Below, piece by piece: positions 1 through 64,000 of a DNA stretch of 64,000 bases; position 1 is the stretch's first letter, and each line of letters starts with the position of its first letter. Source of the DNA: Cladochytrium replicatum (Eukaryota; Chytridiomycota; Chytridiomycetes; Cladochytriales; Cladochytriaceae); assembly GCA_025526935.1 (NCBI GenBank), contig JAHLKD010000031.1, positions 372,001 to 436,000 of the forward strand. Reading direction: 5' to 3'. The translations under genes and the position numbers were made by a program. The notes below the pieces were generated by a model, which had not been told where the DNA came from, did no database searches, and worked only from the letters and a program-made list of their open reading frames with translations.

Positions 1-1428
1 TTGACATGGACCCAGATTCTCAAACTTTCGCAAGTTTGCCGCGTCATCAGGAGTGCGACAATTCCATTGATTTTCGGCCGCATTTCATTCTTGATCGGGC
101 GGAGTGGATGGACTACTTTATTTCGTTCAACTTTTGCAGAGAGGCCCGAGCTAATGAAGCATGTTCGAGATATAACCATACATGAACCACATGAAGACTT
201 CTTCGAAGCGCATCATGAACCAAAATTGGAGGAAGTGGAAGACATTTTGATCACAGTGAGTTCAAGAGGACAGTACGATTACGGTCTTCTAATCCACGTT
301 CGACAGCTTGCTCCGAACTTACAGCGAGTTTCGTTGCTGCTGGACCATCGACTCTCGTATGCAGGAATGGAAGCTCTTTGTACCTTTTTTCGAAGCCTGA
401 GCTGCGAAGCTTCGTATCTTCAGAGCTTGGAAGTTTCAGCTGTTGTACGGTCTTCCAGTAGCTTTCACGATGATGTGGTCGCTGATTTGGGAACATCCTT
501 AAAGACGTTAAATAAGCTCAGCAGTTTACAGCTCCGAATATCGCACTTGACGAAAGACACTAAAGCTTGGGAAGCCTTTTCGGAAGGCCTTTTGATGCGC
601 ATTGATTCTATAGATCAGTTTGACTGGACGTTCAGGGGATCCCACTGCAATCAACTGATCGCCGAATATCTGGTCCGAGCAACAGCCTTGAAAGACGTTT
701 GCCTTACATTCATAGAGGAGGGCGTCGTCAATGCCTTTCGTTCCGCACTTCCTGCGATATACGAAAATGGCCAGGCTTTATTGAGATCATTGAAACTTAC
801 CTTGGCGAACCTTGAGTCCGATAACGGCATTTTGCTTACGGATGGGCTCTCCCGCAGTCGATCTTTATCCTGCCTGAAGAGCTTGAGTTTGGTGGACTGC
901 CGTTTTGATCAGCCAGGAGTGGATCGTTTGGCGAGGTGTGTTTCGGAGTCGAAAACACTACTATCGATCGAGATTTCAGGATTCTGTAAAAGTCCTTTGT
1001 CAGCAGGGGTACTTGCTGCGGCAGTCGCACGCAGCACTAATGTTCGAGTGATCGGCCTCGGAGGTCCTATCCTGGATGATCTCACCTTGGAATTGTTTAC
1101 AAAATATGTGTGCGATGCTTCGAACCTTCGTGAAGTCCACATTACCAAAGCTGTGCGCTGTCGTTCGATGGGTTTTACCTCGCTTATAAAGAAGATCAGC
1201 GAGTGCGACACGATCTCGCAACGAATTCGGAAACTTGTGCTTGATCATAACAATTTGGATGATGACTTTTGGAGTGCATTGAAAGATCTTGTTGCTGTTG
1301 CCCCTTCTTTGCGCTTGATATCGTTAGAAAGATGTCGCATCGCAAGTTCTTACCATATGCGCGAAACTCTTGAATTTATTGCCAACGTGAAGCGGTCAGA
1401 AAAAAGAACGGTTGATTTGGTACTTTGA
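1..1428 (+). CDS. F-box/LRR-like protein, 5' end cut by the window edge
   Basis: The reading frame is open from the first base of the window to a TGA after 475 codons, so the true start lies upstream. The first 30 residues (pattern LSxVCRxxRxxxIPLIFxRI) resemble the second half of an F-box, where it runs into the substrate-binding part. The remainder is leucine-rich with recurring SLxLxxCxF-type units (for example near residues 275-330 and 410-450), as in RNI-like leucine-rich repeats. F-box/LRR proteins are substrate adaptors of SCF ubiquitin ligases; that role is inferred from the family. No intron is needed in the visible part. The substrate cannot be guessed. The F-box half visible here is short, so LRR protein is the firmer part of the call. 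Confidence 0.6.
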   Translation: MTWTQILKLSQVCRVIRSATIPLIFGRISFLIGRSGWTTLFRSTFAERPELMKHVRDITIHEPHEDFFEAHHEPKLEEVEDILITVSSRGQYDYGLLIHVRQLAPNLQRVSLLLDHRLSYAGMEALCTFFRSLSCEASYLQSLEVSAVVRSSSSFHDDVVADLGTSLKTLNKLSSLQLRISHLTKDTKAWEAFSEGLLMRIDSIDQFDWTFRGSHCNQLIAEYLVRATALKDVCLTFIEEGVVNAFRSALPAIYENGQALLRSLKLTLANLESDNGILLTDGLSRSRSLSCLKSLSLVDCRFDQPGVDRLARCVSESKTLLSIEISGFCKSPLSAGVLAAAVARSTNVRVIGLGGPILDDLTLELFTKYVCDASNLREVHITKAVRCRSMGFTSLIKKISECDTISQRIRKLVLDHNNLDDDFWSALKDLVAVAPSLRLISLERCRIASSYHMRETLEFIANVKRSEKRTVDLVL

Positions 1429-4400
1429 ACCAGGAGGGAAAATGATCTTCAAGTTGTGTATTGTACTTTTCGACTATTTAATGTGATCCTCGCATTATAT
1501 TTCCTTCCGACGTTCCTCTCGTTTCGCCATCTTATTTTGATTGTGAATGTGTCGTTATCTTCTGTTTCTGTATCAAACTCGTCTTCCCTAACTTCAAAAA
1601 TTTGTTATTTCCGTAATGACGGCATCGCTTCTTAAAACTACTCACCAATCCATCAAATTGAGCAATCTGCATTTGTCCAACCAACAGCTGATCTTCCAGC
1701 GCTTTGAGCTTCCCATTTTCATATCAGGATGTAAAGTTTCTTTGCGAGATTGTGCTTCGCGCTTCCCAGATATTTGTGAAGCTGTAACTGTCCATCAGAT
1801 CGATCAGAAAGTGTTTTCACGGAAACCTACTTGTATTCAAACCTATCTCCGGACGTTGGCAAAATCTGCCGATTTCCAGACATGTTCCGGCAATTCAAAT
1901 CTGAGGAACAAAGCCATCCTGCTCGAATTCTACGGCGATGATCGCTACGCACTCTCGAAAGTGCGAATTTGCGTGGCACAATAGCGCCCGCAAGTTTGCG
2001 GATCATGTTGCGAAACTGCTTCCTGACGAGGAAACTCTGCTTATCGCTCATGATCTTCTGCCTCGGCAGCGAGGTTCCCGGAGCTTGGAGGGGACGTGTT
2101 TGTATACTTTGCATGGTCATCGATAACGTGAGATAGCTTCTTTATCTGCCGAGCGACCTTTCGGCATGTCCAGCGTGCTCAATGTTGATAACATTCTCTT
2201 AAAAACCACTGGTTCCACTAGTTTTTGGGTTGCATGCCTTCATGAAATAAAAACAATGAATTGAAAAAGAAACCTTTTTCTCGACCACGAGAGCTGTATT
2301 TAGGGCTCGCTTTCCTTCGAGCAAAAGTTTAAGGCAATAAACTATTTGCTCGGGCACAGTATGATGGCATCTCTGAGGGTGGTTGAAGCTGCTGAGATCA
2401 GGATCATCCCAAACGCATCGACCACTTGGCAGTGACATGATAAAATAGGCCCATGAGAAGGACTTTCCCGTCCATGCTTAGGAAGTTCTGGGTCAAGCAT
2501 CTAGCAATTTCATTCCATTAACCCTTGTTCTTAACGATTTTAGGGGCAGAATTATGGAGAGATCGAATACACAATGGCGACGGCGAGAGAACTGGCAACA
2601 AATGAAGATTAATTTGGATTATGTGATCATCACATTGTCTCTATGTTCAGTCCATTGGTGTTACACTCCGTTCGTTCTACACCACCCAATATCACCGGGA
2701 CCCACATCTGCTCATGGTGTGTCATTTATCGTTCTTCGTGCGTTTCGAAATGCTTTCTAGCAAAACTCGTCCAAGGAGGGTCCTTTCAAACGGTCACGTG
2801 TACTGGCGATCTTGACATCAAAGGCAGTGACTGGTTTCTCATTTAATGTCTATCACGGCCCAATTAGTGAACATTTGGTTTGAACTGACACTCAATCAAA
2901 AAGAATTGATCCCAATCAGAGTCCAACTGGTCGAGAGAGTAATCGAACCTGCAGCCTCAACCTGTTGTGAAATACCTCTCTGAAACTCCAGTGGCTTTTC
3001 TAATCCCACCCGCAGGCATTCCGCTCTGAGAATGCTGTACCCAGCCCGATTGCTCAACCAAAGAGTGGTGGGCGAGTCCCCCCCCCCCCCCCCCCCCCCC
3101 CCTTCAGGTCTAGATACGGTGCCACGGAAACATGGGATTATTGCTTTATGAAAGCTGACTGAAAGTGCAGATCTCTTGGTGCGGAATGTGGGCAGGCTGG
3201 GAAGGGAGCTATTGCGGCTAACGACGTTGATGAGATACAAGAGATACAGAGGAGCACCTTTATGAGATGAGGTAAAAAGGAATATACTGTCGTCTTTGTG
3301 TTCCGCACCAGCATGACACAGATCTATGCTCTGCTATGTTCGCCTTGAGTCGCTATATGACGCTGATGCGAGAAGCGAAGCTTGATGCATGGGCCAAAAT
3401 ATGTTGCACGACAACGAAAAGGAATAACTACGAGAGTGAGATCTGAGTGAAGGTGGAGCCTCACAGATGGCGGAGATAAGTGGATGAGCTACGATCTGGT
3501 GTGCAGGTGGCTATGAGTGGAATTAAGCCCCTCTTTTTGGGCTGTCGATGGCTCGTTGTCTTTCAGAAAACAGGTCTAGCTGCTAAATTGCAAACTAAGC
3601 CGTGGGAATTGTATTTTCGTCACCAGTCAGAGCGTTTGGTGGAGCATACATCCCGAAGGAGGTCAGCTAAATGTGCACAAGATTGTCAATGCAATGATGT
3701 TTAGACGCTTTGGTTTGTGAATATGCCCAAGCGGGGTGGGCGGTGTGTGACGCACCGAAGGTGAGGGACCATACATGTGTTACACACACAATTTCCACAT
3801 CCAAGATGGGAGGGACTTGAGTTTGTGTCAGTAGATCTGCAGGAAGAGAAACGAATTCTGGTGCTTGTTGGAGCTATATCAAACAAACAACAGAAGGTTC
3901 AACATATTGCGATTGTTTCCAGCACCAAAAGAAAGGAGGATAAAGGCCCTAAACGAGGCGTCAACCGGTCTACACCTTCATTTGGACATCTTCCCGGGCG
4001 TGGAATGCTCTCCAGTGAGAGTATTGCACTCGCTCGCAGTAGTGCTCTTTTATGTGACATTCACATCCTCCCCGATCATAATAATCTGGGATTCTGGTAT
4101 TATGTAGGGATCATTTCGGGGGTTAGATATCCGGGTGGGATTATCAACACTGCCACTGATCGAGGAACCGCTGAACTTTGGGGAATGCTGTTCAATGAAT
4201 CACTATGAACGGCAGCATATTGGATCAGCGCAAGTAGATTACTGAGTGCACACTTGAGAGCTTCCTGCTCTTATCTCTACGGTCAATTTTCTATGATTTT
4301 ACTCTTTTTTGATGCAACGTTTGGAGTAACAGCACGGCACATGTTGTTCAGTTGGCTCACATGCCCAATTGGAATGGCAATATGACTTTCAAAAGAACAG

Positions 4401-5152
4401 CTTGGTCAGGCATGCTGGGGACATCTCTGTCGCTTTTAACACTGAGTTTAATTTTTATATCGAGACTGCTGACATTCGACGGGTTGAAGAATTTGAAACG
4501 GACTGCACCGTGAACCAAACTAACGCTATGACAGACTCCGCGACTTCACCTTTCCTCCGAATCAACTCATCCGACCACTTTCTTGCTTTTTGCCGCTAAG
4601 TAAATTGCTTGAAATCAAGCGCCGCTCACTCACTCCCACTATTCACAATGAATCCGCTCTTTCTAATGACATCCACAACTTGCTTTTGGAGATTTTTCCT
4701 CCAACTTCGTACGGATCAATATGAAAGCCCTGAAACTCTTATTCGATCGTCAAATAAAGAACGATCAAACATTTAGATCAAGAATACCCGCTGTGCTTTG
4801 CTGTCCGAGCAGTCGCCGTGTCTGAAGATTTAGTTGCGCAAGCGTCTTTCCAGGGAGACATCCACTCTCTACAATGTCCTTCCAGTTGCCGATCCCGAAC
4901 CGCATTATTGATTTCCTCACAATGTTAGGCTAACTGGTCCAGCCGGGCAATAAATGCCACCAGTATTTGTAGCTCAAAAATATCCTCTCACGAGGCGAGA
5001 GCGTGCAAGTCCATAGAGAAGCAGAATCGTTTGTTCGCAAGACATTTCTCCGCCTGTAGGCATACTCCAGTTTACTCGAAATTTTCGAAGGTTTCACCTG
5101 ATGAAAGAAGTTGTCAAATGGCTTGGTATTCGCATTATTTGAGTTGCCGACG
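1429..5152. other. Gene-poor stretch with only short unsupported ORFs
   Basis: This 3.7-kb interval holds several ORFs of 60-145 codons on both strands (for example 1616-1984 and 3777-4208 on the plus strand). None has a recognisable domain, plausible intron-linked continuation or protein-like composition. A 25-nt poly-C run lies at 3078-3102. The segment about 2905-3070, read on the minus strand, has a weak resemblance to a pol III promoter (a GGTTCGATT stretch), but no cloverleaf forms. I see no supported gene here. Confidence 0.5.
3078..3102. repeat. Poly-C homopolymer, 25 nt
   Basis: An uninterrupted run of 25 cytosines (25 guanines on the minus strand) lies in non-coding DNA. Runs of this length are prone to slippage in the genome and to length errors in sequencing, so the exact count is uncertain. 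Confidence 0.9.
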
Positions 5153-7455
5153 ATGAATTCGCACAACATTGTAACATATTTACGCCAGAGAGAATCTGTC
5201 CAGCGCAAACCGAATACCAGCATCATTTTAGCACGGAGAAACTATGAGCACTTATTTCCAACATCCACCATTTACGACCTCGTTGCGCCAACAGATTTCA
5301 GAAAATTCACACCAGACGGAAAGGTTTGCGTTAATCATACTTTACCTGCATAATTTATAAGTCCGTGTTAGCTTTTAATCAGCTTCTCGCAAAATCAGCA
5401 TGCCATTCAGGCATATCGCTTCAACGGACCTGGAGTTGATCCGAGCTGGAATCGGACAAACATTTTCCAATGTATGTTCAGTTTGATGTATGAGACCATT
5501 CTCGCAGGAGGAACAGCGCAGCTGAGCCGTGATTTCTGTCTTTTTACCTCGGACAAGAAATATGTGAGCTAATGCAGATTGGATTCACCACAAACACTGA
5601 AACGCTACTTAGGTTATTCTTGCGTCCGCATGTCCAACGTCGAGTCCACCAACAGCGGCAGCCCGATATCCACATTCCCTGAACGGGATACCCAATTTGG
5701 ATGATATATGTCTCTGGGTCGTTGAAATCAACACTGGAGTGGTACAATCAGTTTATTCTGAGCTATTGATCCGCTAATTCTGTTTCTAGATATGTGACAA
5801 CTACGCTCTTCAAAGTGATTACGTGTTCCTTACCAACCACGCCGGCGTTCATTTGTACAAAAACTTTCTGGGGATCGCATCTGTACAGCACCAGTCCATA
5901 TATATTCTCCAGATCACTGTGAGTTGCTCTTGAGACCTTCCCGACTTGTCTTGAAGACCGCTGTGTTATTCCTAGGAAAGCGGCACTTTTTTGCCGATTC
6001 GTACAATTGGTTGGGATACGAATGAGGACGATTCGCTTTTAATCGATCTTGTGGAAAAAGAAGAAGAGAATTTTCAGCTGAGAAAGCGCCGAAGAGTAGA
6101 TCTTGGACAAAATGAGCAGAGTGGAATCTCGTTTGTTCCTGCACCATCGACAGACGAAAATCTGGATCTGGATGGTGACCCGATGATACCATCAGATACC
6201 TACCAACTGACCCAGACCTCGGGCTCCCGGAATCCACCTATGCACATGGTGCCCACAGTTGAGCCTGCTGCAATTGCAAACACGTTAAGTTTGCCCGGCG
6301 ACCTCGATGGCGAGGACGATCAGCGTCTTGTGTCTTCAAATGTAAGCAGGAAGCCGGTATACATGAGAAGGTTACTCATTGTGTACAGCGGCATGGGGCT
6401 TCGATGATAGGTGGTTTAAAGCATCGCATTATGGCGTATTTGTTTAGGAAGTCAAGTTGCTCTGGAAATTCTAGGTAATCTTTTGCCCGACATATGGTCC
6501 AATTGCTTGCTCACAGCATTTCCAGGCAAATGCAACGCTATTTTGAAACCTTTCAGCAGTTTGCTTCTCTTGTGATGTGGAGGATGCAATTCCTCGATGA
6601 GCACCATTTCTTAATCAAGTTCGGCTACCTTGAGAATGTCCTCGGTTGGGTAATGTTTCAGTCACGTTCGAACTTCCTTTTGTTCATTTTGCATTGGACC
6701 ACAGAATGTTGAGCCGTCGATATCGCAGTCCGCTTTCTTTGTTATCTACTCCCTACTTCGGGGCCAGGTGATTGCAGTTTATGAAAATAATTCCGAGGAG
6801 CTTCTAGAAGCCTATGAATCGTGGGACATCTTTCGCGGGGCTCCCTATCCCACTGATTCCACCCATTTTGTGTCGATGCCCAGCAACAACGAGTTTGCAA
6901 GACACGCCAATCGGAAAAACATGCATGCGGTGCGTAAAGCCCGCAATGGAGGGTGAGAGTAGATCACTTGAGTTGATCATTAATCTAACTACTTGATCTT
7001 CAGTGCTGTATCAGCAGTGAAGAGAGTTCTCTCAGCCCTACCTTTCAATCCGCAGTCTTACATCGATAGTCCATACTTTGACCTCAGTCTCTACAGCTTT
7101 GATGAAAAGATCATTAATTCGTGCGATCGGTATGTCTCACTTTTGTCGATTTTGTTTGGAAGCTGAAGGCATTTAAGCCAACGTGTTGCTTCTGAGGCTC
7201 CAGTTAAGTTCTACAGTAGACGCAACGGAACTATGAAGTTTCGAATCGACCCTCATCCACCGCCATCGCATCCACTGTTTCAAGGAGACCGGCACTTGAG
7301 GTAACGACGCAAGACCAAAAATGTTTCCCCCCGCTTATTAAGTTCTTTTTAGACGCTACGTCACATACATTTTCCACCCAACGGACCCTTTCGTCATTAC
7401 TGTTTTAGTAGTACCAAACAGACCCTCCATTGTAAATTTCCATTTTCGACGCTGA
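5153..7455 (+). CDS. DET1: DET1 homologue (CUL4-DDB1 ubiquitin ligase component)
   Basis: Eleven exons give 604 codons in frame: 5153-5323, 5372-5563, 5613-5750, 5790-5918, 5976-6341, 6389-6474, 6517-6649, 6705-6952, 7004-7129, 7178-7300 and 7353-7455. All introns are GT-AG and 42-60 nt long. DET1 landmarks appear in order: FRKFTPDGK near the N-terminus, DFCLFTSDKKY, VHLYKNFLGIASVQHQSIY, LPIRTIGW, the YFETFQQF...WRMQFLDEHHFLIKF block, VIAVYENNSEELLEAYE, SPYFDLSLYSFDEK and the terminal TYIFHPTDPF. Animal DET1 (about 550 residues) acts with DDB1, DDA1 and CUL4 in ubiquitination of transcription factors. The extra length falls in a charged insert around residues 220-330. Only 48 bp separate it from the next gene. 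The ATG at 5153 is the first in frame and lies just upstream of conserved sequence. Confidence 0.9.
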
Positions 7456-7503
7456 ATTTTATAAATTTTTCGCGGAGAAACAACTCGCACGTGATTGAAG
7501 CTG

Positions 7504-8576
7504 ATGAACCTTTTGCTCAAATCAGGTTCTGTTCGCGGGCTCGCAACGCTGGGGGCGAGCTTCGCAGGCTTTCTCGTGGGACGTTTAGCCTTAGACATTC
7601 TTGTTCAGGTAATGAAGGTTGGAAATTTTTCTGCATTTGAACTCAACCAAAATGTAACGCATTATAGCCTTTGCTCAAGCATTGGCCCAAGAAAAGACGA
7701 AACCTCCTATTTAATCATGCCATGTCATATGTACACGCTTGGATTAGTTCCGTATGGGTCGTTTCTACGTGAGCAAGCAAGCCAGATTCGATTGTGCCAT
7801 GACATAATCCTTTGCAGGTTTCTAACGCACCGAGAACTGTGGGACGATCTTGGGGGAAAGCTTGGGACGAGCCCTGGAGCAGCTTCTGCTCAAAATTTGA
7901 TTGCGATGTCAGCAGGTGCTTCCGTGAGCTTATGGATAGATCACCAAATACTTAAACCAGTCATCCAGGGTATTTTCTGTATGACATGGTAGATATGTAT
8001 GTCCGGCGTCTTTCATGGGACAGTATAGGAATCTGGATACATCACAGTATTGTAATCTTATTCTCAAAAAACACTTTCCCGGGTTGACCATTTTAAGTCT
8101 AGGTATTGAGCTGTTTCACGTCAGGAGTCATGGTTTGCAAATATGGTGCATATCTTTCGCTTACACTGCTTGTGGAGCTCAATGGAATCTTCCTGCACCA
8201 GCGCAAGCTATTCCTCCTCCTCACACCACCTGAGCAGCATCCCGACCTGCTCCTCAACTCAATATCCTTTCGCCTGAATTCTGCACTGCTTCTCACTTCG
8301 TTTATCCCCTTGCGGTTTATCGGAAATTGGTGGTTGGCTTGGCGTGTATGGAAAGATCGGGACGTGTATGTTGCACTTTCTGGTAGAACGGGCCAAAGTT
8401 GGTGTTGGGAGTGGGTGCTTGGAAACACAGGAATGGCATTGATAAATGTGTACAACATCGCGTTTTTCCGAGAATTGTGGGGGTCGGAGAGGAAGTCGAT
8501 CAGAAATGCGAAGAAAGCAAAGAAAGATGGAGAGAAGTCAGATCATCTCCTGATGGAGGACGATGAGGATTTGTGA
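7504..8576 (+). CDS. TLC-domain multi-pass membrane protein
   Basis: Five exons (7504-7608, 7668-7768, 7818-7915, 7969-8082, 8125-8576) give 289 residues. The TLC (TRAM-LAG1-CLN8) pattern is visible: a first membrane segment near residues 8-33, HAWISSVWVVS, the SAGYFLYDMVDM motif rebuilt across an intron, IWIHHSIVILFS with its paired histidines, LTLLVELNGIFLHQRKL, and a final hydrophobic stretch. The tail is basic then acidic and probably cytosolic. TLC proteins of the TLCD type regulate membrane lipid composition or handle ceramide-related lipids; the Lag1 motif typical of ceramide synthases was not seen, so the TLCD/TMEM56 branch is more likely. The exon 3 donor (GTGCTT) is weaker than an alternative 8 nt downstream, but only this choice keeps the frame. 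It converges on ARMC9 with 112 bp between stop codons. Confidence 0.8.
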
Positions 8577-8688
8577 GCGGCTTAGGATGATTTGAATACT
8601 GATAGAATTCATATTCGCATTAACATCACAAAGCGACTGGCCAATGTATTCACTTTTAACATATTGCTCGCGTCAAAAATGCAGCAAG

Positions 8689-11600
8689 CTATTCTTTGCT
8701 GTTGATTGAGCTGCTTGACTTTCTGATACTTTTGGCGGCTTCTGCTGCTGCTGCCGCTTTCACTTCCGTGGGAAGACCAGAGAGCGAATTTCCAACAGGT
8801 GTTCGCGCAATCCGCTCATGGGTCTGGAACGCGGTATCAAGTTCTTGTTGCAGCCCAGCGTCGAGAATAACTGGAACTGGGTTCAGTTTCCTTTTGGCTG
8901 GCTTTTCTGGAGGATGAGGAACATCATTTTTAATTATGTTGGGAAGGGGCGAAGAGCTGTCATCTTCCGGATGATGAAGCGGATGGCGATGATCATACGC
9001 TCCCACAGCGGTGTTCTGCCGAGACACTCGGTGGGTGGGTCGGAATTCTCCACTTCCAATTGTGGTGCGTGGTGTGCTGACGAAGAATTCTTCGTCTTCG
9101 TTTTCCTCGTGGTTCAGGGATCGTTTGGCCTGATTTTTAATCAGAATAAGTTGATAATCAAGAAACAGACGTAGCTACGACTGCAGATCACTGACCATGG
9201 ATGAACAGTGAATCTCTTCTGATTGTTTGGTGTGAGAATCGTCTGTAAGATAGACGGCTTGAAGAAGTTCTATGCCTTCAAGCTCATCACCCTGATCAAG
9301 ATCAGATTCATCGTCTTCCATGGGCTGATCCACATCCGACTGCTTATACGATTAGCGTCGTTTAAATAAAACCTTTGGTTTTAGCTCACCTCATCGTCAG
9401 CATCTTGATCTGCCTCTTCCCCGTCTTCAGATAATTCATCGAGGTGTGAACTTTTTGCTTTGGGAGTCAAGGTTAATTTGACGCAAGAAACCAGGACATA
9501 GACGTACAGCTGTTGAGCTCCTCCATTACATATTCAAGTTGATTCCCAAGCCCATCGCTGCTGGTTTTTCTCATATAGTCCAGCATGTCCTCCATTCCCA
9601 TTTCCCGAGCTTCCTCCCTGAATTTTGGCTCTGAAAACAGACTGAAAAGTGCCCCATTGACGTAGGTTTTAATCTTCGTTATGGTTTCATTAATCAGAAG
9701 CGTGATCGTGGAGAAACTTTACTACCTGGACGCTTTCGTGCTCCATTAATTCATTTAAGATTGCAAGCGTCCGTTTCTTGCTCTTTAGGCACTGCCGCTT
9801 TCCTTCTGTCCTCAAGCAGAGATTCATCAGAAGCGCCGTTGCATACTCAATAGTTCGCTCAGATAACCCGTCCGTGTTCTCCAGCAAGTCATGAAGGAAG
9901 TCCAACACATTCATTGAGTTCAAGATCGATTGAACTCTCCTCCTGAAATTGTTTGGATTATATTTGACATAGGTTTTGTTTTCGCTCTCTGGCCGTCTGA
10001 TCTTACCTGAGGCTCAACTTCTGGAAAGCTCCCAAGATGTTTTCTCGAATTGGCGGCGTGCATTTCTCTACATTTAGCAAAAACTGCACCATTGCCGTAA
10101 CCAAAGATTTGGATGTCTCCTGGCTCCTTCCGACGGATACATACTCCCGCCCATCTGCACCAAGCGAAAAGGCGTTGAGAAAGCGTACAAGCTCGACCTT
10201 TGTTGCATCGTCTCCATCGTCCAGGATCCGTTCCGCTACGGAATTCTATGAAAAACAAGATTAATACTAACGCTGTTTTGGTGGGCACAATACGTACCTG
10301 GTTACACTGCAGGATATCCTGCCTAGCAAACTTGTGTATAATGCGATGCCGGTTTGCAGATCTTCTTGGCATCAAGATCAACTGAAATTGCATGAGTGCC
10401 TGATTTCCCTTCATGCAATACTGGATTCTGAACCTACCTTTCTCAGTGCTCTGAGAACCATGCCAGGTCGCTTCTTTGCTCTTGTTGCAACATCCTTCCT
10501 CAGCTTTGCGTAATCCAAACCCGACGAAATAGATAAGGCAACTTTGTCTGATTCGCTGTTCGATCTCGCCAATGCACTTTCCGGCCTTTGGAGAAACCCT
10601 TGGCATGTCGATGGTGCGGAGCTGTGAGGAAGGGGTTGAACATAGTGCTCCTGTGGAAGCTGGCGTTGTGGTGCGGAATTGGGACCGGTCTTGGCTACAG
10701 AGAGTGAACTCCTATTTGATCTATTTGATAGAGATGGTTAAGGGAAAACTCCTGCTTTATGAGAAGGTCTACCTTGAATTGTTTTGGTTCTCGTCACGAT
10801 TTAGATCCATGGCGAATTCCTATTTGCCCTCCGTATGTCAAAATTCGTCATAATAAAAGAAGCAAGTCAGAAAACGCTAACCATTTGTGGAGCTCTTTTG
10901 AGGAATGCAAGCTTGTCACACACGGTTGAGAGGTACTGTACAGATATCTGCAAGATCTCATCCTTCAATATTCAGGTGTATTTAGATATTTTCCTACCTT
11001 CGCGCCACTTATGGAGGCTCCTAGTGCATGCACCAGCTCCTGTGCAACAGAGAGGAGGTTTTGGTAATCATTCTAGCTCAGCAGATATTAGCTCCAGGTA
11101 AATCAACTCGCAATTCTTCAATGAACCTGAACAGCGCGGTGTTTGCGCATAATGTCTCGGTCGTGAAGCTCGAGTTCCTGGCATTTGCGCTTCATCATGG
11201 TCAGCTGCTTCTCGCTTCCTGGTTTTGAGCTCAGAACGTGTTTGTTCATTCGAAACAATCCTAACTTACGTTGGGCGTCCTCTACAGGCCGAAGGTCCTG
11301 CAAGTACACATTTCTGGTAAATTGTGAAGGTTCATAGATTTCACTGGTCCAAAACTCACTGTTTGTGAGACAATCTGGATAAGCTGAGGCCGAATATTTT
11401 TCTTCAAGGCACTGGAAAGAAAATGCGACAGGCGATCTTCGACATCCATCACCCACCCGTCCGTAAAGACGTCACGAAACGTGGGGTGATCCATTGGATT
11501 CGGTACATAAGGCAGCGCATAGAACGACAGGAATTGGGTCGTCTTGCAGAGATCCGCTCCTCGTGTCTCCAAGAATGCTTTGAACGAATCCATAGCGATC

Positions 11601-12134
11601 GAGGAATCCCGTTTCTGGTGTTCAGCAAAAATTTATGAGCGACGTTCAGAAGATCGTTCCGTGTCAGTTGCCTGTGCCATTCTCTGATCGACGTAACTGT
11701 GGACAGGAAACACAGCAAAATAGATGCTTAATGTGAACTCGAGCTTTGAGTACACTGGATCACTTAGACGGACGGATGGTGGGAAATGCTCGTCCCAAAG
11801 CGCAAAAAATGCATCCCGATCACCTTCATTAAAAGCAAGAAGGAAGCGTTCCTTCAGGGTAATGTGAGATCAACAAATAAATTCGAGCTAAAATATTGTA
11901 TCGACCTGTACTTCGCGTAGTCGCTCTGCATTTCTGTCTTCCTCCTCGTTCTTCTCGACGCCTACATTGTCTTTGCGGTGCGTTTCGCGATCAAACGCGT
12001 GGACTGTTTCACGGTAATCTGTGAAGAGTAGATACTGATATGATTTACTCAATTTTGCTGATCAGCAGTTGCTTCAATCGTACCTCGCGAACTAGCTCGT
12101 TGATTTCACTTCGCTTTCTTGGATCAAGAGCCAT
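8689..12134 (-). CDS. ARMC9: ARMC9 homologue (LisH/armadillo ciliary base protein)
   Basis: A multi-exon gene on the minus strand starts at ATG 12134 with an N-terminus reading RSEINELVRE, followed by YLLFTDYRETVHAF, a LisH-like start. Recognisable ARMC9 blocks follow: FLLAFNEGDRDAFFALWDEH, then FKAFLETRGADLCKTTQF, then FYALPYVPNPMDHPTFRDVF, a coiled-coil stretch, and armadillo repeats including TIEYATALLMNLCLRTEGKR and REEAREMGMEDMLDYMRK. The C-terminus is acidic and then low-complexity, ending at 8689. In animals and protists ARMC9 sits at the ciliary base and is a Joubert-syndrome gene; it is expected only in organisms that build cilia or flagella. I did not fix every splice junction, so the exact protein length is not given. 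A single in-frame TAA near 11640 is removed by an intron ending just before KRDSSIAMDSF. Confidence 0.88.
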
Positions 12135-12326
12135 GGATTATGTTCACACAAGCCACCAACTTCGGACATTTTATTGTCAGGGATAAAAAAAATACCCTTA
12201 GACTAAGCATAATAGAGAATTCCAAAAGACCAACGAGGTTCAAGTTTCAAAAACCGAAAAGAAATTTCCTTTCCAAAAAGAAATCATTCAGATCCAAGTG
12301 ACTCAGCTTCACGCAACGCTTCAACT

Positions 12327-14124
12327 TTAGTAGGCGTGGGCGTTGAGGGTGGTTGGAGACGCAACAGCATCTTCGTAGCGCAGCTCAAAACCGTCCAAAT
12401 CGACCGCTTTGCCCCACTCACGCTTGACCGACAATTTCATGCGGCGGTTCATGATGCGGCCAAGTTCCCCCTTGATTCCGTCGATGTAGTCGTCAATGGG
12501 AAGGTCATTTGCGTCGGTTCTGGAAAAAATTTAAAAATTATTCAGACGCACGAAAGAATTAGAAGTTGCTCGCATCAGGCTCACCCTGCAAAGACATAGA
12601 GTGAGGACGGGAAAGGCAAGGAAAAAGATCAAATTCTAATCAAAGCACCCGCTACTTTAACTTATCATACCGAAGGGGTTCTTTAGAGCACTTAGCATTG
12701 ATTAAATGAGATGAAAAGAATAAGAACTAACCTCGATTTCACCGGCAATCGCTTCCATCGCAACAAGGACCGCACCGCCCAATGAGACGACGGGTATGGT
12801 AACCCAGCCCAAAACAGGCAACACCTGGAAAGGCAAGCTGAGCGTGTACAAGAAGAGAGCCTGCTTGATGAATGTTCCGTAAGCGATAGGGATGGGAGTC
12901 TTGATTCGCTCGAAGTAGCTGAAAGTTTCGACCATTCCGGCGACGCATCCGTTCATGCTTCCCTGGGCGGACCCGTCAATCAGGTTCTTCGCCTTCATCT
13001 CACTAACGACCCATCAGTTCAAATTCAAGGAGAGCCATGTTACACCTTACGCAACGTAGGTACCAAGGTGGAAGGAAATCTCCAGGGGAATGCTGATGGT
13101 GCCAGACTTGGGAGGGTTAGGGTTCTCAGGAGAGAAATCCTGCTTCGGAATTAAAAATGTGTCTGAATGCAAAGCTTCTAAATTCCTACCTGAACGTGCT
13201 CCAAGTAGGGCCACAAATCTACAAAATAAGCATGCGATGAGAAAATATGTGCAGGGATACGTTTGCACGATAATTACCGTCGAACTCCCATCCGGGTTCA
13301 TTGCGGAGGTAGTGCTTGCAAGCAGAAGAGAACGCAAGAAGCAAGTTCATAGCACCCTTCTTGTACTCAAAGTCTTCCTTAGAGATCTTGCTACCATCGA
13401 CCGGCTCAACATGCAGCCTTAATCAAACGTAATGGATAAATAGGCGTGAACTGGTACTATGCATGGTACTTACCAAATGAGACGTGCAAAGTTTCGAATT
13501 TGGACGACGAGCTGTGCCCAGAGACGGCGACCTTCCCAGAAGCGATCGTCTATAGATTGAGAGTAGATGTTGAGCATGCATCAATCGTCAGGTAGGATAT
13601 TCAACTAACACGCAGTGTTGGTTCTACAAAACCCGAACAAATGGTTTGTCAGAGCAATGCGAAAGCGTTGTCAGCAATGCCTCTCACCGGAAGACCAAAA
13701 GGTAGCCGAATGCAACTCCCATGATCTATAAAGGAACGACGGCTTAAGAACAAAGGTTTTTGGTTGAATCGCATTTAACCAACCGTGATGAACATTGTTG
13801 AGTTCGGGACCCACTTCAACAGATCGGTGGTCTTGTAAATAGTGGTGACAATGGTTGCCCAGACAAAGAGGACACAGAAGGGAAGCACGACAGCGGGAAT
13901 GGTGCTATTAAAGATACACTTCAGAGCTTGTTTCCACCAATGCACAGAAAAATAGCGTACCTTCCGCGAAGCACAAGCAAATCATACCATGGCTTGTAGT
14001 TCCTGTGCGTGAAAAAGGTGATCCGACGCTTTTCAAGTTTCTCCTGTCGCTGGTACTCCAGGTACGAGCGGGTGTTCACGCCAGACACGCCGTTCAGCAG
14101 CGGAGTTGATTCTGAGGTGGACAT
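12327..14124 (-). CDS. Bestrophin-like anion channel with microexons
   Basis: Twelve exons rebuild 382 residues in one frame: 14124-13961, 13904-13784, 13725-13688, 13623-13610, 13549-13474, 13417-13278, 13218-13190, 13142-13051, 13002-12732, 12680-12671, 12585 and 12519-12327. Bestrophin (RFP-TM) landmarks are LLVFRTNTAYDRFWEGR, joined from three exons, then LWAQLVVQIRNFARLIW, several membrane segments (residues about 57-100 and 265-310), and ENPFG followed by TDANDLPIDDYI. Fungal and bacterial members are chloride-permeable channels. The glycine codon of NPFG is assembled from exons of 10, 1 and 193 nt; without the one-base exon the C-terminal 64 codons are out of frame. The start could also be an in-frame ATG at 14211. 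It is divergent from the SH3 gene across 374 bp. Confidence 0.82.
12585..12585 (-). other. Inferred one-nucleotide exon of the bestrophin-like gene
   Basis: On the minus strand the sequence reads ctttgcag, then G, then gtgagcc. The AG is preceded by a pyrimidine-rich tract and the GT opens a good donor. Introns of 85 nt (12670-12586) and 65 nt (12584-12520) flank it. Inserting this single G restores the frame of the C-terminal exon and completes the NPFG glycine as GGA. The alternative is one 151-nt intron plus a missing base in the assembly. Confidence 0.6.
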
Positions 14125-14498
14125 GAGTAATGTGTTTGTTGGCCTGGAAACAGAGGGTTTTGATGGGTGGAAAGACACCGCAATTTGGACTTTTTGGGAG
14201 ATCGATCCCAAGCCGCGCGTTTATTAGTTACGAAAGGTATAACATGGCGAAGACAGCATTGGATGTTTACATCAGTTGAGAAGAAAAAAAGCCCGAAAAT
14301 AAAGCAAATGAAGAAGCAACTATATCTTGCCCTGTGCTCTTGCCTCATTTCCTTTTGTTGCAAAAACGCCAACACGTTAACTTCCATTTTCAGGCATATG
14401 AATAACGCGCCCGTGTCTTCCGCCGCACCTCCGCCGCAGGCAGGCCCGCTTTGATCACTAGAATCCCAACCGACAGACTCAAAATCTGAAGCGAACAC

Positions 14499-16284
14499 AT
14501 GGCACTCCAAAACTCAACCGCAGCGAATAGCAACATTTCCTCCACAACCTGTCTCGCTCTCCAAAACTCGACCATCTGCAACAGCTGGGCAGGTGCATCA
14601 ATCCCCGTTCCGCCAGGATGGGAAATAGCTTCCTTCGATCAAAACATACGAGTTTCACAAACCTCCGTACAACGAATATCGGACTTCAATCAGATTTACG
14701 GGTGCAGATGGAATGGCTCACGGATACGCTATGGGTACTCCTACACGTGTGCTGGGAAGATCTTTGCAGCTGCGGATAGACGATGCCTCAAAAATATACA
14801 ACAAAATTCGCGTCTCCTGTGTTACTCCACGTGCATGACCTATTTGGCATCTGTAAAATCACTCTTCGACGATCCGAGTATTTGCTTCCCAGTAGGAACA
14901 AAAAATCTATCACAGTCGATGGCAACAGCGCGGTCGAAGAATCTTGCGAATATCGGCAACGTATGCTTGATTGCTTCAACAAATAGTTCAGGATGTGTGG
15001 ATGGCGTTCCAATTGATCGTAATTCTTGCGGTGAGTTAGTTTAACTTAGCAAAAAGCTTCTGACGCGAGCAATTTAATTAGGCTTTGATTCTCGATCGAG
15101 CACGGAGGGCCAGGTCTACTGCAACAGCTTAGGCTCATCTGATAGCTGTTGCTCCAGGTTGAACCAACTTTCAGATCAGAGCAATTCTGATCCACTCCCC
15201 GTGATCTACCAGCTCATCGTCGTCGTTATTCTCGCCTTCGTCTTGATGGTTGTTCTGACAGTTCTGGTCTTCTTGCTTCCAAGAAGACTGCAAAGAAAAG
15301 AACACAACGAAAGGGAGTCTTTGTCTTTAGAAAAGAGATACTCTTACAGTAACAGCAATGGGAATTGGAATGAGAGTTACCTGCGAAGATATGGCTCGCA
15401 AAGTAGCACAATGAGGGCAGAAAGTAGTTGGAGCTCCGGAAAGTGGGAGGAATCGGGAAAAGAGGACCACTTCAGGAACATTTACTGGTCGAAGGAAGAG
15501 AAAATGCACAATAATTTCCGAGAACGAGACGAATCACGAATTGTCGGCCTCGGAAGCAAGTCTGCTGGTGAAAAGAATTTCTTGGAAGGGACTAAAGATT
15601 TATCAGCACCACAATCAACGCCGCCACAGAATGAAAAACGATTTGTGAAGCCGCCTCCGCTGGTCGTTCGACGGGGAAAAGATGACAGCTCGAGTCTCGT
15701 TTCGGGAGCGCCCAGTTCAACCACATCAACGCCTTTGACGGGGCGCTCTTTCGGATCGCATTATCCCCTCATATCATCATCCCCAAGTTCTATCACACCA
15801 ACAGCTGGGCAATATTTTTCGGCGAGCGGTTTTCCACGTAGCTCAGATGGCAATGTTCAGAATTCAGAAAAATCAGAGGGACACGGGATCAGCAGCTTAC
15901 GTGATGGGAAGAATTTGAGATTGCCAGATGCACGGACAGATGCTAAGTCGAAGCAACCATTTCACGAAGGGAATGGGAAGAAAATACAGAAGGAGCCAGT
16001 CAAGCGTATAAATCACAAGCGATCCGTTGTGAAGCGATATCTGGCGATTCACCCCTATTCTGCAAAACTTAGTGATGAAGTATCGCTTGACCGGGGGCAC
16101 GTTGTTTTGATTAGAAAGGTGTACAATGATGGATGGTAAGTCATGATAACGCATTAATGAACAAGTGTGTATGAAACTGTGTTGAAACTTCACGTTAAGG
16201 GTGAATGGAATCAACCTCACTACGGGCCAAGAAGGAACCTTCCCTGTTGCATGTACAACTCCGATGGAAGAATCAGACGATTGA
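14499..16284 (+). CDS. Single-pass membrane protein with C-terminal SH3 domain (Fus1-like architecture)
   Basis: Three exons (14499-15030, 15082-16135, 16200-16284) give 556 residues. The N-terminal 210 residues are rich in cysteine and in N-x-S/T sites, as expected of an extracellular domain. A strong membrane segment (about residues 227-250) ends in LLPRRLQRK. A 240-residue low-complexity Ser/Pro-rich segment follows. The C-terminal SH3 domain reads AIHPYSAKLSDEVSLDRGH, VVLIRKVYNDGW and, after a splice, GINLTTGQEGTFPVAC. The last exon is essential to complete the SH3 fold. The order (glycosylated outside, one membrane span, cytosolic SH3) recalls yeast Fus1 and Sho1-type signalling scaffolds, but no sequence relationship outside the SH3 is claimed. 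No signal peptide is visible at the chosen ATG, so an upstream exon may be missing. Confidence 0.75.
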
Positions 16285-17625
16285 GGGGATGGTTTTTGGT
16301 GTCGATGCAGCAGTTGCTATTTTTGTTGGTTTGTTTTGTCGGGAATGCGGTTACAGAATTCCATCTATTTCAAAGTCCATATGCTTCCATCTTCACTCAC
16401 AAAGCGTTGTCATTTTTGGTTGTCAGATTTGTTAACAGTGTACATCAGCGGAGCAACCTTATTGTGCCCGGAGTGAAATACCATTAACTGTCAATTCCAT
16501 ATCAAGGGTGGGAACTGCAATTTCAAGCAAATCGTCATTGGGGGCACCAATTTTTATAGTGCTCCAGTGAGGCCTTGAGTTCGTGTTCTACAAACATAAT
16601 GAGTACAAGATGGCGGTCAATGCATTGGGGGCGCACAACAATGTGCTTTTCAGCTAACACGATACAGCATGGCTGGACTTGTGAGATCAGTGGTTCTTTG
16701 GGCTTCAAGATCCCTTCTTTGTGGAACCGTTCGTATAATGGGGGTTGATTACCCTCGAATAGATTCTGGAGACATTTCTATAACCATTTCTGTGCCTTCA
16801 CAGACTACAGACTGAGAGCGCCATTTCAGACCCGTGATGAGTGTTTAGATCCTCCAGCTTTTCGTAAATTCCACAGAGACTCTTAATAATTATCCCTTCG
16901 ATGTACATAATCTCCGTTCTGGATATCGTGGCAAACGTGGCAAAACTCTGCCAAACACTTGTCAATTGAGTCGACCTGACCATTTTATTCTTCAGGTGCG
17001 CTCTTCTTGATTGAGTTTATGAAGAGGTCACAGTTCACAGTTGTACCGCCAGTCCATGGATTTGAACAAGAAAAAGAGGAGTGACTGTAACTTTATTCTA
17101 ACTTCAAAGAAGAGATTGATAGTTTGTTGCTATCACACAAATTTCCCCCGAAACTTGCTTCTGGCCATGAAGTTAGAATAATGTTACAGTCACTCCTGTC
17201 TTTTCTTTTCCAGGCCGCCTCCGTGTTGCACAATTTCTTCGAGACAAGGTAGGACACTCGCTGAATATCAGCATGATCCGGTGATTTTGATCTGTGCAAA
17301 ACCTGTGGTCACCAAAGAAGATAGACAACCAGAAAAAAAATTCGAGGCAGAGACAGCACTTCTGACAGTCTTTCCCGCGAACTGGAATGCCTCTAAATGA
17401 AACTTCCTTTTATGGCTAAATATACCTGCCGAGCTAATTTGCTACATGTAATGTAATTTGCAGCCCCCTTTCCATTTCGGGCAGTAAGTGCTGCTTTTCT
17501 TGGATGAGTGGCTCTGTCCGCAGACCACAGCCACCCAGCAGAGGAACGCCTTCTTATATTAGACTCAGACACCTTTTTTGGGCCATTATCCCTACAACCC
17601 ACGTCTCTCCGGCGCACAGACCACC
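16285..17625. other. Intergenic stretch with a long imperfect hairpin
   Basis: No supported gene was found in this 1.3-kb interval. Short ORFs such as 16167-16487 overlap the SH3 exon or lack any protein signature. It contains the inverted repeat described separately and the presumed promoter of the TRPV-like gene. Confidence 0.5.
17075..17201. repeat. Inverted repeat, arms 32-34 nt, 61-nt loop
   Basis: The arm at 17075-17106 and the reverse complement of 17168-17201 both contain GGAGTGACTGTAAC followed by an A/T difference and TTATTCTAACTTCA, so about 28 of 29 bases match, plus weaker matches outside. A transcript would fold into a long hairpin. It could be a MITE remnant or a small-RNA precursor; nothing here decides. 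Confidence 0.8.
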
Positions 17626-20600
17626 ATGGCAACACACGCTGCTTATGGAAATGATGTCGAGATGACCCAGGTCATCGTTTCGCAGTATGCGGCGAGAAGG
17701 CCGAGCCCAACGGCTTGTCTCGGTGGGTTTATGCAGTATGCTCAAATAAGAAACTTCGTGGTCCTTCCTCTGGTGTGTTGCGATGTACACAATGTCCAAT
17801 ATGGGTGATATTCACTGTTTCATCTTCAGAACCAACCCCAACCTCCCGAAAAATCATCCAAATCTATCATTCGGGAGGGAACCGTGCGTATCCGTAATAT
17901 GCTCGTGAATATTTACGGCCAGGACCATCACGAAACTGTGGATGTTGGGACACATCTTGCTCGCACAACCTCCTTCACCGCCAATTATGAAGACCCTACT
18001 GTGAAGGAGGAGCAGCTCAACCAGAACGACCCCGACCATGTTTACTCTTCCGTCTTTCATGCTTGCGATAAGCGGCATGGCAAGTCTCCAAAACAGTTCC
18101 TCGACCTGATTCGTCATCCAACACAACTGCACAAACGCGGTGCGCACGGCGAAACTATCCTTCACAAACTCATTCTGAGGTCCATGATCGACCGGGACTC
18201 CTATTCGATTTATATGAAGATGATTGAATATCTTCTTGATGACGAGCGTCACAGGAGAGCTTTGAGTAAGTTCCTTTTTATACTATATGTACCGCTTCTC
18301 ATTATTTTACTCTACCAGTCAATTCGTACTACGAGGGTCCTTTGTACCGCGGGGAGTGTGCGGCACATATGGCGGCTGCCGCAGGCGATCTTCACTTGCT
18401 CAAGTTGCTGGTGAGCAAAGGCGCTGACGTGATGGTTCCGCGTTGTCGCGGAGAGTTCTTTTCTATCAACTCTGTTCAATACGTAAGCATTCGTACTCTT
18501 CAGAGCTTTGCAATTCCAATCTAACTTTTCGGCATAGATGGGTGAAACTGTTCTTGGTATGGCGATCCGTAACGGCCAGAGCGAAGTTGCAAAGTATTTA
18601 CTGAGAGACTGCCGTGTTGAGCCGAACGCCATCGACCACCACGGAAACACTGTTTTGCACATGATGGCGTGGTGGGGTATTACAACTTGGACCCAGCACG
18701 CTAAACTTCAGGACGAAATCGACAACGAGGAAGATGATGAAGAAGGCGACAAGGAAGAGCAATTGCAGAAAACTGGGCCGTGGCAACTACTCAAGAACTT
18801 TGGTGCCTCACACACGCTTCAGAACAACAGCAGCTACACACCTTTCCTCACCGCTGTTTTCAAGAAGAATAAACAGATGGTCGAGGCGTTGTTGAACGAA
18901 TACCGCGAGGTGCTCTGGGCGTTTGGCGAGGTTACCGCTTACAAGTATCCCTTGACCGATATCGACATCAATCCAAACAGTGGTGCATTCGAAGAACCAA
19001 AGAAGGCCCCAGTAATTCCGCGGGAGGGCACTCTTACCCGCCGTGAGACTGTGAGAAAGCCAGCTAAAGCTGTTCCAAAGTTCAAGCGTGAATACCCAAC
19101 TGCTGTGGAGATCGCTGTTAAGAATGAAGATGGAAGTTTGCTGATGGAGACCCCACTTTTCCGCATGGTGCTACAAGCGAAATGGCGATTGTACGCGCGC
19201 GACATGTTCCGTTGGTACTTCGGAATCGCAATCGCTTACCAACTGCTGCTCCTCTTAACCCTGTGGGTCATTCCAAACGGGCCAATTGAAGATCCTGCAA
19301 GATTCTCTGAGCTTGCACAAGCACGGTGGATGTACTTCTCAGTTGACACAACCGTGGTTGTGGATCCCTCAATTGCGGTTACAATCCGCAAATACGGTGT
19401 TATTCGGTTCTTGATGGAGCTCATTTTGCTTGTGGCGAATGTTTTTTCCCTCTTCTCCGAACTCTACTTCGAATTGTGGCAACAAGGGTTCCAGAAGTAC
19501 TTTGTCAAGGGGTTCAACTCTTCCCACAACACCCTTCAGCTCTTCAACATCCTGCTGTTCTTGTTCGCGTTCTTCGCACGTATTGGCCACAACCCGCTCG
19601 CCGAAAATTTCTTTTTATCGATTCTTTCAATCTCTGGGTAAACATTAGCGCATTACTTTCACTTGCAACCATGACTGAACTCTTGCTCTCTAGATGGATG
19701 AGTCTGTTGTATTTCGGAAAGGGATTGCGCGCCATCGGTCCAACAGTTATCATGGTGTACAAGATGCTTTACACCGATGTGTTACAGAAATTCGCGGTTA
19801 TCTACTCCGCATTCTTGATCGCCTTTGCTCAAGCAATTTGGCTTCAGATGTCACTTCTCGCCGACACCACAGGTGCAGCAAACGCCAGTGCATCATCTGG
19901 TGGTGCTTCACTGGTTGCCTCATTGTTCAGGCGACAGTCTCCAGACGAAACCAATGGATCAGCGACCAACGGAACAGCCACCCCGGCGCCATCTGCAGAC
20001 TCAATCGACCCTAACGTACTTGCGTACGGGGATCCCTTGCAGGCGATCTTGAGGATTTTCGGTCTAATCGTCAACGGTGGAGAGTTTGGCACACTCGCAA
20101 AGGCACCATTCGGATGGTTTGCTGTCCTTATGTTTGTGATCTACATGGTCCTCTCTTCTATCCTGCTGCTCAATGTGCTTATTGCGATGTTGAACAGTAC
20201 TTACACCAAGGTTAGCCAGAAAGTGGAAGGTTGGGTTATTCAATTCTCATGCTGTTAATATTCATGCAGATTACTGACCAAGCCGAGGAAATCTGGTTCG
20301 TCCAATGGGCGAACCTTATTCTCGAAATGGACCAGAAGCTATCGACGAAGCGCCTGAAATCGTACCGTCTCGGGTTTCCGACAATGTCGGATTCTGTCCG
20401 ATACTTCCACCTGGAGATGAAGGCGGGTAGCCGCAACCCTGTTCGCCTCGTCACCAGCGACCGTCCCGAGTCCAATATTGGCGACGACATCTTGCGCGAT
20501 ATGAGGTCCGAGATGCATATTGCGCAGGTGCAGCCAAAACACGAGATAAATGGCGCGGTCAGGCGAGGTGGTGATGCGACTCGGAGTGGGTTCTGGAGGA

Positions 20601-20632
20601 TGTTGAGAGGTGGGAAGCTCAAAGTTGCATAG
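17626..20632 (+). CDS. TRPV-like ankyrin cation channel
   Basis: Six exons (17626-17670, 17830-18265, 18319-18482, 18538-19637, 19694-20222, 20270-20632) give 878 residues. Ankyrin repeats (about residues 120-300) include GETILHKLI, RGECAAHMAAAAGDLHLLK, GETVLGMAIRNGQSEVAKYL and HHGNTVLHMMAWWG, an arrangement close to animal TRPV and OCR channels. The repeats end in a linker (LMETPLFRMVLQAKWRLYAR) before the first membrane segment near residue 440. Six membrane segments follow. The pore region has GEFG where TRPV channels carry a GMGD-type filter, and S6 reads LLLNVLIAMLNSTYTKV, typical of the TRP family. A TRP-domain-like helix follows (EEIWFVQWANLILEMDQKL). Known TRPV channels conduct calcium and sense heat, osmotic or chemical stimuli; the stimulus here is unknown. 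The exon 1 donor (GTCATC) is weak, so the first 15 residues are uncertain. Confidence 0.87.
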
Positions 20633-21226
20633 ATTTTTCTTTGTTGATTCTGCTTTATGTTTTGCTTGTTTATGAGTTGCACTGACGTTTTGAGTTGCAC
20701 TGACGTTTTGAGGTTTTGGTTTATGAGAGTTGCACTGGCGGCTTTTGAGTTTTTGGTTTATTCCCTTTGTAAAGGAGCATGTATCCACCTTTTACCATCA
20801 TCAGTACTCCCTTTTCGGAGATCAGTCCACTGCCGTTTCTTTTTGTTGATTTGCCTGTTCCTCATGCTGGTAGCTCTAGAAAATCTATAACTTCCTTGTT
20901 CATTTACTTTCTTTCACCCAGCGGTGGACTTCTTTTCTTGGCTGTTAACTTTTGGTTATACTTTTGGTTACTCGAAATAGTGGCAAGAAGGCCAACCATT
21001 GGCCATCATTCAAAATAGACGCTGCATTCAATTGGATATCCTCATTAATGATAACTGTTGAGAAAATGTGTTCAGTAAATAGTAAATAGTAATGTCTATG
21101 CGACATGGGGCCACAAAAAAGTAAAACAAGATTAGACCCAACCAAAGTTGAGTCTCCATACATAAAAATATAAAAAGTAACAGGGAGATCGAGAAAGCTC
21201 GCGAATACTCCACCAACCACGCCCAC
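20633..21226. other. Intergenic stretch between convergent genes, with a short tandem duplication
   Basis: This interval separates the stop codons of the TRPV-like and Atos-like genes. At 20674-20760 a unit containing GAGTTGCACTGACGTTTT occurs twice in tandem and a third time in degenerate form. No gene is supported. Confidence 0.6.
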
Positions 21227-24027
21227 CTAAAAACTAGGCGTCCTGGTGCCACCCCCATTCCCACCACACAATCCCCTCGCTCCGCTCATATACTTTGGCT
21301 CCTTCGGCCCCTCCATCACGATCCTAAGCCGCTCGTCCGTGTCTGGAGCGCGGTGCGAAAACACCACCCGCAAGCTCTTGGCGAGATACAGCCGTTTCCG
21401 CGCCGTGCTATGGAACTGCACATGGATCGCGTAGCGCATGCGTTCGGAGTTGGTTGAGCCGAGTCGGGAGGGAGGTGAGGACGAAGACACCGATGTTGAG
21501 AGCGGTGCAGCTGGAGTTGTCTGCGGCGTCGGTGAAACAGCGTACGATTTCTGCCGCAGGAACGTTTTCGTTGATGCGGGCATGTCCCTGAAATCATATG
21601 GCACAAGGAAAACCTTCACGGCGGTCTTGCTCGGGTTCTTGATGACCTAAATACCACAGAAAATATCAAACATCCCGAATGAATTGACGGTGTTTTGAGA
21701 TGAAACATACGATTTGTAGCTGTCCACGATGGGGGACCCTGTACCCGCCCTGCCAGTTTCGTTTCACGTCCTCCTCGTCCTCTCCGTCCGCAACGATCAA
21801 CCCGCCCAGATTCTCGAGGTCAATTGACCCAACGTACGGCGTCGCGGGACTCTCGTCGTCCGGGAGCTCATAAAAGTACGCCGGGAAGGCGAGATGGACG
21901 TGCGGCGGGCACTTGAGTCCAGGCTTGCATTTTCCGATCCCGATCACCCCGATTTCCGAAATAAACGAGATCGGTTTGCTCGGTAACGTTGACATACGTC
22001 CACTCAGAATTGACTCCTGTACAACATGTTCAGTGTCCAACATATAGCGCAGTTAATTATTTACATTCGTACCTCATAGGATCCAACCAAGGAGCCAAAC
22101 AATTCCGCCGCGCTCATCGAGTCTCTCCTCCCAACTGCGAGCTCATGTCAGCCTTTGAAAGGCCAGGATATCTCGAACCGGGGTGTACCAGGTGTAGTCC
22201 GCCCAGGTGTCCCAGGCGTCAGCCCCAGCATCCCGACATCCTTTTCTGCGGCAATCCCAGCTCCCGAAGCCGGAATCGGCACCGGTCTGGCCAACACCGT
22301 TCCGACAGCATCGTCCTCCTCATCCTCATTCTCAAACGACAAGGACGAAAACAGGAGACGCGAGCTCCGTCGTGGGCTTGGGCTTGGCGTGAATTGCGGG
22401 GCGCGGGGGGGTATGCTTGAGGTTGTGGAAATGAAGGGTGGTGGAGTTGGGGGTTGGTGGTGGAGACGTGGGGTGGAGGAGGTGCTGCTGCTAGTTGAGA
22501 AGGGCGCGGGTGGTTGTGTGGGTGTCGGAGTGAGTTTGAGCTGGGCGATTGAGAGCGCGCGGCGTTGGAGGATCGGAGAGGGGAAGGGGCTGCCGAGTGA
22601 GTCACGCGTGGAAGAAGGGAGGGGTGGATTCGAGGGTGTGACGAGTACGGTGGTCGAGTCGGATTCAATGGACACCGGAATGACCTATAAAAGCACCCAA
22701 ATTTTAACCTGATTTGTGGAGGAGAGCGTCATTTAGTAACTTGCCTGCTGTTTCGGCTGGGTTTTGGCCTGTGGGAGGAAACATGAGAGGTTGACGTCAA
22801 AGACGACGGATAGGTGAAGCTTGCCGAAACTTGTCATGGCGGTGCGGAATTTGTAGACTTTGAGACGGGCGAAGATGTCGAATGCCGGGGAAGCGTGCAG
22901 AGTGAGGTCCTCGTCATCGGGGTATGTTTCAAGCTCGTCGACTGGGCTTGAGAGGACAAATCCGTCGGCAGTCGAAAGGCTAAACGCAGCAAACAAAAAA
23001 AAAAATAGCTTGATGAAGACATTGTAATATTATCCATGTACCAATGTCGGAGGTCTGATTTTGCGATGACACCTTCAGAAAGACTTGTATGGATCGGCAT
23101 GAGACGAACGAAGGAGTAAAGCGATTGAACCAGCAGGATCAGGTCCGTAACATCTGTGTACTCCGAAGTAGGCATCCTGTCACTGACAGAAAACAAAACC
23201 GCGTCACAAACTAAGTACACAGTTCTGAGTTCTTTATTCACACCTTGGTTCGTAGGACACCACCCATCGCTCAACAAGCGTCCGAGTGGACGACATAAAG
23301 ATATCCAAGTTCAACGGCATCCCGTTGCGCCAAAAATCCTGCCGATCGATCAAAGCTGAAAACTGGATCGACACGTTTGATGACGGACTGGGCGGAACTA
23401 CAGCTGGACCCGGCGTTGATGGCGACATCTGTTCGCTAAGCGGCGAGCACTGTTTCGGGATCGGCGTTGAACTCATCGCACCACCCGTCGTTCGCTCATC
23501 TCTGGGGAAATCAAGACGTCTGTAACAATCATGCGCTTGCGTACAATCTTGAGGCGACAGATCCCCTGAGATCTGCTCACCACGCTCATCGGTTTTGGTC
23601 GCAGAAGCAATGTTGGAGGCTGGTGAGTGGAGGTACAGATGCTGAGGGTGTGAGGGTGCGTCGTGGTGGGAGGGCAAGCCTACTCTTGCACGGAGGACAA
23701 TCTGCCCGATTTTCGAGATGAACTCCATGAGCTGACACCAGAAGACTGGCATCGGTTGGTCCTCAGGCTCCCAGGGGGGTGAACCTACGGTGATAATGAC
23801 AAATATATCAGCGAAAGCGAATCAGCGTTGAAAAAGGGTTTCTACGATGAAGGGAAAATCCTGGTCTCAGAAAATAAGGAGTGTACTAACATACCCATTC
23901 TTGACGTTGAGGAGGTTGTAGTGAACTCTGGCGGATATGAATGCATGGTTGGCCGGAGGGGTGCCCGAAGCACTTGGATCTGACGGGCGAAACCCGACGT
24001 TGGGAGTCTGCTTTGTTCGGGGCACAA
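21227..24027 (-). CDS. Atos-like protein with HORMA/Atg13-like N-terminus
   Basis: The C-terminal half carries the Atos (FAM214) signature: GSLVGSYE joined to ESILSGRMSTLPSKPISFI, then PPHVHLAFPAYFYELPDDE, YRVPHRGQLQI joined to VIKNPSKTAVKVFLVPYDF, then RDMPASTKTFLRQKSY and a final MRYAIHVQF...RLYLAKSLRVVFSHR block. The N-terminal third reads PVFWCQLMEFISKIGQIVL, LVERWVVSY, LILLVQSLYSFVRLMP and KLHLSVVFDV, which resembles Atg13-type HORMA sequence. The middle is Ser/Pro-rich. Animal Atos proteins are transcription regulators, and a fission-yeast relative is linked to meiotic chromosome segregation. An apparent in-frame stop after WPFKG is removed by a 54-nt intron, and one intron (22744-22685) has a GC donor. 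The first exon is not identified with confidence, so the 5' boundary is approximate. Confidence 0.78.
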
Positions 24028-24228
24028 CTAGCCAAAATGCAGACGAGCTCGATCAGGGTTCTACTATTGGAGCGCTGAATCAGTCAAGGACGAAATAGAT
24101 GAAATAGATGAGATAAAGGGATAAAAAAATACAAACTGAAGCTGACTAAAGTGTTCTATGACATGCATGCCAAGGCAGCTTTCCGTATTTATCTGTCATG
24201 GAAGAATGTACCTGTTTGACGGTAACGT

Positions 24229-24558
24229 GTGCTTGCACTGTCGATAGTTACAGAGCACGGACGAGCTTGGTGCTTCTGTGCAAAGAGAGTTGCTCCAGGA
24301 AGTGTCCTCTTGTCCAGAGTGCTTGGAGTACGCAACGGGAGCACGTCAAAATGGGGAACAGTCGCCGGTGCAGGGCCTGCGGAGGGTTATTCCGTGGGAA
24401 AGCACAGCAGCAACCGGGTTGTTCATCTCGCTTTGCCAGCCGAAGAGTTTGAAAAGCTCATGCAGCCACCTTCACTTCCCGTTGGCTGGAACAACGCAGA
24501 GTGCACGTATTCCGATGATATTGTGAGGTTCAACTGGGCAGACACTTATTCGTGCTGA
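24229..24558 (+). CDS. Small unassigned ORF
   Basis: An open frame of about 109 codons ends at 24558 with a protein-like C-terminus (HLALPAEEFEKLMQPPSLP, VGWNNAECTYSDDIVRFNW). The frame has no convincing ATG at its 5' end, so an upstream exon or a non-coding origin is possible. No family was recognised. It lies between the Atos-like gene and a minus-strand ORF. Confidence 0.3.
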   Translation: MLALSIVTEHGRAWCFCAKRVAPGSVLLSRVLGVRNGSTSKWGTVAGAGPAEGYSVGKHSSNRVVHLALPAEEFEKLMQPPSLPVGWNNAECTYSDDIVRFNWADTYSC

Positions 24559-24589
24559 GTTGAGAGCAGTGATTCTATTAATTTCAATA

Positions 24590-24937
24590 CTATGTGCCGC
24601 TCCCCCTAACTTCCCCTCCAACATGCTCTGGCAAACTCTTGAACAGCTTGTAGATCCTGGTCCTTGTTAAGAAGACTTCTGTTCGATGTCTTTCGGGAGG
24701 TAATCTTGGGGGTTGCTGTTGTTGAGAGCCACTTTCGTCGTCAATGCGGTCGGATTCAGGCTCTGTGAGGGGCCAGGAGAGAGTTTTTGCTGCCCTGGGT
24801 TGGCTCTTCCGGGTTCCAAGCAGGTAGGCGGGAGGCGGGGAGAATAGCAAAGGGATGAGAAGCAGAATTGCAGTTGCAGCGATAAGAACTTTGTCTAAAT
24901 CTTCTAGTGCATCGGCAGCTGATCTCTGATCAATCCG
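24590..24937 (-). CDS. Possible small membrane protein, start not found
   Basis: The minus-strand frame is open from 24937 to a stop at 24590. It encodes LEDLDKVLIAATAILLLIP with a hydrophobic run, then a charged tail with PPRLPPERHR and a conserved-looking RTRIYKLFKSLPEHVGGE. There is no in-frame ATG, so if real it is a terminal exon. No family was recognised. Confidence 0.3.
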   Translation of the reverse strand, partial: RIDQRSAADALEDLDKVLIAATAILLLIPLLFSPPPAYLLGTRKSQPRAAKTLSWPLTEPESDRIDDESGSQQQQPPRLPPERHRTEVFLTRTRIYKLFKSLPEHVGGEVRGSGT

Positions 24938-25279
24938 TCAGCACAATCCCAAATGGAGATTCGGGAGACACACCAACTGTGTGGGTGCAGTATAAATATA
25001 TAACCGGGGTTAATGTGAGCTATGAACTGCAATAAACAAGATCATCAAACGCAAAACTACATTCGTAGCAGAGAGGAGTTGAACTGGTTGTTGAATAAGA
25101 AGCACAGCATAGTGTTCTGGTGGCGGTTGGTGTTGGTAACCATTTGCACACAGTTGTCCGAAAAATAAGAACGAGCATGATGCAGAACTTGCTATTGAGG
25201 AAGCAAATCAGGGGGACCGCTTTCAAAGGCAGGATCCTCTAGTTCAGACCGAGGAATGTTGATGAGTGTTTCCACAGCT

Positions 25280-26007
25280 TCAGCCAACTTCGCTCCTACA
25301 TGAAGTCTCGATGAGTTTGATCAAAGCGTCTCCCAGCCGTTCATTCCCAGTAAGACCGAGGTGCAGCCCGTCAGGCAAAACATCTACGCTCAAAATATCC
25401 CTCTGCACACTCTCCGTCCATGCAATTCGTACTGGACCCTCCAAATTGCGGTCTGCATTCCCGTCTCCGAGGAGTGCAGTGTACAGGTCCAAGAAAGCGA
25501 CTTTCGGGTCCCTCTGCTCCCATAGACGACCTGGTCACGGGTGGCTCTATAGTACGCTAGGGCATTTAGGAAAGTGCGGTGCTTTGTGCAGGCCCGCTCT
25601 GCCCGTATTCTCGAGAAGCGACGTTCGTTGATTGGTGGGTTGCTAATGAGGATGACTTTTGCGATTGGGGAGCAGACGCGGATGGTGGCAATCATGTCGT
25701 GGAGGGGACATGCTGTGGGCTTTCTGGGTAGGTGGAGTCGTTTGCGCCGAGGAAGAGTGATGATGCGGTGGCGAGCGTTTGGGGGCAGAGTTGTTCTGAG
25801 GATGGACGGGAGCAGAGGTTTCATCCACCAGCTGTTGCTAACATATGCTCTCCATATTTATCTAGGTGCGGATATAAGAGGCGTTCCCTTGTATTCTAGC
25901 CGGAGAGACCTCTGCAGATGACGTCCAGTGTTCGCAGGTAGTGGTCAGCCAGCGCCGAGCCGAAGCCGGACTCTTTAGAGAAAGCGAACTGGGTGATAGA
26001 GTCCCCT
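25280..26007 (-). pseudogene. Decayed IAH1-like GDSL/SGNH esterase
   Basis: Pieces of an isoamyl acetate-hydrolysing esterase (IAH1 family) follow one another on the minus strand: GDSITQFAFSKESGFGSALA with the catalytic-serine block, LGANDSTYPESPQHVP with the family's GAND motif, KVILISNPPINERRFS, and FLDLYTALLGDG leading to LPDGLHLGLTGNERLG, which holds the catalytic Asp-x-x-His. The pieces lie in different frames. There is a TAG where the family has the tyrosine of SGYNTR (about 25910), no usable donor after it, frame breaks at about 25755 and 25710, and another near 25518. The breaks leave no room for introns. One break removes a base from a run of cytosines, so sequencing error could explain part but not all. 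Intact family members hydrolyse short-chain esters. Confidence 0.65.
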
Positions 26008-26035
26008 GCAGTTGTGGGCCAGGTTCCCAAACCCT

Positions 26036-26160
26036 CTAGCAAATCCTAGCAACTTTCCCGTATTTCTAGTAAATTTCTAGCAACTCTCGTATTTCTAGCA
26101 GCTTTCTAATATCTCTAGCAACTTTCTAGTATTTCTAAAATTTTCTTCTAGTAAACCCTG
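26036..26160. repeat. Degenerate tandem repeat of TTTCTAGCAAC-like units
   Basis: About seven imperfect copies of a TTTCTAG(C/T)AA-type unit lie just upstream of the kelch gene start. Spacing is irregular (12-36 nt). Being within 30-150 nt of the ATG, it may be part of the 5' UTR or promoter. Confidence 0.6.
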
Positions 26161-26188
26161 AGACCGGCCACTCGATTGATTCTTATCC

Positions 26189-27974
26189 ATGAGCTCCAGA
26201 CGATCAACCAACACCAGTCTGCCATCCACTCCTACGTACGCCCTGTCGCCGGCAATCTCGCCGAGCGGAACAAGGAACACGCAGTCGCCGTACTTTGCCG
26301 TTACCTCGCCATACGCACAGCAGCAACACTACCCATTCCAGAATGCCTTGTCTCCACAGTCAGTCTCAAACTATCCGCAGAGCTTGATGACCCCCACAGC
26401 TACGGGCCCGTTCTTCCAAAACGGCTCGTCTGTCCAGTCCTACCAGTCTACCCTCGGCATCGCCCAGCAACCCACTGCGCAGACCCACCCCTTCCAACAA
26501 CCTGGAAGACCGAACAACAATAACACTTCCGCTGGTGTTTCTCCACCACGCTCTTCTACTTTCCCTACTCCAAAAGCAGGGACATCCGTAGCATCGAACG
26601 GCTTGCTTTCATACACCACCACCACTTCTCCAACCGAGAATGGAAGTAGCGTAATTGGGGCCGTTATGAACCCAATTCACCCGAACGGAAGCTTGAGCCG
26701 CACCACAACCCCGCTTTCCGACGAACAGTCACAGTCACCAAAGCAGACTCCAGCACAAACCAACCACATTTCCTCCGCATCAAACCCCTCCATAGTTGCC
26801 TCCAGCGGCGGCGTAAAGACCGCTCGACATGGAGGTACTCCGGGCTCCGGTACTGCCTCGCCTATTCCGGGCCAGATATCTGGAGGAAACCAGCACACTC
26901 TGGCAAGGCCTCTTCTCCAGGCACCCATTCCTGCCATGCACTGGTCGCGAGTGAAGGCCAGAGGTGCGGTAAAACCTCCCTCATCCCTCCGTGCACATAC
27001 CATGAATTTGGTGACTTCGGACGGGCTCATTCTTGTGTTTGGCGGATGCGATGCAAAACGGTGTTTTGGTGATCTATACGTATTTGACGCAGAGACGATG
27101 GTGTGGAGTAAGCCAAGAGTTACTGGGGATATACCAGAGCCTTGCAGAGCTCACTCTGCGGTTCTTATAAACGACAAGCTCTATGTGTTTGGAGGTACAG
27201 CGAAAACCAGCTCGTCGTCAAGAAAACTTCTCATAGTTTCAATTTACAACAGGAGGAGACGGGCCAGATTATTTTAGCACGCTGCATGTGCTGGACGTGC
27301 CGACATACAACTGGTCCCACCTTGATCTCCCCAACACCCCCTCTCCACGGCGTGCGCACACAGCCTGGGCATACGAAAATTGCATGTATGTCTACGCAGG
27401 CGGTGACGGCGTTCAGGCCCTGGACGATCTGTATTGTCTCGACACCGAGACGCTCCAATGGCGGCATCTGCAGACTTTCTGGGAAGGCGAGCCGCAGGTT
27501 TCGCGGAACCCACGGGGCTACCACACCGCCACGCTGATAGGGCACAAAGTCCTCGTGTACGGCGGCAGCGACGGTCGCGAGTGTTTCTCTGACGTGCGGC
27601 TGCTCGATCTCACCACGCTGTCGTGGCAGGTTCTCCCGACAGACCGTGTAGTGCCGCGGCTCGCGCACACCGCGACTCAGGTCGGGTCGTACTTGTTTGT
27701 ATTGGGAGGGCACGATGGTGTGAGCTACAATAACGAGGTTCTGCTGCTAAACTTGGTGACGATGTCGTGGGAGGCGAGGAGGGTGTTTGGAACGCTGATG
27801 CCGAGTCCGAGGGGGTACCATTCTGCGGTGTTGTATGATTCTCGGTTGTACGTGTTTGGGGGTTATGATGGCGCGGACGTGTTTGGGGATATGTGGGTTT
27901 TGGACTTGAGCGCTTGTGCGTATCTGCCGCAAATCACATCGTTCGATATCGCGTCGGACGTGCAGATTTCATGA
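26189..27974 (+). CDS. Kelch-repeat protein with disordered N-terminus
   Basis: Two exons (26189-27194, 27253-27974) give 575 residues. The first 250 residues are Ser/Thr/Pro/Gln-rich and probably disordered. Six kelch repeats follow, with the usual GG doublets and spaced aromatic residues: LILVFGGCDAKRCFGDLYVF, KLYVFGGGDGPDYFSTLHVL, MYVYAGGDGVQALDDLYCL, VLVYGGSDGRECFSDVRLL, LFVLGGHDGVSYNNEVLLL and LYVFGGYDGADVFGDMWVL. The second repeat is only complete once the 58-nt intron is removed. Fungal kelch proteins of this shape include cell-polarity and fusion factors such as Tea1 and Kel1, but no coiled coil is seen here, so the role is open. It is intact although both neighbours are decayed. Confidence 0.85.
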
Positions 27975-28349
27975 GTTGGCGATAGAAAGTTTCGTTGTTG
28001 TTTGTGGAAATTGCTTTTGCAGAATGTCGTTTGGTGTGCCGCATATTCTTTTTGGGAATTATGGTTGGTTTCTGGTCACATTTTTCATTTTCATTATTGT
28101 TTTTTCTTGGTTTCGATTGCCTCCACGCTGGCTTACCGCCCTCTGTGTTCTTCTTTTTTCGAGTTCTACTATGAGACTCCTTTGATCGGTGTGTCATTGT
28201 GTTTGACTGTTCTGATCTGAAGAAATACACAAAAAAGTATGCAGACAGACCCAGTGCTTTCCCGTTGCTTATAATTGGAGGGCAGGTTGCCCAGTTTCTC
28301 ACACTCAAGTATTCGTTGGCGACTTTCAAAGCGGCCGATTTTACAGCAG

Positions 28350-28960
28350 CGATTCCGTGAACGACAGGTATGAAAAAGAAAACGCCTCAAAAGTATGTCG
28401 AGCGTCTGGAGCTGCTGAACACATTGATCACACCAATCCAACAACTCTTCACCCGGCTCCGAGTACTCACGTAGAGAAAACAACCTCCCATCTTGTCCCT
28501 AAACCCAATCACCTATCGCCACCTTTAGCATCTTTGGTACCTTGGTAAACCTCGGCGTGATCGTCTTCTTTGTCTTCTGGCGTCAACTCCACATGGAATT
28601 TTAACTACACCACCAAGTTGCCTTCATCCCGCTCAAGATCATGGTCCTCCTCGTCCTCAGCTCCATGATGCTTACGCGATCCGTGCAGCGCTTCAAGGAA
28701 GCCTGCGCCGACCTCGTCGCCGTGTTTTCGGCCGAAGACCCGCGCCTCGGGATCGCGTTGAGTTTCCGGCGGGGTGGGAGTCGTTCGCGAGTTTGGGAGG
28801 GGCAATGGAGCAGGCGGGATGTGTTGGAGACGGAATGCCGACAGCAAGACGTTCTCGATTGATGTTGTTATGGTGATGGGAGGAGAGCAGCGGAATGGTG
28901 GGCCGGTGCCCGTGAGGGCAATGAGCGCGAATGAGGGGTTGCCGCCGTACACGCCGGACA
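28350..28960 (+). pseudogene. Remnant of an unassigned small membrane protein
   Basis: A plus-strand frame reads KYVERLELLNTLITPIQQLF, an intron (about 28470-28530), then IFGTLVNLGVIVFFVFWRQL as a membrane segment. A TAA follows, and the same frame continues with IPLKIMVLLVLSSMMLTRSV as a second hydrophobic segment and QRFKEACADLVAVFSAEDPR. The single stop between two membrane segments suggests a broken gene. Further downstream a short proline-rich stretch (GLPPYTPDTG) runs directly into Vps10-like sequence. I do not recognise the family. Confidence 0.35.
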
Positions 28961-31900
28961 CAGGAACAAAACCTAGCCGCTCCTTAGTCACACCCCCATA
29001 CGGAACGCTTTTCACATCCACCTCCGATGGAAAACATTTCACCAAAATCTTGAACACACCAACAGGAACGCTGACGGCCGTGTCGATTTTGAGCGCGTTC
29101 AGACAAAGGTGTTTGATGGTATCATGCTCGCGAACGTCGTGCAGAATTGGGAGGATGTGAAGAACAACCCATTTGAGGGTAACAAGATCGCTACAAAGAT
29201 CTCGTTCAACAACGGCCAGGAATCGGGGTACCTTCAGCCACCGCAAACGGACTCAGAGGGCAAATCATGGACGTGCACACCGCAATCCGTTGCGGGAGAG
29301 AGTTGCGCGTTGCATCTCACTTCAGTTACGCAGCCGCATAATGTGGGCCGTGTATTTAGTTCAGCTGGCGCGCCTGGATTGCTGGTTGGAGTCAGTCGGA
29401 GAAAAGTTGCTCGACTACGACAAGTCAGACCCGTTTGTGTCATCCGATGGTGGGCTGACTTGGAATGCGGCAGCGAAGGGTCCGCATAAATACGAGATTT
29501 TGGACCAAGGCACCGTGATCGTCCTGCTTCCAGACGACAAAGCGTCCAACTTCCTTCTGTACTCGACCGATTTTGGAAAGAAGTTCACCAACAAGGAGAC
29601 GAACCTCAGCGGATTTTCGAGCTGGACGGTGAAGCTGACGGAGGTGGACGAAGATTCGACGGTTCGAACGTGAACAAGCATGCACTTGTTCAGATCAGCT
29701 TTGCCGATTTCTACCCTCGAAAATGCTCTGATTCCGATCTCGAGAAATGGATGCCCAAATCTTCCGTCAATGCCGACCACCACTGTGTCATTGGCCACGA
29801 GACCGAGTACGTCCGACGCAAAACCGACGCAGACTGTTACCGTGGCGAAAAGTTCAAAGATCCTGCCACCAATGTGCGGCCCTGCCCTTGCAGAAAGGAA
29901 GACTTTGAATGCGATTACAACTTTGATCGCGATTCGAACGGAAAGTGTGTTCCGAACTCGCAGTTCTGGGATCAGCCGGATGACTGCACTGTTGGGACAA
30001 AGTACCAGGGTAAATCTGGCTATCGCGTGATTCCAGGCAACAAATGCGATGGAGGGGAAGACCTTGGAGCCAGCGTGTCCCGTGAATGCCGAGGAAAGAA
30101 GATACCCCTAACGGCGGCATGGTGATGATGACGACTCGGGAGGATCTTCGGGAGGAACAATCGATCCACCTGGTGGACGCAAGTCCGTCATTAAGCAACT
30201 GAACCTCCAGGACCGCATATCCAAAGTGTACTTTTTCCCCAAGACCAGCATCGTGTTCATGCACACGGAGGGCGGTGTGATCTACCGAAGTCCGGATGAG
30301 GGACACACATGGGAGCAGCCAAGGGCGGTGAAAGGCAAAGGACCCATCGAGCGAATGGGTCTCCACGACACGCAGAAGGAGCGAGCGTACTTCTTGCTGC
30401 AAAGCGGTGAGATCTATTGGACCGACGACGCTTTGAGCGAGAAATCCTCGGACAGTTTCAGAGCTCTGAAGACCCCTGAACAGTACAACATCCTCAACAT
30501 CCCGATCTTCCATCCCAAGGAGCCCGATTATCTCGTGTTTGTTGGCGGCGGGTGGGGATTGCTCAACGACTACTTGCCATCCCAGCACGTATATTTCTAC
30601 CGATAATGGTCGGTCCTGGGGAAGTCCGATCACAACGTGGGCGACTAAGTGTCTCTCTGCGCTCGACACGTACTTTGACAGCTCAACGATTCCGTCCAAA
30701 GACGCGGTGTATCGTGTTGAATACAAGAATAAGAACGGAAAAGTCGGTCAGGACATGTTGGGCAACCGCAACCGGGACGATAACCCCTTGCAGCTAGTCC
30801 TTTGGTCTCGTGCCGTAAAGGAGAAGTGACCAAAAAGGGTGTGGTGAACTTCTTTGTCGCTCACAATGTTCTGGTTGTTGCGGTGGTACGTGATGGAAGT
30901 GGAATTGTTCTGTGTCGGAAACTGAGCTGTATTCTTGGTGTGTGGTGTCAGTTGATGGTACCAAATTCGCGGAAACTCAATTCCCACCAAACATGAAAGT
31001 GGAGAAGAATGTGAGCAACTGAAGACATTTATGTTCTGTTGTGTCGGGACTGATGCTGAGTTTTGGAAGGCACGTACAGTGCTGGAGTCCACCACTGGCG
31101 GTGTCTTCATGGACGTTCTTGAGCATGACGTTATTGGCTCTGAGTACGGCTCACTTTTTATTTCGAACGAAAATGGTACTCGCAGCTTGCAATACACGAA
31201 CCGTGGGTCTCGTGGACAAGGTATTTCCAGTTTGTAACGATCCAACATTGGAGTGTCTCATTCTTTGTTGGATTTTTAGTAGATTTCGATAAGTTCCAAG
31301 GTCTTGGTGGAATCATCATTGCAAATCAAGTCGCAAATACACTTCAGCTGGGCAAGAGCGGGGTAAAGAAGCAGCTCAAATCGGTTGTGTTTTTCGATGA
31401 GGGAGCGACCTGGTACAGCTTGAATGTGCCATCTTGGGACGCCGATGTCCACAAGATGAATGTGGGCAGGTACTTATTTTGTATATCACATGGTTTATTT
31501 GTGCGTTAATTGTTGCCTCTGGCAGGACTGCTCCCTCCACTTGTTCAGTCACACGAATGTACCTGAACTTCTTGGAACAATTAACCTTGGAATACACTCG
31601 ACTCAAACCGCACCTGGTCTCTTTATGGCAGTTGGTAACGTGGGCTCCCGCTTATTGGATTACAACGAAGGCAATGTCTACCTCACTCGCGATGGTGGCG
31701 TTTCTTGGAACAAGTTCGAAGGGACGCTCATAAGTGGGCCTTTGGAGATCATGGTGGGATTATTGTCATGGTTAACGATGAACGGCCGACCGACACATTA
31801 GTGTAAGTAATGGTTATGAGCCTGATGTTTCCGTGGCGCTCATTTTGCTGTGCTACCACCTACTCATGGAATTATGGAAAGTCTTGGGCATCCCACACAT

Positions 31901-33931
31901 TCTCGGACAAGGAAGTACGTGTCCAATCTATCCTCTCGGAGCCGTCATCACGGAAGTTCTTGATCCTGGGTGTCCATTCTGGGTCTGGGAGTATGGTTGT
32001 TTCATCAGTGGATTTCGGTACTCTATTTGGGCGAGAGTGCAAACCAGATTCGAGTCCCACTAAGACCGACTTTGACAATTGGGAGATGAACGGCGACAGG
32101 TGCTCCTTGGGTAAAGAGATCTCCTGGGCGAGGAGGAAGCAAGACTCCCAGTGCTTTGTTGGTGAGTTCAAAGAGCTGGACCAAAATGTCAAAAAGTGTC
32201 CTTGCACGGAACGTGACTACTCATGGTGAGTTAAATGCAAGCTTCCGCACATGAACTTAACCCATGTTTCTGGCGACGTCCACTTTTTCCATGACGACAA
32301 AGGAAAATGCATCTTGTATGGAAAGGATCCTTTGGAACCCAAGAATTGCCCTGAGAGTAAGACCTTTGAGGGATCGTCCGGATACCGTAAGATCGGGCTA
32401 TCGCAATGCCAAGGAGGGAAAGACATCACGAAGGACAAACCTGCTCGTGTGTGCGGGTCTAACAACGGTGGCGGTGGTGAAACGAGCGGAGGGGTATCGA
32501 CGAAGTTCCATAAGTTCGAGGCCGAGATGGTCGACTACTACTACTTTGACAAATCGAATGTTGTAGTATTCCGTGACCGCGAATTAAGAGGGTAGATCAG
32601 CAATGACCAAGGCGATACCTGGGCGGAACTGAACAAAGAAATGCAGATCACAAAACTTGTTTCAGATCCAAATCAACCGTCTCGCCTCTACGTTCTCACA
32701 CTTGAAGCGCAATATTTGCTGACTAAGGATTCTGGCGCAAACTGGAAGAAAATGAAAGGCCCGTCCCCGCCAAGCCGGCTTCTTATTTCCGCGTTGCAGA
32801 TCCGCCCAACGGAGCCGGATTGGCTGATTTGGGTCGGCAACAAATTGTGTGGTTTGCTCGACACCGGTGACTGCTACTCGATCGCGTATTATTCGAGGGA
32901 TGGCGGAAGTAGTTGGAACGTATTCAACAAATATGTGACAAAGTTCAGCTGGGCGTGGGAAGGAAAGTTGCGTACAATGGATATGTCGGCAATTTTCTGC
33001 TCGAGTTACGAACACAAAAAGGGCGACCAGGGGGACATGTCCGACACTGGTGACTCTGACAACCCATTGTGGCTGGAATACACGACCAACTGGGGATCAA
33101 AGTGGACGAAAGTGCTCAACCGTCCGGTCGGCTACGCTGCAGTGGAGGAATTCATGATTATGGCTCAGGTGAGTATATATTTGCGGTGGATGGCCAAAAG
33201 TTTACTTTTGTTGTATTTAGGCTCGTATGGACAAGGCCGAGTTACGCCTTGTGGTCAGTATGGACGGCGAAGAGTGGGCAAGCACAGTGGCCGTCGTCAT
33301 TCAAGTTGCTGGATTATGGCTACACTGTCCTCGAATCAAAGACCAACCGCACATTCTTGGATGTCAACACCGAAGTTCGCAAGAACGACCTTCGTCTTAG
33401 ATCATGCAAAGGTATGGTGATCACTGAAAAGTTTGCTGTTCCACAAATCTAACAACCACGTGCTAACCATGTAGGAATGTCAGGCTTCTCGTGGTTCATG
33501 ATCATTTCGGTATCTATCGGTATTCCGATTGGTGTTAATACAGTCTTTTGCGTTATAGGAAGATCGGAGGAAGGATCAGGTATACTGGACTCAAAGGCTA
33601 TTAGCAGCAATACTAATTGACGTTAGGTTGCCAACCGACGATCTCGAAACTGCACGAGTGTCTCGCGACATATTGGAGCAGATACGCAGATTCAGCTCAG
33701 ATATATTTTACAGCTGCGGGACAATACGCAGCTGAAGTTGGAGAGCTGGTCGTTGACAGGATGAGGGTTGGATATGACTGTGTTGCCTCAAAAGTCACTG
33801 GCCGTCGGTCACAGCGAACAGTATACGCTGCTCTTAGCACAGACCCTAACGGAATCCCTCAGATAAATCCATTCGATACAACCGACCCAAATGATGCGGC
33901 TCTCCTGGACCTCGATGATGATGAGTACTAA
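28960..33931 (+). pseudogene. Broken Vps10/sortilin-type receptor gene with permuted domains
   Basis: Vps10 sequence is unmistakable but spread over all three plus frames. In order: the C-terminal half of a Vps10 propeller (DGIMLANVVQNWEDV, KLLDYDKSDPFVSSDGGLTW); a 10CC module (TDADCYRGEKFKDP, PCPCRKEDFECDYNFDRDSN); a whole second propeller with its own 10CC module (RCSLGKEISWARRKQDSQCF); the N-terminal half of a third propeller (WLIWVGNKLCGLLDTGDCY); a membrane segment (FSWFMIISVSIGIPIG); and a tail ending in acidic residues. Normal Vps10 sorts hydrolases from Golgi to vacuole. Defects include frame breaks near 29057, 29393, 29672, 30110, 30545, 30800, 30920, 31725 and 33700, a TAG in RELRG-stop-ISNDQG at about 32594, and two introns lacking an AG acceptor (near 31853 and 32270). 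Some introns remain intact. Dense assembly error is the alternative. Confidence 0.75.
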
Positions 33932-34101
33932 TGGCCACTTCCAATTGGCCAGAGAAATGTCGCTTTCAGACATTTATTGTGTTAATTCGATCGTTAACAT
34001 GGCGCGTACATGCGGGTGAGATCATGCCTGACAAATTAATGGTATTGGAATACAGACAGAAAACACAAATTGAACGCTAGTAGTCGCAGAATGTGGGAAC
34101 A

Positions 34102-36619
34102 TCAGTGCTTAATGTTCCACCCTTTGGAAAACCTCGTCAGGGCATCCCAGCGTCCCTTGAACTTGCCATCGGGAAGTGCTATTAGTTGCCCGTCTTCAGT
34201 AACCACGAACCTTGTGTCGATCCCCATTGCCAGAGGATAGTCGATCCGCGGGAATGACTTTCCTTTGTGAGTTATGACAACTTCTAAACCGTCCAGCTTC
34301 CCGGGACTCAATTTGACCTTCACTTTTGAGCCACCGTTGTACCACCGTTTTGAAGTTTTGACTATTGGATGCCTTCGATGATCGTCCACACCATCGTTGT
34401 CCATGTCAACCACCTTTGTCACAGAAAGTGTAATCGGATGCGATCCTTTGCCGTACACCACAATCTTTGCCGGATCAGTAAAACTAGTGGAAGGCTCAGT
34501 CGGCAAAATGTTGTCACTCTCCGGTGATAAAAAGTAGAGCAAAAAATTGTTCGAGAATCTCTCCAGGCAATCGGCAAATGAAAATCCGCGGTTGGCGCCG
34601 ATTTCATCGATCGTGCTCCGAAATTCGCTCAATTCAGAGGCAAGTGAAGTTTTCAAGAACCTCTCGATTGGTACGCCTTTTCCCCCGGTAGCTCTGTTTT
34701 GGACTTTGACGCCCATCCACTCTTTTGCCCAATGCGGACGAACAGGAACATCGTACATGTCCCCGATTTTCATCCATTCGTTTAGCACTTTCTGGCGGAA
34801 TGAATCCCATTGAGGCTTTGGTACGGTTGGCAAAGTCAAAAACTCGATCGAGCAAGTGCCAAGCGTGTTCCCTCGCTGTGGAGCAAGTAAAATGTCGGAG
34901 TCGCGAGTAATTCGCATTTCCACGGCCAGACGCATCGGGTTGTCGATGGAGCTTTCAGCTGCGTCGATGGCGGCCCACCAAGCAGCAGAGCAGATCGAAA
35001 AGTCAGGCATGCCAGGAGATCCTTTCAATTCTGGAATTCGGATCTCGAACTCCATGTCGCTCACGCGGGCATTGTTGATTCCACGTTGGAAATGTAGTGC
35101 GTTTGGCAGATAAGCATTAACCTTTCGTAGAGGAAGCTCTGCCATTGCAGCTGTCGCAACAAGCTTCGATTGAACCTTGCCCGGCAGCACTGTAAGAGGA
35201 TGTGAGCATAAAAAGTTGATTTGATTTCACGCCGTTGTCACTCACATTTGAAAATGGTGCGGTTACTTAGGTCGAGTGCGTAGAGGAAGAAGTTCTGCAA
35301 CCCTGCATTCCATTCGTCGGGGAAATCTTCGATCACTTCTCCATCATCAAGCTTATCCTTCTTGTCCCAACAGTTGACCCAACAAGTGTCACTGTCAGCA
35401 AACCTTACGAAGTGAAGTTCAGGTGCAAAATATCTACGTTTCGTCCCTAACATACCAGAACCACTCGCTGTAGTACTTCTGTGCTTCCTATCGTTCATAT
35501 CAGCACATGCTTGGTTACAGAAAGACGATTACTTACTGTCACGAACCGATCCCAGTTCGGTCCTTCAGGAACTCGAGGAATTGTGGCATCTTTTTTCTCG
35601 ATACGCGGCTCTAGCATCGCGATGCTCATAGGAGCGAACTGCAGGGTCAACGAAACAACCGGACCGAGAATGCCAAAACAACCTGCAGCGGCCTTAAGAG
35701 CTTTCGGATCATCAATAATCACAACGTCGCCGTTGACATTTACAACTTCCATTGCGACAACGAGATCACTGAGCGTTTTACTGGTGATCCCAGATCCGTG
35801 GCAAATTGGTGCGTTGCTTCCCCCAAGCGTAATTTCAACCATGATGACGTTGAATGGAATCGTATAATCTTTTTCGGTTCGCTCCTCAAGCAGATAGCGA
35901 CGGAGCATCTCGTTAGTGACGCCTGCTCCTATTTTGAAGCAGCCAGGCTGATATTTCTCAAACTGTGGTTCGACCACATGGAACTCATTCTCAGGATATT
36001 CGCGCTTTGCGTGGAAAGTTGGAGGTCCCAGATTGAATGGTTCGACGAAGGATATGAGAACTTGATCATTGTCGGCAAAGAAATCGGCCCATGTATGACG
36101 GTAACCCGCACAGCGAACGCGAAGGTTTTGCATTTTACTCCATTTGACGATCTCTTGGACGCCCTGCCAATGGTAATGAACATCTTCTCACTCTACTGAT
36201 GTTGCACAACACACCTTAACCGATTTGGGGAAGAATGCAATTTGAAGATTGTGTTTCACAGTCGCACCCCAGTTGAAAAACTTGTACTGTTCTATACAGA
36301 GTACTCCATCTGACTCTGCACCGTCCCCTTTTACTTCGGCATGTGGATGGAGGTCGAGATGATTCTGAACGAGTGGGCCTTCAGGAAAGTCTGACACGTC
36401 CTTTCTTTTTTTCGCGATTGATTTCTTTCTCTTTGGGAGGACCTCGTTAAGCCAGACCTGAAGCGATTTGTCCTGCCTAGCAAGATCTTCGAGTAGCTTT
36501 TCGTGTCCCACTGATGGCTTGTTCGGAGAAGACTTCATTTCTTCTAAGGCGGATCCAGCCCATTTTTCTAGAAGAGCTGCCCCGACATTGGTGTGATCGT
36601 AGGTAGTGGTTGGTGTCAT
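34102..36619 (-). CDS. FAD-linked oxidase, D-arabinono/L-gulono-1,4-lactone oxidase-like
   Basis: The gene starts at ATG 36619 and has several short introns (for example at about 36210-36165, 35565-35510 and 35235-35165). A charged N-terminal extension of about 140 residues precedes a PCMH-type FAD-binding domain: VQEIVKWSKMQNLRVRCAGY-RHTW, FKIGAGVTNEMLRRYLLE, GGSNAPICHGSGITSKTLSD, LKAAAGCFGILGPVVSLTLQ. The C-terminal catalytic part includes WFADSDTCWVNCWDK, LAVEMRITRDSDILLAPQRG, NTLGTCSIEFLTLP and RPHWAKEWMG, matching the aldonolactone oxidase pattern. Such enzymes make ascorbate or erythroascorbate. The protein is longer than yeast Alo1 and carries an unusual DMDNDGVDDH stretch, so substrate assignment is tentative. 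It is divergent from the MATE gene across 418 bp. Confidence 0.7.
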
Positions 36620-37037
36620 ACTGGTCGATGTGGATACGGTGCGGGTGATGGGAGTAAATTTATAGAGTGCCGCTTGAGGGTGTCTTCGCCAGACGGTTGC
36701 TGTGCATGCTGCGTGAGGGGGGTCACAGAGTCGATTCTGGGTTGATATTTATTAACACAAGAATCATCAAAGGCTTGTCCAAAAAAGATAGGAGAGAGCA
36801 AATCGTGCTAAGGACAACGAAGGCTTGACGTAATAAGTGAACAAAATTACCGTGACGTGCTGCACCCAATCTATGCAACCAATAGGTGAAAAAGAGTGAC
36901 TGCGTCAAGATTGCCATTTATTTATCGCTGATCCGAAGCGGGAAAGTCGGCCACGTGTTGCTGCCCCGCTCGTTCATATTTCCGACTGCGCGTCTCCTAA
37001 AAAAGAGAAGTTTCGAAAACTCGAAAACTTTGAAACT

Positions 37038-38981
37038 ATGACGAGGGTCGATGAAAGGCGGGATGCCAGCGGAGACGATCGCCCGGCGCTTTCTGCGGCA
37101 AACGAGGAAACACCCCTTCTGGCTGACAGCGGGGCAGTTCAGAAGGAAACTGTCGCGCAGCTGAAGTGGGAAGATGTGAATCAAGAGGTAGCGGAGTGAA
37201 GTCAAACGGTCTGAAACAACTGATCTGATTATGAGAAGGTCAAAACTTTAGGAAGCCTAGCGTGGCCCGTCAGTGCTGGCTATCTTTTGCAACAATCACT
37301 TTTCCTCGCACCAATGTTTTCGTTGGGACACCTCGGCACGAAGGAGCTTGCAGCTAGAGCAGTACGTAATGCTGCCCGTCATCTTGTTTGTTCCGATCCT
37401 TATGATTCAATTTCAGTTGACAACAATGTTTTGCAACGTTACCGGCTACAGCGTTGGATTTGGGATGGCATCAGCATTAGGTGTGTTTCTAAGTGTACAG
37501 CTCGCCTCGGTTTTGACTGACTTGACCAGACACTCTCTGTGCACAGTCTCTAACTGGCTCGTCTGATCCAAAAGCCGCTGGGAAGCATTTGCAGCGTGGA
37601 ATCGTTGTGATGTTCTTTTTATCGTTTCCGATTGCGTATGTTTGGTGGAACACTGAGTGGCTGATGCTCACTTTGGGCCAAGAAGCTGAGCTTGCCCATA
37701 TGTCGGGTTTGTTCGCGCGATACAGCATTCTGGGCCTATTCCCCGTGTTAATCAATGAATGTTTGAAGAGATTTTTGCAATCACAAGGTAACTAACTTGG
37801 GATGTTTCATCTGAATGCTTACACCGTCTGAATACCTAGGTATCATGTTTGCGAACATGGTGGTTATTTTGATTGTATCGCCTATAAACATGGTGTTGCA
37901 GTATGTGTTTGTATGGGCACCTGCCTTCCGCTGGGGACTAGCGGGCTCCGCCATAGCGTCGTCGATCAGTTACATGTTGCTTCCAATCGCCACAACTTTG
38001 TACATTGGATTTTTCAAAGGAAGTGGACCGTGGGGCGGCTGGGAAGCGCGAGAGGCGTTCGACTGGCATCAGATATGGATATTTTTGAAGTTGGGAGTCC
38101 CGAGTGTTGCTATGACTTGTAGCGAGTGGTGGGCATTTGAGGTATGCTTTGCTTTCACCCTGATTCGCTCCGAACTAACAGATATTAGATTCTTGCTTTT
38201 GCTGCTGGCCTTCTCGGAGACGCCCCACTTGCTGCACAGGCAATCACCATCCAATCTTGCTCACTGACGTACATGTAAGCACTTGTTAATATGACAGTTT
38301 TCGTCATTTGCGTGAGATTAACACCTGGACAATTGTGAAGGATCCCGCTTGGTATTTCAGTTGCGGCTGCCGCCCGCATAGGCAACGCTCTTGGCGCGCA
38401 AGCGCCTCAAAGCGCAAAGACAACGGCGTACACCACGCTCCTTTTGAGCCTTTTGGTTGCTCTTGTTACTGGAACCGCAATGTTCTTAATGCGAAACCAC
38501 TGGGGAAAGCTATGGAGTACCGACCCAGAAGTTTGGGAGCTCGTATCTATTGTATTGCCCCTTGGTGCGCTGTTTCAGGTAACTCGAATGACGTAGCATT
38601 GGTTATGCGCCTTATTTTACCTTGTGCAGATATCGGACGCAATTGGTGCAGCAACCCTGGGAATTTTGCGCGGATCTGGCCGACAAGCTATAGGGTGGGC
38701 TTCTAATTATCCTGCTCTCATTACCAAAAGCTGATGACTGACGTTGAATACTTAGTGCGGTCATCAACCTGGCTGGATACTATCTCGTAGGAGTTCCAGT
38801 AGGAATCTTGTGTGCATTTACTTGGGGTTTGGGCCTTGTTGGTCTTTGGATTGGGCTTACTGGTGGATTGGTCACAGTCAGCATCATCCAAGTTTTCATC
38901 ATTTCGCGATTTGATTGGAAGCACGAAGCGATTCGTGCTTTGGAGTTGGTCGGAGACGGGTTGGCTCCATCGCATGTTTGA
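37038..38981 (+). CDS. MATE-family multidrug/toxin exporter
   Basis: Exons begin 37038-37187, 37239-37361 and 37417 onward, with further short introns to the stop at 38981. The N-terminal 50 residues are cytosolic and contain the ETPLLADSG motif common in eukaryotic MATE proteins. Family sequence follows: LAWPVSAGYLLQQSLFLAPM, GHLGTKELAA, GYSVGFGMASALDTLCAQS rebuilt across an intron, RFLQSQGIMFANM, ISYMLLPIATTL, VPSVAMTCSEWWAFE, LGISVAAAARIGNALGA and GRQAIGAVINLAGYYLVG. MATE proteins have 12 membrane helices and export cations or organic compounds in exchange for H+ or Na+. Tail residues after the last helix are short (LVGDGLAPSHV). Location is probably vacuolar or plasma membrane. Confidence 0.9.
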
Positions 38982-39559
38982 AGAAGGATGGGATGGTGAA
39001 TAGTTTATGGTGGTTTTTGAGTGATGCCGTTCAGCAGTTCAAGCTAAAAAATGTAGAGTTAGAGTAATGTGAACTGCAGGCCTGAGTTGACGGCTGTTTC
39101 CTGTGACTACGATGAATGCCACGGGTTCAGTTGGTCTCGTCGAGCACGGCGAGTCCTGTAAAACCTCCTTGAGAGCAACAGAATCTGTTTGCGTTAAAGA
39201 AGCAACTGAATCGGTACGAACTTATGAATGTATGGATGTTTTGTGGTTGGTACAGATGAAGGTGTACAGGCGAGCGGAATCCATTTCGTCAAGGCTCGTA
39301 TATACATGACAGCCCCGATATGGTCTACAGTTACAAATAACTGTTCCATGTCCGACCAACCCGAGGAATTCCCATAAAGTGTTTCAGTGGATTAAGATAG
39401 ACACAGTTACTAGTTAATGTTAAAGCTTATCCAAGACATTGGGTTGTTCATTGTTATGGAGAGCGAGGAGATCGTTTGTCATCAGAATCAGATACAAGCT
39501 GAGAAGATGAACATGATTTTTTGAGGTACCTCGCAAACTTTGGGGTTGGTTTCTGGCTC

Positions 39560-40180
39560 AGCTGCACCTTCGCGCAAGTAGCACCTCATACAAGCCGAAC
39601 AGAAGAAGTACACCACTGGGTTTAATAACCAAGCTAATAGATGTCTTGTGGTTTGGACCTCTCCTGCCCAGGGGTCACGTGATTTTAGCTATTCGAGGTC
39701 CAGATCTGTACCTAGATCCCAAAGTTCACATGATACCATACCGCACGTGAGTAGCCCCTCATACAAGCAGAATAGAAGTACATCGATGTTGGTATACCGA
39801 GTCTGGCGAGCGTGTACAGATGCTTAACCAATCCTACTGCTGAGGCCACGTAATTTTTTGAGGTACGTCCCTTGCAAACTTTTGAGTTGGGTTCCCGCTC
39901 AACCACCAGAGCGCGAGTAGCACCTCATACAGGCTAGGGTGAAGAAGTACCTGCTGTTGGTACACTGAGTCTGGCCAGTGGGCAAGGGTCAGTTCCTTCT
40001 CCAACTCCCCAGGTCACATGATTCTAGCTCTTGGAGGTTCAGATCGGAACCTCGATCTTGAAGGTTCACAGATTTTTCCAACCACCTACGTACTGCCTAG
40101 CAAAACTTGGGGGTCGGTTTCCAAGTCAACCACGCGCATGCGCGAGTTGCACTTCATACAGATAGAAGAAGTAGAGAGCT
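39560..40180. repeat. Four decayed copies of a roughly 170-230-nt repeat
   Basis: The core GTAGCACCTCATACAAGC appears at 39578, 39751, 39917 and (as GTTGCACTTCATACAG) 40146. Three of the four (all but the second) are preceded by an imperfect CAAAC/CAAAA-TT...GGTTCCxxxTCAACC stretch and all are followed by AGAAGTAC-like sequence. The copies differ at many positions and no ORF spans them. A stretch containing CAGGTCA(C/T)(A/G)TGATT also recurs near 39675 and 40013. Confidence 0.6.
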
Positions 40181-40738
40181 CGGTGCAATGAATTAGCAAA
40201 CACGGCACAAATATGATCCTGCTCCAACCCAGAGGTCAGGTTATTGTTTTCCAGGTATGTACGTGGCAAATCCAGGTGTCTCACGCACAAGATGTGCTTT
40301 GATCTAGGGGCCAAGTAAAATGTTAAAAAGAAAAAGCTAGGGATAGCAGCGACAGGGGACTTGGTATGGAATCAACTACTTTGATTTATTATACCATCAC
40401 TCAAAGAAAATGTCAACCACAAAACCAAACCATAGGCCGCGGTTACAGTTTTTCTAGGTTCAGCAACGGAGGATTCCATCTCGGGAGTGCAATCCATGCA
40501 CTTTTTCGGTTGAAGAACTCGCCTCCTTATGTCGACGTTGCTTTCAATTCCAGCTTAAGACTCTCCTGAACCTCCTGCAACCATCGATGTCCTGTTGAAG
40601 GTGGCGGTGATGTTCCTGGTGTAAAGCTATTTCCCTCCTAAGCCGGATGTACTTATTAAAAGAAGGTGTGTTTGTTTCGTCAATATCAGCGACCGACATT
40701 GCCTGCAATCATCCCACATTGGTTAAGTGCATTTTAAC

Positions 40739-41398
40739 TCAAAGAGTCCCACACTTTGCCTCGATTAGAATGTCTTTCAGTTTCTCGATTGTTGCCTGCT
40801 TTGTTTCGATCTTCTCGACTTCAAACTTCTCTTCCATTATGTAAAGTTGGGTTTCTTGCTCAAGCTTCCTGCTAGCTTTTCCCTCGATTGCTTCGTTCAT
40901 CCATCGAGTGAGTATCGAAGAAACTGCATCAAGCATTTCCTCATTATGAAATCAGTCACACCGTAGGTATTCTGGGGAACATCGCACACCTTGAACTCGA
41001 TAAGCTCTTCAAGCTCCGTTGAAACTGACTTCAGCTCTCATCTTTGTAGCCTTCTTCTGGAGGTCTAGACGAAAAGTTCACCGACCTGATGGGCTGGATC
41101 ACAGCATGTCGTTGTGAGTCAGAATTTTGGTGCAATACAGCACTGTCTTCTGAGCTGGCTGGATTAGTTAAAGGGGAATGTTCGGTGCTTTCGGGAAAGG
41201 TTTGGATGGCCATCGTGTTCGCCCTGTTGGCTTTTCTTCCCCATCGTCTGCGGATGAATCTGTACTTTCACCGTCACCGTCAACTGACACACCATCGTCT
41301 GATTCTCTTTCATTGCGGTCGATCCGAGAGACTTGTGTGTAATCTGGGGCAACATACGTACAGAACTTCGCACACATGAAATGGATCAGAAACCGCAA
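40739..41398 (-). pseudogene. Fragments of a charged, coiled-coil-like ORF in shifted frames
   Basis: Minus-strand frames carry, in order, an acidic serine-rich piece (GESTDSSADDGEEKPTGRTR), a second piece (RSVNFSSRPPEEGYKDE), then ELKSVSTELEELIEFKVCDV and, one frame over, LDAVSSILTRWMNEAIEGKA with a heptad-like tail. The joins near 41035 and 40945 leave no room for introns. The source family is unknown. It sits beside the 39.6-40.2-kb repeats, so a mobile or lineage-specific repeat gene is possible. Confidence 0.3.
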
Positions 41399-41441
41399 AT
41401 TTCTTCAATTTTTTCTATTTTCTGGGATTATGTCCACAACT

Positions 41442-44400
41442 TTAAACCTTGCATTTTCCTTTGGAATACTCGCCGTGGTAGTACCCTTTCATCGACCGCA
41501 CCCAAAAAACGACTTCGGTCCCAGCAATAATGCCAGTCTTGATCGACATTCGTGTAAAGCCAGGTTTGCCTCCTTGGAACTTTTGGACGCCATACTCCTT
41601 CCGCACTGTTTTCGAGTAAATGATCAATACCGCATATCCATCGATATCTGCATGAGTCCACGGCGACTCCCATTCCGCCCAAAGATCACCCCACCCACGT
41701 GTCGTTCCGTTCAGACACCTAACTCCAGCAACAGGCGGTGGCATGATGCTCTTTGCTCTGTAAAGGTCAGCTGTCATACTCCCGAGCGTTGCCGCCGCAT
41801 GTCTCTCGTGGTAAAGTTTTCGACGATAAGCCCAGAGGCGTGAGTCGATGATGCCGTCGCGAACAATATCAGCCATTTCCTCGAGGTGAACGATCGTGTC
41901 TTGATAGATGCGGTAGAGCCAGTATGGGTCTGTGCAGCATAGATGAACGGGTACAGTTTTGGATGACATGACCTCTTGTCGCTCCTTCTCTGATAGGTGC
42001 ATCAGTCCACCGGTCTGTTTTGGGTTATTTGGATATGCCACGGTGTTATTTTCCCATTTGTTCTGAAAAAAATGCTTAGCTTACTGGCAATCGAGTTAAA
42101 TGAACGTTCTTCAAATACCTCCCATGCATAGTACAGCAGGTTCATCCCAGGCAGATTCGCGAGGGTGTGGTATGGGGTATAATTGTGCCATGGAACCGCA
42201 TAAGGGAACATTTCGATCACAATGGTACCCCTCCTGCAGAACATGATCATGGCCATAATAGACCCATGCATTCCGATAACCACACGAGATCGACGCATGA
42301 ATCTAATTTGCTCTTCGAAAGAGTGATCTTCATTTCGCACGAAAACGGCCTTATACGGAGGGAATTCCTTCTCCAAGTGTTTTGCCAGTTCGTCCTCGTT
42401 CAAAATGATTCGGTTCTTCTTTCGCGACATGATGACAATGATGTCACACAGTTCGGGATCAAGAGAGTCGTCCTCAGAAATTTTTTGGAATGTAGCCTGA
42501 TTGACAGGGACCTCAAACTCCTCAAGTGTTTCCTGCTCGTCCCAAATGTGCTCCAATCCCATTGTCCCGTTCGCTGGCAAAAGATCCACTAATGGTGGGA
42601 CGTAATCATCTGCCACCTGGAGGATGTCCTTTGCACCTTTCTCCCAGTACGGACCGAGTTCTGTCGCAACATCTCGCTTTGGTACTTCAGGGACCACTCC
42701 TTTAAACGGGGCATGATCGTACTCGTGAAGCTCGTCATCACTCAGGGGAAGACCGAGTCGACGAACATACCAGTTCGCCACTTCACGAACGTGCAAGCCA
42801 TTGACGACTTTACCCGGGATGGGGCCCTGAGGGATTCGAAAACCGTACTGATACCAAGTTGTGAGCCGTGACACACCAACGACTGCGTCTCTGAAGCAAG
42901 TGTACACATTCGGATCTTTTGAAATTTCCTTCATGAAAAGCAGTTTGTGGTTGGACAGATAGTCGAGCGGGCGAGTGGAATCTGTGTGCTCAAATCGATC
43001 CATCATCACAAGACGGTGGTTGTCTAAATCAAATGGTAGATCTCCAAGGGTGCCGCCACCAACCCACTGCTTCAGATGATGGTACATTGGCAGAGCATCG
43101 TCGTGCAAGTTGTGCATGATGTTGCGAGGGTGCAGCCTCAAGAACAAAAAGTGCTTCATTTCTTCGTAGCGAACCTCAACGTTGCGCCACCGAGGATCAT
43201 AAGGATCAACTTCATAGTAGTTCCAAGTGAAGTACGGGTGCTGCTCCACTGATCCGAGCTCCATGAGTCCTTCCACGTAGCGGTTCATTGGCACTCCTGC
43301 TTGGACGGTGTGGTTGGTCTTGGCAATAAACCACTGATTTTCACCAGGGTTCCAGCACAAGTTTCGAAACTGGCAGATCCTAAAACAAAGCTGGTCAGAA
43401 CAGTACATTAATCTTGTTTTGAGAACAAGCTACCGATCAGCTTTCTTTTCTCCTGTGCACCAAACGGAGGAAGACGGAAGCATGGAAAGTCGCCTTACGG
43501 GTGTGTTAAGTGCTTTTGGCTTGACTACCGAATGTTTTGGATCATAGCCTCCTGATCCAGGAACATCCGTTTTGCCAGTGCTCGATTGTTTTGACTCTTT
43601 CTCCAAATCAACGATATTCTCAACATTTTGGGTATCTTCTGAACTAGGAGGGGCGGCCGCACCATTCTCTTCGCCTTTTGTCCCACTTTGAGCTTTTATC
43701 TCGAGCGATCCCGATGCCCCCGTCCCCTGCTGCTGGAAAAGGTTTGCACGTCCTTCTGCTTCTTTCTTTGAATTCTCCAGGTCTCTGATAACAGAATTTT
43801 GTTTGTCAAGGACTTGTTTCAGTTCTGGAGTATCGAATTAGTTCTGGTTCAAGAGCATTCAGCACAACACTTACGGGCAACCTCTTTGATTTTGCCATCT
43901 TTTTCTTTTTGTAGAGACCTCAATTCCTTCAATGCTTTTGAGAGCTTCGTTTCCAATTCCTTGATGTGAATCTGTGTTTCATCAACGTGAGGCGGGACTG
44001 GGGATGCTTCTGAAGTTGCTTCAGAGGAGTGTGGGACGCCACCGTACAAGAAGAATGCAACAAGCGCAATGACCACGAGAACCAGAAACAACAACGGGGA
44101 TCGTATGCAACGCAACCAGCCCGATCCACGCTTCGCATATCCGTGCCCACCATTTGGTTTCGCAAGCGGGTCATAGTCCTCGTCGGAGACTCCAACCGCT
44201 CGATGCGGGGAGGGTGCTCTCCGACGAACGGAGTGGTTTGTTGGGGTTAGGGGTGCCGTGCTTGCTTGTGCTCCGTAAGTTGGGGTGCTAACGGGTGGGG
44301 GTATAGGTAACGACGTCTCCGGAGAGTTCGAATAGCCCAAAGTATCGCTATACCCAGACTCTGGTCGCTGTTAAGATCATTAATACTGAGTAACTAAAAT

Positions 44401-44511
44401 CTAGGTGTATGCATATCAGTGTACCACGCGCGAACTTCTTTTCGAGGAGTAGGAAGGCGGTGAGTCCTGGTTGAACGAAGAGCCCTGGAAGGGAGGAGGA
44501 GGAAAGCTCAT
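41442..44511 (-). CDS. GT61 glycosyltransferase, POMGNT2-like, type II membrane protein
   Basis: The start chosen is ATG 44511 (MSFPPPPFQG), joined by a splice at about 44430 to a frame with a proline-rich cytosolic tail, a membrane anchor (LLFLVLVVIALVAFFLYGG) and a coiled-coil stem. The next exons give the GT61/DUF563 catalytic region: ICQFRNLCWNPG, KHFLFLRLHPRNIMHNLHDD, VSRLTTWYQYG, DIIVIMSRKKNRIILNEDEL and RSRVVIGMHGSIMAMIMFC. A C-terminal segment (LWAEWESPWTHADIDGYAVL, GTEVVFWVRSMKGYYHGEY) looks like a fibronectin type III domain. That domain order matches animal POMGNT2, which adds GlcNAc to O-mannose in the ER. Fungi make O-mannose, so a related reaction is plausible but unproven. An upstream in-frame ATG exists at 44637. 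Confidence 0.75.
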
Positions 44512-44833
44512 AGGGTAAGAGCTTCGCGAGGGACGATCGAAGGGACCACAATTGAGAATTTGACACCGGGTGGCGCACAGAGGAGGCGGTACAATACCAA
44601 ACAACGAGCGAGATGCAGGCATTGGGTCTGTCGACAAGCTGACTAAGGAGCAGATAGCAGCGTGGTCGACAGATGTTAGGATGATCTAGTCAAACAGCGC
44701 AGTGCGTTTCTCTTTTTGGAAGTTATTTGTTTATAAGCGATCAATTGGCGAGAATGAGATCCTGGCTTGCATGTCAAAAGCATTTCCTAATGCTTCATGG
44801 CGTGAAAAGATAGGACATGTTTCTTCCAATATA

Positions 44834-44863
44834 ATCGTCATCGTCATCGTCATCGTCACCGTC
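44834..44863. repeat. Hexanucleotide repeat (ATCGTC)
   Basis: Four perfect ATCGTC units and one with a single change lie in the divergent promoter region between the GT61 and APH-type genes. Confidence 0.85.
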
Positions 44864-45041
44864 GTGGGATGTGATCTGTGTCTGTGGGTCGTGTGAGGTG
44901 GCTTGAGGGCGGTTGTACCAACCCGAAGTTCAAAGTTCGGCAGAATGGCGACCTCAACCACAAATGTTCGAAAGGGGTGAGAATACAGCTGCGTTGTTGC
45001 GCCAGCAAGCTGTCTCAAACCCCTGTGTGCGATGATGTAGA

Positions 45042-46534
45042 ATGGAACTGGATGCAGCCGTCCTCGGTGCTTTCTTGGAGGGAACCATCGCGTGCTTCAA
45101 GAAGCCGGTGATCGTGCGTCAATTCAAGGTATATTTATGTCCACCTAGTGCATGTATGCACTCCATTTTTGGCTCATGTTGAGACTTATTTACTGTATGT
45201 TTCAAAGTTCGGCCAGAGCAACCCGACTTACTTCATTACAGACGCCAACAATCGCTCCTATGTCCTCAGGAAAAAGCCACCGGGGACGCTGCTTTCTCCT
45301 ACCGCGCATGCAGTCGAGAGAGAGTACCGCGCGCTTGCCGCTGTTGGGGGACACTCCGATGTTCCGGTCCCGAAAGTCTACGTTCTGTGCGAAGACTCCA
45401 ATGTGATCGGTACTCCGTTTTATGTATGATTTCTTCGCGGAGCATTCATGCATGTCCTAATGAAATGTAATTTGTGATTCAATAGGTCATGGAATTCCTC
45501 GAGGGACGCATCTTTGATTCGGTACTCATTCCTCAGATCCCTCGTGCGTTGGACCGATGGACCTAGTGAGTTATCATGGCACTTTGTACGTCAATTGCTC
45601 ATACGACGTTACAAAGCTTCTTTTCTGCCATTGATGCACTTGCACGCTTGCATCGAGTCGATTTCAAAGCAGCAGGTCTCGAGTCTTTCGGCAAACCCAG
45701 TGGATTCTATTCCCGACAGATTTCTCGGCTTCTTCAAGTGTCTCAGGTTATAAAAATGCTAGCATGGTCATTGGCGACTCATACACTAACACCCTGTAGT
45801 TTAGACTCAAGGAGCAGTGACGGACAGTGCCGATGTTCGTGTCGGCGACTTGAACAACTTGGACAAGCTTGTCAGCTGGTTCAACCGAAACATGATCGCA
45901 GACGAAGTTTCCATCGTCCATGGTGACTACAAGGTAAGCAATCGTCATTATCCTAAGTAGATATTCTTATGTTCCCAAAATTCAGCTTGACAACATGGTG
46001 TTCCATCCTAAAGAGCCGCGAGTGATTGGAATCTTGGATTGGGAATTGTACGTCGAATAGTAATGTTTTATTTCACACTTATCTCCCTCAAGGTCAACCA
46101 TTGGCCATCCGCTCTCGGATCTCGCCAACTTCCTGATGCCGTGGTTTGCTCCCAGCGCCTTGAAGGCAGCTGGCCAAGTTCCTGGTTCGTCCGGAGTTTG
46201 GCCACCAGAGGACGCTGCTCAATGGCCGATCCCGCGTGCGGATGAGCTCATTCGTCGCTACTGCGAGGGAGTTGGAAGGGCATACCCGATTCGTGGATTT
46301 GAGTTCACGATTGTTTTCGCGTACTTCCGTGTATGTGAGATGAGTGAATAGTTCGTGCTGTCATAACTGACTCGTTGCTAGCTCGCGGTCATCGCACAGG
46401 GAATCGCTGCCCGTGTTAAGCGAGGTCAGGCCTCTTCAGAGAGCGCCAGCTGGGCATCGGAAGTGTTCCAGACGCTGATGACAATTGCCAATGATATTGC
46501 TGAGCGCACGGACGCTGTAACTTCCAACTTGTAA
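45042..46534 (+). CDS. APH-domain protein like the N-terminal kinase-like part of ACAD10/11
   Basis: Translation starts at ATG 45042 ([14 protein letters not shown]). After a splice at 45129 the frame continues [59 protein letters not shown], then [28 protein letters not shown] and the catalytic block [20 protein letters not shown] with [23 protein letters not shown]. The HGDYxxDN and DWE motifs are those of aminoglycoside/choline phosphotransferases. In animals this domain is fused to an acyl-CoA dehydrogenase (ACAD10/11), where it phosphorylates 4-hydroxyacyl-CoA; here it stands alone, as in bacteria and many fungi. An apparent stop after DRWT is resolved by a 50-nt intron (GTGAGT to AAAG) that restores TYFFSAID. 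Role in hydroxy-fatty-acid breakdown is inferred. Confidence 0.85.
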
Positions 46535-48050
46535 CGCTTGTCTATGATATCTGCAAATTACCATCAGCGATCTTTTATCGCATTGCTCGACTGAAATTTT
46601 TGTGGCCAACACACAAGGGATATTTCATGGAAACTTGAATTTCTTGTTTGAACTGAAAACGGTTATCCATCACACCTCTCGATCCTCCATGCCGACAACT
46701 TCTTATACCACTAACGCCAGAACTTGGACCCCATCCCGGTTGGGGATACACTCATAAACAACTAAATGGTTATTTCTCTTTGCTTAAATAATCGACATCA
46801 TATTTGGAGGGGTAAACACAAACAATCCCGTTGAATCGCCCTATGCATCACAGATTTAGCGAGCATCAGTGAAAATCTGAATCAGCTAGTAATCGAATCA
46901 ACTCCGATAACGTACATTGTCCGTAGTGGTAACGTCTCAAGTGAGAACACTTCATAACCCAAGTTCCCCAAGTGGGCGAGTGATTTCAGTGCCAGTGTTT
47001 GCATCTCTTGAGGATCCAAATCAAAACCTCGGCTAGAGACTACGGCGAATCTTTGTGCCATTCCACTGAAGGGAGCTTCTAGTGTGATGCACAGAAACAT
47101 GTTGATCAAATGTATGTAAGTTGACTGAGTACACGTCGGTCGCCACACTTTTTTCGGTGGAAACGAGTTGCGCTGCACTTCTTATTTAGGGAAGATACTG
47201 GAGTCTTTTAAACATAATAACACATCATAAATACATTTAAGTTTTGGGAGCTAAGTTTTCAACATTCTAAGTCATACTGAGGGGATCTAACTGTAACTTT
47301 TCAATACGCTAACTGCCGGGAACGGCTCAGGCTGCGAGGATGAGCTCTCCCGACTTAATACCGATGGTGCTGCACGTCCGATCGAAGAATCAAACACACT
47401 GGCCCCAAACAATGTCCAATACAGTGCAGGCACAGCACTCAATTTCATCAATCATCTACACACAAGCAAACAAATCAGATTTGCATGATTAATGCCATCC
47501 AACCTCAACACTCACCATTGGAATGGTTTTCTTATGATGACAGTGACAGCGGCAAATTTCCTCAAGCTCGAGTGAATCATCGTTGACTTGTTTAGCAGCG
47601 ATGGTCGACAGATTGAAGTTCTCGATCGTTGGTTCCAATTCTTGACCATTGATTGGATTATCTCCGGCTGGGTTGGTCAGAGTTGTAGGGGTTTTTTTGG
47701 GAAACCTTTTCAAGGCAAGAGATTGAGTGAGCACACTTATTGACTCAAGGGCCACCACATATCAGCTGAGAAGCTCCTGGCGCTTGGCTCAGGAAGATGT
47801 TGTCAGCATCTGCAGTGTCATTGGTGATTGCATGATCTTCATGATCTTAGCGGCAAGCTCCTTTGGCTTGTTTGTGGTCTGCATCAACAGTGTTGCCCGT
47901 GAAACCGTTGTCTTTGCTCCTGACGGCTAAGGTTCGGCAGGTCCGGGTCGGGTCCGGGTTTCAGTGGCGACCCGCATTAAACCCTTTGTGTCAGGTCGTG
48001 TTTGTCCAGGCACCCGCCAGGTCACTGACAGGTACAAAGGGAATACCCAG
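46535..48050. other. Intergenic and accessory DNA without a supported gene
   Basis: Minus-strand ORFs at 46882-47178 and 47489-47758 have protein-like length but no recognisable motif and no clear splice links. From about 47932 the sequence becomes rich in CCGGGT/CGGGT words and leads into the 33-bp array. Confidence 0.5.
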
Positions 48051-48550
48051 ACCCGACGTGGTTGAAACCCGCACCTGACCCTGACCCGACGTGGTTGAAA
48101 CCCGCACCTGACCCTGACCCGACGTGGTTGAAACCCGCACCTGACCCTGACCCGACGTGGTTGAAACCCGCACCTGACCCTGACCCGACGTGGTTGAAAC
48201 CCGCACCTGACCCTGACCCGACGTGGTTGAAACCCGCACCTGACCCTGACCCGACGTGGTTGAAACCCGCACCTGACCCTGACCCGACGTGGTTGAAACC
48301 CGCACCTGACCCTGACCCGACGTGGTTGAAACCCGCACCTGACCCTGACCCGACGTGGTTGAAACCCGCACCTGACCCTGACCCGACGTGGTTGAAACCC
48401 GCACCTGACCCTGACCCGACGTGGTTGAAACCCGCACCTGACCCTGACCCGACGTGGTTGAAACCCGCACCTGACCCTGACCCGACGTGGTTGAAACCCG
48501 CACCTGACCCTGACCCGACGTGGTTGAAACCCGCACCTGACCCTGACCCG
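48051..48550. repeat. 33-bp minisatellite, about 15 copies
   Basis: The unit begins GACGTGGTTGAAACCCGCAC and continues with two CTGACC words. It repeats about 15 times with almost no variation. Because the unit is a multiple of three, frames stay open: one plus frame reads KPAPDPDPTW repeatedly and all three minus frames lack stops (one reads VRVSTTSGQGQ). The flanks are degenerate CGGGT-rich sequence. I regard it as a non-coding array, since no start or splice context supports translation. Confidence 0.9.
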
Positions 48551-48688
48551 CCAGGTTTTGCTGCCCCAGGAGAGTATTGATTGAACTTAAATTAGAACAC
48601 GGATATTTACATGAACACTTTGTGTCTGTGTGGACAGTGTGTTATTTAGGAACACTATCGTAAAGAGAAACAAAACTCCACTGAACAA

Positions 48689-50347
48689 TCACAAGTTGAT
48701 AGGTGGAACAGCCCAAATCAGCTTCTGTATCTGGTTCATATCGTCAGTGTCCCATCCACCACTGGTTACGTCCTTCGCCAACCCAGTCCTAATGAACTGA
48801 TCGATGTCGTCATTTGAAAGCATGAAATCCTTGGCTAAACTTGTCTTCCAAGGTTTCCAATCCACCTCAGGGAGCGTTATGGAGGAAAGATGTCCGATGT
48901 ATGCTGTCCACAACCTTAGCCACTCAGAAGGATATGCATCCACTTATACTCTGAGCTCTGAACATGCAATAGATAGTGGCAGACGTACTTAGCGAATTGT
49001 TGTGCTGTATCCAGTTTCCAAGCAAAATGTGCACAGTAAGAAGAGTAAGGCTGCTCCGAGCACTGCTACTTGAAGTTGATGTCCGGCTTGAGTGGTCGTC
49101 AGATTCAACAAATATGGGCCGTAAGAACTCATTTCGGGAGAGGACTTCGTAATTAACGCTGACGTACTTGATTGATGGTGGAAGAGGCGACAATTTAAGG
49201 TCATAAATAACCTCATTGATCTTATGCATCTGGAAGCAGATGCCCTGGATGACCTCCCTTCACCAAAAGGATAGCCGTAAGACGGTGCTGCTGCAGGCTA
49301 AGCAATGCAAGGGAACTGGTTGGAGAACTGGTTTGATGTACCTTCGGAATTCTACCAATCCCCTTGTTAACTGACGATGTGCTTATTGGGCCGCCTGTTC
49401 ATGTTGGCGCCGCAGGTGCTGCAGCATCTGAATGACCAGCCTGTCATTTCAGAGCAGCAAGCTCTCCCTCCAGGGCAGTCACACGTGATTTCCATTGTGA
49501 ACTCCTGGGAAGCTGCCTGCTTCTCCCTTTCCATTGCAGCAGTGATCTCCCTGAATCTTGTCGTGCTCGCCGTGCTGAATCAATGCACCCGCCCTGCCCA
49601 ATTCATCAATGAGAGCCTTCTCTCGCACTTCTGCTGTGATGCGGGTCCTTCTCTTGTTCATTGCCGTCTCTTCAAGATCTTTTATCATGTTCAACAGTTG
49701 TTCTGATTGTTTGAGGACCTGTTTGTCCTTTCACGGTCCTCATCTGCTCGTTTGATGGTCGCTTGGAACTCGTCAACCTTTGCAGTGACAGGCATTCCTC
49801 TGTAAATGCCGTACTTGTGTCCCTGCCACCTGTAAAAGTCCAGAAATGTTGTTTCCTTCTGAAAGGAAGAGTTCTTCAAGCACTCCATACGATAGGCGTT
49901 TGCTGCTGTTATGAACTCCGTTTGTCCACTGCGTTCATTCAGGGGTTGACGAACTAGCTTGCTTTCAAAGTTAAGTCGGTTGATCAACCCTTGAAGAACA
50001 AATCTTGGGTCGCATTCATCACGATTTGTTTGACAGTTGCTGATGAAGTCCTCCGAGTCGTAGCTGTGGCCGCTTGCTTTGAATTTTCGATACCAAAGTC
50101 GTATGTCTGAAGCAGGACAGAGTCCGTTGATGAGCAAATAGTCAGCATCCCCTTTAGTACCATGTCGCGCTGGTTTCTTTGAAGGAACTGTCGATTTGAC
50201 ATCAGGGCCTACTTCTGCTTCTTCCACTTCAGAACCCGATCCCAGATATGTTTCAGGTGCAGTCACCGGTTCTGCACTTGATTCTCTTTGAGATGATGGT
50301 TTGGATTGTTTCAAAGCTTGCTTCTTTGGAGTTCGAGGCATGGGCAT
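48689..50347 (-). CDS. Unassigned multi-exon gene, possibly damaged
   Basis: The 5' part (50347-49691) is a clean 218-codon frame with a basic/serine-rich N-terminus and a middle reading ADYLLINGLCPASDIRLWYR and FLDFYRWQGHKYGIYRGMP. A 68-nt GT-AG intron can link it to a coiled-coil piece (AEVREKALIDELGRAGALIQ). Beyond that, AAMEREKQAASQEFTMEI and VTALEGELAALK lie in successive frames with no room for introns. The 3' end is protein-like again: IKYVSVNYEVLSRNEFLRP, then across a possible splice MDAYPSEWLRLWTAYIGHL and LAKDFMLSNDDIDQFIRTG, stop at 48689. It may be two genes or one decaying gene. No family was recognised. The position next to a hAT remnant suggests accessory DNA. Confidence 0.4.
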
Positions 50348-50516
50348 GGTGTTGGTAATGTTTGTCGTGGGAAGATACAGGCTTAGCCGGAATGTTACCG
50401 GAATGTATGCTATAATACTTCCCTGACACTATAGTTTTCTACCCAATCTGAAAATAATAATAAACTAGAGAAGAAACTGTCTACCCAGACAGACACAGTG
50501 ACACTCAGTCTCCCAG

Positions 50517-51446
50517 GTTCTGTCCCACCAGGACACTTTCTCAACTCATTGACGGTACTTCAGTGATCTCTATCAAGTACAACTAACTTCTCTATCGATG
50601 TTACTAGCAATACGATTCTGTCCACCCGGACAATTTCCAAGAAGTCACAACAGAAGTTCTGTAACAAACAATTTCTACCACAACAGACCTCGAGATCTGT
50701 GCTTTCTGTGCACCTGGACACTTAGAGTCAGTAACGTTCCAGCCACACCACAGCAAAAACGGACACCGCCTTTGTTAAACCACACCACAGCAAAAACGGA
50801 CGCCGCCTTTGTTAAACCAAAACGTAAGGCTGCGTCCGACGCAAGCCAAAGGCTGGTGGACCGTCATCCGCTTGACACACGGAAGCGAAGTCTGCCAGCC
50901 CCCCGAATTTTAGAGGCGTCCAGGGAGGGGAACAGCATTCAGGACAAACGCAGATGTATAGAAGGACATGGTGGCAACAACAGCGCTCGAGAGCCTGGCT
51001 TCACATCGTCTTCCAATGACTCCAGCGAGTTAGACCTGGCTTCTCAGCGTGCTCCAGAGCTTCCTGCCAACGTTAGTTTTGCTGACTCTTCAGTGCGACA
51101 GGAGCCCGCAGCTGGATCGGTTCAACCATCAATGCTTTCGTCAGACGCAGATGTAGATAGCATGTCGGACTGTAGAGGTGGTCGAGGCGGCATAGCGAAG
51201 GATTACTATAAGGTCGATAATGGTCTGAGAACATGTTTGGTTGCGAAATGCAAGTGGAGCCAGAAGGTCGATAAGACGGGATCAACAAAAAACTTTCTCC
51301 GGCATCTGAAAAACCACCATGGAAGTATTGCCAGGTTGCTTTGACTGTTGGACACTGTCCCCAAGGGACAACAGACATTGAATTTTGGCTCGCTGGAGAA
51401 GGAGCAAGATTTTGTGTTCAATCCAGAAGTAGCTTCTCGCTGTGAG
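50517..51446 (+). mobile_element. Truncated hAT transposon copy (5' end and BED zinc finger only)
   Basis: This segment is a close copy of 61228-62260, the 5' part of the hAT element described below. It includes one copy of the roughly 97-bp upstream repeat, the N-terminal coding region and the BED-type finger (CLVAKCKWSQ...HLKNHH). Compared with the other copy, the presumed start ATG reads ACG, a segment of about 38 nt around the start is duplicated, and GGA has become TGA just after the finger (about 51342). Similarity stops near 51446, so the catalytic domain is absent. It can only be an immobile relic unless an intact element acts on it. Confidence 0.8.
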
Positions 51447-52732
51447 GTAATAGGATGACTCAAAAGGCTTCAACGGAGATGGAGAAAAGGCGTTATTGGC
51501 AGGGTCCATCTCCACTGTGCTCCAACCGTCGCAAGATCATCGCGCAAGGGCTCATCATCGCAAGTCCGCATGCATGTATCTTGGTGCACTTCACAACAAC
51601 AGTATCTTACTACCACACAGAACCTCAACCTTCATCATCTGTCTCGCACTCGAGCACATACAGCCCCGGCACTACAAAACTCACTTCCTCCTCGTCCTCG
51701 TCTGTGTTTGAGCCGCGTCACCAGCCTTCAACAAGCACAGCAGAATGTCCCCAAGCAATTCCAAGGACTCTTAGACCCTGATAGAGCGCCGTTGGGTCTG
51801 GGGAACGGAAGAACCAACATTGGTTCGTGAGAAGTCTGATTTGATATTGAGGGACAGGTATTCAAACAATCAGCTTCCGAACCTGCACGCTTATAGAGCC
51901 ATTACCTGCGCTACTGAAAGAAAGACTGTTCCAGCAATGAGTGCTGCAGAAACTGTCATTCTCAGAGAATCACAACGCATTTCAACCGGAAATCAAGAAA
52001 TCATTTTCTACTTACAAAACAATCAGTGGAAGGAGAGTCACGACGTCTGGGAGAGCACCGTGCTTGTGAAAACATCAAATCATCTGTGAGTTAAGAGGAA
52101 GTGGAAAAGTACCCCAAATCTTCCTTCAAAAACTGTCACATTCCGACAAACCCTCAGATAATCACCAAAAAGATCATTGAAACCCGGCACAAAGTCACTT
52201 GGGGACCTGGAAAATGCAGAGAGTCAAATATAAAGCAAAGCCGGCTAACTCACTTCAGAGAATCGAAGACGTTTTTCTCCATTCTCAAAAACAATTGCCA
52301 ACTTTTGAAGATGAATATGAAGTAATCTGTCCACTTTGCGAAAAACTTTATTTCTACGAACGTGGAATCAAGGGAGCCAGTGGAAAACAACAAAGATAAG
52401 GCAACTGTTGAAGTGCAACAAGCGACTGGAGCTATATTATTCCGAAAACGATGTCAGCTGAATCGGAGCAGAGTTCAAGCCTCTCACTCCACCTCCGTAT
52501 CGCCTCCCAGTGCAGAAAAGAAAAGCAGACCTACCAACCGAACCACCAGTCCAATTACACTCCGAAAGCACCTTCCCGTTTGCTGTCTCGAAGCCAATAT
52601 CTGACACTTTTGAACGACGGATTTTGTTATATCATGAGAACTACGTCGCTTTGCCCATTACAATTTTTAAAGCATCACTCATAGCGTCGACAAGAAAAAA
52701 GCTCATGGGATTATCAATGTTCAAGGTATTGT
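51447..52732. other. Accessory DNA with short unassigned frames
   Basis: Several plus-strand frames of 60-110 codons follow each other (for example 51820-52089, 52199-52399, 52510-52845). Some read like protein (EVICPLCEKLYFYERGIKG has a C-x-x-C pair), but they cannot be joined into a convincing gene. A relic of a second mobile element is possible. Confidence 0.35.
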
Positions 52733-53396
52733 TTATTTTGTTGTCGTTTTCTCTGTCGCGCCGGCCACTGCCGCAGCTGCACTGCCAAGAGCACGGTCTT
52801 TACCACCCATGTGGAAAAACTCGATGTAACGGCCCATCTGAATGAGTTGTCCCGTTTCGTTTGCGGCATGGCATGCAAACAAAAGCATGTTGCGCGGCTG
52901 AACCCTCCATGCGAATCGCATGAAAACGCCGGAGTAAAGAATGAGAGCTTGATCAGGGGAAAAATTCACAATTTGGTAAATTAAAGTTCTACAGATTCAA
53001 TCGATTTATCTTCCTTACCGGTTGTCATTGTTGGGCTGATGAATTCTGGGCTCTTTTTCATGTCTGCAAGGGCGGCCAACGGCAGTCCCCAGTTTGCCAC
53101 TGCGAAATTGATGTTAAAACTTAAGTACTAATGTGGAATTTGACCTACCCGGCCCCCAAAAGTGCTAAAGTTGATGGGATAAATATCACTACTATTTAAG
53201 GCATATTTATTCCATTCTTTTCAAACTTACCGTGCTATTAACCAGTAATCAACACGTCCCAAGAGGATATCAAAGAAACACTGTCGATTAGTGAGGGCAA
53301 TTTTTGCTTGTCCTTTATCTCAAACCTCATGAGGTAGGACCTGAACTCCTTCGATGCCAGGTATTGCGAAAGCTTTTGCGTGGGTTGGGATGCCAT
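52733..53396 (-). CDS. MPC1: Mitochondrial pyruvate carrier subunit 1
   Basis: Five exons, 53396-53326, 53234-53231, 53164-53149, 53099-53019 and 52947-52733, total 387 nt and encode 128 residues. The product reads [104 protein letters not shown] and the FMRFAW.VQPRN block are MPC1 hallmarks. MPC1 pairs with MPC2 in the mitochondrial inner membrane to import pyruvate. The four-base second exon supplies the end of Ser24 and all of Thr25; without it the conserved segment is out of frame. The C-terminal 35 residues are alanine/threonine-rich and poorly conserved. It is head to head with HDHD5 across 66 bp. Confidence 0.92.
53231..53234 (-). other. Inferred four-nucleotide exon of MPC1
   Basis: On the minus strand the sequence is ttaatag, CACG, gtaagt: a good acceptor, four bases and a near-perfect donor. 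Introns of 91 nt and 66 nt flank it. Joining AG + CACG + CAC gives Ser-Thr-His, exactly the residues expected before FWGPVANWG in MPC1. Skipping it gives a frameshift. Confidence 0.75.
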
Positions 53397-53462
53397 TGCG
53401 GTTCTTGCGAATGTGGGTGGATCCTGGACGGACGTGTGAAGATCGCTACCAAGCCCCAAAAG
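53397..53462. promoter_or_regulatory. 66-bp divergent promoter between MPC1 and HDHD5
   Basis: Only 66 bp lie between the two start codons, so the 5' UTRs and core promoter elements must fit in or overlap this interval or extend into the opposite coding sequence. Both products are expected in mitochondria. No TATA box is visible. Confidence 0.6.
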
Positions 53463-54961
53463 ATGCGTTGTTGCCCCAGTTCGCTGATCCGATCCCGCAA
53501 TCGTGGCCCATCGGCAATATTCTCCAAGCTCGGTGCGAGCGGGCTCGTATGGCAGTTTGGGAATGATGCATTTCAGAATCGATACGTACAAAGCTTCGCG
53601 AAAGCTCAAAAGCCGAACAGTATGTGGAAAGCACTTTGACAGCTGCCATATCGCCTAATTCCTTTCAGTTGGAGTCGCGTTTGACATCGGTGAGGAGCTT
53701 GATGCCGTCTCCAACCCAAAGTGCTGAAACATCGGTGGATAGATGGGGTCCTTATCAAAGGAAAACGGTCACTCCCAGCGGGGCAGCGTGCCATCGCAAT
53801 GCTAAAGGAGCGCAACATTCCATTCATATTCCTCACTAACGGGGGAGGAGTAACCGAAGCAGCTAAAGCGGAACAGCTGGAAAAGCTTCTCGGATCCACG
53901 TTTGATCCAAAGCAAGTAGTTTTATCACACTCGCCGATGCACACACTCGTTGAGAAGTACGCCGATCGCCCCGTCTTGCTTCTGGGACGAGACTCTTGCA
54001 AGGTGAAGTGTTACTGGGAATAACTGGATGCAAAGTTGTTCAAAGTTATAAATTCAGGAGGCCGCACTAAAGTATGGTTTCCGAAAACCCGTGCTCGCGA
54101 ACGAATTTGTCGCGTGGAATCCGTCCATGAGTCCATTCTATGCACTTCCTGAAGGTGTCTCTGCTTCACCGTACCTGGTAGACCCTATCGCTGCAATTTT
54201 GGCCTTCCATGACTCTCGCGAGTGGGGTCGAGATCTCCAGATCGTTTGTGACTTGCTACGCTCCAATGAAGGCGTTCCAGGGACCCTGAATATCGGCGGG
54301 AAACAGGCTCTGCCAATTTATTTCAGCAACCCCGATTTCGTTTGGAGCAACGAATATCCCATATCGCGTTTTGCTCAAGGAGCGTTTCGGATCTGTCTTG
54401 AGTCACTATACCATGTGAGTAAAGGAAAAGATTTCGGTTTTTATGATCAACCTCAGGAGTCAGGAGCTAACTGGGAATCGCCTTCAATATACATCATTTG
54501 GAAAGCCCATGCGAGCAACCTATGAGTAAGGGGTTGATTTGTAATTGGCATTATGTCTGAATCGGATGCTTTTGCCTTGGCCTATAGGTTTGGTGCAAAT
54601 GCGCTCGAATCTTACGCTGCGTCCATTGGTGCTCCACAGTCCGGATTTCGGAAGGTTTATGCCATCGGAGGTAGGCTCAATTTTCGTTCCATTTCCTTCT
54701 CCATAGTCTAATTTTCTCCTTTGTGGTAAGATAACCCAGCGGCTGGTTAGTTATATTAAACACGCTTGAGAGGGAGATTCCTGAATTCGTTCCTACCAAG
54801 ATGTTGCCGGGGCCAATGGCTATGGCTGGACCAGCATCTTAGTGAAAACGGGCGTTTGGGATCCCGAATTGCATGGTGAAACGGGCCACGGCGCGACGTA
54901 TGTTGTTGAGGACGTTGAAGATGGTGTAAAACTTTTGTTGGACATTGAAGAATTGCTTTGA
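53463..54961 (+). CDS. HDHD5: HDHD5/CECR5-type HAD-superfamily hydrolase, mitochondrial
   Basis: Eight exons (53463-53619, 53669-53689, 53743-54002, 54058-54414, 54464-54525, 54588-54670, 54731-54745, 54801-54961) total 1116 nt and 371 residues. The first 30 residues are Arg/Ser-rich without acids, typical of a mitochondrial presequence. The HAD motif I is FDIDGVLIKG, assembled from two exons, followed by LPAGQRAIAMLKERNIPF, IFLTNGGGVTE, a long cap domain, TSFGKPMRATYEFGANAL, and motif IV AIGDNPAADVAGANGYGW, assembled across a 15-nt exon. The family (CECR5, fungal YKR070W-type proteins) is a mitochondrial HAD phosphatase of unclear substrate. Exons of 21 and 15 nt are notable. A short duplication, ATTGCTTTGA twice, spans the stop. 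Confidence 0.88.
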
Positions 54962-55126
54962 ATTGCTTTGAAGACAATGTCAGGCACTGGCCGTACTTCA
55001 ACACGCTTGATTTTTGCCCAATGCGATGGAAATGAACAAATTAAAAAAGAGAAAAGAATTGGAAAAAAGACGCAAACAAACAGGGGAAGGAAGTGACCGT
55101 TGCCCACGTTTAAACGTCGACCAATC

Positions 55127-58100
55127 TCAAACAATCCCACAATACCTCTCAGGGTGGAGAAATGAACTTTCGAGCAGAGCCGGAATAGCAGGTCGTTTTT
55201 TCGGGTCCTTTTGGAGGCACTTCCGAATCTCATCTGTACAGGCTTTCAATACAAATCTATCCATCGACTCAATAGTGGGGTACTGAATTTCGTATGTAGC
55301 GTCCGTGATGGCGACAAAACGTTGAGCCCTCGAAAGATGATCGAATGGTGGCCTTCCGTATACGAGCTGGTATAATATACAGCCGAGTGACCAGACATCA
55401 CTTGAGCGACCCAACTAAGCGGGCTTAGAATTGCAACAAACATTGGTGAGGTGATTACCTTGTATGTTTCTCCACTTTCATCAGTTGCAACAAAAGCCTC
55501 CGGGGACATGTAGTTGGCAGTCCCCGCCTTGTTTTAGGAGTGGGCTGTTACCAGAAATTTGGAATGCGGACATACGGTCATAGTTACCAAGTGATCCCGT
55601 CTCACATTTGTGGTAAAATCAGGAATCGCCCTTGCAATTCCAAAGTCGATCAGTTTAAGCGAGCCTTCGACAACAAGAAAATTCTGAATACTGAGTGAGC
55701 CAACGTAATGAAGATTACACGATGAGTGTACCGCAGGCTTCAAATCACTGTGAACAATATTTTGTTCGTGAATCGTTTGTACGGCCTCTAGCATCTGTAA
55801 GAGAATAATCAATACTATAATGAACAAGGGGCTTCGAAATATTGCAAACCTGCTCCCACTGCATTCGAATAAAATTTAAGCTCAAAGGCCAGCGAGGTTG
55901 TTTCTTCAGCAACGAGTTAAAGTCTATTTCGCCGTATTGAAGAACCTAAATGACAAAATGAACGTTAATATTATGTCATCGATTAACATTTCAGCCCACC
56001 ATCTGCAGCATCTTTTGCTCTTTATCCAAGTAATAGTCCTCTAAACGGATGATTCGTGGATCGTTCCGCAAACGAGCAAGAAGCTCAACCTCGTTCAAAT
56101 ATCCTTCCGCAATTGTAGCGTCTTGGTCGCTTAAATCAACACACTTCAGGGCGTAAATCTTCCCATGGTCCAGTCTTGTGTAGTGCCCTTTTTGCACCAC
56201 CATAACCCTGAAAACCTTACTACTCCCGCCTTTTCCAATAATCCCCAATCGTCTGAAAACAGCATCCTTGAACGAAAAGTGGTCTTTCGGGTCAAATAAA
56301 GTGGGGTGTTCGAACAACATTCCCTGCGAACTATTTCTGTTCCCAGATGAAGGATGCGGCATCGGCGTTCGGGGATCAAGGGCTGATTGGCCAGCTGGAT
56401 TCAATTCGTGAAGAGTTCTGCCAAATGATTGTCCTGCTGGTTGCTTTTAAAACATAAGATCAATAATTCCATCCGAAGAGTTTGTATCGTACGATTTGCC
56501 CATATGACCGAGGCTGGAGAGGTTGAACATTACGACCAGGGATATTGTAAGGACCCGGCGCAACAGAAACGGGCGTTTCGAAAGTTGAAGGGAACCGATC
56601 TAATAAATTCTCCTTATCAGACTCGCTTGGTATCGCACTGAAGCTATGGAGCGAGACTGAAACTGGTGTCGAAAGAGTTGAACCACCAGTTATACCAGAC
56701 CCATCTCTTTCAACGTCTGGTGACAAGATAATGGATGCAGATGTTGAATTCCATGACGAATATACGTGGCGCGAATCGCTCTCCTTTTGAGTACCATGTA
56801 GATCGATCGAGTTCGTCGGCCGAGGATCATTTCTGATAGCGATCCTTGACTGATCTTGGGGGAAAGGAGTCGTGACCGCATCGTTGAGAGAATTTGAACG
56901 AAAGAGGTTTGGTCGATGGGAGATTAGCTCTGACGTGTCGGCTCCAGACACAGACCGTTTCAGTGGGAGGGCAAGGTTTCCTGTATCGCTTTGAGTTTCG
57001 ACTTTGGAGTTTACTCTCAGTTCATTGCCAGGATGGATAGTTTCTGTTTCGTCGCCAACGCCAGAGAAGCTGACCTTCAGCGCTCGTCCTGGTGCACCTA
57101 ATAATTATATGAGGTTCTGCGATCTATTCGGAGCTTCATCATTTGATTGCCTTTAATCGAGGGACGATCGGTTACTTTAAGGATTCTTTGCGGATGACGT
57201 TTGTTTTTCGAATCCGAGTTTGAAGGTTGCTGCAGTTCATCTTGAGTTTTGTCAGCATCACAGCACAAATTCGATGATGAATACACACGTGGAGACGAAC
57301 TTTTGACCGAAGAGGCCACGAGCTAAAGTAATCATTTGGCGGAACATGGAAAAAGAAGAAACTTTTCATAAGTACCTCCGAGTTGTTGGGAGAATCTGAC
57401 AATTTATATCTGTTTTCCCCTTCATCAACAGAGCTTTGGTGAAATTTCTGGATCGTGCCATGCACAGGTGCACCCTCAGTAGACTTATTTCGAGCACGAA
57501 TATCCTTCACAGACTCTAGGCGGGGAAGGTTTGAAAACATCGCTGGTGAAGGTGATACGCGAGCATGATTTTCCATATCAATCTGAGAACCTGCTGAGCA
57601 TACTCGCTGAGAGATATCTTCTGAATTTACGATCGGTTTGGCGGGATTTGCATTCGGCTGTACATCACATCCATAATAAATTTCGTCGAGCCCTTTTGTT
57701 CTGGTTGAAGCGAAAAGTTTCTTTCGTGCAAAAGAATCGACGAGTATTTTCTGTGCAAGAGCATCGTTCCCTTTAAGAGACATCTCAAATATCGACACAG
57801 CTTGGAACCCATTCTCCTTTACCAGACGATAATTCGAAACCAACCCAATCCCTGAAGAATTCGTCTACAAGTGCGCCATCAACATGGCGAGCTAGCTTAT
57901 CGAAGGCGTTGTGAACACCATCGTATTTAGGAGGGTCGTCGCTAGTTTGGAGTGAGTCTCCACAATCAACCAATGTTCATGAGAAGTGATGTACCGGTTT
58001 GTGTCAATCTCCTTGATCCAGCCGAGGATTTGATTTGGATCCTCAAGATCGAGAGAAACATTACCGCTCCTAATAAGATCAGTACTACAGTTCAGGTGTG

Positions 58101-58151
58101 ACAAGTTCTTTACCTAATTTGAAGCTCCAGCTCTGTTGCCCAGCTCCTCAT
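55127..58151 (-). CDS. MPS1: Mps1/TTK dual-specificity kinase
   Basis: ATG 58151 ([12 protein letters not shown]) splices to a TPR-like N-terminus: [59 protein letters not shown]. Introns of 53 and 67 nt remove what first look like frameshifts. A long low-complexity middle follows. The kinase domain has the glycine loop [15 protein letters not shown], catalytic lysine in [62 protein letters not shown] with FGIARA, the activation segment [19 protein letters not shown], and [20 protein letters not shown]. Mps1 drives the spindle assembly checkpoint at kinetochores and, in several lineages, centrosome or basal-body duplication. It ends convergently with HDHD5. Confidence 0.88.
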
Positions 58152-59692
58152 ATTTAATTTATCCAAATGCGGTAAGATCGCCCCATCCCTTTCCGTTGTG
58201 CTGTTTTATTGTGGATAGAGGATTTAAGAGCTATCAGAATAATTGGGTAAGTATCAGGTATCTGTCTTGCCGTTGGTGCAAGGAAGTGGGAGGCATGTCA
58301 AATTTATAAACACAAAACAGAGATAAGAAAACTGGGACAATGAGTACAACAACTTAAGATTCGAGAAACCGAAAAGCATTAACGATAAAAATTAAATAAA
58401 TCATGCAATGAAAGCTATCGAATGAAACAAAGAAATGTGTGCAAACAAGCTTGTCGCATGGACAACGAGTGTCTGATCGATTTCGAGGAAGAGGAAGGAA
58501 GAGGAGTGCATCAAAAAGCGATCCCAAGAAACTCAGGCGGAAAAGGGGCAAACATCGAGGAAGCACTTCAGAAAAACAGCACATAACAACTGAAACATCC
58601 GGCATTGCAATTTGGCTCTGACTCTGACGTACCTGCATCATTGCTGTCTTTGGCACATCTTCAGCACAACTAAACAACCATCCTCATCCTTACTGTCATC
58701 AAGAGCACTTGTGCGGCTGGGGTGGCCACCACACATTGTGACACATAGTGGGTGCAACCGACAGATTGAAGAACATAGGCCACAGGTGCCACGTAATACT
58801 CCCGGTGGCTTTCTACAGTGCACAAAACTTTTGAGGAGATCCTAGAAGTCATAAATCATCCCCAGTATGCAGCATGCAAATGAACAGAGGCAAATACTGT
58901 CCATTGACTCCATTCCTCTGTCCAACTCACGTTACACTTCTGCACCCTATACATATCCCAAAAATACGAGCGAATATGTATATTCAATCTGGTCGTGATT
59001 GTGTTGACCAATCTCATCTCTTTCCTGCCAGAATTGCAGACAGTCCATTACAAGTTCTCATGCAATCCCGTCGACACCTGCCGACGACGCACGCTACATG
59101 CGCATAATAATCCACAAGCGCCCCATATTTGAGCTGTAGCTAAGACATTTGATGCCTACAGAGGCTTTCTGGGAGGGCACTGGTGTGGGTCAGTGTAGAG
59201 AGCCTGAAGTGAAAGCAAATGGTCAGTCAAACCTCATCAGTTCAACAAAGTGACCAAGTTGCGGCTAGAAGCTACTGAGCAAGCCGGGGCTGAAGTGTGA
59301 CAGGCAGTTGAGGTGGACCACGATGATGATTGTATTCATGTCTTCCTCCAGCCTCACAAACCCGGGCATAAAGTTACACTAAAACTGTCAACGTACTGCA
59401 TTATTTGTTCTCCGCACGAGAATATTGGTCAACTATTGCTCCTGAAGGTGTCGGTCATGAGTCTACAATTCCCCCTTAGTACACTGGACAGTAATGACTA
59501 GTGTCCACAATGTCAAGACCCACTGACTCTCCATTGCAAGACACTTTCTCCGCCCTTCCCATGGCCCCCCTCCGCTCTCCTGGCTATAGAAGCCCATTCC
59601 TGAAGAAGCAGTGACGCATATCGGAGGTTGACGCGTAAGAACATGAGATCCACAAAGCAACCAATAGAAACTGAGTGATACTGAGACTATGT
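58152..59692. other. Intergenic stretch without a supported gene
   Basis: ORFs of 60-110 codons occur on both strands (58354-58677, 58439-58621, 58612-58845, 59463-59660) but show no motif, no splice links and low-complexity composition. I see no RNA gene. Confidence 0.5.
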
Positions 59693-61068
59693 ATGCGAAA
59701 GATCACGCTCACCTGGCATCCAGCTATCCCAGGTATGTATCTCCCCAATTTCCCTGTTCTGATTGCATTGGATCGTGTCTGATCCCCATCACCTTCCCAT
59801 CTCTCACCTCGATCCTCAGTGTTTACTGATTCCTCTTCTCTCCATCCATCCCTTCCCAATCCAAATCCATCCCAATCTACTCCCATCGCCACAAATCCAG
59901 ACTGGGATAACAACCAGAGCATCAATAAATTGTTTGAAGAAATGGTCGCGTTGTATCAGCACGACCCCCAGATGTGTTCCGAGAAGTTACAAGGCTTCAT
60001 TGGATCAATCCAGCACCAGACAGAAAACGACTGCCAAGCGAATGACGTGCTCCTTGTCCATGTGCTGCAGCAGGAAAGACTACCGCAGCTTTTTGCATGC
60101 AGCTGACAAATAGGAAGGCTGACTTCACTGTCGCGAATCACGAGCTGGTCATGGAGCGCGCTAATGTAGCGAAAGTAGCGAAAGCGGGTTGAACATGCTC
60201 TATAAGCATGCCGACAAGCAGGGCGCGGCCATAGAGGTTATGACTTGCAGAACAAACAGCTTGCTAGCGAGGTGGACGCTCAAGCCCACGAGATCGTGTC
60301 TCTCAAGTCAAAGGAAGGTAATCTACTTGGGTTGTCCAATATGAACAGGGTTTGACAATGTAAGCGCAGATCATGGAGATGAGGGAAGAGCTGGATCACA
60401 TTCAAGAAGCGAGCGCTGGGTTGCTCAGTGTGTCGACGAAGACACCTCGCAGTGCGTCGACGAAGACACCTCGCAGTGCGTCGACGAAGACACCTCGCAG
60501 TGCGTCGACGAAGACACCTCGCAGTGCGTCGACGAAGACACCTCGCAGTGCGTCGACGAAGACACCTCGCAGTGCGTCGACGAAGACACCTCGCAGTGCG
60601 TCGACGAAGACACCTCGCAGTGCGTCGACGAAGACACCTCGCAGTGCGTCGACGAAGACACCTCGCAGTGCGTCGACGAAGACACCTCGCAGTGCGTCGA
60701 CGAAGACACCTCGCAGTGCGTCGACGAAGACACCTCGCAGTGCGTCGACGAAGACACCTCGCAGTGCGTCGACGAAGACACCTCGCAGTGCGTCGACGAA
60801 GACACCTCGCAGTGCGTCGACGAAGACACCTCGCAGTGCGTCGACGAAGACACCTCGCAGTGCGTCGACGAAGACACCTCGCAGTGCAACCACAGACGTG
60901 ATTGCTGATAAGGATCGGCGGGTTTTAGGGTCTTTCGGGTTGGGTCCGGGTCCATTGACCAAATGTACCCGACCCGAGTGCCGGGTTTTCATGGAAAATT
61001 TTCGGGTCGGATCGGGTATCGGGTCCAGTAGGAAAACCCTTCTCGGGTCAAAAATCAGACCCGAGTAA
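59693..61068 (+). CDS. Coiled-coil protein with 24-bp minisatellite tail, probably damaged
   Basis: ATG 59693 (MRKITLTWHPAIP) splices to a frame reading NPDWDNNQSINKLFEEMVAL and LQGFIGSIQHQTENDCQAND, which ends at a TGA near 60106. Further exon-like pieces follow in other frames: NRKADFTVANHELVMERANV, then LQNKQLASEVDAQAHEIVSL, an intron, then IMEMREELDHIQEASAGLL. The last piece enters the 24-bp array as STKTPRSA repeated 19 times and then CGGGT-rich DNA, stopping at 61068. The helix-rich pieces suggest a coiled-coil protein, but I could not join them into one frame with confidence, so the array may or may not be translated. Family unknown. Confidence 0.35.
60433..60888. repeat. 24-bp minisatellite, 19 copies, open in all six frames
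   Basis: The unit TCGACGAAGACACCTCGCAG plus four bases (TGCG) repeats 19 times almost perfectly. No frame on either strand contains a stop: plus frames read STKTPRSA, RRRHLAV-type and CVDEDTSQ; minus frames read LRGVFVDA, CEVSSSTH and ARCLRRRT. The unit also contains SalI-type GTCGAC palindromes at every repeat. Confidence 0.95.
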
Positions 61069-61075
61069 AACCCGA
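60915..61075. repeat. Degenerate CGGGT-rich stretch
   Basis: Words such as CGGGTT, GGGTCCGGGTC and ACCCGACCCG recur on both strands across about 160 nt. The same kind of sequence flanks the 33-bp array at 47932-48050. G-rich runs of this type could form G-quadruplexes. Confidence 0.6.
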
Positions 61076-61203
61076 TGTGATAAAGAAGCCAAAACGAAGC
61101 TATTGTTCTTTCTGTCCACGCGGACACTTTCCAAGAAGACCCAATATAAGTTTTGTATGTATCAAACAATTTTGCATCACAACAGACATCGAGGCATGTA
61201 TTT

Positions 61204-61493
61204 TCTGTCCACCCGGACACTTTCTCAACTCATTGACGGTACTTCAGTGATCTCTATCAAGTACAACTAACCTCTCTATCAATGTTACTAGCAATAAGAT
61301 TCTGTCCACCCGGACACTTTCTTAACTCATTGACGGTACTTGAGTGATCTCTATCAAGTACAACTAACATCTCTATCAATGTTACTAGCAATAGGATTCT
61401 GTCCACCCGGACACTTTCTCAACTCATTGACGTACTTCAGTTATCTCTACCCAATACAACTAGCCTCTCTATCAATGTTACTAGCAATACGAT
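61204..61493. repeat. Three tandem copies of a 96-97-bp subterminal repeat of the hAT element
   Basis: Units start at 61204, 61301 and 61398 with TCTGTCCACCCGGACAC and contain ATCTCTATCAAGTACAACTA and ATGTTACTAGCAATA. A fourth partial unit starts at 61494 and a diverged one near 61108. The truncated copy at 50517 has a single unit. Subterminal repeats are typical transposase-binding regions in hAT elements. Confidence 0.8.
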
Positions 61494-63992
61494 TCTGTCC
61501 ACCCGGACACTTTCCAAGAAGTCACAACGGAAGTTCTGTAACAAACAATTTCTACCACAACAGACCTCGAGAGCTGTGCTTTCTGTGCACCTGGACACTT
61601 AGAGTCGGTAACGTTCCAGCCACACCACAGCAAAAATGGACGCCGCCTTTGTTAAACCAAAGCGTAAGGCAGCGTCCGACGCAAGCCAAAGACTGGTGGA
61701 CAGTCATCCGCTTCACGGAAGCAAAGTCTGCCAGCCCCCCAAATTTCAGAGGCGTCCAGCGAGGGGAACAGCATGCAGGACAAACGCAGACGTGTATCAG
61801 GACACGGTGGCAACAACAGCGCTCGAGAGCCGAGCTCCACATCTTCTTCCAATGACTCCAGTGAGTTGGGCCTGGCTTCTCAGCGTGCTCCAGAGCTTCC
61901 TGCCGACGTTAGTTTTGCTGACTCTTCAGTGCGACAGGAGCCTGCAGCTGGATCAGTTCAACCATCAATGCTTTCATCAGACGCAGATGTTGATAGCATG
62001 TCGGACTGTAGAGGTAGTCGAGGCGGCATAGCGAAGGATTACTATAAGGTCGATAATGGTCTGAGAACATGTTTGGTTGCGAAATGCAAGTGGAGCCAGA
62101 AGGTCGATAAGACAGGATCAACAAAAAACTTCCTCCGGCATCTGAAAAACCACCATGGAAGTATTGCCAGGTCGCTTGGACTGTTGGACATCGTCCCCAA
62201 GGGACAACAGACATTGAATTTCGGCCCGCAGGAGAAGGAGCAAAACTTTGTGTTCAATCCAGACGTAGCGTGGCGGTCAATTTTGGACTGGATTGCTGCA
62301 GACAATCAGGCTTTTACTGTTGTGGAGAACGAGTTCTTTGTCAGCATGCTGAAGACTTTTCAGCCAAACTATACACCAAAGACGGCAAAAGCAGTGAAGC
62401 AAAAGGAGATGGATCTTTACGATAGGCAGAAGGAGCTAGTTAAAGGTCTGATTGTTGGTTCGCCTTCCAAAGTATCAATAACAGCTGACTGTTGGACATC
62501 GAAGAACCAGATTTCTTTTCTTGGAATTACTGCCCACTTCATCACGAAAGAATGGGAGCCGCAGGACTTGCTGCTGCAGATGATTCCAATGGTTGGAAAG
62601 CATGAAGGCGTCACCATGGCTAATCAGCTTGTCAAGTGTCTGGATGAATTTGGCATGCTATCGGGTGAACGCTTATTGTGCATTACAACCGACAACGGTT
62701 CAAACAACTTTACCATGAGTGCTAAGCTGGAGACGCTCTTGGAAGATAGGGATATTGCGTGGTCTGCAGAAACTCAACACATGCGGTGTATGGCACACAT
62801 TATCAATCTTGCAGCAAAGGATTTTATCGATATATTCGCGCCCGCAGGGGACACAGTCGCAAATGACGATAACTCCGGCGTTAATGTCATAAACCTTCTT
62901 CGACGGCTAGTCACAGGAATCCGGTCTTCCCCAAAACGACGAAGCTCATTTATTGATTCGTGCCGATTTGTGAAACTGGTTCCTCTATTACCAATTATCG
63001 ATGCGACAACTCGCTGGAATAGCACGTTCTATATGGTCAAACGAGCCTTACAGCTACGAGAGGCAATGGACAAAATATGCTGGATTGAAGATTCTTTGAA
63101 AGATTGGTCAATAAATCCAAAGCAATGGGAGGTCCTACAGAAGATCCTGGATGGTTTGAGTGTTTTCGAGGTTATATCAAAGGCAATCGAGGGGTCTAGA
63201 TATCCAACACTTCCGCTTGTTATTCCATTTTACAACGATCTTATCGATCAACTGGAGGACCTAGAGGAGGCAGAATTGGATGAAACTTTCACCAAAGCAT
63301 TTCGAAGTGCACTAGATAAGCTGAGAATATATTACTCAATCGCTAAGAGCCCGTGTTTAGCAGTTGCTACAGTACTCGATCCTCGTTTTAAGGGTCAATA
63401 TTATCGATTTTCAAAGGCTTGGGAGAAAGATGTAGGAAGGGATCAGGTCACCCTAGTGCGGAAAGTCTGGGAGGAATCGTATAAGTCACGGAAAATCAAG
63501 AACAGTGGTGCCGATGTTTTTTGAAACACGCCAGAACGTCGACATGATTCGAGCGGAGCTTCCGGTGATAGACAGAAAAAAACGGACACTGAACGCTTGA
63601 GAGCCATTAGATCTGTTTTCTTCTGGCAAGAAGAGATTCCTGAGGAAAAAGATGAGCTGGATCGCTATCTTGGCAATCAGGTACTCCGCAGTACTGATTC
63701 TGATGGGAAGCCAATCAATATTATGGACTGATGGAAGACCGTTGGAAGTGTGAACTTTCCAGCCCTAAGCCAGATGGCAATGGACTATTTAGGAATACCA
63801 GCAACAAGCGCTCCAGTCGAACGAAAGTTTTCAGCCGGGGTTGATTTGGTACCTGCAACTCGCAACCGCCTTGCTCCAAGAACAATAAATGCGTTGATGT
63901 GCCGTCATGACTGGTTGCATCAATTGAGTGCTGAAGAACCGTTCAAAAATGATTCCCTAGATTCAAAAGTGATGTTAGTGAGGATTTTGTAA
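61494..63992 (+). mobile_element. hAT-family DNA transposon with broken transposase
   Basis: From ATG 61636 the N-terminus (FVKPKRKAASDASQR) is disrupted by a 4-nt deletion near 61713 relative to the truncated copy; the frame then runs from 61773. Domains in order: BED zinc finger (CLVAKCKWSQ...HLKNHH, about 62067-62157), hAT catalytic core with ITADCWTSKNQISFLGIT and CITTDNGSNNFTM, TRWNSTFYMV, and the C-terminal dimerisation region FPALSQMAMDYLGIPATSAP with VERKFSAG. Two in-frame TGA codons at 63522 and 63729 interrupt the same frame between core and dimerisation region. The second lies where hAT proteins have the tyrosine of a YWK motif. The product would lack the dimerisation domain, so the copy is probably inactive. 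The 3' terminal repeat lies beyond or at the window edge. Confidence 0.85.
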
Positions 63993-64000
63993 AGGTGGAT

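Follow-up and report, generated by a model that had tools for sequence, protein, structure and literature searches.

A chloride-channel-like gene of Cladochytrium replicatum, a chytrid from the order Cladochytriales (Chytridiomycota), very probably contains an exon that is one letter long, and so does a second copy of the gene at the same place. Judged from the sequence, and at a probability of roughly 0.9, position 12585 of the window (the whole stretch of 64,000 nucleotides analysed here) would be a constitutive one-nucleotide spliceosomal exon between two U2-type introns, located inside the glycine codon of the bestrophin signature NPFGxDxNDL. The one-nucleotide exon is the reading of the first-pass annotation, and it is supported by a paralog of the same structure, by an enumeration of splice structures and by ten paralogs whose motif is free of introns, which serve as length markers.

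The encoded protein belongs to the Pfam family Bestrophin_2 (PF25539; E 6.1e-62, 210.2 bits against a curated cut-off of 27). A six-frame search of the organism's own genome with PF01062 gave no match, and 14 controls were equally silent. In our gene model (Table 1) the exons measure, in order, 164, 121, 38, 14, 76, 140, 29, 89, 271, 10, 1, and 193 nt. Together they amount to 1146 nt, that is 381 codons and a stop; the 1149 nt and 383 codons of the first-pass annotation were 3 nt too many.

Table 1. Features of the bestrophin-like gene in the window, counted from its first letter.
Feature	Position	Strand	Description	Remark
Bestrophin-like gene	12327..14124	-	start to stop codon; 12 exons, 381 aa	Pfam PF25539 Bestrophin_2
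Exon 9	12732..13002	-	271 nt; GEIE at end, phase 0	gene model
Intron 9	12681..12731	-	51 nt; GTTAGT...AAG	gene model
Exon 10	12671..12680	-	10-nt micro-exon AACCCCTTCG; Asn-Pro-Phe and first base of Gly	same letters in the C2 paralog
Intron 10	12586..12670	-	85 nt; GTATGA...TTTGCAG	82 nt in the paralog
Exon 11 (putative)	12585	-	single nucleotide G; middle base of Gly codon GGA (NPFG)	sole enumerated motif-keeping GT-AG solution; paralog G000:C2:44590
Intron 11	12520..12584	-	65 nt; GTGAGC...TTTTCCAG	58 nt in the paralog
Exon 12	12327..12519	-	193 nt; begins with third base of Gly, ends with stop	gene model

The borders of exons 9, 10 and 12 agree with those placed earlier, and it is their phase that poses the problem. 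Frame and conserved protein demand exactly one base between exons 10 and 12. If this base is left out, the frame is lost after NPF and translation ends at a new stop, preceded by 340 codons in the window gene and by 339 in the paralog, which bears out the earlier claim that one extra base is needed before 12519. The G at 12585 (minus-strand context TTTGCAG/G/GTGAGC) has a usable AG acceptor before it and a usable GT donor after it, with enough space for the two introns, and the same holds for the second copy. With the G included the codon becomes GGA, the protein reads IENPFGTDANDLPIDDY, and, as had been proposed, each base of the codon comes from a different exon of the twelve-exon model.

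The second copy was found by a DNA search of the genome, which returned one other match (C2:44377-44871). The corresponding gene model (G000:C2:43067-44841) has the same twelve exon lengths as the window gene, those of 10 and 1 nt included. Its 10-nt exon is identical, and its one-nucleotide exon stands in the context CATAG/G/GTAAGG, aligned with that of the window gene; spliced in this way, the C2 copy would read TTCGGAACC. The two proteins agree at 368 of 382 positions (stop counted), while the coding sequences show 108 differences over 1143 positions, of which 91 fall on third positions (NG86: dN 0.018, dS 0.479, dN/dS about 0.04). In the interiors of introns 1-9 only 221 of 375 aligned positions are identical (59%). 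Thus the copies have existed long enough for their introns to diverge, and selection acts on the pair. Despite this drift AGGGT is intact in both copies, and the change in the donor still gives GTRAG. By our arithmetic, which is an after-the-fact estimate, a site that arose by chance in one copy would keep all seven fixed bases at 59% identity in about 2-3% of cases. The one-base exon is therefore kept in a relative with diverged introns, this being one relative, the C2 paralog of the same genome.

The gene lies within a duplicated collinear block, window positions 8688-14172 matching G000:C2:43018-46116 and 51428-53617 at 76% and 73% DNA identity, with about 5.3 kb of extra sequence interrupting the C2 side. 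A segmental or a genome duplication is a possible source of this block.

How long the motif should be can be read from relatives. Ten further bestrophin genes of the genome (on C16, C21, C61, and C97) carry PFGxDxND with the same spacing and without an intron inside, two of them with a stop codon nearby; two short protein matches, at C16:554.9 kb and C21:120.0 kb, stand outside these ten. Among the best 120 of 5702 relatives, PFGxDxND is present in 108, and the spacing is kept in 116. These 116 include eight in which a residue is changed or the end is cut (five with PFNxDxND, P0116 with PFQxDxND, P0095 with Y for D, and P0040, which is cut off), so that the glycine is not invariant and is replaced by Asn or Gln in some of the relatives listed. 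Two of the 120 break the spacing, namely P0055 and the deposited paralog P0001, and a further two are without the motif. Solved bestrophin structures show DPFGTAANDL and NPFGTDCN with the same spacing (two alignments among 22 matches).

Two side observations concern these relatives. P0055, from Lobulomyces angularis, has NPFGYVENSDL in place of PFGxDxND and is possibly another chytrid gene model that misses a micro-exon at the motif. The bestrophin copies at G000:C61:194104-194463 and C21:63688-64008 have a stop inside or soon after the matched stretch; pseudogenes or unrecognised introns are both possible.

We then enumerated the splice structures open to the region. With the start of exon 10 fixed, the one-intron set comprised introns of at least 35 nt from GT or GC to AG, with the acceptor at most 60 nt into exon 12. 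The two-intron set comprised GT-AG introns of at least 40 nt each around a middle exon of at most 60 nt; these two sets, with everything upstream of exon 10 kept as modelled, make up the enumeration. One-intron solutions that are in frame and stop-free number zero in the window copy, where the alternative raised earlier, a single 151-nt intron with another in-frame junction, is accordingly absent among GT/GC-AG structures. In the paralog there are nine, and none of the nine keeps PFGxDxNDL. Two-intron GT-AG solutions number four in the window copy and eight in the paralog, and exactly one in each keeps the motif, namely the one with the one-nucleotide exon. Hence, within the enumerated set, the canonical solution with the family motif is unique and is the same in both copies: the AG/G/GT first noticed at 12585 is there, it is the only such solution, and the paralog has its equivalent.

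How often such a site occurs by chance was estimated after the site had been seen, and the following figures are to be read in this light. YAGGGTRAG occurs twice in about 149 kb of genome on both strands, and the bare AGGGT 194 times. Among genome stretches of 146 nt, 0.04% contain YAGGGTRAG at least 45 nt from either end, and 3.4% contain AGGGT in such a position. In first-order Markov sequences derived from 18 other introns the corresponding counts are 2 and 188 in 20,000.

Intron lengths point in the same direction. Among 26 control introns of three genes, whose borders were placed by hand with GT-AG ends, lengths range from 46 to 76 nt (median 55.5), whereas an undivided intron would measure 151 nt in the window gene and 141 nt in its paralog. 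The sub-introns of 85, 65, 82, and 58 nt are nearer to the control range, with intron 10 (85 and 82 nt) exceeding all 26 controls. Donors of the four sub-introns are ordinary, matching CAG/GTAAGT at 5 or 6 of 9 positions against a control median of 6. Branch candidates of the form YTNAY are present in all four, three of them at 39-43 nt from the acceptor, and the controls score alike. Two self-made gene finders are given little weight here. The stricter one was trained on 157 kb without either gene; its output comprised only 24 genes and 15 introns, with neither test gene among them. The other returned the exons 271-10-1-193 but began the gene inside exon 2, with the first two exons wrong; it had been seeded with the 18 other introns of both genes and the coding sequence of the paralog and was retrained on its own output.

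It is quite unlikely, in our view, that the region is instead one intron, 151 nt long in the window copy and 141 nt long in the C2 copy, that has a non-canonical end, GT-CA/G or G/TA-AG. The flanks permit this in both copies (CG/GTATG on the left, CA/GAACC or TA/GAACC on the right). Because exon 10 is followed by a G (CG/GT) and intron 11 ends in a G before AACC, a GT-CA or a TA-AG intron would yield the same mRNA, TTCG-G-AACC. A mature cDNA with GGA fits both readings equally and is thus necessary, yet not sufficient, for the one-nucleotide exon. However, such an intron would require a rare terminus in both copies, while all 26 controls fit GT-AG, an argument that is partly circular since their borders were set by hand. 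It would also be about double the longest control intron and would turn the YAGGGTRAG at the aligned site of both copies, found in 0.04% of 146-mers, into a coincidence.

For the paralog, the main rival is the deposited model. The public annotation of the C2 copy is without the one-nucleotide exon: it uses an exon-10 donor 4 nt further downstream and a single intron, which inserts an isoleucine (NPFG-I-TDAND). The deposited protein P0001 (C. replicatum, 96% identical to the window protein) carries this isoleucine as residue 319 and otherwise equals our model of the paralog exactly. In the paralog this structure has GT-AG ends and keeps the frame, and its donor GTTACT matches CAG/GTAAGT at 5 of 9 positions, no worse than the donors of introns 10 and 11 in the window. 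Against it, this donor has a C at the fifth intron position, where the controls have G in 23 of 26 and C in none. The insertion also breaks the spacing kept by the ten paralogs with an intron-free motif and by 116 of the 120 relatives listed. The donor is moreover absent from the window copy (GTAT/GATAAG), so that the model is inapplicable to the window gene. We consider it highly improbable as an account of the splicing, and the isoleucine of P0001 is probably an annotation artefact of the one-nucleotide exon.

A flanking exon that lacks a base, whether through an error of assembly or sequencing or because the gene is broken, would pose the same phase problem, but this is hardly credible given that a second, clearly diverged copy has an equal problem with an equal solution and that purifying selection is strong (dN/dS about 0.04).

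Two special forms of splicing were also considered. A zero-length recursive splice site (ratchet point) is AG/GT with no base retained, and here dropping the base breaks the frame. In stwintrons, an internal intron interrupts the donor, the branch site or the acceptor of an external intron, according to the available parts of the reports (PMC5639578, PMC9024468). They resemble the chytrid case in that two introns abut at one site in fungal genes and consecutive splicing is required. They differ from it in that neither chytrid intron has its GT or AG interrupted and in that one base of exon would stay in the mRNA. By eye, neither intron lies inside the other, either removal leaves the GT and AG of the other complete, and no donor-interrupted stwintron parse of the region was found.

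Under the one-nucleotide exon reading, two ordinary U2-type introns, of 85 and 65 nt in the window copy and of 82 and 58 nt in the C2 copy, would lie one base apart within the glycine codon. Introns 10 and 11 would be removed sequentially and in an intron-defined manner, since the two splice sites overlap too closely for simultaneous use. U1 on the donor of intron 11 would cover the AG of intron 10, so that both introns would be hard to assemble on at once. Whichever intron was removed, the GT and AG of the other would be intact, and joining exon 10, the G and exon 12 would give GGA; skipping of the G would lead to a frameshift and a truncated anion-channel-like protein. That the protein functions as a channel is something we infer, as are the actual splicing and the order of removal. 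For the APC11 gene, intron definition and consecutive removal were proposed by Guo and Liu, who, in the available part of their paper, cite potato invertase as a case in which the second intron leaves first (PMC4674806). By analogy one might guess that intron 11 perhaps leaves first somewhat more often.

One-base exons are rare, and their precedents are a handful of plant genes and a single Fusarium gene; the comparisons that follow draw on the available parts of the papers. In Arabidopsis, Guo and Liu (2015, PMC4674806) proved the single-nucleotide exon of APC11 by exchanging its base and following the substitution in the cDNA. It resembles the putative chytrid exon in being constitutive and needed for the frame, whereas its base is an A and the substitution removes the cDNA ambiguity that the chytrid case retains. 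The first-pass annotation had named APC11 as a plant gene of this kind; VPS55 is a second, and 1-nt micro-exons of both genes occur across land plants with RNA-seq and RT-PCR support (PMC8831610). Likenesses to the chytrid gene are that these conserved exons were missed in annotations, that the VPS55 donor GTRAGT is conserved and that intronless APC11 copies exist; differences are the plant host and the RNA-seq and RT-PCR evidence.

That no fungal one-nucleotide exon was known, as had been stated, is overtaken by CYP621A of Fusarium species (February 2026), for which junction-spanning reads were found (Nelson and Syed, 2026, PMC12940212). The likeness is close: the exon is again AG/G/GT, its G supplies the second letter of a glycine codon within a conserved motif, an intronless relative serves as length marker, automatic annotation missed the exon, and the intron stretch measures 139 nt in F. 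graminearum against 151 and 141 nt in the chytrid copies. In contrast, CYP621A belongs to a P450 family of Ascomycota, whereas the two chytrid copies are paralogs within a single genome, and in them the one-base exon comes after one of 10 nt. There the exon is supported by junction reads, while the chytrid exon is predicted from sequence. A one-base exon is also described or mentioned for placozoan mitochondrial cox1 (PMC5436844), and the term appears in papers on fungal mitochondrial introns (PMC12308204, PMC8208691). No earlier report of a chytrid one-base exon was found in the literature searched, most subscription papers being outside its scope.

As to origin, a more diverged bestrophin paralog (G000:C41:68216-68012, locus L041) splits the motif as GAGAATC / CTTT / TGGATACGAT / TGGAACGAC; its introns there measure 55, 76, and 60 nt, which leaves exons of 4 nt (CTTT) and 10 nt (TGGATACGAT). 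Counted from the first base of Asn, its introns lie at 4, 8, and 18, and those of the window pair at 0, 10, and 11. Over the three genes, introns thus occupy six distinct positions in a span of 19 nt, and the exons left between them measure 10, 1, 4, and 10 nt. One might tentatively, and with more doubt than conviction, regard the codons of E-N-P-F-G-x-D as a hot spot of intron gain in the chytrid, where the one-nucleotide exon would have arisen by a second intron inserting beside the first and not by base loss and rescue. For Fusarium, the available part of the report proposes such a rescue, in which a base was lost and a cryptic AGGGT was then adopted (PMC12940212), and by analogy this origin is possible for the chytrid exon as well. 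When the full 151-nt stretch served as query in a DNA search, it matched only itself; since the search missed the introns of the paralog too, it argues only weakly against a repeated, introner-like element in this stretch.

If confirmed, the finding would place one-base exons in a third nuclear lineage, after plants and an ascomycete, and the base, flanked by AG and GT, would again stand in the middle of a glycine codon, which suggests a repeatable route. It would also provide a search signature: a phase mismatch together with AGGGT in an intron roughly double the usual length, within a conserved motif. Public gene models can misread such motifs, as the deposited protein of the paralog suggests. 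For C. replicatum itself, the diverged pair of paralogs, together with relatives in the same genome whose motif is without introns, would constitute a test bed for overlapping 3' and 5' splice sites.
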